A stretch of DNA of 64,000 bases from Streptomyces caniferus (lineage in GTDB: Bacteria > Actinomycetota > Actinomycetes > Streptomycetales > Streptomycetaceae), in contig NZ_BLIN01000005.1 in assembly GCF_009811555.1 (NCBI RefSeq), forward strand, positions 1,621,501 to 1,685,500, read 5' to 3'. Below are positions 1-64,000 of this stretch, piece after piece. The position numbers were made by a program, and so were the translations under genes. The notes beneath the pieces are model-generated. The model searched no databases. It saw only the letters and a program-made list of their open reading frames with translations, and had not been told where the DNA came from. Each line of letters opens with the position of its first letter. Position 1 is the stretch's first letter.

Positions 1-269
1 AAGGGCCCGCCCTCGTCGATGAGCCGGAGGGTGGTCCGCGCCTGCGGGGGCAGCGCGCCGACCGGGACGGCCGGCATGCCCTGCGCCCAGTCCGGCACGC
101 CGGAGCGGCTCGGGGCATCGGCGGCGGCCGTGGCGGTGGACCGCGGCGCGACGGACGAACTCCCGCCCGCGCCACCGCCCGTGGCACACCCGGCCAGCAC
201 GAGGAGCAGCCCGGCCAGCAGCGCGCCGAGGGCGGCGGCGGCACGGCGCGGGGCGGAGCGGATCACCAT
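1..269 (-). CDS. Secreted guanyl-specific ribonuclease-like lipoprotein (N-terminal part)
   Basis: The reading frame starts at the ATG at 269 and runs off the left edge, so only about 89 residues are visible. It opens with a signal peptide: arginines, an Ala/Leu-rich core and a lipobox-like LAGC at about residues 26-29, so the product may be lipid-anchored or simply secreted. After a low-complexity Gly/Ser/Ala linker comes VPDWAQGMPAVPVGALPPQA followed by RTTLRLIDEGGP. This resembles, from family memory, the start of the barnase/RNase Sa-type domain of Streptomyces extracellular ribonucleases. The catalytic Glu, Arg and His would lie outside the window, so activity cannot be judged. A barstar-like inhibitor gene would be expected nearby in some genomes; none is seen on this side. 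Confidence 0.7.
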   Translation of the reverse strand, partial: MVIRSAPRRAAAALGALLAGLLLVLAGCATGGGAGGSSSVAPRSTATAAADAPSRSGVPDWAQGMPAVPVGALPPQARTTLRLIDEGGP

Positions 270-330
270 GCGCCGATGCTGTCACAGGGCCGCGCAGGCT
301 GCTCGTCGATACCGCGCCAGGAGTGGACGG

Positions 331-396
331 GGCGGGGCGGCGGGGCGGGCGTTCACGCGCGAGGGCGGGGCGGCGGGGCGGGCGTTCACGCGCGAG
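331..396. repeat. Two tandem copies of a 33-bp GC-rich unit
   Basis: Positions 331-363 and 364-396 are identical 33-bp units containing GGCGGGGCGG and GCGTTCACGCGCGAG, followed by a degenerate third start. The array lies in the 208-bp gap between the ribonuclease gene and the SorC-type regulator, downstream of the regulator's stop. GTTCACGCGCGA could pair with neighbouring CG-rich sequence, but no clean terminator hairpin is seen. It looks like replication slippage in non-coding DNA. Confidence 0.85.
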
Positions 397-477
397 GGCG
401 GGGCGGGCGGCCGCGGCCGTTCGCGCGAGGCGGCGGAGCAGCCACGGGCGTGCGCGCGAGGCCCCGCCCCGGCGGGG

Positions 478-1521
478 TCACGCCCCGTCAGGGTCCGCCC
501 GGTCCAGTGCGGGGCGCGGCCCGGGGCCGGTCTCCAGCAGCAGATGGTCGGCCGCTGCGGTGTCCGTGACCAGGCTCGTCACCAGCCCGGAGCGCAGCAC
601 CGCGCCGATCGCGTCGGCCTTGCGGCGGCCGCCGGCGATGGCCACGACCTCCGGGATACGGCGGAGCCGGTCCGCCTCGACGGTGATGCAGCGCTCGCCG
701 AGGTCCCGGCCGATCCGGCGGCCCTCGGTGTCGAAGAGGTGCGCCGACATCTCGGCGGCCGCACCCAGCGAGGCGTAGTGCTCCCGCTCCTGCTCCGACA
801 GCATGTCGTAGACCGTCGAGACGCCCGGCTCCCAGGAGCCGATGGAGACGCAGGCGACGGTGACCTTGTCGAAGTACTCGAACGCGCGGGCGATCCCGGT
901 CTGGCGGCGCAGCGCCTCGGCGGTCGCCGAGTCCGGCAGCAGCATCGGCGCATAGATCGGGTGCGCCTCGCCGCCGGAGACGTCGGCCGCCCGGCGCACC
1001 GCCTCGACCGAGCCGCGGTCGGCGGTGCCCGCGTCGTACACACCGGTCAACTGCACGACGGTGCACGGCGGGAGGCGGTGCAGCGCGGCCGCCATGTGAA
1101 TGGTCGACCGGCCCCAGGCCAGCCCGAGCACATCGCCCTCGTTGACCAGCTCGCCGAGCAGATCGGCGGCCACCTCGCCGAGGTTCTCCGGGTCGGCGGC
1201 GTCGTCGGGCGGGGTCTGACCGCCGAAGGCGGGGGGAGCGTCCGCGGGCGATTCGACGACCACCGCGTGCCGCAGGCCGTAGCGGGCCCGCAGGGCGTCG
1301 GAGCGTTCGGCGTCCAGCTCGGAGGGCACCCGGATCTCGATCCGCACGAGATCACGTTCCAGGGCGGTCTCCAGCACCCGCGCGACCTTGAAGCGGCTGA
1401 CGCCGAATTCCTCCGCGATCTGGATCTTCGACTTGTTCTCAAGATAGAAACGGCGGGCCATGGCCGCGGCCTGCACCAGCTCGGCAGGGCCCATTCCGGA
1501 CTGTGGGCGGCTGGCTACCAC
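478..1521 (-). CDS. SorC/DeoR-family sugar-binding transcriptional regulator
   Basis: A 347-residue regulator. The N-terminal helix-turn-helix is clear (about residues 12-58: KIQIAEEFGVSRFKVARVLE), followed by the SorC effector domain, a sugar-isomerase-like fold with GDVLGLAWGRS and the late YDMLSEQEREHYASLGAAAE segment. Such proteins bind sugar phosphates and control carbohydrate or central carbon genes; the ligand cannot be read from sequence. I chose GTG 1521 because GGGGAG sits 7 nt upstream. The frame is open further up (ATG 1563, GTG/ATG 1638) but without a usable ribosome binding site. It lies 192 bp downstream of rpe on the same strand, so a pentose-phosphate link is plausible but inferred. 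Confidence 0.9.
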   Translation of the reverse strand: MVASRPQSGMGPAELVQAAAMARRFYLENKSKIQIAEEFGVSRFKVARVLETALERDLVRIEIRVPSELDAERSDALRARYGLRHAVVVESPADAPPAFGGQTPPDDAADPENLGEVAADLLGELVNEGDVLGLAWGRSTIHMAAALHRLPPCTVVQLTGVYDAGTADRGSVEAVRRAADVSGGEAHPIYAPMLLPDSATAEALRRQTGIARAFEYFDKVTVACVSIGSWEPGVSTVYDMLSEQEREHYASLGAAAEMSAHLFDTEGRRIGRDLGERCITVEADRLRRIPEVVAIAGGRRKADAIGAVLRSGLVTSLVTDTAAADHLLLETGPGPRPALDRADPDGA

Positions 1522-1534
1522 GAAATTCTCCCCT

Positions 1535-1562
1535 TTTGCGCATCTGATCGAGTCTTTGCTCA
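1535..1562 (-). promoter_or_regulatory. Candidate operator: two direct repeats 20 bp apart upstream of the SorC regulator
   Basis: On the plus strand TTTGCGCA (1535-1542) and TTTGCTCA (1555-1562) are direct repeats exactly 20 bp apart, two helical turns, starting 14 bp upstream of the regulator's GTG. Spacing and position suit an autoregulatory site, but this is inference; no match to a named operator is claimed. Confidence 0.3.
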
Positions 1563-1713
1563 TCCTTTCAGAAACCCGGCGGCAACGGGGACCATGACCG
1601 CCCCGACCCTCGTGAACGCTCGGTTGCGCCACGAACAACCGGCGGCACGGTCCCCGCCCGCGCGGATTTCCATGGCGTGAATCAGTCGGGCCGCCGGTTC
1701 CCGCTCGCCGCGC

Positions 1714-2397
1714 TCAGTGCGCGCAGCCCCAGCCCGCCGCCGCGGTCGCCGTCTCGGCCTTCTCCCGCAGATCGCGGACCGCCTTGGCCGGGTCGTCCGC
1801 GCCGTACACCGCGGAGCCCGCCACGAACACATCGGCGCCCGCCTCCGCGCAGCGCTCGATGGTGGCCGCCGACACCCCGCCGTCCACCTGGAGACCCAGC
1901 TGCAAACCGTGCCGGGAGATCAGCTCACGGGTGCGGCGGATCTTCGGCAGCATGATGTCCAGGAACGCCTGGCCGCCGAAGCCGGGCTCCACGGTCATGA
2001 TCAGCAGCATGTCGAGCTCGGGGAGCAGGTCCTCGTACGGCTCGATCGGTGTGGCCGGCTTCAGCGCCATCGACGCCCGGGCGCCCTTGGCCCGGATCTC
2101 CCGAGCCAGCCGCACCGGCGCGGCCGCCGCCTCCACGTGGAAGGTCACCGACCCGGCCCCGGCCTCGATGTACTGCGGCGCCCAGCGGTCCGGGTCCTCG
2201 ATCATCAGGTGCAGATCGAGGGGCGTGTCCGTCGCCCTGCTCAGCGACTCGACGACCGGCACACCGAGGGTGAGGTTCGGGACGAAGTGGTTGTCCATGA
2301 CGTCGACGTGCAGCCAGTCGGCGCCCTCGACGGCCCGCGCCTCCTCGGCGAGGCGGGCGAAGTCTGCGGACAGGATGCTGGGGTTGATCAAGGCCAT
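1714..2397 (-). CDS. rpe: Ribulose-phosphate 3-epimerase
   Basis: A 227-residue TIM-barrel enzyme interconverting D-ribulose 5-phosphate and D-xylulose 5-phosphate in the pentose phosphate pathway. Family signatures are all present: [10 protein letters not shown] at the N-terminus, the metal-binding [22 protein letters not shown], the [12 protein letters not shown] phosphate/metal loop, and QVDGGV near the C-terminus. Length is normal for the family. ATG 2397 is preceded by a GGGGG run at good spacing; upstream extension would add a low-complexity Pro/Arg stretch and is rejected. It is followed on the same strand by the SorC regulator. Confidence 0.97.
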
Positions 2398-2725
2398 GCC
2401 CCCAGTATGGCGCGAGGACCGGGGACGGGCGGAGGGGGGACGGGGCGACGGTCCCGGGAGGGGCATCCGCTGTCGGGCGGCGTCCGCGCGTCCCGGGCCG
2501 GGCCGGCGGGTGCACGGAGACGGACGCCGGGCGCCGGGCGCCGGGCGGGAAGTCAGGACACTGAGGCGTGCCCCGTGCGAGGTCACGGGCCGTACGATGC
2601 ACAACCTGACTCACCCGGGGCCCAGTTGGACATGCCTGTCGGGTGTTCGTCGTCGACATCGGGATGGACGACAAGACCCACGATCCCGTACACGTCAACA
2701 CGGCCGGCCGCGCGGAGACTCCGCC
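2398..2725. other. 328-bp intergenic stretch, no gene recognised
   Basis: This gap holds the rpe promoter region. All frames are short or compositionally random. A 6-bp-stem hairpin (CCCGTG/CACGGG, 2572-2589) and an imperfect GTCGTC/GACGAC inverted repeat near 2649-2672 are visible. The first could be the end signal of the GNAT transcript or an operator. No riboswitch family is recognised. Confidence 0.5.
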
Positions 2726-3469
2726 TCACCGTCCTTGCCCGACGGGGACGTCGCCAAGCCGGATGCTGAGCTGGGCACCCAGTTCCCGGAACCCCAGAGC
2801 CGCCGCCACACGCCGTGACGGATACGGCCGTGCTCTCCACTGCGGGAGCAGCCCGGCATCGAGAGCATGGGCCACTGCCGCGGACGCCACGGCCCGGGCC
2901 AGGCGCCGGCCCCGGCAGTGTGGAGCGACCAGCACACTCAGGTGGGCCACCGACCGTGGCCAGGACTGGTATCCGGCTGCGGCTATCACCTCGTCGCCCC
3001 GGCGAAGGCAGAACGCGGGAGAGGAGATGTCCGCCAGACCGCTCTCGCCGGCATCTTGCTCCCCGGCCAGGGCCAGGAGCGCGGCCGGGCCGCCATGACC
3101 GGCCGGCAACTGCTCGACCCCGGTACCTTCATGCGCAGGACGAAAGCCGTCGCCGTCGAGGTAGCCGAGCGAAGCGGGCCCGAGGACATCGAGCACGGGC
3201 AGCACCGCACGCAGGCGGACGATGTCGACGAGCTCTTCGTGGGACATCGTCCGCGCGACGTCGTCCATCAGCTCGGCGGCCCGCACGTTCGGCGCCGTGA
3301 CGAGGGCGGCGTCACCGATCCGTACCACCCCGGTCCACGACAGCGGTGCCCAGCGCGACGTGGGCGCGACCACCACCTTCGCCCCTCCTGAGGGACCGAA
3401 CTCGACCCATGTGCCCGCCAGCGCCGTCCAAAGCTCCCGGGCACGAACGAGCACGAGATCCTCAGCCAT
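2726..3469 (-). CDS. GNAT-family N-acetyltransferase
   Basis: A 247-residue protein. The C-terminal half (about residues 160-245) is a GNAT fold: beta-4 HLSVLVAP followed by a degenerate acetyl-CoA loop HCRGRRLARAV, then YPSRRVAAALGFRELG, the typical last helix and strand. The N-terminal half is the variable substrate side and gives no hint of the acceptor. ATG 3469 has a weak AGGA six bases upstream. It sits alone between rpe and rsmB, whereas the surrounding genes are core metabolism, so it is probably an accessory insertion. The substrate is unknown. Confidence 0.8.
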   Translation of the reverse strand: MAEDLVLVRARELWTALAGTWVEFGPSGGAKVVVAPTSRWAPLSWTGVVRIGDAALVTAPNVRAAELMDDVARTMSHEELVDIVRLRAVLPVLDVLGPASLGYLDGDGFRPAHEGTGVEQLPAGHGGPAALLALAGEQDAGESGLADISSPAFCLRRGDEVIAAAGYQSWPRSVAHLSVLVAPHCRGRRLARAVASAAVAHALDAGLLPQWRARPYPSRRVAAALGFRELGAQLSIRLGDVPVGQGR

Positions 3470-3641
3470 GGCGGCATCCTGCGGCCTCCGCAGCCGGAGC
3501 GCGACCGGATTCCGCACGGGCGGTCCGCTCCGTACCGCGGAACTCCGCCCAGCCTCGCTCTCTTTGAGCGTCGACAGCATCGCGCGGGATACCTGAGAAT
3601 CTGCCGGCTGGCACGAGGCACGACAGCGTCCGGCGCCTTCT

Positions 3642-3672
3642 CCGGGGCCTACGGGCCGGACAGGGGCCCCGG
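3642..3672 (-). terminator. GC-rich hairpin downstream of rsmB
   Basis: Inverted repeat CCGGGGCC (3642-3649) and GGCCCCGG (3665-3672) with a 15-nt loop, 49 bp beyond the rsmB stop. There is no U-tract, as is usual in Streptomyces. Confidence 0.5.
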
Positions 3673-3720
3673 CGGGTGAGGCGAGGTCATTCCGTTCCGG
3701 GGCGCTACGGCGCGCTCCGC

Positions 3721-5154
3721 TCAGCCGGTCCGTCGCAGCAGCGCCAGGTACATCGCGTCCGTGCCGTGCAGATGCGGCCACAGCTGGACGTCCGGGCCGT
3801 CGCCGAGGGCCGGTACGCCGGGCATCAGGGGGCGGGCGTCGACCCACTCCACCTGCACCGGGTCGCCGCCCCGCCCCTTGAGGACGTCGTCCACCACGGC
3901 CCGGGTCTCGGCCGGGTGCGGTGAGCAGGTCGCATAGCCGACGACGCCGCCGACCCGTACGGCGGCGAGCGCCTGCCGGAGCAGTTCGCGCTGCAGCGGG
4001 GCGAACCCGTCCAGGTCCTCGGGACGGCGCCGCCAGCGCGCCTCGGGCCGGCGGCGCAGCGCGCCCAGGCCGGTGCACGGCACGTCGACCAGCACCCGGT
4101 CGAAGGCGCCGGGCCGCCAGGCCGGACGCGTGCCGTCGGCGGCGATGACCGCGTACGGGCCCGGGTTGCCGTCGAGCGCCCGTGCCACCAGACGTGCGCG
4201 GTGCGGCTGCTTCTCCGACGCCAGCAGGGCGGCACCGCGCTCGGCCGCGAGCGCCGCCAGCAGCGCCGCCTTGCCGCCGGGGCCCGCGCAGCCGTCGAGC
4301 CAGGCACGGTCGGGACCCTCGACGGGTGCGTTCGCCAGCGCGAGGGCGACGAGCTGACTGCCCTCGTCCTGCACCCCGGCGCGCCCTTCGCGGACCGGGT
4401 CCAGGGCGCCCGGCTCGCCGCCTTCCGCGAGCCGCACGGCGTACGGGGACCAGCGCCCGGGAAGCGCGCTGTCCTCGCCGACCGTCGTCAGGAGCTCCTC
4501 GGCGGTGGACCGGCCGGGCCGGGCCACCAGCGTCACCTCGGGGCGTTCGTTGTCCGCCTCCAGCAGGTCCTCGATACCGGCCCGGCCCCCGCCGAGCGCG
4601 TCCCACAGCGCCGAGACGATCCAGCGGGGGTGCGCGTGCACGATGCCGAGATGGTCCTCGGGATCCTCGTCGTACTCGGGGGCGACCCGCTCCAGCCAGC
4701 CGTCCCGGTCATGGGCGGCGATCTTGCGCAGGACCGCGTTGACGAACTTCGCCCGCCCGTCGCCCAGCACCACCCGCGCCAGCTCGACGCTGGCGCTCAC
4801 CGCCGCATGCGTCGGAATGCGGGTGCCGAGCAACTGGTGCGCCCCGAGGGTCAGCACGTCCAGGACCGGCGGGTCCACCTCCCGCAGCGGCCGGTCCACG
4901 CACTGCGCGATGATCGCGTCGTACGTGCCCTGCCACCGCAGCGTCCCGTAGACCAGCTCCGTCGCCAGCGCCGCGTCGCGGCCGTCGAAGTCGCCGCCCT
5001 CGCGCGCCTTGCGCAGCAACGGCGGCAACACGAGGTTCGCGTAGGCGTCCCGCTCGTCGACGGCCCGCAACGCCTCGAACGCGAGGATCCTGACCGGGTC
5101 CTTCTGCGGGCGACGATGGGGCTTGCTGGGGCGACGACGCGGCTGCTGACTCAC
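3721..5154 (-). CDS. rsmB: 16S rRNA (cytosine-967-C5)-methyltransferase
   Basis: A 477-residue RNA m5C methyltransferase of the RsmB/Sun family. The N-terminal region (about 20-160) is the NusB-like RNA-binding domain (PVRILAFEALRAVDERDAYA, TELVYGTLRW). The C-terminal half is a Rossmann methyltransferase with DGCAGPGGKAALLAALA for AdoMet binding and the two family cysteines in VDVPCTGLG (catalytic motif IV) and YATCS (motif VI). It modifies C967 of 16S rRNA by homology. GTG 5154 starts the protein. It lies downstream of fmt on the same strand, a common arrangement of translation genes. Confidence 0.95.
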   Translation of the reverse strand: MSQQPRRRPSKPHRRPQKDPVRILAFEALRAVDERDAYANLVLPPLLRKAREGGDFDGRDAALATELVYGTLRWQGTYDAIIAQCVDRPLREVDPPVLDVLTLGAHQLLGTRIPTHAAVSASVELARVVLGDGRAKFVNAVLRKIAAHDRDGWLERVAPEYDEDPEDHLGIVHAHPRWIVSALWDALGGGRAGIEDLLEADNERPEVTLVARPGRSTAEELLTTVGEDSALPGRWSPYAVRLAEGGEPGALDPVREGRAGVQDEGSQLVALALANAPVEGPDRAWLDGCAGPGGKAALLAALAAERGAALLASEKQPHRARLVARALDGNPGPYAVIAADGTRPAWRPGAFDRVLVDVPCTGLGALRRRPEARWRRRPEDLDGFAPLQRELLRQALAAVRVGGVVGYATCSPHPAETRAVVDDVLKGRGGDPVQVEWVDARPLMPGVPALGDGPDVQLWPHLHGTDAMYLALLRRTG

Positions 5155-5238
5155 AGAAAAGGTGCTCCGGATACGAGATGAGGGGTCCGTCCCAGCCTAC
5201 GCGGGCCCGCGACCGGACCGCGCGGGGAGGCCGGACGA

Positions 5239-5283
5239 GGACCGGGACCGGAGCAGCCATCCGGCGGCTGAGGGTCCCGGTCC
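5239..5283 (-). terminator. Inverted repeat between fmt and rsmB
   Basis: GGACCGGGACC (5239-5249) and GGTCCCGGTCC (5273-5283) form a perfect 11-bp stem 56 bp after the fmt stop. The surrounding stretch (about 5215-5335) is full of degenerate GGTCCCGG/CGGCGGCT repeats. Confidence 0.5.
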
Positions 5284-5338
5284 GGCGGCTACCGGTCCCC
5301 GTCCCACGACTGCGGGTCCCGCCTCGGACGGCCAAGTG

Positions 5339-6277
5339 TCAGTCCCCCAGCCGCTCCCCGGCCTCGATCCGCACCCCGCGCGCCCAGTCCGCCGCCTTCA
5401 TCGGCTTCTTGCCCTGCGGCTGGACCCAGACGAGTTCGACGGGGTGGCTGCCGGTGCCGACGTACACCGCCTTCTTCGTCACCGCGAGGTTGCCCGGCGC
5501 GAGAGCGGGTTCGGTGTGCCCCGCGGCGAGAACGGCCGACATCAGCTTGAGGCGCTCGCCGCGGAAGACCGTCCAGGCCCCGGGCGCGGGCGCACAGCCG
5601 CGGATCACCCGGTCGACCCGCAGCGCGGGCGCCGCCCAGTCCACCTTGGCGTCCTCGACCTCGATCTTCGGCGCGAGCGTGACCCCCTCGGCCGGCTGCG
5701 GCACGGCCTGCAGCGTGCCGTCCTCGATGCCGTCCATCGTCGCCACGAGCAGCCCGGAACCGGCGAACGCCAGCCGGGTCAGCAGGTCGCCGCTGGTGTC
5801 CGTCGGCCGGACCTGCTCGGTCAGCACCCCGAAGACCGGGCCGGAGTCCAGTCCGGTCTCGATCTGGAACGTCGAGGCACCCGTCACCTCGTCCCCCGCC
5901 AGCACCGCATGCTGCACGGGCGCCGCGCCGCGCCACGCGGGCAGCAGCGAGAAGTGCAGATTGACCCACCCCTTGGCGGGGATGTCGAGCGCGGACTTCG
6001 GCAGCAGCGCGCCGTAGGCGACCACCGGACAGCAGTCCGGCGCGATCTCCCGCAGCCGGGCCAGGAAGTCCTCGTCGCGCGGCTTGACGGGCTTGAGCAC
6101 CTCGATGCCCGCCTCCTGCGCGCGCTCGGCGACCGGGCTGGCGACCAGCTTCCGGCCGCGCCCTGCCGGTGCGTCGGGCCGGGTGACGACGGCCACGACC
6201 TCGTGCCGGTCCGAGGCGATCAGGGCATCGAGGGCGGGTACGGCGACCTCGGGGGTGCCGGCGAAGACAAGCCTCAT
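5339..6277 (-). CDS. fmt: Methionyl-tRNA formyltransferase
   Basis: A 312-residue enzyme that formylates Met-tRNA(fMet) using 10-formyl-tetrahydrofolate. [19 protein letters not shown] is the typical Rossmann start. The catalytic Asn/His pair lies in [20 protein letters not shown] and the catalytic Asp in [10 protein letters not shown]; the C-terminal tRNA-binding OB-like domain follows ([26 protein letters not shown]). ATG 6277 is the family start. rsmB follows 184 bp downstream on the same strand; the HTH gene at 6525 is divergent. Length and motifs are normal. Confidence 0.97.
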
Positions 6278-6416
6278 GGGTGGCGATCTACCTCTCACAC
6301 GCAGCGGAACGACACACCAGTCTAGGGGTCCCGTCCCAGGCCATGGGCCGTGGATCCAGGGGGCGTACACGATTTCCCGCGCCTCGTACGGAAGCTCGTA
6401 CGCCCCCATACCGTGA

Positions 6417-7079
<663 letters not shown>

Positions 7080-7125
7080 GCCGCCCCGGCACCGAGCGCA
7101 CTCCGCTCCCCCGCCACGCGCCAAC

Positions 7126-7159
7126 GCCCCGGGACCACCACCGACATCGGTCCCGGGGC
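7126..7159. terminator. Bidirectional terminator between the HTH gene and priA
   Basis: GCCCCGGGACC (7126-7136) and GGTCCCGGGGC (7149-7159) form a perfect 11-bp stem with a 12-nt loop, 47 bp past the HTH gene stop. A second hairpin (CCATGCCC/GGGCATGG, about 7164-7197) follows. The flanking genes converge, so both strands may use them. Confidence 0.75.
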
Positions 7160-7334
7160 GGCGCCATGCCCGGGGACCGCGGGCGCGCGGGGCATGGGGG
7201 TCACAGCGCGTCGCCACCGGAGGACGCCTCGGGGTGACACGGCATCACGCCCCGACCCGGGCCTCCGCACTCGCCGCTCGGGCCACCCGCACCCGCATCG
7301 GCAGCACCGCAGCTCCCGCACCCTCCCCCGGGCC

Positions 7335-9503
7335 TCACCCCAGATCCGGCGGATCGATCCGTACCCGTACCGCCTCCCCCTCCCGCTTGACCAGCCGGGC
7401 CGCGCGGGCGGCCTTGAGCGCCGCGGCGAGGGCGGCGCCCTGGCCGGGGCGGACGCGGACCAGTGCGCGTTCCCACTGTTCGCCCGGCGGGGGGTCGCCC
7501 GGCCGACGCGGGCGCGCGGGGTCCGGCACCGACAGCGGGACGGGTCCCAACACCTCGGCACCCGCCGGGAGTTCGGCGTCCCTCAGCAGCTCGACGACAT
7601 CCTCGGCGCGGCCGGCGACGGAGGCCATCCGCGACACCGGGGGGAATCCCAGCTCGGCCCGCTCGGCCAGCTCGCGGACGGCATGGCCGGCCGGGTCCCA
7701 GCGCACCAGCGCCTGCACCGGACGCAGCGTCGGCTCCGCGATCACCGCGACGGTGCCGCCCTCCGCCTGGCCGCGGACCAGCGCTGCGGCGCCCAGCCAG
7801 CGGCGCAGCGCCTCCTCGCCCGCCCGCAGGTCCGGCCGCCCCAGCAGCGCCCAGCCGTCCAGCAGCAGCGCCGCCGCGTATCCGCCGCCCTCGGCCACCG
7901 GTTCCGCGCCCGGTGTGCTCACCACGAGCGCGGGAGCAGCCGGAACCGATGCCAGCACATGGTCGCGCCCCGAGGTCCGCACCGGGACCGACGGGAACAC
8001 CCGGCCCAACTCCTCGGCCGTCCGCCGGGCCCCCACGATCTGGGCCCGGAGCCGGAATCCGCCGCACTCGGCACAGTGCCAGCCCGGCTCCGGCCGCCCG
8101 CACCACGCACAGGCCAGCTCCCCCGCGTCCTGCGACTCCAGCGGGCCCGCGCAGGCCCGGCAGCGCGCGGGGGTACGGCACCGTTCACAGGCCAGCCGGG
8201 GCGCATATCCCCGCCGCGGGACCTGGACGAGGACCGGGCCGTGCTTGAGGCCCTCGCGCACCACCTGCCAGGCCATCGACGGCAGCCGGGCGGCGCGCGC
8301 GGCGGCGTCCCGCGCCTCGTCGCCGTCGCCGACCGTACGCACCAGGGGCGCCGCGGTGCGCACCTGTTCGCGTTCGGCGGTCAGCGGGCGCGCCCAGCCC
8401 GTCTCGACCAGCTGGGCCGCCTCGACCGTGCAGCTCAGCCCGCCCAGCAGACATCCGGCGCGCTCGTTGACCGACCGCTGGATGAGGACCTCACGGGCGT
8501 GCGGCTGGGGTGCATGGGGGTCGCTGTGGCTGGCGTCCCCGTCGTCCCACAGGGCGACCAGGCCCAGGTCGGCGACCGGCGCGAACATCGCCGCACGTGT
8601 CCCGATCACGGCGCGCACCGCGCCCCGGCTGACCGCCAGCCAGCGGCGGTAGCGCTCCTCGGGCCCGGCATCGGCGGTCAGCAGCACATGCCGGCCCTCC
8701 CCGATCAGCTCGCCGAGCGCCTCGTCCACCCGCGCGGCGGCCCGCCCGTCCGGCACCACCACCAGCGCACCACGCCCCCCGGCCAGCGCCGCGGCCGCGG
8801 CCCGCGCCAGCTCCTGCGGCCAGGTCGCCCCGGGCAGCGCGGTCCACACCGCCCGCGGCGCATCGCCCCGCGTCAGCGCTGCCAGGAACCCGGGACCCGC
8901 CCCGTAACGCTCCCAACTTCCGGGCTCCGGCGGCGCGTTGGGCGGCAGCGGGGCCGGTGACGGCTTGGCCTCCGCCCGCGCCCGGCGCGGCGGCACGGCC
9001 AGCTGCACCACATCGGCGAGCGTCCCGGCATAGCGGTCCGCCACCGCCCGGCACAGCCCCAGCAGCTCGGGCGTCAGCACCCGCTCGGACGACAGCACCT
9101 GCGCGATCGGGGCGAGCACTCCGCGGTAGTCGCTCTCCGCGACCCGCTCCACGATGAAGCCGCTGACCAGCTTGCCGCCCTCACGACGGCCGCCCTTCTC
9201 CCCCGCGCCGAACCGCACCCGCACCCGCACCCCGGGCTGCGCCTCGGCGTCCATCGCCGCGGGCACCGCGTAGTCGAAGTACCGGTCGAGGTGCACCAGC
9301 CCCTTGTCGACCAGCACCCGCGCCACCGGCAGCTCGGCGGCGAGCTCGGCTCCCCGCCAGGTCCGCGGCTTCGCCCGCTCCGTCTTGGTCTCCCGCACGG
9401 CCTCGCGGATGAGGGCCAACTGCTCGCCCGCATCCGAAGCCCCCGCCTCCGGTCGCCCGTTCTCCCTGCTCACAGCATCAGTCTTAGCAGACGGCACGGA
9501 CAT
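7335..9503 (-). CDS. priA: Primosomal protein N', actinobacterial helicase-deficient form
   Basis: A 722-residue PriA homologue. The N-terminal 3'-DNA-binding domain (ARVLVDKGLVHLDRYFDYAVP) and the eight-cysteine zinc module are intact (CERCRTPARCRACAG and CAWCGRPEPGWHCAECGG). The helicase core is degenerate: the Walker A position reads ALPGATWPQELARAA with no GKT, and the DEEH box is WDDGDASHSDPHAPQPHARE. Actinobacterial PriA proteins are known to lack helicase motifs, so replication-restart function, if any, must be by DNA binding or protein assembly. ATG 9503 has no clear ribosome binding site; GTG 9473 is an alternative. Confidence 0.9.
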   Translation of the reverse strand: MSVPSAKTDAVSRENGRPEAGASDAGEQLALIREAVRETKTERAKPRTWRGAELAAELPVARVLVDKGLVHLDRYFDYAVPAAMDAEAQPGVRVRVRFGAGEKGGRREGGKLVSGFIVERVAESDYRGVLAPIAQVLSSERVLTPELLGLCRAVADRYAGTLADVVQLAVPPRRARAEAKPSPAPLPPNAPPEPGSWERYGAGPGFLAALTRGDAPRAVWTALPGATWPQELARAAAAALAGGRGALVVVPDGRAAARVDEALGELIGEGRHVLLTADAGPEERYRRWLAVSRGAVRAVIGTRAAMFAPVADLGLVALWDDGDASHSDPHAPQPHAREVLIQRSVNERAGCLLGGLSCTVEAAQLVETGWARPLTAEREQVRTAAPLVRTVGDGDEARDAAARAARLPSMAWQVVREGLKHGPVLVQVPRRGYAPRLACERCRTPARCRACAGPLESQDAGELACAWCGRPEPGWHCAECGGFRLRAQIVGARRTAEELGRVFPSVPVRTSGRDHVLASVPAAPALVVSTPGAEPVAEGGGYAAALLLDGWALLGRPDLRAGEEALRRWLGAAALVRGQAEGGTVAVIAEPTLRPVQALVRWDPAGHAVRELAERAELGFPPVSRMASVAGRAEDVVELLRDAELPAGAEVLGPVPLSVPDPARPRRPGDPPPGEQWERALVRVRPGQGAALAAALKAARAARLVKREGEAVRVRIDPPDLG

Positions 9504-9528
9504 CGAGCGGCGGCCTGTGGACAGCCGA

Positions 9529-9559
9529 CGGCCCCGGACCGTCGAGCGGTCCGGGGCCG
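9529..9559 (-). terminator. metK terminator
   Basis: CGGCCCCGGACC (9529-9540) and GGTCCGGGGCCG (9548-9559) form a perfect 12-bp stem with a 7-nt loop, 36 bp beyond the metK stop and just before priA. It should limit read-through into priA. Confidence 0.85.
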
Positions 9560-9595
9560 TGGGTCACTTCACGGGCGGTAGGAAAACCGGCGGGA

Positions 9596-10804
9596 TCAGA
9601 GCCCCGCGGCCTTCTTCAGCGCCTCCACGCGGTCGGTGCGCTCCCAGGTGAAGTCCTCCAGCTCACGGCCGAAGTGGCCGTAGGCGGCGGTCTGGGCGTA
9701 GATCGGGCGGAGCAGATCGAGGTCGCGGATGATGGCGGCCGGGCGGAGGTCGAAGACCTCGCCGATCGCCTGCTCGATCTTGTCGGTGTCGACGGTCGCG
9801 GTGCCGAAGGTCTCGACGAAGAGACCGACCGGCTCGGCCTTGCCGATGGCGTAGGCGACCTGGACCTCGCAGCGGGCCGCGAGGCCGGCGGCGACGACGT
9901 TCTTGGCGACCCAGCGCATCGCGTAGGCGGCCGAGCGGTCGACCTTGGACGGGTCCTTGCCGGAGAAGGCGCCGCCACCGTGGCGGGCCATGCCGCCGTA
10001 GGTGTCGATGATGATCTTGCGGCCGGTGAGGCCGGCGTCGCCCATCGGGCCGCCGATCTCGAAGCGGCCGGTCGGGTTGACCAGCAGCCGGTAGCCGTCG
10101 GTGTCCAGCTTGATGCCGTCCTCGACGAGCTGGTTGAGGACGTGCTCGACGACGAACTCGCGGATGTCGGGAGCGAGCAGCGAGTCGAGGTCGATGTCGC
10201 TGGCGTGCTGCGAGGAGACCACGACGGTGTCGAGACGGACGGCCTTGTGGCCGTCGTACTCGATGGTGACCTGGGTCTTGCCGTCGGGGCGGAGGTAGGG
10301 GATGGTCCCGTTCTTGCGGACCTCTGACAGGCGCTTCGACAGGCGGTGCGCGAGGTTGATCGGGAGCGGCATCAGCTCCGGCGTCTCGTCGCAGGCGTAG
10401 CCGAACATCAGGCCCTGGTCGCCCGCGCCCTGCCGGTCCAGCTCGTCGTCGTCGCCCTCGACACGGTTCTCGTACGCGGTGTCGACACCCTGGGCGATGT
10501 CCGGGGACTGCGCGCCGATGGACACCGAGACGCCGCAGGAAGCGCCGTCGAAGCCCTTCTTGGACGAGTCGTAGCCGATGTCCAGGATCTTGTTGCGGAC
10601 GAGATTGGGGATGTCGGCGTACGCCTTCGTCGTCACCTCGCCGGCCACATGCACCAGGCCGGTGGTGATCAACGTCTCCACGGCGACCCGGGAGGTCGGG
10701 TCCTCCTTGAGGAGAGCGTCGAGGATGGTGTCGCTGATCTGGTCAGCGATCTTGTCGGGGTGGCCCTCGGTGACGGACTCCGAGGTGAAGAGGCGGCGGG
10801 ACAC
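9596..10804 (-). CDS. metK: S-adenosylmethionine synthetase
   Basis: A 402-residue enzyme that makes S-adenosylmethionine from methionine and ATP. Signature stretches are present: [18 protein letters not shown] at the N-terminus, [40 protein letters not shown] and the glycine-rich [20 protein letters not shown] loop. The start is GTG 10804 with GGGAG eight bases upstream. The 253-bp upstream region (10805-11057) carries the promoter; I found no SAM riboswitch fold there. In Streptomyces, AdoMet levels influence antibiotic production and sporulation, known from the genus and not visible here. Confidence 0.98.
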
Positions 10805-11057
10805 ATCGCTCCCTGGGGTTGCAGCGGCTGCTGGCTGATCATTGGCGGAACGGCCGAGAGCTGCGCTCGGCCCGATCCGCTCGCCAGTTTATCGGTCGTG
10901 TGCGGCGTTCGGGCACGCGGTCTCGATTTATGGACCCCCCGTGACCTGGGACACCACGGCCCGAGGTAGGACGATCACCTCGAGAATGGACCGGGTCAAG
11001 AGGACATGCCGGATTTTAGGGGGCCGGTGGAGTGATCACGGGACCCCTGTGGACATC

Positions 11058-12293
11058 TCAGGGGCGAATCTCGGCCAGTCGGGGGGCGACCAGGTCCCAT
11101 ACGGTGTCGGCCAGGTCTTCCTTGGGTCCGTACGGGACCGGGGTCTCGGTTCCGTCGGCCGCCAGGATCACCGCCTCGTTCTCGCCCGAGCCGAAGGTCT
11201 TGTGCTCCCCGACCTCATTGACGACCAGCAGGTCACACCCCTTGCGGGCGAGCTTGGCACGGCCGTTGGCGAGCACGTCGTCGGTCTCCGCGGCGAAGCC
11301 GACCACGAGCCGGCCGGGGTGGGTCCGCTCGGCGGAGAGCTCGGCAAGAATGTCCGGATTCCTCACCAGAGTGACCGGTTCCGGCTCCTGACCCTCGACC
11401 TTCTTGATCTTGCCGGTGGTGTAGACGGCGGGCCGGAAATCGGCGACGGCGGCGGCCATGACCACCGCATCGGCGTCCGCGGCGGCCTTCAGGACCGCCT
11501 CGTGGAGCTGACGGGCCGTGCCGATGCGGATCACGTCCACCCCGGCCGGATCGGGCAGCTCGGTGTTGCCGGCGACCAGCGTGACCCGGGCGCCGCGGGC
11601 CACCGCCGTACGGGCCAGCGCGTAGCCCTGCTTGCCGGAGGAGCGGTTGCCCAGGTAGCGGACGGGGTCCAGCGGCTCGCGGGTACCGCCCGCGCTGACC
11701 ACCACATGACGGCCGGCGAGGTCCTGCTCCGTGGCCCGGGCGCCGCGGGCCAGCACCCGGCGACAGAACGCGAAGATCTCGGCCGGGTCGGGGAAGCGGC
11801 CCTTGCCGGTGTCGACACCGGTCAGCCGGCCGACCGCCGGATCGATGACGAGGGCGCCGCGGCGGCGCAGCGTGGCGACGTTCTCCTGCGTGGCGGGGTT
11901 CTCCCACATCTCGGTGTGCATCGCCGGGGCGAAGACCACCGGGCAGCGCGCGGTGAGCAGGGTGTTGGTCAGCAGGTCGTCGGCGAGGCCGTGAGCGGCC
12001 TTGGCGAGCAGGTCGGCGGTGGCGGGGGCGACCACGACGAGGTCGGCGGCCTGGCCGATCCGGACGTGCGGGACCTCGTGGACGGATTCCCAGACCTCGG
12101 TGCCCGCCGGGTTGCCGGACAGCGCCGACCAGGTGGCCTCGCCGACGAAGTGCAGCGCCGAGGCGGTCGGCACGACCCGTACGTCGTGCCCGGACTCGGT
12201 CAGCCGCCGCAGCAGCTCGCACGCCTTGTAGGCGGCGATCCCGCCGCTGACCCCCAGGACGACCCTGGGCCGCTCCCGCTCACGCTTGTCCAT
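11058..12293 (-). CDS. coaBC: Bifunctional phosphopantothenoylcysteine decarboxylase/synthetase
   Basis: A 411-residue fusion of CoaC and CoaB, catalysing two consecutive coenzyme A steps. Residues 1 to about 185 are the flavin-dependent decarboxylase (VVLGVSGGIAAYKACELL, HVRIGQAADLVVVAPATA, substrate motif PAMHTEMW with His where many families have Asn). Residues about 190-411 are the synthetase (GGTREPLDPVRYLGNRSSGK, MAAAVADFRP, KIKK). ATG 12293 has GGGAG upstream. It follows rpoZ by about 100 bp across a terminator-like hairpin. Confidence 0.97.
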   Translation of the reverse strand: MDKRERERPRVVLGVSGGIAAYKACELLRRLTESGHDVRVVPTASALHFVGEATWSALSGNPAGTEVWESVHEVPHVRIGQAADLVVVAPATADLLAKAAHGLADDLLTNTLLTARCPVVFAPAMHTEMWENPATQENVATLRRRGALVIDPAVGRLTGVDTGKGRFPDPAEIFAFCRRVLARGARATEQDLAGRHVVVSAGGTREPLDPVRYLGNRSSGKQGYALARTAVARGARVTLVAGNTELPDPAGVDVIRIGTARQLHEAVLKAAADADAVVMAAAVADFRPAVYTTGKIKKVEGQEPEPVTLVRNPDILAELSAERTHPGRLVVGFAAETDDVLANGRAKLARKGCDLLVVNEVGEHKTFGSGENEAVILAADGTETPVPYGPKEDLADTVWDLVAPRLAEIRP

Positions 12294-12347
12294 CGCTTCG
12301 CCGCTCCCCGGGCCTAGGTCCCTACGTATGCCCCTATGACACACCAA

Positions 12348-12374
12348 GGGCCCGGCGGTCGCGCCGCCGGGCCC
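12348..12374 (-). terminator. rpoZ terminator hairpin
   Basis: GGGCCCGGCGG (12348-12358) and CCGCCGGGCCC (12364-12374), an 11-bp perfect stem with a 5-nt loop, 20 bp after the rpoZ stop. Confidence 0.85.
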
Positions 12375-12394
12375 CAGGTGAAATGTGCTGCTGC

Positions 12395-12667
12395 TTACTG
12401 CGCCGGGCCCTCGATGGCCTCGGAGGTCAGCAGGCCCGCGTTGATCTCGCGGAGCGCGATCGACAGGGGCTTCTCGTGGACGTGGGTGTCCACGAGCGGG
12501 CCGACGTACTCGAGCAGGCCCTCGCCGAGCTGCGAGTAGTACGCGTTGATCTGCCGCGCGCGCTTGGCGGCGTAGATCACCAGGCTGTACTTCGAATCGG
12601 TGGCCTCGAGAAGCTCATCAATGGGCGGGTTGATGATGCCCTCGGGTGCGGTGATGGAAGAGGACAC
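12395..12667 (-). CDS. rpoZ: RNA polymerase omega subunit
   Basis: A 90-residue omega subunit that helps assemble the beta' subunit. The conserved core [20 protein letters not shown] and [20 protein letters not shown] is unmistakable. The start is GTG 12667 ([11 protein letters not shown]), matching the known Streptomyces N-terminus, with GGAAGG a few bases upstream; the longer in-frame ORF from 12709 is rejected. It lies between gmk and coaBC, the usual actinobacterial gmk-rpoZ-coaBC order. Confidence 0.97.
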
Positions 12668-12738
12668 TCTCTGCCTTCCGAAGGGGGATGAAGCGGGGGT
12701 GTTGCGCAAAGTCTTGGACGGTCCGGGGAGCTGAGCGG

Positions 12739-13359
12739 TCAGCCGCTGGTGTTCTCGTCTCCGGATCGATTCAGCATCAAGGCTAGCAGCTCACGGCTGA
12801 CGTCCTCGACGGAGGTGTTGACAAGCGTCACATCGAACTCCTTCTCCGCCGCCAGTTCGATCCTGGCGGCGGCCAGCCGGCGCTCGATGACCTCCGGCGC
12901 CTCCGTGCCCCGGCCGGTGAGCCGGCGGACCAGCTCGTCCCAGCTCGGCGGGGCCAGGAAGACCAGGTTGGCCTCCGCCATGGACTCGCGGACCTGGCGG
13001 GCGCCCTGCAGGTCGATCTCCAGCAGGACGGGCTCCCCGGACTCCAGCCGGTCCAGCACCGCCTTGCGGGGGGTGCCGTACCGGTTGCCCGCGAATTCGG
13101 CCCATTCGAGCAGCTCACCGTTGGCGATGAGCTTGTCGAATTCGCCGTCGTCGACGAAGAAGTACTGGACGCCGTGCCGCTCCCCGGGGCGCGGCTTGCG
13201 GGTGGTGGCCGACACCGAGAGCCAGACCTCGGGGTGGACCTTGCGCATATGCGCGACGACCGTGCTCTTGCCGACCCCGGAGGGGCCGGAGAGCACGGTC
13301 AGTCGCGGTTGTCTGGCCGGGGGCGCGGGGGTCGTCCCCCCGGAGACTGCAGAACTCAT
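12739..13359 (-). CDS. gmk: Guanylate kinase
   Basis: A 206-residue kinase phosphorylating GMP to GDP. The P-loop is [12 protein letters not shown]; the GMP-binding region [21 protein letters not shown] and the [11 protein letters not shown] segment are complete. A 17-residue Pro/Thr-rich N-terminal tail precedes the fold and the C-terminus is slightly extended. ATG 13359. It lies just downstream of the sIHF gene (38 bp) and upstream of rpoZ, and connects nucleotide supply with transcription genes. Confidence 0.97.
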
Positions 13360-13397
13360 GCAGCGATTATTCCAGCTTCCCGGTCATGCCGGAAAAT

Positions 13398-13721
13398 TCA
13401 GGAAGCTGTGCTGCCGAACTCGCGCTCCAGCGACGCGATCTGGTTGGAGCCAAGACCCCGGACACGGCGGCTCTCGGAGATCCCGAGTCGCTCCATGATC
13501 TGCTTGGCGCGGACCTTGCCGACGCCCGGCAGGGACTCCAGGAGGGCGGAGACCTTCATCTTGCCGATGACGTCGTTCTCCTGGCCCTGCTTGATGACCT
13601 CATGGAGGGAAGCACCGGAGTGCTTGAGTCGATTCTTGACCTCGGCGCGCTCCCGGCGAGCCGCGGCGGCCTTCTCGAGCGCGGCTGCGCGCTGTTCAGG
13701 GGTAAGGGGCGGAAGAGCCAC
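13398..13721 (-). CDS. sihF: Streptomyces integration host factor-like nucleoid protein
   Basis: A 107-residue basic protein of the actinobacterial mIHF/sIHF family, a nucleoid-associated DNA-binding protein unrelated to the HU/IHF fold. The N-terminal half is a long charged helix (LTPEQRAAALEKAAAARRER); residues about 60-85 form the helix-hairpin-helix-like LLESLPGVGKVRAKQIMERL that contacts DNA. Start is GTG 13721. In S. coelicolor the orthologue affects chromosome condensation, septation and antibiotic production (established for the family). It sits upstream of gmk and downstream of pyrF, as in other streptomycetes. Confidence 0.95.
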   Translation of the reverse strand: MALPPLTPEQRAAALEKAAAARRERAEVKNRLKHSGASLHEVIKQGQENDVIGKMKVSALLESLPGVGKVRAKQIMERLGISESRRVRGLGSNQIASLEREFGSTAS

Positions 13722-13876
13722 GCCTACGTCACCTCGGATGTCGAACTGTCGGATACGGACCAGTGTGGAACCTAGTCACCCCGCACCTGCGGAGCAACGA
13801 GCAACGCGCTTACGTGCAGTGCTCTCGTCGGAGACTAGCGCCAGAGGGCGCCAGAGTCAGCGAGAACAAGCGAAAA

Positions 13877-13904
13877 GTCCTGGTCAGACTCTGCTGACCA
13901 GGAC
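13877..13904 (-). terminator. pyr operon terminator with U-tract
   Basis: GTCCTGGTCAG (13877-13887) and CTGACCAGGAC (13894-13904) form an 11-bp perfect stem with a 6-nt loop. Read on the minus strand it is followed by TTTT, a textbook intrinsic terminator and unusual for this genome. It lies 33 bp past the pyrF stop. Confidence 0.9.
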
Positions 13905-13936
13905 AATTCGGGACCAAAGTCCCCGCCGGAGGGCTC

Positions 13937-14848
13937 TTAATCGAGCGCGGTCCGCACTTCGTCGGTGAATCGGTCCGCCGCGGCGCGCAGTGCCGCGGTG
14001 TCCGGACCGTGCCGCAGCACCCCCCGGCTGACGCTCGGCACGACGTTGCGCACGGCGTCCCCGAAGACCTTCGGGAGGTCGGCGGGGGTGGCGCCCTGGG
14101 CGCCGATGCCGGGGGCGAGCAGCGGGCCGTTGATCGCCAGGTCGAACGAGGAGAGATCGCCGAGCGTGGCGCCGACGACCGCGCCGAAGGAGCCCAGCGG
14201 CTCGGCACCGGCGTTCTCGGCGGCGAGGTGGCCGAGCATGGTCGCGGCGAGCGTACGGCCGTCCTCGCGCACCGCCCGCTGGACCTCGGCGCCCTCCGGG
14301 TTGGAGGTGAGGGCGAGGACGAAGAGCCCGGCGCCGCTCTCGCGGGCCAGCTCGACGGCTGGCCGCAGCGAGCCGTAGCCGAGGTACGGGGAGACGGTCA
14401 GCGCGTCGGAGAACAGCGGCGAGTCCTTGCGCAGGTAGGTCTCCGCGTAAGCGGCCATGGTCGAGCCGATGTCGCCGCGCTTGGCGTCCATCAGGACCAG
14501 GGCGCCGCGCTCGCGGGCCTCCTCGACGGCGGTCTCCAGTACGGCCAGGCCGCGCGAGCCGAAGCGCTCGAAGAACGCGGATTGTGGCTTGAAGAGCGCC
14601 ACCGTCTCGCCGAGGGCCTCCACCACGGTCCGGGTGAACCGCGCCAGGCCCGCGACATCGTCGCTCAGGCCCCAGTCGGCCAGCAGCGAGGCATGCGGGT
14701 CGATACCGACGCAGAGCGGGCCCCGCTCGTCCATGGCGCGGCGCAGGCGGGCCCCGAAGGGGTTCGCAGACGCATCCTGCGGCCCGGAGGGCCTCGGTGA
14801 GGGGTGGTGGTCGGGCGACGGGCGGGCGCCGAAGGGCTCCTGGCTCAT
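13937..14848 (-). CDS. pyrF: Orotidine 5'-phosphate decarboxylase (type 2)
   Basis: A 303-residue enzyme converting OMP to UMP, the last step of de novo pyrimidine synthesis. The catalytic Asp/Lys loop is LMDAKRGDIGSTMAAYAETY and the phosphate-binding end PGIGAQGATPADLPKVFG; this is the longer type 2 subfamily found in actinobacteria and myxobacteria. A 30-residue Pro/Ser-rich N-terminal extension precedes CVGIDPH. The start ATG 14848 overlaps the pyrD stop (ATGA), so the two are translationally coupled. It is the last gene of the pyr cluster before the terminator. Confidence 0.96.
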   Translation of the reverse strand: MSQEPFGARPSPDHHPSPRPSGPQDASANPFGARLRRAMDERGPLCVGIDPHASLLADWGLSDDVAGLARFTRTVVEALGETVALFKPQSAFFERFGSRGLAVLETAVEEARERGALVLMDAKRGDIGSTMAAYAETYLRKDSPLFSDALTVSPYLGYGSLRPAVELARESGAGLFVLALTSNPEGAEVQRAVREDGRTLAATMLGHLAAENAGAEPLGSFGAVVGATLGDLSSFDLAINGPLLAPGIGAQGATPADLPKVFGDAVRNVVPSVSRGVLRHGPDTAALRAAADRFTDEVRTALD

Positions 14849-15954
14849 GCGGTCACCTTCTTGTGCTCGGCGCCGACGGCGTCGGCGAGGGTGGCGTAGG
14901 GGCTGTTGCGCAGGCGGGCGGCGAGGCCCTTGTGGATCGCGCGGCACCAGAACGGGCCCTGGTAGATGAAGGCGCTGTAGCCCTGGACGAGGGTGGCGCC
15001 GGCGAGGATGCGCTGCCAGGCGTCCTCGGCGTTCTCGATGCCCCCCACCCCGATGAGGGTGACCTTGTCGCCGACGCGGGCGTAGAGGCGGCGCAGCACC
15101 TCCAGGGAGCGCTCCTTGACGGGCGCGCCGGACAGGCCGCCGGTCTCGGCGGTCAGCTTCGGGTCGGAGGCCAGGCCGAGGCTCTCGCGGGCGATGGTGG
15201 TGTTGGTGGCGATGATCCCGTCCAGGCCCAGCTCGACGGCCAGGTCGGCGACGGCGTCCACGTCGGCGTCGGCGAGGTCCGGAGCGATCTTGACCAGCAG
15301 CGGGACCCGGCGGTCGGTGACCGTACGGTCGGCGGCCTCGCGTACGGCCGTCAGCAGCGGGCGCAGGTGGTCGACGGCCTGGAGGTTGCGCAGCCCCGGG
15401 GTGTTCGGGGAGGAGACGTTGACGACCAGGTAGTCGGCGTGCCGGGCGAGGCGCTCGGTGGAGGTGACGTAGTCGGCGCTCGCCTCGGCCTCCGGGACGA
15501 CCTTGGTCTTGCCGATGTTGACGCCGACGGTGGCCGGGAAGACCGGGCGGCGGGCGGCCAGACGGGCCGCCACGGACGCGGAGCCGTCGTTGTTGAAGCC
15601 CATCCGGTTGATCAGCGCACGGTCCGGCACGAGCCGGAACAGGCGCTTCTTGGGGTTGCCGGGCTGGGCCTGGCCGGTGACCGTGCCGATCTCGACATGG
15701 TCGAAGCCGAGCACGGTCATCCCGTCGATCGCGACGGCGTTCTTGTCGAAGCCGGCGGCCAGGCCGAAGGGGCCGTGCATCCGGCGTCCCAGGGCCTCGG
15801 TGCGCAGCTCCCGGTAGCGGGGGGCGAGGGCGGCCGCCAGGAAGGTGCGCAGCACGGGGATGCGCACGGCCAGCTGGATCCAGCGGAAGGCCAGGTGGTG
15901 GGCCTGCTCGGGGTCCATGCGCTTGAAGATCAGGTGGAAGAAGAGGCGGTACAT
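14845..15954 (-). CDS. pyrD: Dihydroorotate dehydrogenase (quinone), class 2
   Basis: A 369-residue FMN enzyme oxidising dihydroorotate to orotate and passing electrons to the quinone pool at the membrane. The N-terminal amphipathic membrane helix ([20 protein letters not shown]) and the class 2 serine base in [14 protein letters not shown] identify the subclass; [15 protein letters not shown] and [14 protein letters not shown] are FMN-site motifs. ATG 15954 has GGAAGG upstream. It is separated from carB by a strong hairpin, so pyrD-pyrF may also have their own promoter or depend on read-through. Confidence 0.97.
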
Positions 15955-15997
15955 CGTCGGGTGGGCCTTCCGGGGTGAGGAGCGAGGGGCGCACGAA

Positions 15998-16026
15998 GAG
16001 GGGGACACCGCGTCGGTGTCCCCCTC
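15998..16026 (-). terminator. Strong hairpin between carB and pyrD
   Basis: GAGGGGGACACCG (15998-16010) and CGGTGTCCCCCTC (16014-16026) form a perfect 13-bp stem with a 3-nt loop, immediately after the carB stop and 44 bp before pyrD. It lies inside the pyr cluster, so it may be a partial terminator or an RNA-stability element setting the pyrD-pyrF level. Confidence 0.75.
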
Positions 16027-16033
16027 CTGGCCG

Positions 16034-19337
<3,304 letters not shown>

Positions 19338-19345
<8 letters not shown>

Positions 19346-20492
19346 GCTGGCCCTCCATCAGGGAAACGAAGCGGTCGAAGAGGTACGCGGCGTCGTGCGG
19401 ACCCGCGGCGGCTTCGGGGTGGTACTGGACGCTGAAGGCCGGCTGGTCGAGGAGGTGCAGGCCCTCCACCACGTTGTCATTGAGGCAGACGTGGGAGACC
19501 TCGGCGCGGCCGAAGGGGGTGTCGGAGACCTTGTCGAGCGGGGCGTCGACGGCGAATCCGTGGTTGTGCGCGGTGACCTCGACCTTGCCGGTCGTACGGT
19601 CCTGCACCGGCTGGTTGATCCCGCGGTGCCCGTACTTGAGCTTGAAGGTGCCGAAGCCCAGGGCGCGGCCCAGGATCTGGTTGCCGAAGCAGATGCCGAA
19701 CAGCGGCGTCTTGCGCTCCAGGACGCCCTGCATGACGGAGACCGGGTGGTCGGCGGTGGCCGGGTCGCCGGGGCCGTTGGAGAAGAACACGCCGTCCGGG
19801 TTCACCGCGTAGACGTCCTCGACGGTGGCGGTGGCCGGCAGGACGTGCACCTCGATGCCGCGCTCGGCCATCCGGTGCGGGGTCATGCCCTTGATGCCCA
19901 GGTCGATCGCGGCGACGGTGAACTTCTTCGTGCCGATCGCCGGGACGACGTAGGACTCCTTGGTGGCGACCTGCGTGGACAGGTCCGCGCCCTGCATCTC
20001 CGGGGCCTGGCGGACCTTGGCCAGCATCGTGCCCTCGTCGGGCAGCGCGTCGCCGGAGAAGATGCCGACCCGCATGGCACCGCGCTCGCGCAGATGACGG
20101 GTCAGGGCGCGGGTGTCGATGCCGCTGATGCCGACGACGCCCTGGGCGACCAGCTCGTCGTCCAGCGAGCGCACCGAGCGCCAGTTGGACGGGGTACGGG
20201 CGGGGTCGCGGACGACATAGCCGGAGACCCAGATCCGCTGCGACTCGGGGTCCTCGTCGTTCACACCGGTGTTGCCGATGTGCGGGGCGGTCATGACGAC
20301 GACCTGGCGGTGGTAGGAGGGGTCGGTCAGCGTCTCCTGGTAGCCGGTCATGCCGGTGGAGAACACCGCCTCGCCGAAGGTCTCCCCCACGGCCCCGTAG
20401 GCGCGGCCGCGGAAGGAGCGGCCGTCCTCCAGGACGAGTACGGCGGGGAGCCCCCTTGTGCCGTGGGCGGTGCCCCTGGTGGAGGTCGTCAT
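19338..20492 (-). CDS. carA: Carbamoyl-phosphate synthase small (glutaminase) chain
   Basis: A 384-residue class I glutamine amidotransferase subunit delivering ammonia to CarB. The N-terminal CPSase-specific domain has ALVLEDG-type start ([18 protein letters not shown]); the catalytic Cys is in [17 protein letters not shown] and the His/Glu pair in [14 protein letters not shown] 20492 overlaps the stop of the upstream PH-like gene (ATGA), and its own stop overlaps carB. The first dozen residues are an unconserved Thr/Gly-rich tail. Confidence 0.97.
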
Positions 20493-21085
20493 CGTGCGCC
20501 TTCCGTTTCGGTGTGCTCGGTGGTGCTGGTGGTGTGCTCGGTGGTGCTCAGCCGGTTGACGGCCTCGACCCAGGCCGGGTGCTCGTCCGCCCGGTCGGAG
20601 CGGAAGCCGGAGTCGATCTGCCGGCCGCCGTGCTCCCAGGTGACGATCAGCAGGCCGCCCTCGGTCAGGACCTTGCCGGCGATGCCCTTGTCGAGGCGCG
20701 CGCCGCGCAGCGCGGCGGCCGGCACGAAGAAGTCCGCCGCGCCCGGCCGGACGACGTCCAGGCCCTGGCCGGTGAGGGTCAGCTCGGCGCGGCTCCGGGT
20801 CCCCAGCCCGCGCGCCACGATCCGGTCGAGCCACTGCCCGGCGGTGGTGGAGCCGTGGTAGCGGCCGCTGAGGGACAGCTGGGGCTCGCCGGGGTCGTCC
20901 GGGGTGGCCGACAGCTCGGGCAGATCGCCCTGGAGCGTGCCGCGCCACTTCCAGCCCTGGCGCATCAGCCAGTAGACGAAGACGACGAAGACCAGCAGGC
21001 CGACGACCCAGCCGATCCGTGCGGCCCAGTCGGTGACCGGGGCGGAGTGCTGCGCCGCGGCCAGATTGCTCAGTGGAGGTGTCAC
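20489..21085 (-). CDS. PH-like membrane protein embedded in the pyr operon
   Basis: A 198-residue protein with one predicted membrane helix (about residues 24-41, [18 protein letters not shown]) and a cytosolic C-terminal domain (about 70-180) that looks like the bacterial PH-type domain seen beside pyr genes in streptomycetes ([58 protein letters not shown]). Its end carries an imperfect STTEHT repeat. It overlaps pyrC (GTGA) and carA (ATGA) by 4 nt, so it is translated as part of the operon. Function is unknown; a scaffold or membrane anchor for pyrimidine enzymes is only a guess. Confidence 0.85.
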
Positions 21086-22368
21086 GCCAGCTTCCCGTCG
21101 ACGACCGTTGCCCGGCCCCGCAGGAAGGTGTGGGTCACACGTCCCGGCAGCTCACGGCCCTCGTAGGGGGTGTTGCGGCTGCGGGAGGCGAAGCCCGCGG
21201 GGTCCACCTCTCCACGGTAAGCGGAATCGAGCAGCGTGAGGTTGGCGGGCTCACCGACCGAGACGGGACGGCCGTGACCTTCCAGGCGGCCGATGTGCGC
21301 CGGGCGGAAGGACATCCGGTCGGCGACACCGGCCCAGTCCAGCAGCCCGCTGTCGACCATCGTGTGCTGGACGACGGAGAGCGCGGTCTCCAGGCCGACC
21401 ATGCCCATGGCCGCCGCGCCCCACTCGCAGTCCTTGTCCTCGTGCGGGTGCGGGGCGTGGTCGGTGGCGACACAGTCGATCGTGCCGTCGGCGAGCGCCT
21501 CGCGCAGCGCCAGGACGTCGGCCTCGGTGCGCAGCGGCGGGTTCACCTTGTAGACGGGGTTGTAGGAGCGGACCAGCTCGTCGGTGAGCAGCAGGTGGTG
21601 CGGGGTGACCTCGGCGGTGACGTTCCAGCCCTTGGACTTGGCCCAGCGGACGATCTCGACCGAGCCCGCCGTGGACAGGTGGCAGATGTGCACCCGGGAG
21701 CCGACGTGGGCGGCGAGCAGCACATCGCGGGCGATGATCGACTCCTCGGCGACCGCGGGCCAGCCGCCCAGGCCCAGCTCGGCGGAGACGATGCCCTCGT
21801 TCATCTGGGCACCCTCGGTGAGGCGGGGCTCCTGGGCGTGCTGGGCGACGACGCCGTCGAAGGCCTTCACGTACTCCAGGGCGCGCCGCATGATCACGGC
21901 GTCGTCCACGCACTTGCCGTCGTCGGAGAAGACCCGCACCCCGGCCGCGGACTCGTGCATCGCGCCGAGCTCGGCGAGCTTCTTGCCCTCCAGGCCGACG
22001 GTGACCGCACCGATGGGCTGGACGTCGCAGTAGCCGGACTCCTTGCCCAGCCGCCAGACCTGCTCGACGACGCCCGCGGTGTCCGCGACGGGGAAGGTGT
22101 TGGCCATGGCGTGCACGGCGGTGAAGCCGCCGACGGCGGCCGCCTTGGTGCCGGTGAGCACGGTCTCGGAGTCCTCGCGGCCCGGCTCGCGCAGGTGGGT
22201 GTGCAGATCGACCAGGCCCGGCAGCAGGATCTTGCCGCCGGCCTCGACGACCTGGGCGCCCTCGGCGCTCAGCCCGGTGCCGACCTCCGCGATCGTCTCA
22301 CCGTCGATCAGCACGTCCTGCGGCTCGCCACCGAGGACCTTCGCGCCGCGAATAAGGATCTTGCTCAT
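21082..22368 (-). CDS. pyrC: Dihydroorotase
   Basis: A 428-residue amidohydrolase closing carbamoyl aspartate to dihydroorotate. Metal ligands are visible in [36 protein letters not shown] and [14 protein letters not shown], the type I (long) DHOase pattern with a composite beta domain at both ends. Start ATG 22368 lies 3 nt after the pyrB stop, so initiation is probably coupled. It overlaps the following PH-like gene by 4 nt. Confidence 0.97.
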
Positions 22369-22370
22369 GG

Positions 22371-23366
22371 TTACTTGCTCTCCTCGGTGCGGGTGCTGGT
22401 GCCGTTGCCGGCGGTCAGGGCGGGTTCGTTGCCGCCCAGAAGCAGATAGAGGACGGCCATCCGGATGCTGACGCCGTTGGTGACCTGCTCGACGGCCGTG
22501 CAGCGGGGCGAGTCGGCGACCTCGGCGGTGATCTCCATGCCGCGGTTCATCGGCCCGGGGTGCATCACGATCGCGTGCTCCGGCATCCGGGACATCCGGT
22601 CGCCGTCCAGTCCGTAGCGCCGCGCGTACTCCCGCTCGGTGGGGAAGAACGCCGCGTTCATCCGCTCGCGCTGGACGCGCAGCATCATCACCGCGTCGGA
22701 CTTGGCGACCACGGCGTCCAGGTCGTAGGAGACCTCGCAGGGCCACTGCTCCACGCCGATCGGCACCAGCGTCGGCGGCGCGACCAGGGTGACCTCGGCG
22801 CCGAGGGTGTGCAGCAGATGGACGTTGGAGCGGGCGACCCGGCTGTGCAGGATGTCGCCGACGATGGTGATCCGGCGGCCGTCGAGGTCCTGGCCCAGGC
22901 CCGCGTCGGCGCCGACCAGCCGGCGGCGCATCGTGAAGGCGTCGAGCAGCGCCTGGGTGGGGTGTTCGTGGGTGCCGTCACCGGCGTTGACCACGGAGCC
23001 GCCGATCCAGCCGGAGGTCGCCAGGCGGTGCGGGGCACCGGAGTCGTGGTGCCGGATGACGACGGCGTCCGCGCCCATCGCCTCCAGGGTCAGGGCGGTG
23101 TCCTTGAGCGACTCGCCCTTGGAGACCGACGAGCCCTTCGCGGAGAAGTTGATGACGTCGGCGGAGAGGCGCTTCGCGGCGGCTTCGAACGAGATACGGG
23201 TGCGGGTCGAGTCCTCGAAGAAGAGGTTGACGACGGTGCGCCCGCGCAGGGTGGGGAGCTTCTTGATCGGCCGGTCGGCGACCCGGGCCATCTCCTCGGC
23301 GGTGTCGAGGATCAGGACGGCGTCGTCGCGCGTGAGGTCGGCGGCCGAGATGAGGTGACGCTTCAT
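22371..23366 (-). CDS. pyrB: Aspartate carbamoyltransferase catalytic chain
   Basis: A 331-residue transcarbamoylase making carbamoyl aspartate. The carbamoyl-phosphate loop is [13 protein letters not shown], the substrate motif [16 protein letters not shown] and the late [12 protein letters not shown] are intact. No pyrI gene is nearby, consistent with unregulated or PyrR-regulated synthesis in Gram-positives. ATG 23366 is preceded by GGAG at good distance. A 93-bp gap containing a CCCGGT/ACCGGG hairpin separates it from pyrR. Confidence 0.97.
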
Positions 23367-23459
23367 CCGGTTTTCTCCGTGAGTGAAGGAGGTGTACGGG
23401 AATGTCCGTCGAGCGGGCATGCCTGCGGGCCCGGTGTCACCGGGTCCGCACGCGGTGCG

Positions 23460-24083
<624 letters not shown>

Positions 24084-24181
24084 GGACGTTAAAGGACGTC
24101 GGAATTACGCGGCCCAGGCTACCAGGGGCCCTCTCCCGACCCGTCCGCACCCCTGACGGGTGAGGGTCTGCCCCGTTCCGC

Positions 24182-24211
24182 TTGACGAAGTCAGATTACG
24201 CTGCGTAACCT
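24182..24211 (+). promoter_or_regulatory. bldD promoter
   Basis: TTGACG (24182-24187) and TAACCT (24206-24211) with an 18-bp spacer, a reasonable vegetative-sigma promoter 60 bp upstream of the bldD ATG. Confidence 0.55.
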
Positions 24212-24224
24212 CACAGTGAGTTAC
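24205..24224 (+). promoter_or_regulatory. BldD autoregulatory operator
   Basis: GTAAC-C-TCAC-A-GTGA-GTTAC is a near-perfect dyad overlapping the bldD -10 region and the presumed transcription start. Its core matches the known BldD box pattern (T-N-A-C/G-T-N-A half sites), and BldD is known to repress its own promoter in S. coelicolor. Confidence 0.75.
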
Positions 24225-24271
24225 CAGCCCGCGGCGGAGCCGCATGTCGATACAGCCGTCTGGGGAGTTTT

Positions 24272-24772
24272 ATGTCCAGCGAATACGCCAAACAGCTCGG
24301 GGCCAAGCTCCGCGCCATCCGCACCCAGCAGGGCCTTTCTCTCCACGGCGTCGAGGAGAAGTCCCAGGGCCGCTGGAAGGCCGTGGTGGTGGGTTCGTAC
24401 GAGCGCGGCGACCGCGCCGTGACCGTGCAGCGCCTTGCCGAACTGGCGGACTTCTACGGCGTTCCGGTGCAGGAACTCCTGCCGGGCACGACACCGGGCG
24501 GAGCGGCCGAGCCGCCGCCGAAGCTGGTGCTCGACCTGGAGCGCCTGGCCCATGTCCCGCAGGAGAAGGCCGGCCCGCTGCAGCGCTACGCCGCCACCAT
24601 CCAGAGCCAGCGCGGTGACTACAACGGCAAGGTCCTCTCGATCCGCCAGGACGACCTGCGCACCCTCGCGGTCATCTACGACCAGTCGCCCTCGGTGCTG
24701 ACCGAGCAGCTGATCAGCTGGGGCGTGCTCGACGCCGAAGCCCGCCGCGCCGTGCAGCACGACGAGCTCTGA
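24272..24772 (+). CDS. bldD: Developmental master repressor BldD
   Basis: A 166-residue regulator that, bound to tetrameric cyclic di-GMP, dimerises and represses sporulation genes during vegetative growth. The N-terminal XRE-type helix-turn-helix (about residues 6-70: LGAKLRAIRTQQGLSLHGVE) and the C-terminal c-di-GMP domain are complete. The signature R-G-D at 114-116 and R-Q-D-D at 125-128 is exactly at the published positions. ATG 24272. It is the only plus-strand gene between pyrR and nusB, is flanked by hairpins, and has its own operator overlapping the promoter. Nearly identical to orthologues across Streptomyces. Confidence 0.98.
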   Translation: MSSEYAKQLGAKLRAIRTQQGLSLHGVEEKSQGRWKAVVVGSYERGDRAVTVQRLAELADFYGVPVQELLPGTTPGGAAEPPPKLVLDLERLAHVPQEKAGPLQRYAATIQSQRGDYNGKVLSIRQDDLRTLAVIYDQSPSVLTEQLISWGVLDAEARRAVQHDEL

Positions 24773-24787
24773 ACCCCTTCACCACCT

Positions 24788-24833
24788 GCAGAAACGTACC
24801 GCCGCTCCGGGCTTCCGGGTCGGCGGTTTCTGC
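24788..24833 (+). terminator. bldD terminator
   Basis: GCAGAAAC (24788-24795) pairs with GTTTCTGC (24826-24833), with an inner ACCGCCG/CGGCGGT pairing; the hairpin starts 15 bp after the bldD stop. Confidence 0.7.
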
Positions 24834-24914
24834 ATAGCGGCGCACTGACGGCGCACACCGGGGGCGCGCAGTACGCCAGGAGCGCCCCTGGACGGCGTTC
24901 TGCGGGCATGCGAA

Positions 24915-24946
24915 GGGCCCGGAGCATCACCCTTCACTCCGGGCCC
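24915..24946 (-). terminator. nusB terminator
   Basis: GGGCCCGGAG (24915-24924) and CTCCGGGCCC (24937-24946), a perfect 10-bp stem, 22 bp beyond the nusB stop. Confidence 0.8.
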
Positions 24947-24968
24947 GTTCACACGCTCTGTCGACCGC

Positions 24969-25403
24969 CTACTGCGCCTCGCGACGCAGACTCGGCTTCA
25001 GCTCCTTGAACCGGCCGAGGAGGCCGTTCACGAAGGCCGGGGAATCGTCCGTCGAGAACTCCCTGGCGAGCTGCACGGCTTCGTCGATCGCCACGGCGTC
25101 CGGGGTGTCGTCCACCCAGAGCAGCTCGTAGGCGCCGAGTCGCAGGATGCTGCGGTCGGCCGCGGGCATCCGGTCCAGGTCCCAGTCGACCGCATAGGTG
25201 GAGATCAGTTCGTCGATCCGGGCGACATGGTCCGCGTACCCCTCGACCAACTGCAGGGTGTATTCGTTCACCGGCGGCTGTCGGGGGTCGGTCCGGGCGT
25301 GCCGCATCCAGTCCGCGAGCACGGACTGCACATCGGCACCGCGCTGGTCGGCCTCGAAGAGTATCTGGAAGGCGCGCTTACGGGCCTTGGTGCGGGCAGC
25401 CAC
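24969..25403 (-). CDS. nusB: Transcription antitermination protein NusB
   Basis: A 144-residue all-helical RNA-binding factor that with S10 (NusE) recognises boxA in rRNA transcripts. The N-terminal RTKARKRAFQILFEADQRG and C-terminal DDTPDAVAIDEAVQLAREFS and PAFVNGLLGRF are diagnostic. Start is GTG 25403, only 2 nt after the efp stop, so the pair is cotranscribed. The efp-nusB order is widely conserved in Gram-positives. Confidence 0.97.
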   Translation of the reverse strand: MAARTKARKRAFQILFEADQRGADVQSVLADWMRHARTDPRQPPVNEYTLQLVEGYADHVARIDELISTYAVDWDLDRMPAADRSILRLGAYELLWVDDTPDAVAIDEAVQLAREFSTDDSPAFVNGLLGRFKELKPSLRREAQ

Positions 25404-25405
25404 GG

Positions 25406-25972
25406 TTAGCTGTTCACCCGGCCGAGGTAGTCGCCCGTGCGGGTGTCGACCTTGATCTTCTCGCCCGTGGTGATGAAGAGCGGGACCTGGATCTCGTAGC
25501 CGGTCTCCAGGGTGGCGGGCTTGGAGCCACCGGTGGAGCGGTCGCCCTGCACACCGGGCTCGGTGTGCTGGATGACGAGCTCGACGGCGGCCGGCAGCTC
25601 GACGTAGAGCACCTCGCCCTCGTGCTGCGCCACGACGGCCTCGAAGCCCTCGAGGAGGAAGTTCGCGGCGTCACCGACGGCCTTGCGGTCGACCATCAGC
25701 TGGTCGTAGGTGTCCATGTCCATGAAGACGAAGTACTCGCCGTCCATGTACGAGAACTGCATCCCACGCTTGTCGACAGTGGCCGTCTCGACCTTCACAC
25801 CGGCGTTGAAGGTCTTGTCCACCACCTTGCCGGAGAGCACGTTCTTCAGCTTGGTGCGGACGAAGGCCGGGCCCTTACCGGGCTTGACGTGCTGAAACTC
25901 GACGACGGACCAGAGCTGGCCCCCTTCGAGCTTGAGCACCAGGCCGTTCTTGAGGTCGTTCGTGGAAGCCAC
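25406..25972 (-). CDS. efp: Translation elongation factor P
   Basis: A 188-residue three-domain factor that rescues ribosomes stalled at polyproline. Domain I carries the tip loop [16 protein letters not shown] with the functional lysine; the palindromic PGKGP loop is the actinobacterial type described as working without lysine modification, and no modification gene (epmA, ymfI) is seen here. GTG 25972. Given the many proline-rich tails encoded in this window (RelA, MltG, PH and kinase-like proteins), its role is directly relevant. nusB follows immediately. Confidence 0.97.
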
Positions 25973-26038
25973 GGTTGCGGAATCTCCTGGACTGCAGGTG
26001 GTGGGTACCTCGAAGCCGTGCGCCGCAAGCCGTAGGGC

Positions 26039-27145
26039 TCACAGCGCGAGCAGCTCCTTGGTCGTGATCGTGAGTAGCTCGGGTCCGCCGTCCGCCTCGG
26101 GGCGGACGACGAGGGTGTCATCGATCCGGACACCCCCACGGCCCGGGATGTGAACCCCCGGCTCGACGGTGACCGGCACGCAAGCGTCCAGTTTACCCAT
26201 GGCGGCAGGCGACAATTGAGGGTCCTCGTCGATTTCGAGTCCCACACCGTGCCCGGTCCACGCCCCGAGCCGCTCACCGTACCCCGCGGCGTCCAGCACA
26301 TGACGGGTCACCCGGTCCACCTCGCGGCACTCCACACCCGGCGCAAGCGCCTCGCGCCCGGCCCGCTGGGCTGCGAAAACGAGATCGTACAGCTCGATCT
26401 GCCAGTCCGAGGGAGTGGTGCCGATGACGAAGGTCCGGCCGATCTCGCAGCGGTAGCCGCGGTAATTCGCGCCCAGGCAGACACTCAGGAAGTCGCCCTC
26501 CTCCACCCTCCGGTCGGTGGGCAGATGTCCGGGACGGCCGGCGTTCGGGCCGGTCGCGACGGACGTGGGGAAGGCCGGGCCGTCCGCGCCGTGGTCCACC
26601 AGCCGGCGCTCCAGTTCCAGGGCCAGATGCCGCTCGGTGCGGCCGACCAGGATCGATTCGAGGAGCTCCCCCAGGGCCTGGTCGGCGATCTCGGCGGCGA
26701 TCCGCAGACAGGCGATCTCGTCGTCGTCCTTCACCAGCCGCTGCCCCTCGACCGCGCAGGCCAGGTCGGTCAGCCGCAGCCGGGGCGCGACCTGGGAGAG
26801 CGCGCGGTGCCGGGTGACGGTGAGGTGGTGCTCCTCGACGGCCAGGGTGTCCGCGCCGGCCGTCGAGGCCAGGTCGGCGCCGGCCACCACCGGGTCGCCG
26901 CCGCGGGTCGGCAGCACCGACACCCGTACGTCGTCGGCCGGCCGCCCTTCGGCGGGATCGCCGCTCAGCGGTCTGCCGCACAGCAGCACATCGTCGGCCG
27001 GGCCCAGCAGCAGCGCGGCGCCGGGCGGCGCACAACCGGTGAGGTAGCGGACGTTCGCGGGGCGCGAGATCAGGGCGGCGGCGCTTCCGGTTGCCGCGCA
27101 GCGGTCGCGCAGCCGCGTGCGTCGGGCCGCGTACAACTCGGACAT
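26039..27145 (-). CDS. PepP-like M24 (Xaa-Pro aminopeptidase fold) protein with altered metal site
   Basis: A 368-residue protein with the creatinase N-terminal domain (about 1-135) and the pita-bread M24 catalytic domain (about 140-368). The metal ligands deviate from the canonical D-D-H-E-E. The first Asp is Cys (SVCLGANYRGY), the second is Glu (RCEIGRTF), the first His (TGHGVGLE) and the Glu in VTVEPGVHIPG remain, IHE is IDE, and the last Glu is Asp (RIDDTLVV). It may be a weak or inactive peptidase, or use a different metal. It lies directly upstream of efp and nusB, where Xaa-Pro peptidase genes are commonly found. ATG 27145. Confidence 0.85.
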   Translation of the reverse strand: MSELYAARRTRLRDRCAATGSAAALISRPANVRYLTGCAPPGAALLLGPADDVLLCGRPLSGDPAEGRPADDVRVSVLPTRGGDPVVAGADLASTAGADTLAVEEHHLTVTRHRALSQVAPRLRLTDLACAVEGQRLVKDDDEIACLRIAAEIADQALGELLESILVGRTERHLALELERRLVDHGADGPAFPTSVATGPNAGRPGHLPTDRRVEEGDFLSVCLGANYRGYRCEIGRTFVIGTTPSDWQIELYDLVFAAQRAGREALAPGVECREVDRVTRHVLDAAGYGERLGAWTGHGVGLEIDEDPQLSPAAMGKLDACVPVTVEPGVHIPGRGGVRIDDTLVVRPEADGGPELLTITTKELLAL

Positions 27146-27220
27146 ATCACGAGCGTACGGCGGCTCCCCCGAGGCGGCCGGTCGAGGGGGGCCGCCCGGG
27201 GGAGAGGCCGCTGTCTGCGG

Positions 27221-28072
27221 CTACCAGTTCGGCGGGCTGGCGATGCTGCGGGCGACGACGTCGTCCAGCACCCGCACGGTCGTGGCGACGTCGTGCTGGG
27301 AATTGTCGATGATCGGCAGTCCGGAGCCGTACCAGCCGGCCATCCGCCCGTGGATCCTGGCCACCTCTTCGTCGGACAGGCGGCGGTTGCCGCTGCGCCG
27401 GGCGTTGCGCTCCAGGACGATCTCCAGGCCGGGCAGCAGCACGATCGGCAGCAGGCCGGGGCCCACATGGCGCTTCCAGCCGCCGAGGCCGACGACCGGC
27501 CGGTCGGGGAAGACGGCGTCGTCGAGGATGCAGGAGATGCCGTTGGCCAGGAAGTTGCGGGCCGCGAAGCCGCAGGTGCGGCGGGCGAGGCGGTACTGCG
27601 CCTCGGAGTGGTCGTTCCAGCCGGCCTGCGGGTCGGCGAAGCCGGACCGGACCCATTCGCGGACGTCGTCGAGGCTGATGTGGGCCGTCGGGACCCGCCG
27701 GGTGTCGGCCCAGTGGCGCGCCACGCTGGTCTTGCCGGCTCCGGCCGGGCCGATGAGCAGCACCGCGACGGCCGCATGCGCGGCGTCCGGCGCCGCGGTG
27801 TCGGTGGGCGGGCTGGGCAGCGGCACCGGGGCGCCCGGGGGCAGCTGCACATGGCCGGTGATGTCCGTGCTGTGCGGCGTGGGCGGGGCCTGCTGGGGCG
27901 CGGGCCCGTGCCAGCCCTGACCGGGGGCGGGCTGCTGCGCGGGCGGGGCGGCGGGGGCCGGCGGCGAGAGGGGCGGGGTGTGCGCTCCCGGGTGGGGCGT
28001 CCAGTTCATCGTGGCCCCAAGTGATGCCTGCCCGCGGGGCGGTGGCAGCGGAGCCCCCACTGCGTACTGCAT
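27221..28072 (-). CDS. P-loop kinase-like ATPase with proline-rich N-terminal tail
   Basis: A 283-residue protein. About 100 residues of Pro/Ala/Gln-rich, probably disordered sequence precede an AAA_33/zeta-toxin-like P-loop domain: Walker A LLIGPAGAGKTSVARHW, SLDDVREWVRSGF as the substrate-side motif, CILDDAVFPDR near Walker B, and RNARRSGNRRLSDEEVARI as the lid. Such domains phosphorylate small molecules, nucleosides or RNA ends; the substrate is unknown. ATG 28072 has GGAGAG eight bases upstream and is preferred over ATG 28009. It lies between pepP and the aro genes. Confidence 0.75.
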   Translation of the reverse strand: MQYAVGAPLPPPRGQASLGATMNWTPHPGAHTPPLSPPAPAAPPAQQPAPGQGWHGPAPQQAPPTPHSTDITGHVQLPPGAPVPLPSPPTDTAAPDAAHAAVAVLLIGPAGAGKTSVARHWADTRRVPTAHISLDDVREWVRSGFADPQAGWNDHSEAQYRLARRTCGFAARNFLANGISCILDDAVFPDRPVVGLGGWKRHVGPGLLPIVLLPGLEIVLERNARRSGNRRLSDEEVARIHGRMAGWYGSGLPIIDNSQHDVATTVRVLDDVVARSIASPPNW

Positions 28073-28280
28073 CCGGTGGCTCTCCGTCTCGTGCGGTCGA
28101 TGTGGTGCGGTGCTCCCCCGGCCCGCGCCGGGCGGAGGTGCCTCCAGGCGCCGGGACTGGCTGCCCCGTGCGTGGTGCGGTAACCCACCGGCCCCGAAGG
28201 GCCGTTGTGCCCCACGGCCGTCGGCGTGGGGTGGTACTGCTGCGAACGGTACCCTCCCGGACGCGGCAGAAGGGCCCCTT

Positions 28281-28314
28281 GCCCCCGGCGCTCGCAGCGT
28301 GAACGGCCGGGGGC
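28281..28314 (-). terminator. Terminator of the aro operon
   Basis: GCCCCCGGC (28281-28289) and GCCGGGGGC (28306-28314), a 9-bp perfect stem 24 bp past the aroQ stop. The rest of the 265-bp gap (28073-28337) holds further GC-rich inverted repeats and the kinase-like gene's promoter. Confidence 0.75.
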
Positions 28315-28337
28315 GGCACAACGTGCCCGAGGGAGCG

Positions 28338-30434
<2,097 letters not shown>

Positions 30435-30438
<4 letters not shown>

Positions 30439-31619
30439 CGGATCGCCAGGTTGTCGAGGAAGGTCTGCACGTTGCGGCGGGTCTCCGGCACGCTGTCGCC
30501 GCCGAACTTCTCCACCACCGCGTCCGCCAGGACCAGGGCCACCATCGCCTCGGCGACGATGCCCGCGGCCGGCACGGCGCAGACGTCCGAGCGCTGGTGG
30601 TGCGCCTTGGCCGCCTCACCCGTGCTCACGTCGATGGTCGCCAGCGCCTTCGGCACCGTCGCGATCGGCTTCATCGCGGCGCGCACCCGCAGGAGCTCGC
30701 CGGTCGTCAGCCCGCCCTCGGTGCCGCCGGAGCGGCCCGAGCTGCGCTTGATCCCGTCGTCGGTCGAGAGGATCTCGTCATGGGCCTTCGAGCCCGGCAC
30801 CCGCGCCAGGTCGAAGCCGTCGCCGACCTCGACGCCCTTGATCGCCTGGATGCCCATGAGGGCGGCGGCCAGCCGGGCGTCCAGCCGGCGGTCCCAGTGG
30901 ACGTGCGAACCGAGACCCACCGGCACGCCGTACGCCAGCACCTCGACCACACCACCGAGGGTGTCGCCGTCCTTGTGGGCCTGGTCGATCTCGGCGACCA
31001 TCGCCTTGCTGGCGTCCGCGTCCAGGCAGCGCACCGGGTCGGCGTCCAGCTTCGTCACGTCGGAGGGCTTCGGGTAGACCCCGTACGGGGCCTTGGCCGC
31101 GGCCAGCTCGACGACGTGCGAGACGATCTCGATACCGGCCGTCTCCTTGAGGAAGGAGCGGGCGACCGCGCCCAGGGCCACCCGGGCGGCGGTCTCACGG
31201 GCGGAGGCGCGCTCCAGGATCGGACGGGCCTCGTCGAAGCCGTACTTCTGCATGCCGGCGAGGTCGGCGTGGCCGGGACGGGGGCGGGTCAGCGGCGCGT
31301 TACGGGCCAGTGCGGCCAGCTCGTCCGGGTCCACCGGATCGGCCGCCATCACCTGCTCCCACTTGGGCCACTCGGTGTTGCCGACCATCACGGCCACCGG
31401 CGAGCCCAGCGACAGGCCGTGCCGCACCCCGCCCAGGAACGTGACCTCGTCCTGCTCGAACTTCATCCGGGCACCGCGGCCGTAGCCGAGCCGGCGCCGG
31501 GCCAGGGCGTCCGCCACCAGCTCCGTGGTGATCGGGACTCCGGCCGGAAGGCCCTCCAGCGTCGCCACGAGTGCGGGGCCGTGCGACTCCCCCGCCGTCA
31601 GCCAGCGCAACCTGCTCAA
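30435..31619 (-). CDS. aroC: Chorismate synthase
   Basis: A 394-residue FMN-dependent enzyme making chorismate from EPSP. Hallmarks: [16 protein letters not shown] at the start, [32 protein letters not shown] and [14 protein letters not shown]. The start is a TTG at 31619 preceded by GAGGAG at 5 nt, a rare but well-supported initiation codon. Chorismate feeds aromatic amino acids, folate and many secondary metabolites. The stop overlaps aroK. Confidence 0.97.
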
Positions 31620-31760
31620 CGGTGCTCCTCATGTACTGCTCATCCGCGTACGGTGTCTCCCCCCGATCCTCCCACGTCGCACGCGACGGGCGGCGCCCAG
31701 TCCAGGGGGCGGACCGGGCGCCCGCGGGCAGAGGGGACACAAGGGGCCGGACCGGACGGG

Positions 31761-32588
31761 TCAGCGGGCGGCGAGCGCCGCCTCGCCGGCCGTGCGCATC
31801 GCGGCCAGGGGCGCCGGAGACCGCCCCGTCATCTGCTCCACCTGGAGTACGGCCTGGTGCACCAGCAGGTCCAGGCCGCCCACCACGGCGCCACCGCGGG
31901 CGGCCCAGGCGGTGGCCAGCGTCGTCGGCCAGGGCTCGTAGAGGACGTCGAAGAGCGTGCCGGGCCGCTCGGGGACGGCGGCGGCGAGCGCGTCGGCGGT
32001 CCCCGCTGGGGTGGTGGCGATGGTCAGCGGCGCCTCGAACGCCGCGCCGGCGTCCTCCCAGGCGGCGGTGCGGACCGTGACGCCCAGCCGCTCCCCCCAG
32101 CCCCGCATCTCGTCGGCGCGCGCCCGGCTGCGGACGTACGCGGTGACCTCACCGGTGCAGATGCGCGAGAGCGCGGCGAGCGCCGAGGAGGCGGTGGCGC
32201 CGGCGCCCAGCACCGACGCCCGCTCGACCTGCCGCACCCCGCGCTCGCGCAGTGCGGCGAGCATGCCCGGGATGTCGGTGTTGTCGCCGAGACGTCGTCC
32301 GTCGGCGGTGAGGACGACGGTGTTCACCGCCTCGACCGAGGCCGCGGTGGGGCTGATCTCGTCGAGCAACGGGATCACCGCCCGCTTGAGCGGCATGGTC
32401 AGCGAGAGGCCCGCCCAGGTGGCATCCAGGCGCTCCATGAAGGCGGGCAGCGCCGCCTCGTCGACCTCGTGGCGGTCGTACGTCCAGTCGCTCAGCCCCA
32501 GTTCCCGGTAAGCGGCGCGGTGCAGCACCGGCGAAAGGGAATGGGCAATCGGGGAGCCGAGCACCGCGGCTCGACGGGTGGCGCTCAT
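31761..32588 (-). CDS. aroE: Shikimate dehydrogenase
   Basis: A 275-residue NADPH enzyme reducing 3-dehydroshikimate. The N-terminal substrate domain has VLGSPIAHSLSPVLHRAAY and the catalytic Lys in SLTMPLKRAVIP, with Asp in GDNTDIPGM. The nucleotide loop reads SVLGAGATASSALAAL rather than the usual GAGGA, so it is slightly divergent. ATG 32588 overlaps the mltG stop (ATGA). A 141-bp gap then separates it from aroC. Confidence 0.94.
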   Translation of the reverse strand: MSATRRAAVLGSPIAHSLSPVLHRAAYRELGLSDWTYDRHEVDEAALPAFMERLDATWAGLSLTMPLKRAVIPLLDEISPTAASVEAVNTVVLTADGRRLGDNTDIPGMLAALRERGVRQVERASVLGAGATASSALAALSRICTGEVTAYVRSRARADEMRGWGERLGVTVRTAAWEDAGAAFEAPLTIATTPAGTADALAAAVPERPGTLFDVLYEPWPTTLATAWAARGGAVVGGLDLLVHQAVLQVEQMTGRSPAPLAAMRTAGEAALAAR

Positions 32589-34255
32589 TGCTTGTTCTTC
32601 TCTTGTTCCTTTTCGTAGATGCGCCGGTTGCGCTCGTGCTGTTCGTTCGTCTCGGCGAACAGCGTCTTTTCCGGGTTGATCGAGACGAAGTAGTACCAGT
32701 CGCCCTTGGCCGGGTCGATGGCCGACTTGAGCGCCACCTCACCCGGATTGCCGATCGGGCCCGGCGGCAGTCCCTTGAACTTGTAGGTGTTGTAGGGATC
32801 GTTGAAATTCCGCAGGTTGTCGACGGATCCGGTGTCCAGCGTGCTCTGGGACTTCGCGTAGTTCACCGTCGAGTCGAAGTCCAGCAGGCCGTACGTCTCG
32901 GTGTTGTTCGGCTTGAGACGGTTGTAGACGACGCGCGCGACCTTGACGAAGTCGTGCTTGTACTTGCCCTCGGCCTGCGTGAGGCTGGCGACGGTGAGCA
33001 GCTGCATCGGCGAGTCGAGCTTGAGCTTGCGGGCATTCCCTTCCAGGTCGTATTTCGTATAGACCTGGTTCGCCCTCGCCACCATCTGCTTCAGGACCTC
33101 GGCCGGCTTCACCTTTCCGCCGACGCTGTACGTCGACGGATAGAGGAAGCCCTCCAGCGGGTCCTTCATCTTCGAGGAGTCGTTCGCCCACGACGGCAGC
33201 CCGAGGTTCTTGGCGTCGCGCTTGGCGACGCCCTTGGTCGTCCCCGTCTTGAGGTGCAGCTTTTGGTCGATGAGTTTGTAGACGTCGGCGGCCCGCAGCC
33301 CCTCACGGATCGTGAGGCCGTTACGGCTCTTGGGGTCCAGCATCAGTTCGATGGCCGCGGCGCCCGACATCTGCTTGCGCAGCGTGTACGTCCCCGGCTG
33401 CATGCTGTTCGCCTTCTTGTTCTCGCCGGCCGCCTCGGTAAAGGCTCCGGGGCTCTTGATGACGCCCTCGCGCTGGAGGATCTGCCCCATTTCCGAGAGC
33501 GTCGAACCGTCCGGAATGTCGACCTGGATCTCGCCGGACCCCTCCCCCTCGTAGTCGGGGGCCGATCCGAAGTGGGCCATGAAGAAGTCGTAGCCGAAGT
33601 AGCCGACCGCGCCCACGGCTCCGGCGAAGACCAGCGCGACGACCAGGCAGGCGGTACCGCTGCGCCGCTTGTTCTTCTTGCCGCGGCGCTCGCGGCCGGC
33701 CCGGCGCGCCTCGCGGGGGTCGTTGTCGTCGTGGTCGTCGTCCCCGCCGTCGCCCGCGAAGAACGCGTGCTCCGGCTCCGGCTCACGGGGCTCGGGGTCG
33801 GCCCGCCAGTCGTCACCGGGGCCGTCGTGCTCGTCGTAGTGCGGCTCCGCCTGCGGCGGATACGGGCCCTGCTGCTGCGGATGCGGCTGCTGGTACTGCT
33901 GTTGCTGCTGCATCTGCTGCTGTTGCGCCTGCTGCTGCAGGTGCTGGGGCTGGGGCGGCGGATAGGCGTCGGGCGTGGCGTAGTAGTCCGGGCTCGTTCC
34001 GCTGTACGGGTCGACCGGCGGCTGCTGCCCGTAGGGGTCGTACGGGTCGTACGGCAGCTGCCCGCCCTGCGTACCGTCCCAGCCCCCGTTGTACTGCTGC
34101 TGGGCATACGGGTCCTGCTGCTGGGGATACCGGGCGGCCTGCTGTCCGTCCCACGGCGGCTGCTGCGCCTGGCCTCTGGAGGAACCCTGCTCGCCGTAGA
34201 GCGGGTCCTCGGGATGCCACGGTTCGGAGCCGTAGCCCCGGCCATACTCGGTCAT
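32585..34255 (-). CDS. mltG: Endolytic murein transglycosylase MltG (YceG family)
   Basis: A 556-residue membrane-anchored lytic transglycosylase that trims nascent peptidoglycan. Residues 1-198 are a cytosolic tail: Tyr/Pro-rich, then a glutamine-rich block (about 104-130), then acidic and basic stretches. A membrane helix follows (about 200-222), then a LysM-like region and the YceG catalytic domain, with the conserved Glu in LTVASLTQAEGK, VYNRL and LPPGPIGNPGEVALKSA. The tail is far longer than in E. coli MltG (340 residues in total). ATG 34255. The stop overlaps aroE. Confidence 0.93.
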   Translation of the reverse strand: MTEYGRGYGSEPWHPEDPLYGEQGSSRGQAQQPPWDGQQAARYPQQQDPYAQQQYNGGWDGTQGGQLPYDPYDPYGQQPPVDPYSGTSPDYYATPDAYPPPQPQHLQQQAQQQQMQQQQQYQQPHPQQQGPYPPQAEPHYDEHDGPGDDWRADPEPREPEPEHAFFAGDGGDDDHDDNDPREARRAGRERRGKKNKRRSGTACLVVALVFAGAVGAVGYFGYDFFMAHFGSAPDYEGEGSGEIQVDIPDGSTLSEMGQILQREGVIKSPGAFTEAAGENKKANSMQPGTYTLRKQMSGAAAIELMLDPKSRNGLTIREGLRAADVYKLIDQKLHLKTGTTKGVAKRDAKNLGLPSWANDSSKMKDPLEGFLYPSTYSVGGKVKPAEVLKQMVARANQVYTKYDLEGNARKLKLDSPMQLLTVASLTQAEGKYKHDFVKVARVVYNRLKPNNTETYGLLDFDSTVNYAKSQSTLDTGSVDNLRNFNDPYNTYKFKGLPPGPIGNPGEVALKSAIDPAKGDWYYFVSINPEKTLFAETNEQHERNRRIYEKEQEKNKQ

Positions 34256-34382
34256 CGATCCCCTAGAGCCGAGAGGCGGTGCGCTCCGGACCGGCAGCGC
34301 GCTTGCGGTATCCGACCCGCCTCTACTTGCACGCGCGGCTGTTCGAACGCCGCACATCGCGCGGAACGTTACCGTACCGCGA

Positions 34383-34856
34383 TCAGATGACCACTTCGAC
34401 GCTCTCTCCCGGGGGTGCCCCCGAGCTGCGTTCGGTCTCCAGCGCGCTCTGCAGGATCACCACCGCGGCCGCCTGGTCGACCACCGAGCGGCCCTTCTTG
34501 CTGCGCACGCCCGAGGCCCGCAGGCCCTGGGTCGCGGTGACCGTCGACATCCGCTCATCGACCAGCCGGACCCCTACGGGTGCGATGTTCCGGGCCAGCT
34601 CCTGGGCGAAGGCCCGGACCTTGGCCGCGGCCGGCCCCTCTCCCCCATTCAGGGAGCGGGGCAGGCCGACCACGACCTCGAGCGGCTCGTACTCCGCGAC
34701 GATCGCACGGAGCCGGCGGTGCGCGGCCGGGACGTCACGTCCCGGCACGGTCTCGACGGGGGTCGCGAGGACCCCGTCGGGGTCGCACGAGGCGACCCCG
34801 ATGCGGGCGTCCCCGACATCCACCGCGATACGCCGTCCGCGTCGCATCTCACTCAC
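34383..34856 (-). CDS. ruvX: Putative pre-16S rRNA nuclease RuvX/YqgF
   Basis: A 157-residue RNase H-fold protein of the YqgF family, implicated in 5' end maturation of 16S rRNA. The acidic residues sit in IAVDVGDARIGVAS, VVGLPRSLNG and VDERMSTVTA, and the C-terminal DQAAAVVILQSALE helix is typical. GTG 34856 lies 5 nt after the alaS stop and was chosen for coupling; ATG 34847, three codons on, is equally possible since neither has a good ribosome binding site. The alaS-ruvX-mltG-aroE order is conserved in actinobacteria. Confidence 0.94.
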   Translation of the reverse strand: MSEMRRGRRIAVDVGDARIGVASCDPDGVLATPVETVPGRDVPAAHRRLRAIVAEYEPLEVVVGLPRSLNGGEGPAAAKVRAFAQELARNIAPVGVRLVDERMSTVTATQGLRASGVRSKKGRSVVDQAAAVVILQSALETERSSGAPPGESVEVVI

Positions 34857-34861
34857 GCGCG

Positions 34862-37531
34862 TCAGGCCGCCTCGGCGACGAGGCGCTCGACGGCCTCGAT
34901 GGCCTCGGGCACCGCGGCGGCGTTCTGGCCGCCGCCCTGGGCGACGTCCGGCTTGCCGCCGCCACCGCCGCCGAGCGTCTTGGCGGCGGTACGGACCAGG
35001 TCACCGGCCTTGATGCCGCGCTCGCGGGCGGCCTCGTTGGTGGCGATGACCGTCACCGGGCGGCCGTTGGCGACCGTGAACAGCGCCACGACCGCGGCGC
35101 GGCCGCCCTGGATCCGGCCGCGGACGTCGAGCACCAGCTTGCGCAGATCGTCGGCGGAGGTGCCGTCCGGGACCTGGCCGGCGGCCAGAGCCACACCGCG
35201 GACGTCCTTGGCGCCCTCGGCCAGTCCGGCGGCGGCCTGCAGCACCTTCTCCGCGCGGAACTTCTCGATCTCCTTCTCGGCGTCCTTCAGCTTGGCCAGG
35301 ACGCCGGAGATCTTCTCCGGCAGCTCTTCCGGGCGTCCCTTGACCAGCTCGGTGAGCTGGGAGACGACGGTGTGCTCACGGGCCAGGAACTTGTAGGCGT
35401 CCACACCGACGAGCGCCTCGACGCGGCGTACGCCGGAGCCGATGGAGGACTCGCCGAGCAGCTTCACCAGACCCAGCTGGGCGGTGTTGTGGACGTGGGT
35501 GCCGCCGCACAGCTCCTTGGAGAAGTCGCCGATGGTGACCACGCGGACGCGGTCGCCGTACTTCTCGCCGAACTCGGCGATGGCGCCCTGCTTCTTGGCG
35601 TCGTCCATGCTCATGACCTCGGCGTGGACGTCGAGCTCACGGGCGAGCACATCGTTGATCTTCTGCTCGACGTCGGTCAGCACCGTGCCGGGCACGGCGG
35701 CCGGCGAGCCGAAGTCGAAGCGGAAGCGGCCCGGGGAGTTCTCCGAACCGGCCTGGGCGGCCGTCGGGCCGAGGGCGTCGCGCAGCGCCTGGTGGGTGAG
35801 GTGGGTGGCACTGTGGGCGCGGGCGATGGCCCGCCGGCGGGTGACGTCGATGGCGGCGTACGCGGCGGAGCCGAGCACCACCTCGCCGACCTGGACGACG
35901 CCCTTGTGGACCGTGACGCCGGGCACCGGCTGCTGGACGTCGCGGACCTCGACGACGGCGCCGGAGTCCAGCTTGATCCGGCCGGTGTCGGCGAGCTGGC
36001 CGCCGCCCTCGGCGTAGAAGGGGGTGCGGTCCAGGACGACCTCGACCTCGTCGCCCTCGTGGGCGGCGGGCGCCGGGGCACCGTTGACCAGCAGACCCAC
36101 GACGGTGGACTCGCCCTCGGTGGCGCCGTAGCCGGTGAACTCCGTGGCGCCGGACTTGTCGGCGACCTCGCGGTAGGCGGACAGGTCGGCGTGGCCGCTC
36201 TTCTTGGCCTGGGCGTCGGCCTTGGCGCGGTCCCGCTGCTCCTTCATCAGGCGGCGGAAGCCGTCCTCGTCCACCGAAAGGCCCTGTTCGGCGGCCATTT
36301 CGAGGGTGAGGTCGATCGGGAAGCCCCAGGTGTCGTGGAGCAGGAAGGCCTTGTCGCCGGGCAGGACCGTGCCGCCGGAGGACTTGGTGTCGGTGACGGC
36401 GCTGTCGAGGATGTTGGTGCCGGCCTTCAGCGTCTTGACGAAGGCGGCCTCCTCGGCGAGGGCGACCGTCTCGATGCGGCGGCGGTCCTCCAGCAGCTCC
36501 GGGTACTGCTGGCCCATGGTCTTGATGACCACGTCCATCAGCTCGCCGATGACCAGCCCGCCGGCACCGAGCAGGCGCATGTTGCGGATGGCGCGGCGCA
36601 TGATGCGGCGCAGGACGTAGCCGCGGCCCTCGTTGCCGGGGGTGACGCCGTCGCCGATGAGCATCGTGGACGTACGGATGTGGTCGGCGACGACGCGCAG
36701 CGAGACGTCGGAGTCGTGCGAGTCGCCGTAGTGGACGCCGGAGAGCTCGGTGGCCTTGTCGATGACGACACGGAGGGTGTCCGTCTCGTACATGTTCGGG
36801 ACGTCCTGCAGGATCATCGCCAGGCGCTCGAGGCCGAGGCCGGTGTCGATGTTCTTGCTGGGCAGCTCGCCGAGGATCTCGAAGTCCTCCTTGCCCGTGC
36901 CCGCACCCCGCTCGTACTGCATGAAGACCAGGTTCCAGATCTCCACGTACCGCTCGTCGTTGACGGCCGGGCCGCCCTCGACGCCGAAGTCCGGACCGCG
37001 GTCGTAGTTGATCTCGGAGCACGGACCGCACGGGCCCGGGACGCCCATGGACCAGTAGTTCTCGGTCTTGCCCAGGCGCTGGATGCGCTCCTTGGGCACC
37101 CCGACCACCTCGTGCCAGATGCGCTCGGCCTCGTCGTCGTCGAGGTAGACGGTGATCCAGAGCTTCTCCGGGTCGAGCCCGTAGCCGCCGTCGGCCTGCG
37201 AGCCGGTCAGCAGCTCCCAGGCGTGCTTGATGGCGCCTTCCTTGAAGTAGTCGCCGAAGGAGAAGTTGCCGCACATCTGGAAGAACGTGCCGTGCCGGGT
37301 GGTCTTGCCGACCTCTTCGATGTCCGGCGTGCGGACGCACTTCTGGACGCTGGTGGCGCGCGGAGCGGGCGGCTTGACCTCGCCGAGGAAGTACGGCTTG
37401 AAGGGGACCATGCCCGCGTTGACGAGCAGCAGCGTCGGGTCGTCCGCGATGAGCGACGCCGACGGCACGACGGTGTGCCCACGCTCTTCGAAGAAGCGCA
37501 GCCAGCGGCGGCGGATTTCAGCCGACTCCAT
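34862..37531 (-). CDS. alaS: Alanyl-tRNA synthetase
   Basis: An 889-residue class II synthetase. The N-terminal catalytic domain begins [20 protein letters not shown]; the editing domain carries the zinc-binding [13 protein letters not shown] and [13 protein letters not shown]; the C-terminal DHHA1-like domain ends in [15 protein letters not shown]. All canonical parts are present and the length is normal. ATG 37531 shares one base with the upstream stop (TGATG). No T-box leader is seen. Confidence 0.98.
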
Positions 37532-37875
37532 CAGTGGTCCTCATTTCCAGTCGGTCCGGTCAGACCGGTGTGTCCGGTTGTTCTCGTGGTGCGGTACTGC
37601 GGTTCGAGCACCGCGCGGCGCGGGGCGGGCAGCTCGCGCACCTCGCCCGTCTCGCCGAGGCCCAGTGCCTCGTGCAACTGCTCTTCACGGTCCGACATTC
37701 CGGTCCGTACGTCCAATGCAAATTGGCGCAGCCGGTGTCCGGTCTCGACGGCCTTGTCCGCGGCCTGGGCGGCGAGACTGTCGGGCTGCAGCTTGCGCAG
37801 CTTGCGGTGGACCTTGTTGGTGGCCCACACGCCGGCGGCGGCGCCGGTGGTGAACCAGAATGCGCGGCGGAACAT
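37531..37875 (-). CDS. Small membrane-associated protein upstream of alaS (DUF6167-like)
   Basis: A 114-residue protein starting [20 protein letters not shown], a short hydrophobic helix, then [20 protein letters not shown] and an amphipathic helix, ending in a Thr/Gly-rich tail ([16 protein letters not shown]). It matches the conserved Streptomyces protein that sits between DUF948 and alaS genes; function unknown. The stop overlaps the alaS start by one base (TGATG), so it is cotranslated. Confidence 0.85.
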
Positions 37876-37883
37876 CGCTGTGA

Positions 37884-38330
37884 TCAGTCCTTGGAGCGAC
37901 GGTTGCGGCGCCCGCCGCGGCGGGCGCCGGGCAGGATGCGGCCGGGGACGACGGTGCGCTGTGCGCGCGCGGCGGGGGCTGCCTCGCCCTTCTTGCCGAT
38001 CGCGCTGCGCACGCCGTAGCCGAACGCCGCCACCTTGACCAGCGGGCCCCCGAAGGCGGAGGACACGGTCGAGGAGAGCGCGGAGGCGTTGGCGGTGACC
38101 TCCTGGACGTCGGCGGCGATGGCGTCGACGCGGGCCAGCTGGGTGTGCGCGGAGCGGACGGTCGCGGAGGCGTCGGCGAGGAGCGGCACGGCTTGTTCGG
38201 ACACCTCGGCCACCATCTTGGTGGTCGCCTTGAGGGTCTGCGCGAGTCTCACCAGCACGAGGGCGAGGAACGACACAAGGATGGCCCAGAAGACGGCCAC
38301 GAGGATCCCGGCCACCTCTCCACCGGACAC
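37884..38330 (-). CDS. DUF948 family membrane protein
   Basis: A 148-residue protein with an N-terminal membrane helix (GEVAGILVAVFWAILVSFLA) followed by a long coiled-coil-like stretch (LAQTLKATTKMVAEVSEQAV and on to about residue 95) and a basic, Arg/Gly-rich C-terminus (about 120-148). DUF948 proteins are small membrane coiled-coil proteins of unknown function, often next to alaS in actinobacteria. Start GTG 38330 has GGAGAG ten bases upstream. It heads the alaS operon and is divergent from the ATPase gene. Confidence 0.88.
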   Translation of the reverse strand: MSGGEVAGILVAVFWAILVSFLALVLVRLAQTLKATTKMVAEVSEQAVPLLADASATVRSAHTQLARVDAIAADVQEVTANASALSSTVSSAFGGPLVKVAAFGYGVRSAIGKKGEAAPAARAQRTVVPGRILPGARRGGRRNRRSKD

Positions 38331-38483
38331 GTTGGCACCACTCTCCGACTGGTTTGGTCTGGGCTCGTTCCCGCTCGGCTGTCCCGCTCGAACGGCAACC
38401 TCGACCTTATCGCGCCGTGACTGTCCGTCCGTACCCCGTTCCCCGTGCGGCGCAGCCGGCGCCGGAGGAATCCGGAGGCGTGA

Positions 38484-38512
38484 TTGTACGGTGCGCATCC
38501 TGCCGAGTACGC
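38484..38512 (+). promoter_or_regulatory. Candidate promoter for a leaderless transcript
   Basis: TTGTAC (38484-38489) and TACGCT (38507-38512), spaced 18 bp, end 10 bp before ATG 38523. This would start transcription at or just before the ATG, giving a leaderless mRNA. A competing reading uses TTG 38484 as start codon with GGAGG five bases upstream. Confidence 0.35.
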
Positions 38513-38522
38513 TCCGTGTGCC

Positions 38523-40796
38523 ATGCGACGCCTCACGCGCCCCGGCCCTGTCTTCCGCCCTTCCCCGATGCATCTGCGGACGCCGGAGCGGCCCGGGAAC
38601 CTTCCCGCGGAGCTCAACGGCTTCATCGGGCGCCACGACGAACTGGCCGCCCTGGCGCGACAGCTGGAATCCGCCCGGCTGGTGACGCTCACCGGCCTCG
38701 GCGGCATCGGCAAATCGCGGCTTGCCCGCCAGGGCGCAGCGATCTTGCAGGATCGCTTCTGCGACGGGGCGTGGCTGGTCGAGCTGGCCGCCCTGCGCGA
38801 GCCGCACCTCCTGGACCACGCGGTCGCCGAGGCACTGGGGGTGGCCGACCACAGCGGCCGCCCGGTGCGCGCCGCGCTCTGCGACCACCTCGCCGACCGC
38901 GAACTGCTCCTGGTCCTGGACGGCTACGAGCACCTGGTCGACGCCTGCGCCGAGCTGACCGGGCAGTTGCTGCGCCGCGCCCCCGGGCTGCGGGTCCTGG
39001 CCGCCGGCCGGCGGCCGCTCGGGCTCGACGGCGAGCGGAACATGCCGCTGCCGCCGATGAACACCGCCGATGCCACCGCCCTGTTCGCCGACCGCGCCGC
39101 CTGCGTCGTCGCCGGGTTCACCGTCGAACCCTCCGACGAGCCGGTGGTCACCGAGCTCTGCGACCGTCTCGACCGCATTCCGCTCGCCCTGGAGCTGGCC
39201 GCCGGCCGGCTGCGCGCCCTGTCCGTGTCCCAGGTGCTGCACCGGCTCGACGACCGCTTCCGGCTGCTGACCGGCACCCGCCCGCGGTGTTCCGCCGAAC
39301 CCGCGGCCCCTCCTCCGCTCCCGGCTCCGCTCGAACCGGGAGACGCTCCCGCGCAGGGCGGGCCGCCACCCCGCCACCAGACCCTGCGGACGGCGATCGG
39401 CTGGAGCCATGAGCTGTGCACGCCCGGGGAACGGCTGCTGTGGGCCCGGCTGTCGGTCTTCGCCGGGCAGTTCGACCTGGAGGCGGTCGAATATGTCTGC
39501 TCGGGCCCGGAGCTGCCGGCCGGTGAACTCCTCGACGTCCTCGCGGAGTTGGTCACCCAGTCGGTACTGGTGCGCGAGGAGACCGCGAGCGGGGTGCGCT
39601 ACCGGATGCTGGACACCGTAAGGGCCTACGGTGCGGGCTGGCTGGCGGCGACCCCCGACGGCGACCGGCTGCGGCGCCGGCACCGTGACTGGTATCTGGG
39701 GCTGGCCACCTGGTGCGAACTGGACTGGTTCAGCTCCCGGCAGGCGGAGATCGCGGCCCGGATCGAGGCCGAGCTGCCCAATCTGCGGGTGGCGCTGGAA
39801 CAGAGCCTGGAAAGCCCCACGGAGACGCACCTCGGCCAGTATCTGGCGGGCACCCTGTGGTTCTACTGGGTGGGCTGCGGCCGGCTCTCCGAGGGCCGGC
39901 ACTGGCTGGACCGGGCCCTGGAACTGGAGAGCAACCACGACGAGGCACGGCTGAAGGCGCTGTGGGTGGCCGGCTATGTCGCGGTGATCCAGGGGGACAC
40001 CGTCGGCGCGCTGGGGGCCCTGCAGGAGTGCCGCGACGGAGCCGAGCGGACCGGCAACGCCACGGCCGCCGCCTATGCGCTGCACCGCACCGGCTGTCTG
40101 GCACTGGTCTCCGACGACCTGCCGCGGGCCGAGAAGCTGCTGCGCGCGGCCCTGCTGCGCTACCGGGAGATCGGCGAGCTCAACAGCAATGTGCTGATGG
40201 GGCAGGTCGAGCTGGCGATGGCGTTGGCTTTCCAGGGCGGCCTGGCGGACGCGGTGCGGCTGTGCGAGGAGGTCATGGAGGTCTGCGAGGAGCACGGCGA
40301 GCGCTGGACGCTGGCGTACGCCCAGTACGTCCTGGCCTTCGCCGCCTGGACCCGCGGCGACGGCGAGCGGGCCCGTGGGCTGCTGGAGGAGTGCCTGGCC
40401 ATCGACCACACCTTCCACGATCTGCTGGGTGCGGTGCTGGCGATCGAGCTGCTGGCGCTGGTGACGCTCGGCGAGGGCGATGCGGAGGAGGCGGCGGTGC
40501 TGCAGGGGGCGGCCGGGCGGATCTGGCCGTCGGTGGGGCTGCCGCTGTTCGGCTCGCGCCACTTCAACCAGCCGCACGCCCGCTGCGAGGAGCAGGCGCG
40601 CGAGCGGCTGGGAGCCGAGCGCTACGAGCACTTCCGGCGCGCGGGTGAGCGGCTCGGCCTGGACGCGGCGGTGGCCCGGATCCTCCGGCCCGCCGGCCGG
40701 CTGCCCGCCCAGCGGCCCACGGTGCGGCTCGCGGCACCGGACACGAACGAGCCCGCCGCCTCCCCCTCCGCGAGCGGCGGGGAGACGGCGGGCTGA
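38523..40796 (+). CDS. NB-ARC/TPR-type signalling ATPase without a DNA-binding domain
   Basis: A 757-residue protein related to the large LuxR/AfsR-type ATPases. PGNLPAELNGFIGRHDEL leads into the P-loop VTLTGLGGIGKSRLARQGA, with Walker B LLLVLDGYEHL and the sensor-like RIPLALELAAGRLRAL. A winged-helix-like region (about 300-400) and TPR-like helical repeats (about 440-690) follow. The typical C-terminal LuxR helix-turn-helix (TRRE..VA..L..G.SN) is absent; the end is a Pro/Ser-rich tail. It may therefore act through protein partners. The start is uncertain: ATG 38523, TTG 38484 or ATG 38568. It is flanked by divergent DUF948 and convergent rpsD. Confidence 0.8.
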   Translation: MRRLTRPGPVFRPSPMHLRTPERPGNLPAELNGFIGRHDELAALARQLESARLVTLTGLGGIGKSRLARQGAAILQDRFCDGAWLVELAALREPHLLDHAVAEALGVADHSGRPVRAALCDHLADRELLLVLDGYEHLVDACAELTGQLLRRAPGLRVLAAGRRPLGLDGERNMPLPPMNTADATALFADRAACVVAGFTVEPSDEPVVTELCDRLDRIPLALELAAGRLRALSVSQVLHRLDDRFRLLTGTRPRCSAEPAAPPPLPAPLEPGDAPAQGGPPPRHQTLRTAIGWSHELCTPGERLLWARLSVFAGQFDLEAVEYVCSGPELPAGELLDVLAELVTQSVLVREETASGVRYRMLDTVRAYGAGWLAATPDGDRLRRRHRDWYLGLATWCELDWFSSRQAEIAARIEAELPNLRVALEQSLESPTETHLGQYLAGTLWFYWVGCGRLSEGRHWLDRALELESNHDEARLKALWVAGYVAVIQGDTVGALGALQECRDGAERTGNATAAAYALHRTGCLALVSDDLPRAEKLLRAALLRYREIGELNSNVLMGQVELAMALAFQGGLADAVRLCEEVMEVCEEHGERWTLAYAQYVLAFAAWTRGDGERARGLLEECLAIDHTFHDLLGAVLAIELLALVTLGEGDAEEAAVLQGAAGRIWPSVGLPLFGSRHFNQPHARCEEQARERLGAERYEHFRRAGERLGLDAAVARILRPAGRLPAQRPTVRLAAPDTNEPAASPSASGGETAG

Positions 40797-40822
40797 GCGT
40801 GGTGCTGCGCCTGCGGTGGTGC

Positions 40823-41434
40823 TTAGCGGGCGTAGTACTCGACGACGAGCTGCTCGTCGCAGATCACCGGGATCTCCTTGCGGTTCGGGTCCCGGTCGAG
40901 ACGGAACGCCAGAGCCGGCAGGTTGACCTCGAGGTAGCGCGGGGTCTCACCGTCGGTGTCGTAGCCACCCTCGCGGGCGACCTGGAAGGGGTGCTTCTCG
41001 CGGCTGCGCTCGCGGACCATCACGACGTCGCCGGGGCGGACGCGGAAGGACGGCTTGTCGACCTTGCGGTCGTTCACCGAGATGTGGCCGTGGACGACCA
41101 TCTGGCGGGCCTGGTAGATGGTGCGGGCGATGCCCGACCGCAGGACGAGCGCGTCCAGACGGCGCTCAAGCTCGATGATCAGCGCTTCGCCGGTCTTGCC
41201 TTCGACCTTCCGAGCGCGGTCGTAGGCACGCGCCATCTGGCGCTCGCTGATGTCGTACTGCGCGCGCAGGCGCTGCTTCTCGAGCAGACGGACCTTGTAG
41301 TCACTGCTCTGCTTGCGGCCACGGCCGTGCTCGCCGGGCGGGTAGGGACGGGCCTCGAAGTACTTGACGGCCTTCGGCGTCAGCGCAATGCCGAGCGCGC
41401 GGGACTTCTTGACCTTGGGACGCGACTGGTTCAC
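40823..41434 (-). CDS. rpsD: 30S ribosomal protein S4 (cysteine-free form)
   Basis: A 203-residue primary 16S rRNA binding protein that nucleates 30S assembly. [20 protein letters not shown] replaces the four-cysteine zinc motif found in the C+ form, so this is the zinc-independent C- type. The S4 RNA-binding domain ([37 protein letters not shown]) and the C-terminal [14 protein letters not shown] are intact. GTG 41434 follows a GGAGG. It stands alone, away from the alpha operon, and only 56 bp separate its start from the divergent DUF2470 gene. Confidence 0.97.
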
Positions 41435-41456
41435 GTGGAACGGACCTCCGTGTAAG

Positions 41457-41475
41457 TTAGGTGAGGCTTACCTTA
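41457..41475. promoter_or_regulatory. Iron box (DmdR1/DtxR-type operator)
   Basis: TTAGGTGAGGCTTACCTTA matches the DtxR/DmdR1 consensus TTAGGTTAGCCTAACCTAA at 15 of 19 positions and keeps the dyad. It lies 16 bp before ATG 41491 and 22 bp before the rpsD start, so it must overlap the start region of at least one of these divergent promoters. Confidence 0.75.
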
Positions 41476-41490
41476 GCGCGAGGAGAACGC

Positions 41491-42369
41491 ATGTTTCGAC
41501 CTGGGATCCCCCTGCCCAGTGCACACCGCACCGAGGCGGGTCAGCCGCGTCCCGTGGAAGACGCCCAGCGGCCCACTGCCGCCGAGCGCGTACGAACCCT
41601 CGTCGAGTCCAATGGTATGGCGTCTTTGAGTGTCCCCGGCGTGGAGGACCCCGACGAATCCGGTCTCTCGGCTCCCGTCTGCCGCACCGTGACACCCGGT
41701 GGAGACGTGCTGTTGCTGGTTCCAGGGGACTCTGCGGCGGCTCGGGCGGCCGCACACGCACAGGACGACGACGTCACAGCCGTGATGGAGATCACGGACG
41801 TCGCGCCCGTTTCGGTGCCTCATCGCATCCGCGGACGGGCCTGGGTGGCCGGCTGGCTGACCCCCGTACGCAATGAGCAGCGCGCCGAGGCGGCGATGCT
41901 GCTCGCGGAGCGGCACCCGGTCGGCGAGCTGCTCGGCATCGGAGAGGCGCTGCAGCCGGACCCGGGACCGGGCCTGTACGGGCGGACCGCCTGGATGATG
42001 CTGCGCCTGGAGGTCGGCGAGGGCGCGGTGGATGATCTGTGGGGCGCCGAACCCGTCGAGCCCGACGAGTTCGCCGCCGTGGCCCCCGACCCGCTGGCGG
42101 CCCACGAGGCGGAGCTGCTGCAGCATCTGCACACGGCGCACAGCGAGCAGGTGCGCGGGCTGTGTGCCCTGCTGGGCGACCGCGGGCAGGCCTGCGGACT
42201 GCGCGACCGGGCGGTGCCGGTGGGCCTGGACCGCTTCGGGCTGCGGGTCCGCTTCACGGACGCCGAGCAGCGGTCCTTCGACGCGCGGTTCGACTTCCCC
42301 GAGCCCGTACGGGACGTGACGGAGCTGCGCCGGGCGATGCATCTGCTCTTCGAGGCGGCGGCGGAGTAG
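41491..42369 (+). CDS. HugZ-like DUF2470 protein, probably iron/heme related
   Basis: A 292-residue protein. Residues about 25-190 look like the FMN-binding split-barrel (pyridoxamine oxidase-like) fold of HugZ-type proteins: TAAERVRTLVESNGMASLSV, DVLLLVPGDSAAARAA, HRIRGRAWVAGWLTPV and RTAWMMLRLEVGEGAVDDLW. Residues about 200-292 are DUF2470 (DPLAAHEAELLQHLHTAHSE and REL-like VTELRRAMHLLFE), which in HugZ contacts heme. ATG 41491 has GAGGAG five bases upstream; the 302-residue frame from 41461 would read through the iron box and is rejected. A heme-degrading or iron-recycling role is inferred from fold plus operator. Confidence 0.82.
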   Translation: MFRPGIPLPSAHRTEAGQPRPVEDAQRPTAAERVRTLVESNGMASLSVPGVEDPDESGLSAPVCRTVTPGGDVLLLVPGDSAAARAAAHAQDDDVTAVMEITDVAPVSVPHRIRGRAWVAGWLTPVRNEQRAEAAMLLAERHPVGELLGIGEALQPDPGPGLYGRTAWMMLRLEVGEGAVDDLWGAEPVEPDEFAAVAPDPLAAHEAELLQHLHTAHSEQVRGLCALLGDRGQACGLRDRAVPVGLDRFGLRVRFTDAEQRSFDARFDFPEPVRDVTELRRAMHLLFEAAAE

Positions 42370-42381
42370 GGCAGCGGCGGA

Positions 42382-42451
42382 GCGGGAGTCCGGGGACCAG
42401 CCGGCCTTCGGGCGCTCCGCCCGGTCGGGAGCCCCCGGCCGGCACTCCCGC
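42382..42451. terminator. Bidirectional hairpin between the DUF2470 gene and rarA
   Basis: GCGGGAGT (from 42382) pairs with ACTCCCGC (ending 42451), with inner CCGGGG/CCCCGG pairing, in the 130-bp convergent gap. Confidence 0.6.
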
Positions 42452-42499
42452 CGTCCCTGTTCGCACGCCCCAGGCCGGACCGGGCCGGCCCGGCGGCCG

Positions 42500-43876
42500 C
42501 TATTCGGCGGCACCCTCGCCGGAGGCCGAGCGCAGGCGGACGCGGACGCGCTCGACCACGTCGGCGTAGCGCGCCTCCGCACCGTGGCGGGTGGGCTCGT
42601 AGTACCGCTTGCCGTGCACCTCGTCAGGCGCGTACTGCTGGGCCGCGATACCGCCCGGGAGGTCGTGCGGGTACTGATAGCCCTGGCCGTGGCCGAGCTT
42701 CTGTGCGCCCTTGTAATGACTGTCGCGCAGATGCGGCGGTACCGCGCCCGCCTGACCGGCCCGGACGTCCGCCAGGGCGGCGTCGATCGCCATATAGGCG
42801 GCGTTCGACTTCGGGGCCAGGGCGAGCGCGATGGTGGCCTGGCTCAGCGTGATCCGGGCCTCCGGGAAGCCGATCATCGCCACGGCCTGGGCGGCGGCCA
42901 CCGCGGTCTGCAGGGCCGTCGGATCGGCCAGGCCGATGTCCTCGCTCGCCGAGATCATCAGCCGGCGGGCGATGAAGCGCGGGTCCTCCCCCGCCTCGAT
43001 CATGCGCGCGAGGTAATGCAGCGCGGCATCGACGTCCGAGCCCCGGATGGACTTGATCAGCGCGCTGGCGACGTCGTAGTGCTGGTCGCCGTCCCGGTCG
43101 TACTTCACCGCGGCCCGGTCGACGGACTCCTCCAGCGTCCGGAGGGTGACCTCCTTCTCCCCCTTGGCCAGCGCGGAGCCGGCACCGGCCTCCAGGGCCG
43201 TCAGCGCCCGCCGGGCGTCGCCGCCGGCGATCCGCAGCAGATGCCCCTCGGTGTCCTCGGGGAGGGTGACCGCGCCCGCCAGCCCGCGCGCATCGGTCAG
43301 CGCGCGGCGCAGCAGCCCGCGCAGATCGTCGTCCGTGAGAGGTTCGAGGGTCAGCAGCAGGGAGCGGGACAGCAGCGGCGAGATCACCGAGAAGTACGGA
43401 TTCTCGGTCGTCGCGGCGATCAGGGTGACCCAGCGGTTCTCCACGGCGGGCAGCAGGGAATCCTGCTGGGCCTTGCTGAAGCGGTGGATCTCGTCCAGGA
43501 AGAGCACGGTCTCCTTGCCGAAGCCGCCCGAGGCGCGCCGGGCGCCGTCGATCACCGCGCGGACCTCCTTGACGCCCGCCGTGATCGCGGAGAGCTCCAC
43601 GAAGCGCTTGTTCGTCGCCTGGCTGACGACGTACGCGAGGGTCGTCTTGCCGATGCCCGGCGGACCCCACAGGAACACCGACGACGGCCCCGCCGGCCCT
43701 CCGTTGCCCTCACCGACCAGCCGGCGCAACGGCGATCCCGGCTTGAGGAGATGCTGCTGGCCCACGACTTCGTCGAGGGTGCGCGGACGCATCCGCACGG
43801 CGAGCGGGGACCCCGCGGGGTCCTTCTCCTGACGGTCTTCGGCAGCGGCGGTGAACAGGTCGGGCTCCACGTCCAC
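42500..43876 (-). CDS. rarA: Replication-associated recombination protein A (AAA+ ATPase)
   Basis: A 458-residue AAA+ ATPase of the RarA/MgsA/WRNIP1 family acting at stalled replication forks. Walker A is [16 protein letters not shown], Walker [21 protein letters not shown]; sensor 1 lies in [11 protein letters not shown] and the C-terminal tetramerisation part in [19 protein letters not shown] and [19 protein letters not shown]. Start GTG 43876 has a weak ribosome binding site; GTG two codons later is also possible. It is convergent with the DUF2470 gene. Confidence 0.96.
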
Positions 43877-43900
43877 GAGCCTATGTCACCCCACTGACAA

Positions 43901-43931
43901 CGCCCCGGGCACCGTTGCGGCGGCCGGGGCG
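43901..43931 (-). terminator. Terminator of the VKOR-like gene
   Basis: CGCCCCGG (43901-43908) and CCGGGGCG (43924-43931), an 8-bp perfect stem 23 bp past the stop. Confidence 0.7.
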
Positions 43932-43953
43932 TGCGGTGGGTGCGCGGAGGTGG

Positions 43954-44595
43954 CTAGATCAGCGTGCTCCAGAACGACCACCACTTGGTGAGGATCAGCA
44001 CCGCGATCACGCCGTACCAGAGCACGGGCACGACCCAGTGGAACTCCACCACCACGCCGCGCAGCCCCTCGGGAGCCGGGATGATGCCGTGCTTGATGTT
44101 GTGCGCGGTGGTGTACCAGAACATCAGGATGGTGACGCACCAGGTCAGCGTGCACCACAGGCACAGCGAGTTGATGCTGTACAGCGACTGGGACATCAGC
44201 CACATGCAGAAGACCGCGGCGAGGCCGGTGCCGATGTTCAGGCCGATCCAGTACCAGCGGCGGAAGCGGGCGCCGGCCAGCAGGGCCATGCCGATCGCGA
44301 TGACCACGCCGAAGCCGACCAGTCCGGCCATCGGGTTCGGGAAGCCGAAGACTTCCGCCTGCTTGCTCTGCATGACGTTGGTGCAGGAGATGATCGGGTT
44401 GAGACTGCAGGCGGGCTTGAAGCTCGGGTCCTTCAGCAGCTCGAACTTGTCCAGGGTGATGATCCAGGCCGCGAGGATGCCCAGCGCGCCGGTGATGACC
44501 AGGAGCAGCGCGAGGCCGCGGCCGGAACCGATGGTGCCCGCGCCGTTCGCGTGGTCGTCGTCGGTGGACACGTCGTCAAGCGCTGTCGTCGTCAT
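43954..44595 (-). CDS. Vitamin K epoxide reductase-family membrane oxidoreductase
   Basis: A 213-residue membrane protein with about five predicted helices. The two VKOR cysteine pairs are present: C63 and C71 in the periplasmic loop (PACSLNPIISCTN) and the active-site CXXC at C145-C148 (INSLCLWCTLTW), with the conserved FGFPNPMAGL motif. Bacterial VKORs re-oxidise DsbA-like thiol oxidases and pass electrons to menaquinone, enabling disulfide formation in secreted proteins. Here there is no fused thioredoxin domain and no dsbA-like gene beside it. ATG 44595. Confidence 0.92.
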   Translation of the reverse strand: MTTTALDDVSTDDDHANGAGTIGSGRGLALLLVITGALGILAAWIITLDKFELLKDPSFKPACSLNPIISCTNVMQSKQAEVFGFPNPMAGLVGFGVVIAIGMALLAGARFRRWYWIGLNIGTGLAAVFCMWLMSQSLYSINSLCLWCTLTWCVTILMFWYTTAHNIKHGIIPAPEGLRGVVVEFHWVVPVLWYGVIAVLILTKWWSFWSTLI

Positions 44596-44712
44596 ATCGC
44601 CGTTCCGTCGATCCCTGGGCAGATGGGCTGAGCAAGCGGTCCGCGAGCACGGCACCGCCGTTCATTCTGCCCCAACTCCACCATGACCCGCTGTGCGATG
44701 AACATAAAGACG

Positions 44713-44732
44713 AACCCTCTGTACACAGGGTT
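44713..44732. promoter_or_regulatory. Near-perfect 20-bp palindrome, operator-like
   Basis: AACCCTCTGTACACAGGGTT is a dyad with 9 of 10 half-site pairs matching. It lies 118 bp upstream of the VKOR-like ATG and away from coding sequence. It does not match the LexA, BldD, DmdR1 or gamma-butyrolactone-receptor sites I know. Confidence 0.45.
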
Positions 44733-44862
44733 CTCTCAGGTTGGCGCCTCCGGCCCGCCCTGCCGTCCGTTCCCGTGCCGGCCGGCGCCGGTGGCGGGGC
44801 GCGCAAATCCCTCCGCCGGGATGACGGCGCCACCGTGGGTTGACACCGGACGCCGACAGCAC

Positions 44863-44898
44863 GAGGGGCCCGGACGGCAGGTCGCCGCCGGGCCCCTC
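44863..44898 (-). terminator. hisS terminator
   Basis: GAGGGGCCCGG (44863-44873) and CCGGGCCCCTC (44888-44898), an 11-bp perfect stem with a 14-nt loop, 20 bp after the hisS stop. Confidence 0.85.
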
Positions 44899-44917
44899 GG
44901 TGTCACTGTGCGCGGTC

Positions 44918-46180
44918 TCAGCCCAGCGTGCGCCGGACCTCCGCGGCCACGCCGTCCAGCGCCACCGCGGTCTGCTCGCCGCTCTCCAGGTCCTTGAGCT
45001 GGACGACGCCCTCGGCCAGGTCCCGCTCGCCCGCGACGAGCGCCAGCCGCGCGCCGGAGCGGTTGGCGGACTTCATGGCGTTCTTCAGGCCCTTGCCGCC
45101 GAACGCGAAGTCGGTGGCGACACCGGCCCGGCGCAACTCGGTGACCACGCCGAACAGCACCCGGCGGGCCTCCTCGCCGAGCGGGACGGCGTACACGGCC
45201 GTGGCGGCGGGGATGTCGAGCGTGACGCCCTCCGCCTCCAGGGCCAGGACCGTGCGGTCGACGCCCAGTGCCCAGCCCACGGACGGCAGCGCGGGGCCGC
45301 CGATCATCTCCGAGAGGCCGTCGTAGCGGCCGCCGCCGCCCACCGCGGACTGCGAGCCCAGGCCGTCGTGGACGAACTCGAAGGTGGTGCGGGTGTAGTA
45401 GTCCAGGCCGCGCACCAGCTTCTCGTCGTCCTCGAAGGCCACGCCCGCCGCGGTCAGCAGCTCGCGCACCTGCTCGTGGTACGCCTTGCAGGCCTCGCAG
45501 AGGTAGTCGCGGAGCTTGGGCGCCCCGTCGAGCTGCTTCTGCACCGCCTCGCGCTTGTCGTCCAGGACGCGCAGCGGGTTGATATCGACCCGGCGCCGGG
45601 TGTCCTCGTCCAGGTCGAGCCCCCGCAGGAAGTCCTGCAGCACGGCGCGGTAGACGGGGCGGCACTCCTTGTCGCCCAGGGAGTTGAGCAGGATGCGGAA
45701 GTTCCGCAGGCCCAGCGCGCGGTAGGCCTGGTCGGCCAGAATGATCAACTCGGCGTCCAGCGCCGGGTCCTCGGCACCGATGGCCTCGGCGCCGACCTGG
45801 GAGAAGTGGCGGTAACGGCCCTTCTGCGGACGCTCGTAGCGGTAGTACGAGCCGGAGTACCAGAGCTTGACGGGGAGGTTGCCCGCCTTGTGGAGGTTCG
45901 CCTCCAGCGCGGCGCGCAGCACGGACGCGGTGCCCTCGGGGCGCAGCGCCAGCTGGTCGCCGCCCTTGGTCTCGAAGGCGTACATCTCCTTGGTCACGAT
46001 GTCGGTGGACTCGCCGACCCCGCGCGCGAACAGCTCGACGTTCTCGAAGCCGGGCGTCTCGATGTAGCCGTACCCGGAGTTCCTCAGCGGCGCGGAGATC
46101 GCCTCGCGCACCGCGAGATAGGTGGCGGACTGCGGCGGAATCAGGTCGTACGTGCCCTTGGGGGCCTTGAAGGTGCTCAC
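44918..46180 (-). CDS. hisS: Histidyl-tRNA synthetase
   Basis: A 420-residue class II synthetase. Motif 1 region [20 protein letters not shown], motif 2 [15 protein letters not shown] with [14 protein letters not shown], His-specific [15 protein letters not shown] and [15 protein letters not shown], and the anticodon-binding C-terminus are all present. Start GTG 46180 has a GAGAG upstream and lies 11 nt after the stop of the metallo-hydrolase gene, so they are cotranscribed. Confidence 0.97.
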
Positions 46181-46191
46181 GGAAGCTCTCG

Positions 46192-46905
46192 TCACATTCC
46201 TCGTCGTGGAGCGGCGCTGAAGCCGTCTCCGAGGCCGGCGGCCACTTCCCGCAGGAAGGGGTTGGTGGCGCGCTCGCGGCCGATGGTGGTCTGGGGGCCG
46301 TGGCCGGACAGGACGACGGTCGAGTCCTCCAGCGGCAGGCACACACGCGCCAGCGACTGCAGGATCTCGGCGTGGTCGCCGCCCGGCATGTCGGTGCGTC
46401 CGATGGAGCCGGCGAACAACAGGTCGCCCGAGAAGAAGACCGGCGGAACGTCGGCCTGCTCGGGCATCCGGAAGGTCACCGACCCCTTGGTATGGCCCGG
46501 GGCGTGCGCGACGGAGAACTCCATCCCGGCGAGCTCCAGGGCGGCACCGTCGCTCAGCTCCTTGACGTCGTCCGGCTCGCCCACCGTGAGCTCGCCCATG
46601 AGCTGCTGACCGATGGAGCGGCCGAGGGCCTTCTCCGGGTCGCTCATCATGAAGCGGTCCTCGGGGTGGATCCAGGCCGGGACGTCGTGCGCGCCGCACA
46701 CCGGGACGACCGAGGCGACGTGGTCGATGTGACCATGCGTGAGAACGACCGCGACGGGCTTGAGCCGATGCTTTTTGACCGCGTCCTCGACTCCTTGGGC
46801 CGCCTGGTGGCCCGGGTCGACGATGACGCACTCCTCGCCTGCGGCGGGGGCGACCAAGTAGCAGTTGGTGCCCCAGGCCCCGGCGGGGAACCCGGCAATC
46901 AGCAC
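46192..46905 (-). CDS. Metallo-beta-lactamase-fold hydrolase (glyoxalase II-like)
   Basis: A 237-residue enzyme with the metal signature TGHIDH context [18 protein letters not shown], then [26 protein letters not shown] and the late [13 protein letters not shown]. This subfamily resembles YcbL/GloB-type hydrolases acting on thioesters; the substrate is not established. GTG 46905 follows AAGGA. The gene lies upstream of hisS in many actinobacteria, and the divergent cyclophilin gene starts 163 bp away. Confidence 0.9.
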
Positions 46906-47067
46906 GTTCGTCCTTAAAGGTCGGTGTGGAGGGCGGTCCGCAAGGCCGCACCTCCCGGACATCTCGGCAGCTCCAGAGCCTACCGGCGGGACTCCCGGCA
47001 GAGCGAACCCGTATACCGTACGGCCACGCGCACGAGCGCGATCGATGATCGGACAAGGAGACGACCG

Positions 47068-47898
47068 GTGGTCAGCAAAGATCAGCGGCGGCGGCAGCTC
47101 GCCCGCGAGAAGTACGAGCGTCAGCAGCAACGGCGGTCCGCGGCCCAGCGGAAGAGCAAACACCGCCACGTGATCATCGCGTCCGTCGTGGCCGTCGCAC
47201 TGGCCGCCGGCGCCGCGGTCTACCTCTCCGCAGGGCTCGCGGACGGCAGCGACCAGGAAGCCGACCGGGCCGCGGCCGCGACGCCCTCCAAGGCACCGGA
47301 CCCGTGCAACCGGCCCGCGAAGGGCACTCCGTCGACGAAGACCTGGCCGAAGGAGCCGGCGATGTCGGTCGACACCTCGGCCTCCTACTCCGCGAAGCTC
47401 ACGACGACCTGCGGCACGATCGCTCTGAAGCTGGACGCCGGCAAGGCGCCGCACACCGTCAACTCCTTCGCCTTCCTGGCCGGTCAGGGCTACTTCGACC
47501 ACAGCGCCTGCCACCGCCTGGTCGACCAGGGCATCTACGTCCTGCAGTGCGGCGACCCGAAGGGCACCGGCAAGGGCACCCCGGGCTACACCATCCCGGA
47601 CGAGAACCTCAAGGACCCGAAGCTCAAGGGCGGCGTCTACCCGGCGGGCACGGTCGCGATGGCCAACCGCTACGACGGGGCGAGCGAGAAGACCCGCAAC
47701 TCCGGGGGCAGTCAGTTCTTCCTCGTCTACCAGGACAGCAAGCTGCCGCCGAACTACACACCGTTCGGCACCATCACGGGCGGTATGGACGTCCTGCGAA
47801 AGATCGCCAAGGCCGGTGCGACGACCGACCCGCAGACCCGCAACAGCGCGCCCAACGCCACCGTCGTGATCGACAAGGCGTCCGTCAAGAAGTCCTGA
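47068..47898 (+). CDS. Membrane-anchored cyclophilin-type peptidyl-prolyl isomerase
   Basis: A 276-residue protein. A very basic N-terminus ([20 protein letters not shown]) precedes a membrane helix (about 34-56, [20 protein letters not shown]), a linker and a cyclophilin domain (about 105-275): [51 protein letters not shown] and [13 protein letters not shown]. The active-site Arg in the HR motif and the QFF are kept. It probably acts outside the membrane on exported proteins. Start GTG 47068 has AAGGAG 7 nt upstream. A cysteine pair (C76 and others) is in the extracellular part, so the VKOR product could matter for it (inference). Confidence 0.93.
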
Positions 47899-47910
47899 CC
47901 GGCCGGTCGA

Positions 47911-47940
47911 CCTGGGGTGGCGCGGTGGCTCCACCCCAGG
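47911..47940 (+). terminator. Cyclophilin gene terminator
   Basis: CCTGGGGTGG (47911-47920) and CCACCCCAGG (47931-47940), a 10-bp perfect stem starting 12 bp after the stop. The remaining 208 bp up to the DUF349 gene show nothing further that I can name. Confidence 0.85.
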
Positions 47941-48148
47941 CGAACCGCGGAAATTCGTCGTGCTGGATGCGGACAGCAGACGGCCCGTCGCCTAGATTGG
48001 CGTTGTGTAGGGTGCCTGCTCCGACGGCTGCCACCCTCACCCGCAATTCAGCCCGTCGGACCGGCCAGGGCGCGGCTCTGCCGGACAGAAACTGTGGACG
48101 ATGCCGGGGGGCCGCACGCCCCCGTCGGCATCATGTGGAGGAGGCGCT

Positions 48149-49378
48149 GTGAGCAGCGACCCATGGGGCCGCGTCGACGAGACGGGGACCGTGTACGTGC
48201 GTACCGCCGATGGCGAGCAGGTCGTCGGATCGTGGCAGGCGGGAACTCCCGAGGAGGCCCTCGCCTACTTCGAGCGCAAGTATGAGGGCCTGGTCGTCGA
48301 GATCGGCCTCCTCGAGCGCCGGGTCAAGACCACCGACCTGTCGGCGAAGGACGCGACGACCGCGATCGATCATCTGCGCACCCAGGTCGACGAACACCAT
48401 GCGGTGGGCGACCTGGAGGCGCTGCGCAAGCGGCTGGACAAGCTCGTCGAGGCCGTCGAGTCGCGCCGCGAGGAGCGCAAGGCGCAGAAGGCCCGGCAGA
48501 ACGACGAGGCCCGGCACGCCAAGGAGAAGCTGGTCGCCGAGGCCGAGGAGCTGGCGGCCAGCGAGCAGTGGCGGGTGGCCGGCGAGCGGCTGCGGGCACT
48601 CGTCGACACCTGGAAGGGCCTGCCGCGGCTCGACCGCAAGGCGGACGACGAGCTGTGGCACCGCTTCTCGCACGCCCGCTCGGCGTTCTCCAAGCGCCGC
48701 AAGGCGCACTTCGCGTCGCTGGACGCGCAGCGCGAGGACTCCCGCAAGGCGAAGGAGAAGCTGGTCTCCGAGGCCGAGTCGCTGTCGAACTCGACGGACT
48801 GGGGGGCCACCGCGGCCCGCTACCGCGAGCTGATGGCGGACTGGAAGGCCGCGGGCCGCGCCCAGCGCGAGCACGAGGACGACCTGTGGAACCGCTTCCG
48901 CGGTGCCCAGGACGTCTTCTTCCAGGCCCGCGGGGAGGTCTTCGCGGAGCGCGACGCCGAGCAGCGGGAGAACCTGACCCGCAAGGAGGAGCTGGCCGTC
49001 GAGGCCGAGAAGCTGCTCCCCGTCTCGGATCTGAAGGCCGCCCGGTCGGCCTTCCGCTCGATCAACGAGCGGTGGGAGGCCATCGGCCATGTCCCGCGGG
49101 ACGCCCGCCCCAAGATCGAGGGCCGGATGCACGCCGTCGAGCGCGCCATCCAGGAGGCCGAGGAGAGCGAGTGGCGCCGGACGAACCCTGAGGCGCGGGC
49201 CCGTGCCGCGGGGCTGACCGGCCAGCTCCAGGACGCGGTCGACAAGCTGGAGAAGCAGATCGACACGGCCCGGGCGTCGGGCAACAACGCCAAGGCCGAC
49301 AAGCTCGGCCGGGAGCTGGAGGGCCGCAAGGCGCTGCTGGACCAGGCGCTCAAGGGCCTGGAGGAGTTCGGCGGCTGA
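48149..49378 (+). CDS. DUF349 coiled-coil protein
   Basis: A 409-residue, almost entirely helical protein with at least three DUF349 repeats, recognisable by LWHRFSHARSAFSKRRKAHF, LWNRFRGAQDVFFQARGEVF and the spacer pattern of AKEKLVAEAEELAASEQWR and AKEKLVSEAESLSNSTDWG. A short N-terminal head (DPWGRVDETGTVYVRTADGE) is conserved in actinobacteria. The biochemical role of this family is unclear. GTG 48149 follows GGAGGAGG. The gene is convergent with relA across a shared terminator. Confidence 0.9.
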   Translation: MSSDPWGRVDETGTVYVRTADGEQVVGSWQAGTPEEALAYFERKYEGLVVEIGLLERRVKTTDLSAKDATTAIDHLRTQVDEHHAVGDLEALRKRLDKLVEAVESRREERKAQKARQNDEARHAKEKLVAEAEELAASEQWRVAGERLRALVDTWKGLPRLDRKADDELWHRFSHARSAFSKRRKAHFASLDAQREDSRKAKEKLVSEAESLSNSTDWGATAARYRELMADWKAAGRAQREHEDDLWNRFRGAQDVFFQARGEVFAERDAEQRENLTRKEELAVEAEKLLPVSDLKAARSAFRSINERWEAIGHVPRDARPKIEGRMHAVERAIQEAEESEWRRTNPEARARAAGLTGQLQDAVDKLEKQIDTARASGNNAKADKLGRELEGRKALLDQALKGLEEFGG

Positions 49379-49473
49379 GTGCCCTCCTTTGCGCCTGAAC
49401 CGGCGCCGCTCTCGCGGAGGTGGTTGCTCGCCGTTGGGGTTCCTCAATTGATGGTTGAGATGCCTTGACGGGA

Positions 49474-49512
49474 AAAGGGGCCCCGGTACGGATTCCGTAC
49501 CGGGGCCCCTTT
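49474..49512. terminator. Perfect bidirectional terminator between DUF349 gene and relA
   Basis: An 18-bp perfect stem: AAAGGGGCCCCGGTACGG (49474-49491), 3-nt loop, then its complement (49495-49512). The A-run on one side and T-run on the other give a U-tract on both strands. Confidence 0.93.
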
Positions 49513-49521
49513 CGTGCGCGG

Positions 49522-52155
49522 TTACGGCCGCCGGGCCGACGTCACGCGGTAGACGTCGTACACGCCCTCCACGCTCCGTACCGCCTTCAGCACATGCCCC
49601 AGATGCTTCGGGTCGCCCATCTCGAAGGTGAAGCGCGAGGTGGCCACGCGGTCACGGGAGGTCTGGACGGCCGCCGACAGGATGTTGACGTGCTGGTCGG
49701 ACAGGATCCGGGTGACGTCCGACAGCAGGCGGGAGCGGTCCAGCGCCTCGACCTGGATGGCGACCAGGAAGACCGAGGACTGGGTGGGCGCCCATTCGAC
49801 GTCGAGTATCCGCTCCGGCTGCCGGGACAGCGAGTCGACGTTGACGCAGTCGGCGCGGTGCACCGAGACGCCGTTGCCGCGGGTGACGAAGCCGATGATG
49901 GGGTCGCCCGGCACCGGGGTGCAGCAGCGCGCCAGCTTGACCCACACGTCGTCGACGCCCTTGACGACCACACCGGGGTCGGCGCTGGAGCGGCGCTTGG
50001 AACGCGGCCGGATCGGCGTGGACTCGGCGATGTCCTCGGTGGCCTCGTCCTGGCCGCCGAGCGCCTGCACCAGCTTCTGGACGACGCCCTGCGCGGCGAC
50101 ATGGCCCTCGCCGATGGCGGCGTAGAGCGAGGAGATGTCCGGGTAGCGCATCTCGTGCGCGAGGGTGACCAGGGAGTCGCCGGTCAGGATCCGCTGGATC
50201 GGCAGGTTCTGCTTGCGCATGGCGCGCGCGATGGCGTCCTTGCCCTGCTCGATGGCCTCGTCGCGGCGCTCCTTGGAGAACCAGCCGCGGATCTTGTTGC
50301 GGGCGCGGGGGGACTTGACGAAACCGAGCCAGTCACGGGAGGGCCCGGCGCCCGTCGCCTTGGAGGTGAAGACCTCCACCAGGTCGCCGTTGTCCAGGGT
50401 CGATTCGAGCGGGACGAGGCGCCCGTTGACCCGCGCTCCTATCGTGCGGTGGCCGACCTCGGTGTGCACCGCGTACGCGAAGTCGACGGGGGTGGCCCCG
50501 GCCGGCAGCGCTATGACATCGCCCTTGGGCGTGAAGACGAAGACCTCGTTGCGGGACAGGTCGAAGCGCAGCGACTCCAGGAACTCGCCCGGGTCCTCGG
50601 TCTCCTTCTGCCAGTCCAGCAACTGCCGCAGCCAGGCCATGTCGTTGACGGTGTCCTGGCCCGCGCCCTTGCCGACGCCCTTGGGCACGTCGGTGCGCAC
50701 CTTGGACGTGCCGGCGACCGCCTCCTGCTTGTACTTCCAGTGGGCGGCGATGCCGTACTCGGCGCGGCGGTGCATGTCGAACGTACGGATCTGGAGCTCG
50801 ACGGGCTTGCCGCTGGGGCCGATCACCGTCGTGTGCAGCGACTGGTACATGTTGAACTTCGGCATCGCGATGTAGTCCTTGAACCGGCCGGGGACCGGGT
50901 TCCATCGCGCATGGATGGTGCCGAGGGCGGCGTAGCAGTCGCGGACCGTGTCGACGAGGACGCGGATGCCCACCAGGTCGTAGATCTCGGCGAAGTCGCG
51001 GCCGCGCACGATCATCTTCTGGTAGACGCTGTAGTAGTGCTTCGGGCGGCCGGTGACCGTGGCCTTGATCCGGGCGGACCGCAGATCGGCCTGGACCTCG
51101 TCGGTCACTATGGCCAGGTACTCGTCGCGCTTGGGCGCCCGCTCGGCGACCAGCCGGACGATCTCGTCGTACATCTTGGGGTAGAGGATCGCGAAGGCGA
51201 GGTCCTCCAGCTCCCACTTGATGGTGTTCATGCCCAGGCGGTGGGCGAGCGGAGCGTAGATCTCCAGCGTCTCGCGGGCCTTCTTCTCCTGCTTCTCCCG
51301 CTTGAGGTAGCGCATGGTGCGCATGTTGTGCAGCCGGTCGGCGAGCTTGATGACCAGGACGCGCGGGTCCTTGGCCATCGCGACGACCATCTTGCGGACC
51401 GTCTCGGCCTGCGCGGCCTCGCCGAACTTGACGCGGTCGAGCTTGGTGACGCCGTCGACCAGCAGCGCGACCTGGTCGCCGAAGTCGCCCCGCAGGGTGT
51501 CCAGGCCGTACTCGGTGTCCTCGACGGTGTCGTGCAGCAGGCCGGCCATCAGGGTCGCCGGGTCCATGCCCAGCTCGGCGAGGATCGTCGTCACCGCGAG
51601 CGGATGGGTGATGTACGGGTCGCCGCTCTTGCGCTTCTGGCCGCGGTGCCAGCGCTCGGCGACCTGGTAGGCGCGCTCGATCTGGCGCAGCGTGCCCGTC
51701 TCGATCTTGGGGTCGTTGCCGCGGACGGCCCGCAGCAGCGGCTCCAGGACCGGGTTGTACGGGCTGGAGCGCTGGACGCCCAGCCGGGCGAGCCGGGCCC
51801 GTACCCGGTTGGGGGAGCCGGAGCGGCCGACGGGAGCGGGCGCCGGCGGCTTGGGCGGGGCGGGCTGGTCGGCCTTGGCCGGCGGCTTGGGCGCGCGCGA
51901 CGGTGAGGCCGGCCGCGGCGACGAGGCGGCGGGCCCCGGCTGGGGCGCCGTACGGGGCCGTTCGGCGGGGGCCTGGGACGCGGCGGACCCATCGGCCGGC
52001 GGCCGGGGCGCGGCGGTGCCGTCGGACGCACCCTGCCGCTCGGGCTGGGGCGCGTCCGAGGAAGCCGCGTCCGTCAGCTTCGGCTCGTCCGGGCGCGCGG
52101 CGTCGGATCCCGCCGGACGCAGTCCGGGGGAGAGCGGCTGGGCCTCGTCTGGCAA
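49522..52155 (-). CDS. relA: Bifunctional (p)ppGpp synthetase/hydrolase
   Basis: An 877-residue long RSH enzyme controlling the stringent response. A Pro/Ala-rich disordered tail (about 1-115) precedes the HD hydrolase domain ([38 protein letters not shown]), the synthetase domain ([36 protein letters not shown]), TGS ([18 protein letters not shown]), the zinc/Cys helical region ([12 protein letters not shown]) and a C-terminal ACT domain. I chose TTG 52155 (start PDEAQPL, as in S. coelicolor) because GAGGA stands 6 nt upstream; GTG 52161 has it adjoining. It is convergent with the DUF349 gene and upstream of nothing on its strand within 170 bp. Confidence 0.95.
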
Positions 52156-52270
52156 GAGCACTCCTCAGGCGGTTCCGGACCCCAGGACCTCGAACGGGCC
52201 GGGGTGCCATGGTATCGACCCCGGGGCCACGACTCCCCCGCGGCCGCGGTTCCGTACATGACACAGCAGC

Positions 52271-52300
52271 AGGGGCACCCGAATTCTTCCGGATGCCCCT
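52271..52300 (-). terminator. apt terminator
   Basis: AGGGGCA (52271-52277) pairs with TGCCCCT (52294-52300), with inner CCG/CGG, 31 bp past the apt stop. Confidence 0.75.
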
Positions 52301-52330
52301 GTTTGCTCGACGGTGCGGTGCGAGCGCGGC

Positions 52331-52879
52331 TCAGACCGTGATCAAGGCCTCCAGCGGAGCGCCCTTCAGGCCCGGCTCCAGCCGTTCCCGGCCGGCCAGG
52401 AAGCCCAGCTCCAGCAGGACCGCGACGCCCGCGACCTCGGCGCCCGCGCGGCGGATGAGCTGCAACGAGGCGTCGGCGGTGCCACCGGTGGCGAGGACGT
52501 CGTCGATCACCAGCACCCGCTCCCCCGGGGCCAGCGCGTCGGCGTGGATCTCGATCTCGGCGGTGCCGTACTCCAGCTCGTACGCCTGCCGCAGTGTCTC
52601 GCGGGGCAGCTTGCCCGCCTTGCGGACGGGGACGAAGCCCACGCCGGCACGCAGCGCGACCGGGGCGGCGAGGATGAAGCCGCGCGCCTCCAGGCCCACG
52701 ACCTTGTCGACCCGGTACCGCCCGCACAGGTCGGTGAACGCCTCGGTCAGCGCGCCGAAGGCGGCCGGGTCGTCCAGCAGCGGGGTGATGTCCTTGAACA
52801 TCACGCCCGGCTGAGGATGGTCCGGTACGTCCGCGATCCGGCTCAGCAGCAGCTCGCGCAGGGCTGCGGGAGCGCTCAT
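52331..52879 (-). CDS. apt: Adenine phosphoribosyltransferase
   Basis: A 182-residue purine salvage enzyme making AMP from adenine and PRPP. It has IADVPDHPQPGVMFKDITPL, the VVGLEARGFILAAPVALR segment and the PRPP motif VLVIDDVLATGGTADASLQL. ATG 52879 overlaps the secF stop (ATGA). The secD-secF-apt-relA order is characteristic of streptomycetes and places adenine salvage beside (p)ppGpp metabolism. Confidence 0.96.
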   Translation of the reverse strand: MSAPAALRELLLSRIADVPDHPQPGVMFKDITPLLDDPAAFGALTEAFTDLCGRYRVDKVVGLEARGFILAAPVALRAGVGFVPVRKAGKLPRETLRQAYELEYGTAEIEIHADALAPGERVLVIDDVLATGGTADASLQLIRRAGAEVAGVAVLLELGFLAGRERLEPGLKGAPLEALITV

Positions 52880-54000
52880 CGGCGCTTGCCCGACGGGCGA
52901 CCGCGTCCGCGGTTGCGGGAGGCGGGCTGCCGGCGCGGACCGACGACCGCGGTGCCGTCTTCGTCCTCGCCGTCCGCGGCGTCGGACGCCGCGTCCTGCG
53001 AGTCCTCCTGACCCGCGCCCTTGGCCTCGGCCGCGGCACGCTTCGCCTTGACCCGCCTGGCCAGCGCCTTCATCTGCGGCTCGCGCTCCTTCAGATCGGC
53101 GACCAGCGGGGTCGCGATGAAGATCGAGGAGTACGCACCGGCGGCGAGACCGACGAACAGGGCCAGCGAGATGTCGTTGAGCATGCCCGCGCCCAGGACA
53201 CCGCCGCCGACGAACAGCAGACCGGCGACCGGGAGCAGCGCCACGACGGTGGTGTTGATGGAACGCACCAGGGTGCCGTTGATGCTGCGGTTGGCGACCT
53301 CGCTGTAGGTGAAGCGGGTCTGCTTGGTGATGTCCTTGGAGGCTTCCTTGAGGCTGTCGAAGACGACGACCGTGTCGTAGAGGGAGTAACCGAGGATCGT
53401 CAGCAGACCGATGACCGTGCCGGGGGTGACCTCGAAGCCGACCAGGGCGTAGATGCCGACCGTGATCGTCAGGTCGTGGATCAGGGCGACCAGGGCGGCC
53501 ACCGCCATCCGCCACTCGAACGCGATGGCCAGGTAGAGCACCACGAGGACCATGAAGATCCCCAGGCCCAGCCACGCCTTGTTGGCGATCTGCTCGCCCC
53601 AACTCGGGCCGACCAGCTGGGTGTTGACGTCCTTGACCGGGACGTTCAGGTCCTTGGCGAGCTCTTCCTGGACCGGCACCGCCTGCTTGGTGTCCAGACC
53701 GCTGATCTGGATGCGCAGGGCACCGCTGTTGGCGAGCTTCTGCACCACGGCCTGGCGGCCGCCGGCCGCCGACTCGGCCTTGTGCTGTGCCTCGGAGGTG
53801 GACACGGAGGTCTTCGGGGTGGTGAAGACCGCACCGCCGGAGAACTCGATGCCCATGTTCAGACCGCGCACCCCGAGGCCGACGATGGCCACGATGGTGA
53901 TGAGGATCGAGATGCCGTACCAGATCTTCCGCTTGCCGATGAAGTCGTAGCCGACCTCGCCGCGGTAGAGCCGGGCGCCGATGTTGCCGAGCTTGGACAT
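52876..54000 (-). CDS. secF: Protein translocase subunit SecF
   Basis: A 374-residue, six-helix RND-type subunit that with SecD uses the proton gradient to assist late steps of Sec export. Recognisable parts: RKIWYGISILITIVAIVGLG (first helix), GIEFSGGAVF, the conserved VVVFDSLKEASKDITKQTRF, SINTTVVALLPVAGLLF, and SLALFVGLAAGAYSSIFIATPL. A charged Glu/Asp then Arg-rich tail of about 65 residues extends the C-terminus. ATG 54000 begins 1 nt after the secD stop. Confidence 0.96.
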   Translation of the reverse strand: MSKLGNIGARLYRGEVGYDFIGKRKIWYGISILITIVAIVGLGVRGLNMGIEFSGGAVFTTPKTSVSTSEAQHKAESAAGGRQAVVQKLANSGALRIQISGLDTKQAVPVQEELAKDLNVPVKDVNTQLVGPSWGEQIANKAWLGLGIFMVLVVLYLAIAFEWRMAVAALVALIHDLTITVGIYALVGFEVTPGTVIGLLTILGYSLYDTVVVFDSLKEASKDITKQTRFTYSEVANRSINGTLVRSINTTVVALLPVAGLLFVGGGVLGAGMLNDISLALFVGLAAGAYSSIFIATPLVADLKEREPQMKALARRVKAKRAAAEAKGAGQEDSQDAASDAADGEDEDGTAVVGPRRQPASRNRGRGRPSGKRR

Positions 54001-54001
54001 C

Positions 54002-55786
54002 TCACGCCTCCTTCGTCTGGGTGGGGGCGGCGCCGCGACGACGGCGCAGCGGCGGCTTGGCGCCCAGGCGCTTGGGGTCGAGGCCGGACCAGGAGTGTCC
54101 TTCGGAGAAGAACTTCCGCCGGGCCAGCAGCGTCATCAGGGGCTTGGTGAAGAGGAAGACCACGACGACGTCGAGGACGGTGGTCAGACCGAGCGTGAAC
54201 GCGAAGCCCTGCACCTTGCCGACGGTGACGATGAACAGCACCGCGGCGGCCAGGAACGACACGAAGTCGGAGACCAGGATCGTGCGGCGGGCCCGCGGCC
54301 AGCCGCGTTCCACGGCAGGGCGCAGGGTGCGTCCCTCGCGGATCTCGTCCCGGATGCGTTCGAAGTAGACGATGAACGAGTCGGCGGTGATACCGATGGC
54401 GACGATGGCGCCACAGACCGCCGGGAGGTTCAGCGCGAATCCGATGGCCGGGCCCAGCAACGTCATGATCGTGTACGTCAGGACCGCCGAGACGCCCAGG
54501 CTCGCCAGCGCGACCAGCGCCAGTCCCCGGTAGTAGGCGACGAGGTAGATGATGACCAGGGCGAGGCCGATGGCGCCGGCGATCAGACCGGCGTGCAGCT
54601 GCTCGCCGCCGAGCGCCGCGGTGACCGTGGTCTCGTCGTCGATCTTGAAGGACAGCGGCAGGGCACCGTAGGACAGCATGTTGCCGAGGTCCTCGGCGGA
54701 CTGCTGGGTGAAGCCGCCGGAGATGGTGGCTCCGCCGCCCATGATGGCCTTGTCGACCGACGGAGCGGAGACCACCGCGCCGTCCAGGACGATGCCGAAC
54801 TGGTTCTGCGGCGGCGCCTTCGTGGCGAGCTTGCCGGTGATGTCACCGAACTTCTTGCCGCCCTCGGAGGTGAAGTCCATCTGGACGATCCAGCCCTGGC
54901 CCTGCTGGCTGTCGAAGACGGCCTTGGCGCTGCTGACGTCCGTGCCCTCGACGGCGACGGGGCCGAGCGCGTACTTCTGCGCGCCGTCGTCCTTGCACGC
55001 CACGATCGGGTCGGACGGCTTGGTGTTGGCGGCCTTCTCACCGGCTGCCGCGCGGCTCTTCTTGGTCGAGCAGTCCAGCGCGTCGAGCTGCTTCTGGAGG
55101 GCCGGCGGGATGGCCGCGCCGCCCGGGGGCGTCGGCGGTGCCTGGGGCGTGGTGGGCTTGGCCGGGCCGGAGGGCTTGGGGGACGGCGCCTTCTTGAGCG
55201 AGTCCGTCACCGCGCGGCCCTGCGTCGTCGGCTGGGAGCTCGGCGACTGCGAGGACGAGGCCTTCTGCTGGGTGCCCGGCTTGTTCTTCGCCTGGTCGCC
55301 GGCGGCCTTGTCGCCCTTGCCCTTGCCGTTCGCGCCGCTCTGGGAGGGGTTGGGCTTGGGCTCGGGGGTCTTGGCGCCCGCCGTGGTGGTCAGCACCGGC
55401 CGGAAGCCGAGCTGGGCGGTGGTGCCGACCTGCTGACGAGCCTGCTTCGCGTCCGTCCCCTTGGGGATGTTCACGATGATGTGGTTGCTGCCCTGCGTCT
55501 GGACCTCGGACTCGGTCACACCGAGACCGTTGACCCGTCGCTCCATGATGCCGGCGGCGGTGTTCATGTTGGTCTCGTTGATCGCGTTGGGCTTGCCCGG
55601 CTGGTTCTGGGCCGCCAGCGTGAAGCTGGTGCCGCCGGCCAGGTCGATGCCCAGTCGCGGCGTCAGCGTGCCGGAGTAGAACATCCCTCCGATCAGCCCC
55701 GCCATGGCGATCAGGACCAGGATCAGGGTGCGGCCCGGATGTCCCTGGCTCGCGGGCGCCCTGCGGCCCTTCTTCGGTGCTGCCAC
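54002..55786 (-). CDS. secD: Protein translocase subunit SecD
   Basis: A 594-residue partner of SecF. First helix TLILVLIAMAGLIGGMFYSG, LGIDLAGGTSFTLAA and the P1 domain (IMERRVNGLGVTESEVQTQG) are typical. A long Pro/Ser/Lys-rich insertion (about residues 140-265) interrupts the periplasmic region, a feature of actinobacterial SecD. The C-terminal six-helix part has GGEQLHAGLIAGAIGLALVI and ITADSFIVYFERIRDEIREG. Start is GTG 55786. It follows yajC after a terminator-like hairpin. Confidence 0.95.
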   Translation of the reverse strand: MAAPKKGRRAPASQGHPGRTLILVLIAMAGLIGGMFYSGTLTPRLGIDLAGGTSFTLAAQNQPGKPNAINETNMNTAAGIMERRVNGLGVTESEVQTQGSNHIIVNIPKGTDAKQARQQVGTTAQLGFRPVLTTTAGAKTPEPKPNPSQSGANGKGKGDKAAGDQAKNKPGTQQKASSSQSPSSQPTTQGRAVTDSLKKAPSPKPSGPAKPTTPQAPPTPPGGAAIPPALQKQLDALDCSTKKSRAAAGEKAANTKPSDPIVACKDDGAQKYALGPVAVEGTDVSSAKAVFDSQQGQGWIVQMDFTSEGGKKFGDITGKLATKAPPQNQFGIVLDGAVVSAPSVDKAIMGGGATISGGFTQQSAEDLGNMLSYGALPLSFKIDDETTVTAALGGEQLHAGLIAGAIGLALVIIYLVAYYRGLALVALASLGVSAVLTYTIMTLLGPAIGFALNLPAVCGAIVAIGITADSFIVYFERIRDEIREGRTLRPAVERGWPRARRTILVSDFVSFLAAAVLFIVTVGKVQGFAFTLGLTTVLDVVVVFLFTKPLMTLLARRKFFSEGHSWSGLDPKRLGAKPPLRRRRGAAPTQTKEA

Positions 55787-55885
55787 CTTCTCGTATCTCC
55801 CTGTCCAACCCCTCGGCCAGGGATGCCGGCCGAGGGGCCACGAAGTCTTGTGGGGACGTGCCCCCGCCGGAGCCTAGACCGTCCG

Positions 55886-55927
55886 GGAACCGCGGCGCAC
55901 GACACACCACGCGTGCTCCGCGGTTCC
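55886..55927 (-). terminator. Hairpin between yajC and secD
   Basis: GGAACCGCGG (55886-55895) and CCGCGGTTCC (55918-55927), a 10-bp perfect stem 11 bp past the yajC stop; secD then needs its own promoter or read-through. Confidence 0.75.
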
Positions 55928-55937
55928 GTGGGGCGGA

Positions 55938-56480
55938 CTACTTCGCGTCGTCGTCGCCGGACTTCTTGTCGTCCTTGGCGGTGTCCGCGTCGGCCTTGAC
56001 GGTGTCCTTGGCGTCGTCCGCGGCCTTGGTGTCCTTGGCCTCGGCAACGGCGGGCTTCTCCTCGACGGGCTCGGCGGCCGGGGTCTCGGCCTTGCCCAGG
56101 TCGATCTTGTCACCCTTTTCGGTGGCCTCGCCGGCGGTGCCGGCGGTCAGCGAGGAGGCGTCGTCCGGGACGACCGGCTCGTCGGCGTGCAGCGGGTCGG
56201 CACCGTCCAGGATGCGGTTGTACTCCTCATCCGCGATCACCGCGCCGATGGCGTTCTTCGCGTAGATGGCGTGCACGCCGGGGGCGACCTCGAGAAGGAC
56301 GGTCTCGTCGTGGACTTCCTTGACGGTGGCGTACATGCCGCCGATCGTCCGGACGCCGGTGCCGGCCTGCATTTCGTTGCGCATCTGCGCGGCCGCCTGC
56401 TGCTTCTTCTTGGCGGATCGCGTCATCAGGAACATGGCCCCGATGAGGACGATGAACGGGAGGAGAGTCACGATATTCAC
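55938..56480 (-). CDS. yajC: Preprotein translocase subunit YajC
   Basis: A 180-residue protein with a single N-terminal membrane helix (NIVTLLPFIVLIGAMFLMTR) and the conserved cytosolic QAAAQMRNEMQAGTGVRTIG and YATVKEVHDETVLLEVAPGV. The C-terminal 85 residues are an acidic Glu/Ala/Lys/Asp-rich tail without recognisable fold, longer than in E. coli (110 residues in total). GTG 56480 follows AAGGA. YajC associates with SecDF; secD and secF follow downstream. Confidence 0.94.
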   Translation of the reverse strand: MNIVTLLPFIVLIGAMFLMTRSAKKKQQAAAQMRNEMQAGTGVRTIGGMYATVKEVHDETVLLEVAPGVHAIYAKNAIGAVIADEEYNRILDGADPLHADEPVVPDDASSLTAGTAGEATEKGDKIDLGKAETPAAEPVEEKPAVAEAKDTKAADDAKDTVKADADTAKDDKKSGDDDAK

Positions 56481-56641
56481 GGGACGGAAATCCTTCGCAC
56501 GACCGCGGATGCGCGATCTCATATACGGGGGTGGGAATGCCGCCCATACGAACGGCATCGGCGGAGTCTAGGCGAGTCCCCACCAGTGGAACAACGCCCA
56601 GCATCCCACCGCAGTTCCTGACCGGGCGAGTATCCGCGCCG

Positions 56642-57730
56642 TCACGCCCCGAACAAGCCCTGCTGTCCGCTCGCGCCTGATTGCTGCTGCGGCGGCACGA
56701 GCCCCAGATGCGCCCACGCGGCCGGGGTCGCGATCCGGCCCCTGGGGGTCCTGGCCAGCAGTCCTTCCCGTACGAGGAACGGCTCGGCGACCTCCTCGAC
56801 GGTCTCCCGCTCCTCCCCCACCGCGACCGCGAGGGTGGACAGGCCCACCGGGCCGCCGCCGAACAGCTTGAGCAGGGCCGTGAGCACGGCGCGGTCGAGG
56901 CGGTCCAGGCCGCGGGCGTCGACCTCGTAGACCCCGAGGGCCTGGGAGGCGATCTCGCGGGTGATCAAGCCGTCGGCCTTCACCTGGGCGTAGTCGCGGA
57001 CACGGCGCAGCAGGCGGTTGGCGATACGGGGCGTGCCCCGCGAGCGGCCGGCGATCTCCGCGGCGCCCTCGGGTTCTATCTCGACGTCCAGCAGCCCGGC
57101 GGAGCGGTGGATGACCCGCTCCAGCTCGGCGGGGGCGTAGAACTCCATATGGGCGGTGAAGCCGAAGCGGTCGCGCAGCGGGGGCGGCAGCAGACCGGCC
57201 CGGGTCGTGGCCCCGACCAGGGTGAACGGGGGGAGCTCGAGCGGGATGGCGGTGGCTCCCGGCCCCTTGCCGACGATCACGTCGACGCGGAAGTCCTCCA
57301 TCGCCATGTAGAGCATTTCCTCGGCGGGCCGGGACATCCGGTGGATCTCGTCGAGGAAGAGGACCTCGCCCTCCTGGAGGGAGGAGAGGATCGCGGCGAG
57401 GTCACCGGCGTGCTGGATGGCGGGGCCCGAGGTGATCCGGATCGGGGCGCCCATCTCGGCGGCGATGATCATCGAGAGGGTCGTCTTGCCGAGGCCCGGG
57501 GCCCCGGACAGCAGGACGTGGTCGGCGGTGGCGCCGCGTGCGCGGGCGGCGCGCAGGACCAGGTCGAGCTGTTCGCGCACCCGCTCCTGGCCGACGAATT
57601 CCTCGAGGTCCTTGGGCCGCAGCGCGGCCTCGACGGCGGTGTCCTCGCCGTCCGCGTCGGCGCCGACCAGCCGGTCGGGCGCGCCCGGGGCGTCCTCGGC
57701 GGTGTGCGGTGCGGTGTCGTCCCAGTTCAC
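56642..57730 (-). CDS. ruvB: Holliday junction branch-migration ATPase RuvB
   Basis: A 362-residue AAA+ motor that with RuvA drives branch migration. [20 protein letters not shown], Walker [17 protein letters not shown], Walker [11 protein letters not shown], sensor [17 protein letters not shown] and the C-terminal winged helix ([17 protein letters not shown]) are complete. GTG 57730. It is third in the ruvC-ruvA-ruvB order after an 82-bp gap. Confidence 0.97.
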
Positions 57731-57812
57731 TGCGGATTGCCTCGCGGGGTCGGGGCGGCCGGGCCGCCTGCGTGGTCGTACGGTCGGGGGCGCGGAGCCC
57801 GTCCGGCAAGGG

Positions 57813-58433
57813 TCATCGCGCCCGGTTCAGGGTCTGCAGGGCCGCCTTGAGCAGCTGCGGCACCTGGGGCGTACCGCCCTCGGCGACGGCCGCCTCGGCC
57901 TGCGGGGCGACCGCCGCGACCGCCTCGTCCGCCTCGCGGGTGGCGTAGCCGAGGCCGATCAGGGCGGCGTGCAGCTGCTCGCGCCAGCCTGCCGTGACGG
58001 CGCTGCCGACGCCCGCGCGGCCGGTGCCCAGCGGCTCCCCCAGCCGGTCCTTGAGCTCCAGGAGCAGCTTCTGGGCGCCCTTCTTGCCGATGCCGGGGAC
58101 GGCGGTGAGGGTCTTCTCGTCGCCGGTGGAGACGGCGAGGCGCAGGGTGTCCGGCGCGTGCACGGCCAGCATCGCCTGGGCGAGCCGGGGGCCGACGCCG
58201 CTGGCGGTCTGCAGCAGCTCGAAGGTCTGGCGCTCGTCGTCGTCGGCGAAGCCGTAGAGGGTGAGCGAGTCCTCGCGGACGACGAGGGAGGTGGCGAGCT
58301 TGGCCTGCTGGCCGATGCGCAGGGCCGACAGGGTGTTCGGCGTGCACTGGACGGCCATGCCGATACCGCCGACCTCGACGACGGCGGTGTCCGGGGCAAG
58401 GGCCGCGACCGGGCCGGAGACGAAGGCGATCAT
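57813..58433 (-). CDS. ruvA: Holliday junction DNA-binding protein RuvA
   Basis: A 206-residue tetrameric junction-binding subunit. Domain I ([30 protein letters not shown]), the two helix-hairpin-helix motifs ([36 protein letters not shown]) and domain III that contacts RuvB ([20 protein letters not shown]) are intact. ATG 58433 overlaps the ruvC stop (ATGA). Confidence 0.97.
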
Positions 58434-59008
58434 CGGGTGCCCTTCTGGGGAGTCGCCCGGCGCGGGCCGGAGGACGGGACGGTGGCGGGAGCGGCGCGGC
58501 GGGCCGCGGCATGTGCCTGCTGGAGGCGGTTGACCGCGGGGGCGCGCCAGATGTGGCAGATGGCGAGGGCCAGGGCATCGGCGGCGTCGGCCGGCTTGGG
58601 CGGGGCGTCGAGCCGCAGCAGACGCGTCACCATCGCGCCGACCTGGGCCTTGTCGGCCCGGCCCGATCCGGTGACGGCGGCCTTGACCTCGCTGGGGGTG
58701 TGCAGCGCGACCGGCAGCCCGCGCCGCGCCGCGCACAGCATGGCGACCGCGCTGGCCTGGGCGGTGCCCATGACCGTACGGACGTTGTGCTGGCTGAAGA
58801 CCCGCTCCACGGCGACGTACTCCGGACGGTACTCGTCGAGCCAGGCGTCTATGCCGCGCTCGATCTCGACGAGGCGGTGCGCGATCTCGGCGTCCGCAGG
58901 GGTGCGGACGACACCGACGCCGACCATCGTCAGCGGACGCCCCGCGACCCCGTCGACCACGCCGACGCCGCAGCGCGTCAGCCCCGGGTCCACCCCCAGC
59001 ACCTTCAT
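58430..59008 (-). CDS. ruvC: Holliday junction resolvase RuvC
   Basis: A 192-residue RNase H-fold endonuclease that cuts Holliday junctions. The acidic active-site residues are in [26 protein letters not shown] and the C-terminal [17 protein letters not shown]. The basic, Ala/Pro-rich tail after residue 160 is actinobacterial. ATG 59008. First gene of ruvCAB. Confidence 0.97.
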
Positions 59009-59100
59009 CGGTCCCCGCCCCTCGCACTGTCGCCCGGCTGTTCCTGGTCAGGGAGCGGATGCCCCCTGATCAGCACAGTAACGGCTGCCACTGACAAACC

Positions 59101-59136
59101 GACGGGCCGACGGGGTGTGTTCCCCGTCGGCCCGTC
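59101..59136 (-). terminator. yebC terminator
   Basis: GACGGGCCGACGGGG (59101-59115) and its exact complement (59122-59136) form a 15-bp perfect stem with a 6-nt loop, 24 bp past the yebC stop. Confidence 0.92.
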
Positions 59137-59160
59137 AGCCGACCGAGCGTGCCGCGCCTG

Positions 59161-59913
59161 TCAGGCGTCGACCTTGGCCATCACATCGTCCGAGACGTCG
59201 AAGTTGGCGAAGACGTTCTGCACGTCGTCGCTGTCCTCCAGCGCGTCGATCAGCTTGAAGATCTTGCGCGCGCCCTCTTCCTCCAGCTCGACCTGCATGG
59301 TCGGGACGAAGTTGGCGTCGGCAGAGTCGTAGTCGATGCCGGACTCCTGGAGGGCACTGCGGACCGCGACCAGGTCGGTGGCCTCGCTGAGCACCTCGAA
59401 GGACTCGCCGAGGTCGTTGACCTCCTCGGCGCCCGCGTCCAGGACCGCGCCCAGGACGTCGTCCTCGGTCAGTTCACCCTTGGGGACGATCACCACGCCC
59501 TTGCGGTTGAACAGGTACGACACCGAACCCGGGTCGGCCATCGAACCGCCGTTGCGGGTCATGGCGACACGGACGTCCGAGGCGGCACGGTTGCGGTTGT
59601 CGGTGAGGCACTCGATGAGCACCGCGACACCGTTGGGGCCGTACCCCTCGTACATGATGGTCTCGTAGTCGGCGCCGCCGGCCTCGAGACCCGCACCGCG
59701 CTTGACCGCGGAGTCGATGTTCTTGTTGGGGACCGAGCTCTTCTTGGCCTTCTGGATGGCGTCGAAGAGGGTCGGGTTGCCGTCCACATCGGCGCCGCCG
59801 GTCCGGGCCGCGACCTCGATGTTCTTGATCAGCTTCGCGAAGAGCTTGCCGCGCTTGGCATCGATCACGGCCTTCTTGTGCTTCGTCGTAGCCCATTTAG
59901 AGTGGCCGGACAT
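59161..59913 (-). CDS. yebC: YebC/TACO1-family regulatory protein
   Basis: A 250-residue three-domain protein beginning [20 protein letters not shown], the family hallmark, with [20 protein letters not shown] and [20 protein letters not shown]. YebC proteins have been described as transcriptional regulators and more recently as aids to translating difficult (polyproline) sequences; which applies here is unknown. It lies upstream of ruvCAB and downstream of pdxT, the usual actinobacterial order. ATG 59913. Confidence 0.96.
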
Positions 59914-60027
59914 CCGCCTGTCTCCTTCGCGTAACCAACGTCTGAAACGAACGCCTCAGATCCTACCGGGGACGGGTCACTCGGTGTTACTCCCGCCCGT
60001 CGCCCGGCGACCGCCCGAAACGGACCG

Positions 60028-60615
60028 CTAAGAGCGCCGCACCATGTCCACGAACAGGGCGTGGACCCGGTGGTCGCCGGTGAGTTCCGGGTGGAAGGAC
60101 GTGGCGAGGACGTTACCCTGCCGCACGGCCACCGTGTGCCCGTCGTACGTCGCCAGGATCTCGACCGCGCCGCCGACCGACTCGACCCAGGGCGCCCGGA
60201 TGAAGACGCCCTCGACCGGCCCGCCGGGGATCCCGGCGACGTCGACGGCCGCCTCGAACGACTCGTTCTGCCGCCCGAAGGCGTTACGGCGCACGATCAT
60301 GTCGATGCCGCCGAGCGTCTCCTGGTCCTCACGGGCGTCCAGCAGCTTGTCCGCGACCATGATCATGCCGGCGCAGGTGCCGTAGACCGGCTTGCCCGCA
60401 CGGACGAAGGCACGCAGCGGCTCCAGCATGCCGAAGACGACGGCCAGCTTGGACATCGTGGTGGACTCGCCGCCCGGGATGACCAGGCCGTCGATCTCGT
60501 CCAGTTCCTCGGGACGGCGTACCGGCCGGGCCAGGGCGTCCGCCTCGGCGAGCGCGACGAGGTGCTCGCGGACGTCGCCCTGGAGGGCCAGCACACCGAT
60601 GGTGGGGGTGCTCAT
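60028..60615 (-). CDS. pdxT: Pyridoxal 5'-phosphate synthase glutaminase subunit
   Basis: A 195-residue class I glutaminase supplying ammonia to PdxS. Triad: Cys in [15 protein letters not shown], His/Glu in [15 protein letters not shown]; the [13 protein letters not shown] start and [15 protein letters not shown] are diagnostic. ATG 60615 lies 8 nt after the pdxS stop, so the two are cotranscribed. Confidence 0.97.
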
Positions 60616-60623
60616 CGATGGTC

Positions 60624-61535
60624 CTACCAGCCGCGGTTGGCGTAGCGCTCGGCCTCGGGGAGGGTGTCGCAGTTGATGCCGACCATGGCCTCGCCCAGGT
60701 TGCGGGAGACGTCCGCGATGACCTTCGGGTCGTCGTAGAAGGTGGTGGCCTTCACGATCGCGGCGGCACGCTTGGCGGGGTCACCGGACTTGAAGATGCC
60801 GGAGCCGACGAAGACGCCCTCGGCGCCGAGCTGGCGCATCAGCGCGGCGTCGGCCGGGGTGGCGACGCCACCGGCGGAGAACAGCACGACCGGCAGCTTG
60901 CCGAGCTCGGCGACCTCCTTGACCAGCTCGTACGGGGCGCGCAGTTCCTTGGCGGCGGCGAACAGCTCGTTGTTGTCGTAGCCGCGCAGCCGGGCGATCT
61001 CGCCCTTGATCTGACGCATGTGGCGGACCGCCTCGACGACGTTGCCGGTGCCGGCCTCGCCCTTCGAGCGGATCATGGCCGCACCCTCGGTGATCCGGCG
61101 CAGCGCCTCGCCCAGGTTGGTGGCACCGCACACGAAGGGGGTGGTGAAGGCCCACTTGTCGGAGTGGTTGACCTCGTCGGCCGGGGTGAGGACCTCGGAC
61201 TCGTCGATGTAGTCGACACCGAGCGACTGCAGGACCTGCGCCTCGACGAAGTGGCCGATCCGGGACTTGGCCATGACCGGGATGGAGACGGCTTCGATGA
61301 TGCCGTCGATCATGTCGGGGTCCGACATCCGGGCCACGCCGCCGTCCTTGCGGATGTCGGCGGGGACCCGCTCCAGGGCCATGACGGCGACGGCGCCGGC
61401 GTCCTCGGCGATCTTCGCCTCTTCCGGCGTGACGACGTCCATGATCACGCCGCCCTTGAGCTGCTCGGCCATTCCGCGCTTGACGCGCGCGGTTCCGGTC
61501 TCGGGGTTCTGGGGCGTGGTGGGCGTGCTGGACAC
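60624..61535 (-). CDS. pdxS: Pyridoxal 5'-phosphate synthase subunit PdxS
   Basis: A 303-residue TIM-barrel subunit that builds PLP from ribose 5-phosphate, glyceraldehyde 3-phosphate and ammonia. [47 protein letters not shown] and [15 protein letters not shown] are near-identical across actinobacteria. I chose GTG 61535, which has GAGG six bases upstream and matches known Streptomyces PdxS; a GTG at 61547 is also in frame. Confidence 0.97.
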
Positions 61536-61675
61536 GTGTGACCTCACTCAATGCGGGTGGCTGTACTGCTGCGCCCACACAACCGTTAGCGAGTGGCCCG
61601 GGAAAAGGGCCAATTAGAGGTCAGTGGCTCGTCACTGCTGGGAGTCGCAGTGTGCGGCGCCCGCCCGCCGGCCGC

Positions 61676-62221
61676 TCAGTTCCCGGCCGAGCGGTCGTCC
61701 AGGACGGCCGGCGGCTCGTCGTCCATCTCGAAGGCCAGCGGGAACGGGGCATGGCCGGCCAGCCGCAGATAGCGCACCACCCGGTGGCGGCGGACGGCGC
61801 GGGCGGCCCGTACGGAGTCGTTGTGGAACCGGCGGGCCATCGGGACCCGGCGCACCGCGGCGGTGAGTTCGGTGACCGTCCGCTCGCCGCCCGGGGCCTC
61901 CCGTACGGCCTCCAGCTGGGCCTCCTCCTCGAAGATCGCCCGCAGTGCCTGGCTCAGCTCGCTCTCCGCGACCTCACGGTGGTCCTCCTCGGCCTGCCGC
62001 GCCTCGTGCGCGGCCTGGTAGAGGACGATCGAGGCGGCGGGATCGAGCACCCCCGAGGTCCCCACCTCCTGCGCGACGGACGCGCGCCGGAGCAGCTGGG
62101 CGTCGAGCGCCGCCCTGGCCGCGTCGATACGGGCGTGCAGGCGGTCGAGACGGCCGGCCGTCCAGCTCAGATAAATACCGATGAGGACGATCGCGACGGC
62201 GATCCAGATGAACGTGGTCAC
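61676..62221 (-). CDS. Single-span membrane coiled-coil protein (LemA-like region), unknown function
   Basis: A 181-residue protein with one N-terminal membrane helix (TTFIWIAVAIVLIGIYLSWT) followed by long helices rich in Ala/Arg/Glu: AGRLDRLHARIDAARAALDA, then ASIVLYQAAHEARQAEEDHR, resembling LemA-type helical bundles. The C-terminal third (VRRVPMARRFHNDSVRAARA, LRLAGHAPFP) is conserved in streptomycetes. Start GTG 62221. It lies between the structured repeat element and pdxS on the same strand as pimA. Function unknown. Confidence 0.82.
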   Translation of the reverse strand: MTTFIWIAVAIVLIGIYLSWTAGRLDRLHARIDAARAALDAQLLRRASVAQEVGTSGVLDPAASIVLYQAAHEARQAEEDHREVAESELSQALRAIFEEEAQLEAVREAPGGERTVTELTAAVRRVPMARRFHNDSVRAARAVRRHRVVRYLRLAGHAPFPLAFEMDDEPPAVLDDRSAGN

Positions 62222-62340
62222 GGCCGGTCACGATACGCGGTGCGCTGCGCTTGGCTTTCTTCCCACGTTTTTGGCTTTCCCGCCGTGGTGGTTTGTCGCC
62301 GTCTATCGCCCGCTGCGCGGTGCGCCCGTCGTTGCCCTTT

Positions 62341-62464
62341 CGCTGCGCTTTGCCTCGGCTCGTTTTTGGCTTTCTCGCCGTTGCGCCTGCGGCGGGCCCG
62401 TCCGCTGCGCTTTGCCCGTCCCGACGTGGGGGTTTGTCGCCGTTGCGCCTGCGGCGGGCGGGGC
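62341..62464. repeat. 62-bp tandem duplication inside the left arm
   Basis: 62341-62402 and 62403-62464 are two 62-bp units. Both start CGCTGCGCTTTGCC and share an identical 22-bp block (62375-62396 and 62437-62458), while the middle differs. The duplication explains most of the length difference between the arms. Confidence 0.85.
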
Positions 62465-62508
62465 CGCTGCGCGGGGCTGTCGGGGTGCGGTGACGGGCCT
62501 GCGCGGGT

Positions 62509-62549
62509 GGGGGTGTCCGGACTGCTTCGCTTTACGTCCGGACACCCCC
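62509..62549. repeat. Left hairpin: 14-bp perfect stem with 13-nt loop
   Basis: GGGGGTGTCCGGAC (62509-62522), loop TGCTTCGCTTTAC (62523-62535), GTCCGGACACCCCC (62536-62549). Confidence 0.93.
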
Positions 62550-62744
62550 ACCCGCTCCGACCCGCCCCCTCCCGTGGGTGGGAGGGAAAAACGGTGGTGG
62601 GAGTGCACGCAGGTGGTCCGGTGCACCTCGTGATCACACAGAAACAAGTCCCCCCGGTACGACCGGCAAGGGCCAGAACGGCCACAGCGACGGCCCGCCC
62701 CCACCAGCCTTCACCTCTCCACACACGGGAGGGGACGGGCCGGA

Positions 62745-62793
62745 GGGGCAGGGGTGTGGGACGTAAAGCGAAGCAGTCCCACACCCCTGCCCC
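62745..62793. repeat. Right hairpin: 18-bp perfect stem with the complementary loop
   Basis: GGGGCAGGGGTGTGGGAC (62745-62762), loop GTAAAGCGAAGCA (62763-62775), GTCCCACACCCCTGCCCC (62776-62793). The loop is the exact reverse complement of the left hairpin's loop, while the stem sequence differs. Confidence 0.93.
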
Positions 62794-62968
62794 GCAGGCC
62801 CGTCACCGCACCCACAGCCCCGCGCAGCGGACCCCGGCCCGCCGCCAGGCGCCACGGCGAGAAACCACCACGGCGGGACAGGCAAAGCGCAGCGGACGGG
62901 CGCACCGCGCAGCGGGCGACAAACGGCGAGCAACACCCACGGCGCGAGAGACAAAAACGTGGGAAGCC

Positions 62969-64000
62969 TCAATCCTTGGCCAGGCGGCGCCGCCCCCGCA
63001 GCCCCACCCTCTCGTCGGTGGCCACGGAGGCCGCCCCGGTGGTGACCGTCTCGTAGACGGCGAGGATGTCGGCCCCGACGGTCGACCAGTCGAAGCGGCG
63101 TACGTGGCGGGTGCCACGTTCGCGCAGTTCGGCGAGGCGTGCGGGATCCCCGAGCAGTCGTACCGCCGCAGCGGCGAGCGCCTCGGCGTCCTCGTTGGCG
63201 AAGAGTTCGCCGGCCTCGCCCTGGTCCAGGACCTGGGCGAAGGCGTCGAGGTCACTGGCCAGTACGGGGGCCCCGGCCGACATCGCCTCGACGAGGATGA
63301 TGCCGAAGGACTCGCCGCCCGTGTTGGGTGCGACGTAGACGTCGACGCTGCGCAGCAGCCGGGCCTTGTCCTCGTCGCTGACCATGCCGAGGAACTCGAC
63401 CCGGGAGCGCATCTCGGCGGGCAGCGCCGCGACCGCCTCCTCCTCGTCACCGCGGCCGGCGACGAGGAGCCGGGCGTCCGGCACCGCGGCCAGGATCGCG
63501 GGCAGTGCCCTCATCAGGACCGGCAAGCCCTTGCGCGGTTCGTCGATCCGGCCGATGAAGCCGATCGTCCTGCCCTGCCACTCGGCCTTCGGTTCGGCCG
63601 AGCCGAAGAAGTCGACGTCCACGCCGTTGGGGATGACCACCGCGTCGCCGCCGAGGTGTTCGACGAGCGTCCGGCGGGCGTATTCGCTCACCGCGATGCG
63701 GGCGCTGATCTTCTCCAGCGCGGGCTGCAGGATCGGATACGCGGCGATCATCGCCCGCGACCGCGGGTTGGAGGTGTGGAAGGTCGCCACGATCGGGCCC
63801 TGGGCCGCCCAGCAGGCGAGCAGGCCGAGCGAGGGCGAGGCCGGTTCGTGGATGTGGATGACGTCGAAGGCGCCGTGCTGGAGCCAGCGGCGCACCCGGG
63901 CCGCGGAGAGCAGGCCGAAGTTGAGCCGGGCGACCGAGCCGTTGTACGGGACGGGGACGGCGCGGCCTGCGGAGACGACGTACGGCGGCAGGGGTGTCTC
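62969..64000 (-). CDS. pimA: GT4 glycosyltransferase, probable phosphatidylinositol alpha-mannosyltransferase PimA (5' end missing)
   Basis: 344 residues are visible; the start lies beyond the right edge. It has the GT-B fold: ETPLPPYVVSAGRAVPVPYN and GSVARLNFGLLSAARVRRWL from the acceptor domain, FDVIHIHEPASPSLG, and in the donor domain IGRIDEPRKGLPVLM, LLVAGRGDEE and the GT4 motif ESFGIILVEAMSAGAPVLAS. PimA transfers the first mannose from GDP-mannose to phosphatidylinositol on the inner membrane face in PIM synthesis. The neighbourhood (pdxS/pdxT, yebC, ruvCAB) matches the actinobacterial PIM locus. The stop lies 3 bp from the inverted-repeat element. Confidence 0.92.
   Translation of the reverse strand, partial: ETPLPPYVVSAGRAVPVPYNGSVARLNFGLLSAARVRRWLQHGAFDVIHIHEPASPSLGLLACWAAQGPIVATFHTSNPRSRAMIAAYPILQPALEKISARIAVSEYARRTLVEHLGGDAVVIPNGVDVDFFGSAEPKAEWQGRTIGFIGRIDEPRKGLPVLMRALPAILAAVPDARLLVAGRGDEEEAVAALPAEMRSRVEFLGMVSDEDKARLLRSVDVYVAPNTGGESFGIILVEAMSAGAPVLASDLDAFAQVLDQGEAGELFANEDAEALAAAAVRLLGDPARLAELRERGTRHVRRFDWSTVGADILAVYETVTTGAASVATDERVGLRGRRRLAKD

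Follow-up and report, generated by a model that had tools for sequence, protein, structure and literature searches.

We put at roughly even odds (about 0.5) the reading that the two inverted hairpins in the window, the whole 64,000-nucleotide stretch of Streptomyces caniferus DNA analyzed here, are one member of a family of palindromic intergenic repeats, limited to a lineage, that act as folded DNA and are REP/BIME-like short of demonstrated membership. In the strain's own genome (G000), the 19-nt hairpin core, GACTGCTTCGCTTTACGTC, is matched 50 times at up to two mismatches (26 forward and 24 reverse, 44 exact), while the reversed pattern used as a control has none. A sequence-only reading of the window had taken the possibility that the loop is unique to this site as grounds for refutation, and these counts dispose of it. 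The matches in this genome form 21 inverted pairs, spaced 204-241 bp apart, along with eight single hairpins, and all have perfect stems of at least 17 bp. When the search was extended to other genomes of the genus, as that reading had proposed, the core was found in 15 of 392 Streptomyces genomes (its own included), with 1 to 50 copies each; in a first draw of 40 near relatives, which included 24 members of the genus, none had it at one mismatch. The hosts among the matches listed include S. noursei, S. lydicus, S. albospinus, S. sioyaensis, S. kronopolitis, S. eurocidicus and S. albireticuli.

In the window, the element lies in the spacer at 62222-62968 between two minus-strand genes and occupies most of it. 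It is about 700 bp of nested inverted arms (about 62262-62963) bounded by the outermost inverted motifs CCCACGTTTTTGGCTTTC and CAAAAACGTGGG, boundaries that are based on our reading of the sequence and of the inverted arms I1, I4, I7, and I13. Its closest paralogs are 89-90% identical to it across 631-647 bp. Hairpin 1 (62489-62569, plus strand) has an imperfect outer stem (62489-62499/62559-62569), an internal loop in which TGC (62500-62502) faces TCC (62556-62558), a perfect inner stem of 20 bp (62503-62522/62536-62555) and the conserved 13-nt loop TGCTTCGCTTTAC (62523-62535), whose bottom strand reads GTAAA-GC-GAA-GC-A with GAA at the apex. Hairpin 2 (62731-62807, minus strand) repeats this plan with an imperfect outer stem (62731-62741/62797-62807), an internal loop of GGA (62742-62744) against GCA (62794-62796) as read on the plus strand, and a perfect inner stem of 18 bp (62745-62762/62776-62793); its loop (62763-62775) is the reverse complement of the first, identical in all 13 nt. 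The sequence-only reading was therefore right about two perfect hairpins sharing one loop, reversed in the second copy, but the stems are 20 and 18 bp, not 18 and 14 bp. With the 3 x 3 interruption and outer stem included, complementarity is 85% over the 34-nt arms of hairpin 1 and 91% over the 32-nt arms of hairpin 2. The 13-nt loop has two matches in the window at up to two mismatches where 0.32 are expected, a count reached in 2 of 100 shuffles.

The centre between the hairpins (62570-62730) is not strongly palindromic in the window copy (L037), its best stem being 7 bp against a maximum of 11 bp over 20 shuffles. The left outer arm (62262-62488, plus strand) consists of short repeated modules that are inverted relative to the right outer arm (62808-62963, minus strand) in I1, I2, I4, I9, and I11. 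To the left lies a gene for a 181-aa protein without a Pfam match (61676-62221, minus strand); similar DNA adjoins the orthologous site in 12 of the 14 other host genomes, and in the remaining two the fetched locus is at a contig edge. To the right, a gene for a group 1/4 glycosyltransferase (62969-64000, minus strand, continuing past the window) has its 3′ end 5 bp from the right edge of the element.

The pairing of the stems was assessed on 203 non-identical segments, reduced to 91 distinct 47-mers by leaving out segments containing N and three hairpins with only 5-6 of 17 pairs (one from Streptomyces, with 6 of 17), while the weakly paired row L137 was retained. Of the 1274 cells at stem positions 4-17, counted from the loop, 1222 were Watson-Crick, 3 were wobble and 49 were mismatched. 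This count is the fairer figure for pairing, as the 44 hairpins used for the covariation analysis were picked for their diversity. Among those 44, 13 of the 17 pairs vary and all 13 covary, changing on both sides, with 206 two-sided cells, no one-sided cells and 14 unpaired cells; 98% of cells are paired at the true register and 33-47% in slid controls. The covariation score was 0.725 compared to 0.133 in shuffles, and neither it nor the two-sided cell count was reached in any of 500 shuffles, although coarser measures were less discriminating (of the 500 shuffles, 37 reached the number of pairs with two-sided change and 28 the number of additional pair types). A perfect stem of at least 16 bp was present in 171 of the 203 segments. 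That structure is kept while sequence changes, in many copies and species, is thus strongly supported, as the sequence-only reading had proposed from two copies, and the possibility it had raised against itself, that such changes lie within chance, does not hold. At L219 (G281) and L162 (S. rhizoryzae), one arm of the hairpins gives way to long runs of C, perhaps through assembly errors at strong palindromes.

The internal loop could be located in 168 of the 203 segments, using listed triplets only, and is unpaired in 122 of these (TCC x TCC in 59, TGC x TCC in 56, TCC x TGC in 6 and GGA x GCA in 1), paired in 45 and occupied by Ns in one. Read on the bottom strand, 121 of the 122 unpaired cases are GNA x GNA, and we infer that they form sheared G-A closures. 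In the outer stem, eight positions pair in 36-43 of 46 distinct cases, while three pair in only 18, 29, and 30.

The apex of the loop follows a rule of its own: on the bottom strand it is G-N-A or G-N-N-A, of which five types (GAA, GCA, GACA, GTCA, and GCCA) were found. Fetched loci with a supporting stem gave 133 GAA, 42 GCA, 10 GACA, 5 GTCA, 1 GCCA and no other apex, most of these loci having come from a search in which the apex was set to G[AC]A. When the pattern allowed any 2-6 bases at the apex, 13 genomes yielded 226 places compared to 225 with the apex fixed as GAA or GCA; the extra place is in G327, and among the matches listed the apex was GAA or GCA throughout. In another host, G210, all 75 matches with CGTAAAGC among the 100 of 107 listed have GACA, GTCA, GCCA, or GAA. 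The rule is broken by most of the other 25 listed, those with CGTAGAGC, and the reversed-pattern control in that genome gave 23 matches. Since there are only five apex types, the many copies are not independent. At one site TCC replaces TGC, breaking one of the GC pairs beside the apex. Of two genomes with an enlarged loop, the inner hairpin has the apex GCA (a triloop in the fold) in one and GAA in its counterpart.

GACA, GTCA, and GCCA do not match the GNRA rule of RNA tetraloops. As far as their sequence tells, the apex variants fit the rule for a DNA cap and not that for a GNRA tetraloop. PMC4686876 describes an exceptionally stable class of DNA mini-hairpins in which a GNA or GNNA loop is closed by two or more G-C pairs; the hairpins of this family have such closing pairs by sequence alone, the GC pairs flanking the apex being fixed in our search patterns. 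In standard folding of the bottom-strand 21-mers, both G-C pairs formed only with GACA, and the loops with GAA or GCA stayed open; the argument for the cap is therefore the stability published for such loops. In one host (G406), hairpin 1 at the site orthologous to that of the window (L210) carries a loop insertion of about 50 nt with a small hairpin of its own, which demonstrates that the loop itself can accept inserts.

The placement of the family is also established. Based on neighboring gene calls from a simple codon-position score, no core lies inside a called gene, and a single core overlaps the edge of one, by 7 bases. Both neighbors were called for 57 pairs, of which 31 are between convergent genes, 25 between co-directional genes and one between divergent genes. 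The two hairpins have the same +- relative orientation in 61 of 62 pairs, and none of 59 pairs shares identical inner 15-bp stems; in the window's own genome all 17 main-subfamily pairs combine, by our reading, a 20-bp type with an 18-bp type. Regarding position along the chromosome, long-form copies lie in a narrow part of the main contig in four of four genomes (chances of 6e-7, 0.008, 0.002, and 0.002), but we do not claim confinement to the chromosome core, as the short-form copies of G153 start at 0.16 of 8.20 Mb, and a 6.3-Mb contig of G327 has copies at 68-89 kb. No switch with replication strand was apparent by eye in the one genome inspected.

Their position after gene ends, with divergent spacers avoided (1 of 57), is also what would be expected of an RNA-level 3′-end element, whose transcribed hairpins would stop transcription or protect mRNA ends from both directions and whose loop would be read by a protein or ribonuclease machinery. 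We consider this explanation rather unlikely. The centres of the elements do provide it with some support: in the one genome where short-form pairs were measured, all 11 enclose a centre stem of 14-25 bp, and 7 of these have at least four A and at least four T at their edges, a count made with no shuffle control. A minor long-form subfamily in the window's genome (L031, L032, and L034) has an A/T-flanked palindromic centre of 19-22 bp that is likely a bidirectional terminator, and hairpin clusters are reported to cause intrinsic termination (PMC8355165). Like bidirectional intrinsic terminators, the family is sited after gene ends and has a symmetric layout. However, only 7 of 58 long-form centres beat all 20 of their shuffles for palindromy and 51 do not, so that a general terminator role for the centre was rejected, and the window element itself has no terminator-like site: a scan for intrinsic terminators gave two matches where 0.8 are expected, both at 62236-62251 outside the element, and no T-tract site within it. 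Single hairpins between co-directional genes also show no preference for sense (16) over antisense (13), and we rejected their orientation as a sign of RNA function. Furthermore, wobble pairs are not enriched (3 compared to 49 mismatches), which disfavors an RNA read from one strand, although this is not conclusive because transcription of both strands would disfavor wobble in RNA too. Together with apex variants that follow the DNA cap rule, these results disfavor the structured RNA that the sequence-only reading had named as one of its two options. An RNA role retains some probability because both strands may be transcribed and because of the terminator-like centres of the 11 short-form pairs and the minor subfamily. 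A comparison with Rfam (positions 62000-63300) gave 43 matches at E ≤1, none of which reaches its gathering score, and the microRNA families listed were dismissed as their scores are far below threshold.

Copies within a genome evolve in concert. Sites were linked between genomes by one or both flanks, and at all 18 testable sites of the window's genome another copy from that genome was closer than the element at the orthologous site. Over all genomes this was the case at 92 of 119 sites and the ortholog was closer in 27, with the scores of the orthologs being lowered by differing copy numbers per genome and by orthologous copies that are cut at contig ends. The paralog was closer even in a case with flanks that are 96-97% identical. 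On the other hand, in those species, which are the closest pair, no part of the spacer is better conserved than the hairpin block, contrary to what constant rewriting predicts. Many sites, and some stem types, are common to several or related species, while the outer arms differ in length and module order.

The site in the window illustrates this turnover. Of the 14 other hosts, seven have long-form hairpins with other stems or loops (G080, G327, G191, G281, G210, G406, and G102; one hairpin is interrupted in G406 and G102 has a single one), two have short GGAC-TTC-GTCC hairpins (G310 and G153), and five have no hairpin (G207, where the spacer is 58 nt, and G364, G076, G279, and G319). The short-hairpin pattern was found in 5 of 199 genomes, and by this pattern G153 has 34 short hairpins along with one long one. 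Fourteen short-form loci of G153 were fetched, and for 10 of them the orthologous site in other species, supported by both flanks, is long-form; the hairpin type has therefore been switched across many inherited sites. One of these 10 loci retains one long hairpin, and two have flanks that are 95-98% and 96% identical to those of S. lydicus. Replacement of whole hairpins between copies, not separate compensatory mutations, is consequently the source of part of the two-sided change. The compensatory change put forward in the sequence-only reading stands as far as the keeping of pairing is concerned, but not as a full account of how both sides came to differ.

Concerted evolution also enters a second alternative, in which the structure is unselected: palindrome correction during replication and gene conversion would match the arms to each other, and the 19-nt core would be an ordinary double-stranded protein site. 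Near-perfect Watson-Crick arms that lack wobble intermediates would be expected from this process, as would the copies in which the internal loop has been corrected to perfect pairing (45 of 168). One locus of the window's genome (L026), where the left hairpin is partly deleted and the right one is flipped relative to its own loop, is in keeping with it too and suggests hairpin inversion or a cruciform-mediated rearrangement. Pure correction, however, should erase the 3 x 3 unpaired loop, which persists in 122 of 168 hairpins in many genomes; a purely mutational palindrome correction is therefore insufficient. In addition, the G and A of the apex are kept while the N varies and even gains a base. 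We consequently regard this explanation as doubtful.

Homogenised folded DNA, the reading we prefer, would explain most of these observations because it accommodates wobble-free pairing, a strand-specific cap, a kept internal loop, unlike partners and placement after genes. The typical unit would be two inverted, non-identical hairpins around a short centre, sited after gene ends. We infer that its functional form is DNA, most likely a cruciform arm or single strand of the strand GTAAA-GC-G(N)A-GC-A. The fold would start from an outer stem, followed by an internal loop of GNA x GNA and then by an inner stem that is free in sequence, and would end in a mini-hairpin capped by GNA or GNNA beside GTAAA. 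A hypothetical trans-acting protein would recognize the GTAAA and the cap, with the stem being required only as a helix. Recombination would homogenise the copies within a genome by rewriting whole hairpins, and both sides of a stem would therefore change at once.

Among known systems, the family is most like the REP, BIME, and REPIN elements, which are likewise intergenic palindromes in many copies and inverted dimers. In PMC3733652, PMC8266576, and PMC3116915, unlike partners are described as common in several of those families, as are stem irregularities, and the Streptomyces family has both. The constant part of our family, however, is the loop and not the foot: within an 18-nt foot window, a GTAG tag was found in at most 3 and a CGTC tag in at most 8 of 171 hairpins, the former on any side or strand. 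The inner stems are 17-22 bp with an outer stem in addition, compared to 5-13 bp for GTAG REPs in PMC3733652. The same paper describes CGTC-tagged REPs as having no known dedicated transposase, as mostly head-to-head dimers and as including heterodimers in several families; our family shares the lack of a known dedicated transposase, the inverted dimers and the unlike partners, but CGTC-tagged REPs have 8-9 bp stems and 4-5 nt loops, both shorter than here, and their CGTC foot is absent. The words "Streptomyces" and "Actinobacteria" do not occur in that paper (PMC3733652).

A search for the Y1 transposase family (RAYT, PF01797) was positive in one of 15 hosts (G210) and negative in the window's own genome; elsewhere 2 of 15 genomes without the family and 5 of 14 control genomes were positive. 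The Y1 gene of G210 is on contig C11, where there is no family place among the 100 of 107 matches listed. Mobilisation by a RAYT is thus not supported, and the family resembles REP/BIME elements yet does not pass as one of them because Y1 was not found, at the sensitivity of this search, in 14 of the 15 hosts, which also sets it apart from RAYT-linked REPs. The cruciform bound by a protein or transposase that the sequence-only reading had offered as its other option fares better in part, as a DNA hairpin or cruciform fits the data better than an RNA, but not as regards a transposase of the Y1 type.

A closer parallel within the genus is provided by the palindromes of Streptomyces telomeres, whose hairpins have GCA loops with sheared G:A closure and are bound as single strands by Tap, according to PMC4513846. 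The GCA loops are shared with our family, which differs from the Tap/Tpg palindromes in being scattered over the chromosome at tens of places, in its inverted pairs and in the GTAAA beside the cap. It is conceivable, though we hold it to be improbable, that the family represents a new class of folded-DNA repeats in which a non-HUH protein would recognize the GNA-capped single-stranded or cruciform hairpin and actively copy it over resident hairpins; a genome could then switch its hairpin type at dozens of inherited sites whose places are unchanged. Movement by a DDE transposase, as a classical non-autonomous transposon (MITE) with terminal inverted repeats, is very improbable, since the inverted termini (CCCACGTTTTTGGC as outermost motif) and the existence of both occupied and nearly empty orthologous sites, such as the 58 nt of G207, are set against target-site duplications that were not recognized by eye, outer arms variable in length and module order, and the many sites common to species.

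The family has tens of copies per genome, its cap is near-invariant and its stems are free, and its hairpin type has been replaced at inherited sites between species with up to 98% flank identity; it would thus be a natural experiment on DNA- versus RNA-level constraint on secondary structure. It would make testable the homogenisation of dispersed palindromes without a known transposase, as well as the use within the chromosome of G:A-capped hairpins like those of the Streptomyces telomere.

Several further observations concern the limits of the family. The pattern used to fetch most loci kept the 19-nt core fixed, with some searches relaxing it in part, and the conservation of the core in pattern-fetched sets is accordingly due to selection by the pattern. 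A viral origin was rejected based on the absence of the exact core from viral contigs (0), and a plasmid origin was likewise set aside, the one case being a 2.8-Mb Streptomyces replicon with six places that is almost unannotated in the collection. Matches in Acidobacteriia and Paenibacillus pair at only 6 and 5 of 17 positions and were dropped as chance. A covariance-model search matched 12 of 199 genomes, of which G146 and G177 have palindromes with other loops that we took as unrelated. The sequence-only reading knew of no named Streptomyces element with this loop, and in agreement with it the Rfam comparison gave no family at its gathering score and a literature search, most subscription papers being outside its reach, did not find the element and returned the loop string in two papers whose titles point to unrelated subjects. 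In G190 (L237, L246, and L253) and G145 (L238), related hairpins have an enlarged loop of about 42 nt that ends in CGCTTTAC, with the motif GCGAAGCTGCCGTCC downstream; they are possibly a sister family beyond the main hosts. Lastly, a second dispersed palindromic repeat (about CTGAAGGGCGTGGGAGGTACCCCCAGCGGCG) is located within the same kind of spacers, or replaces the hairpin element, at L207 (G364), L077, L299, and L300.
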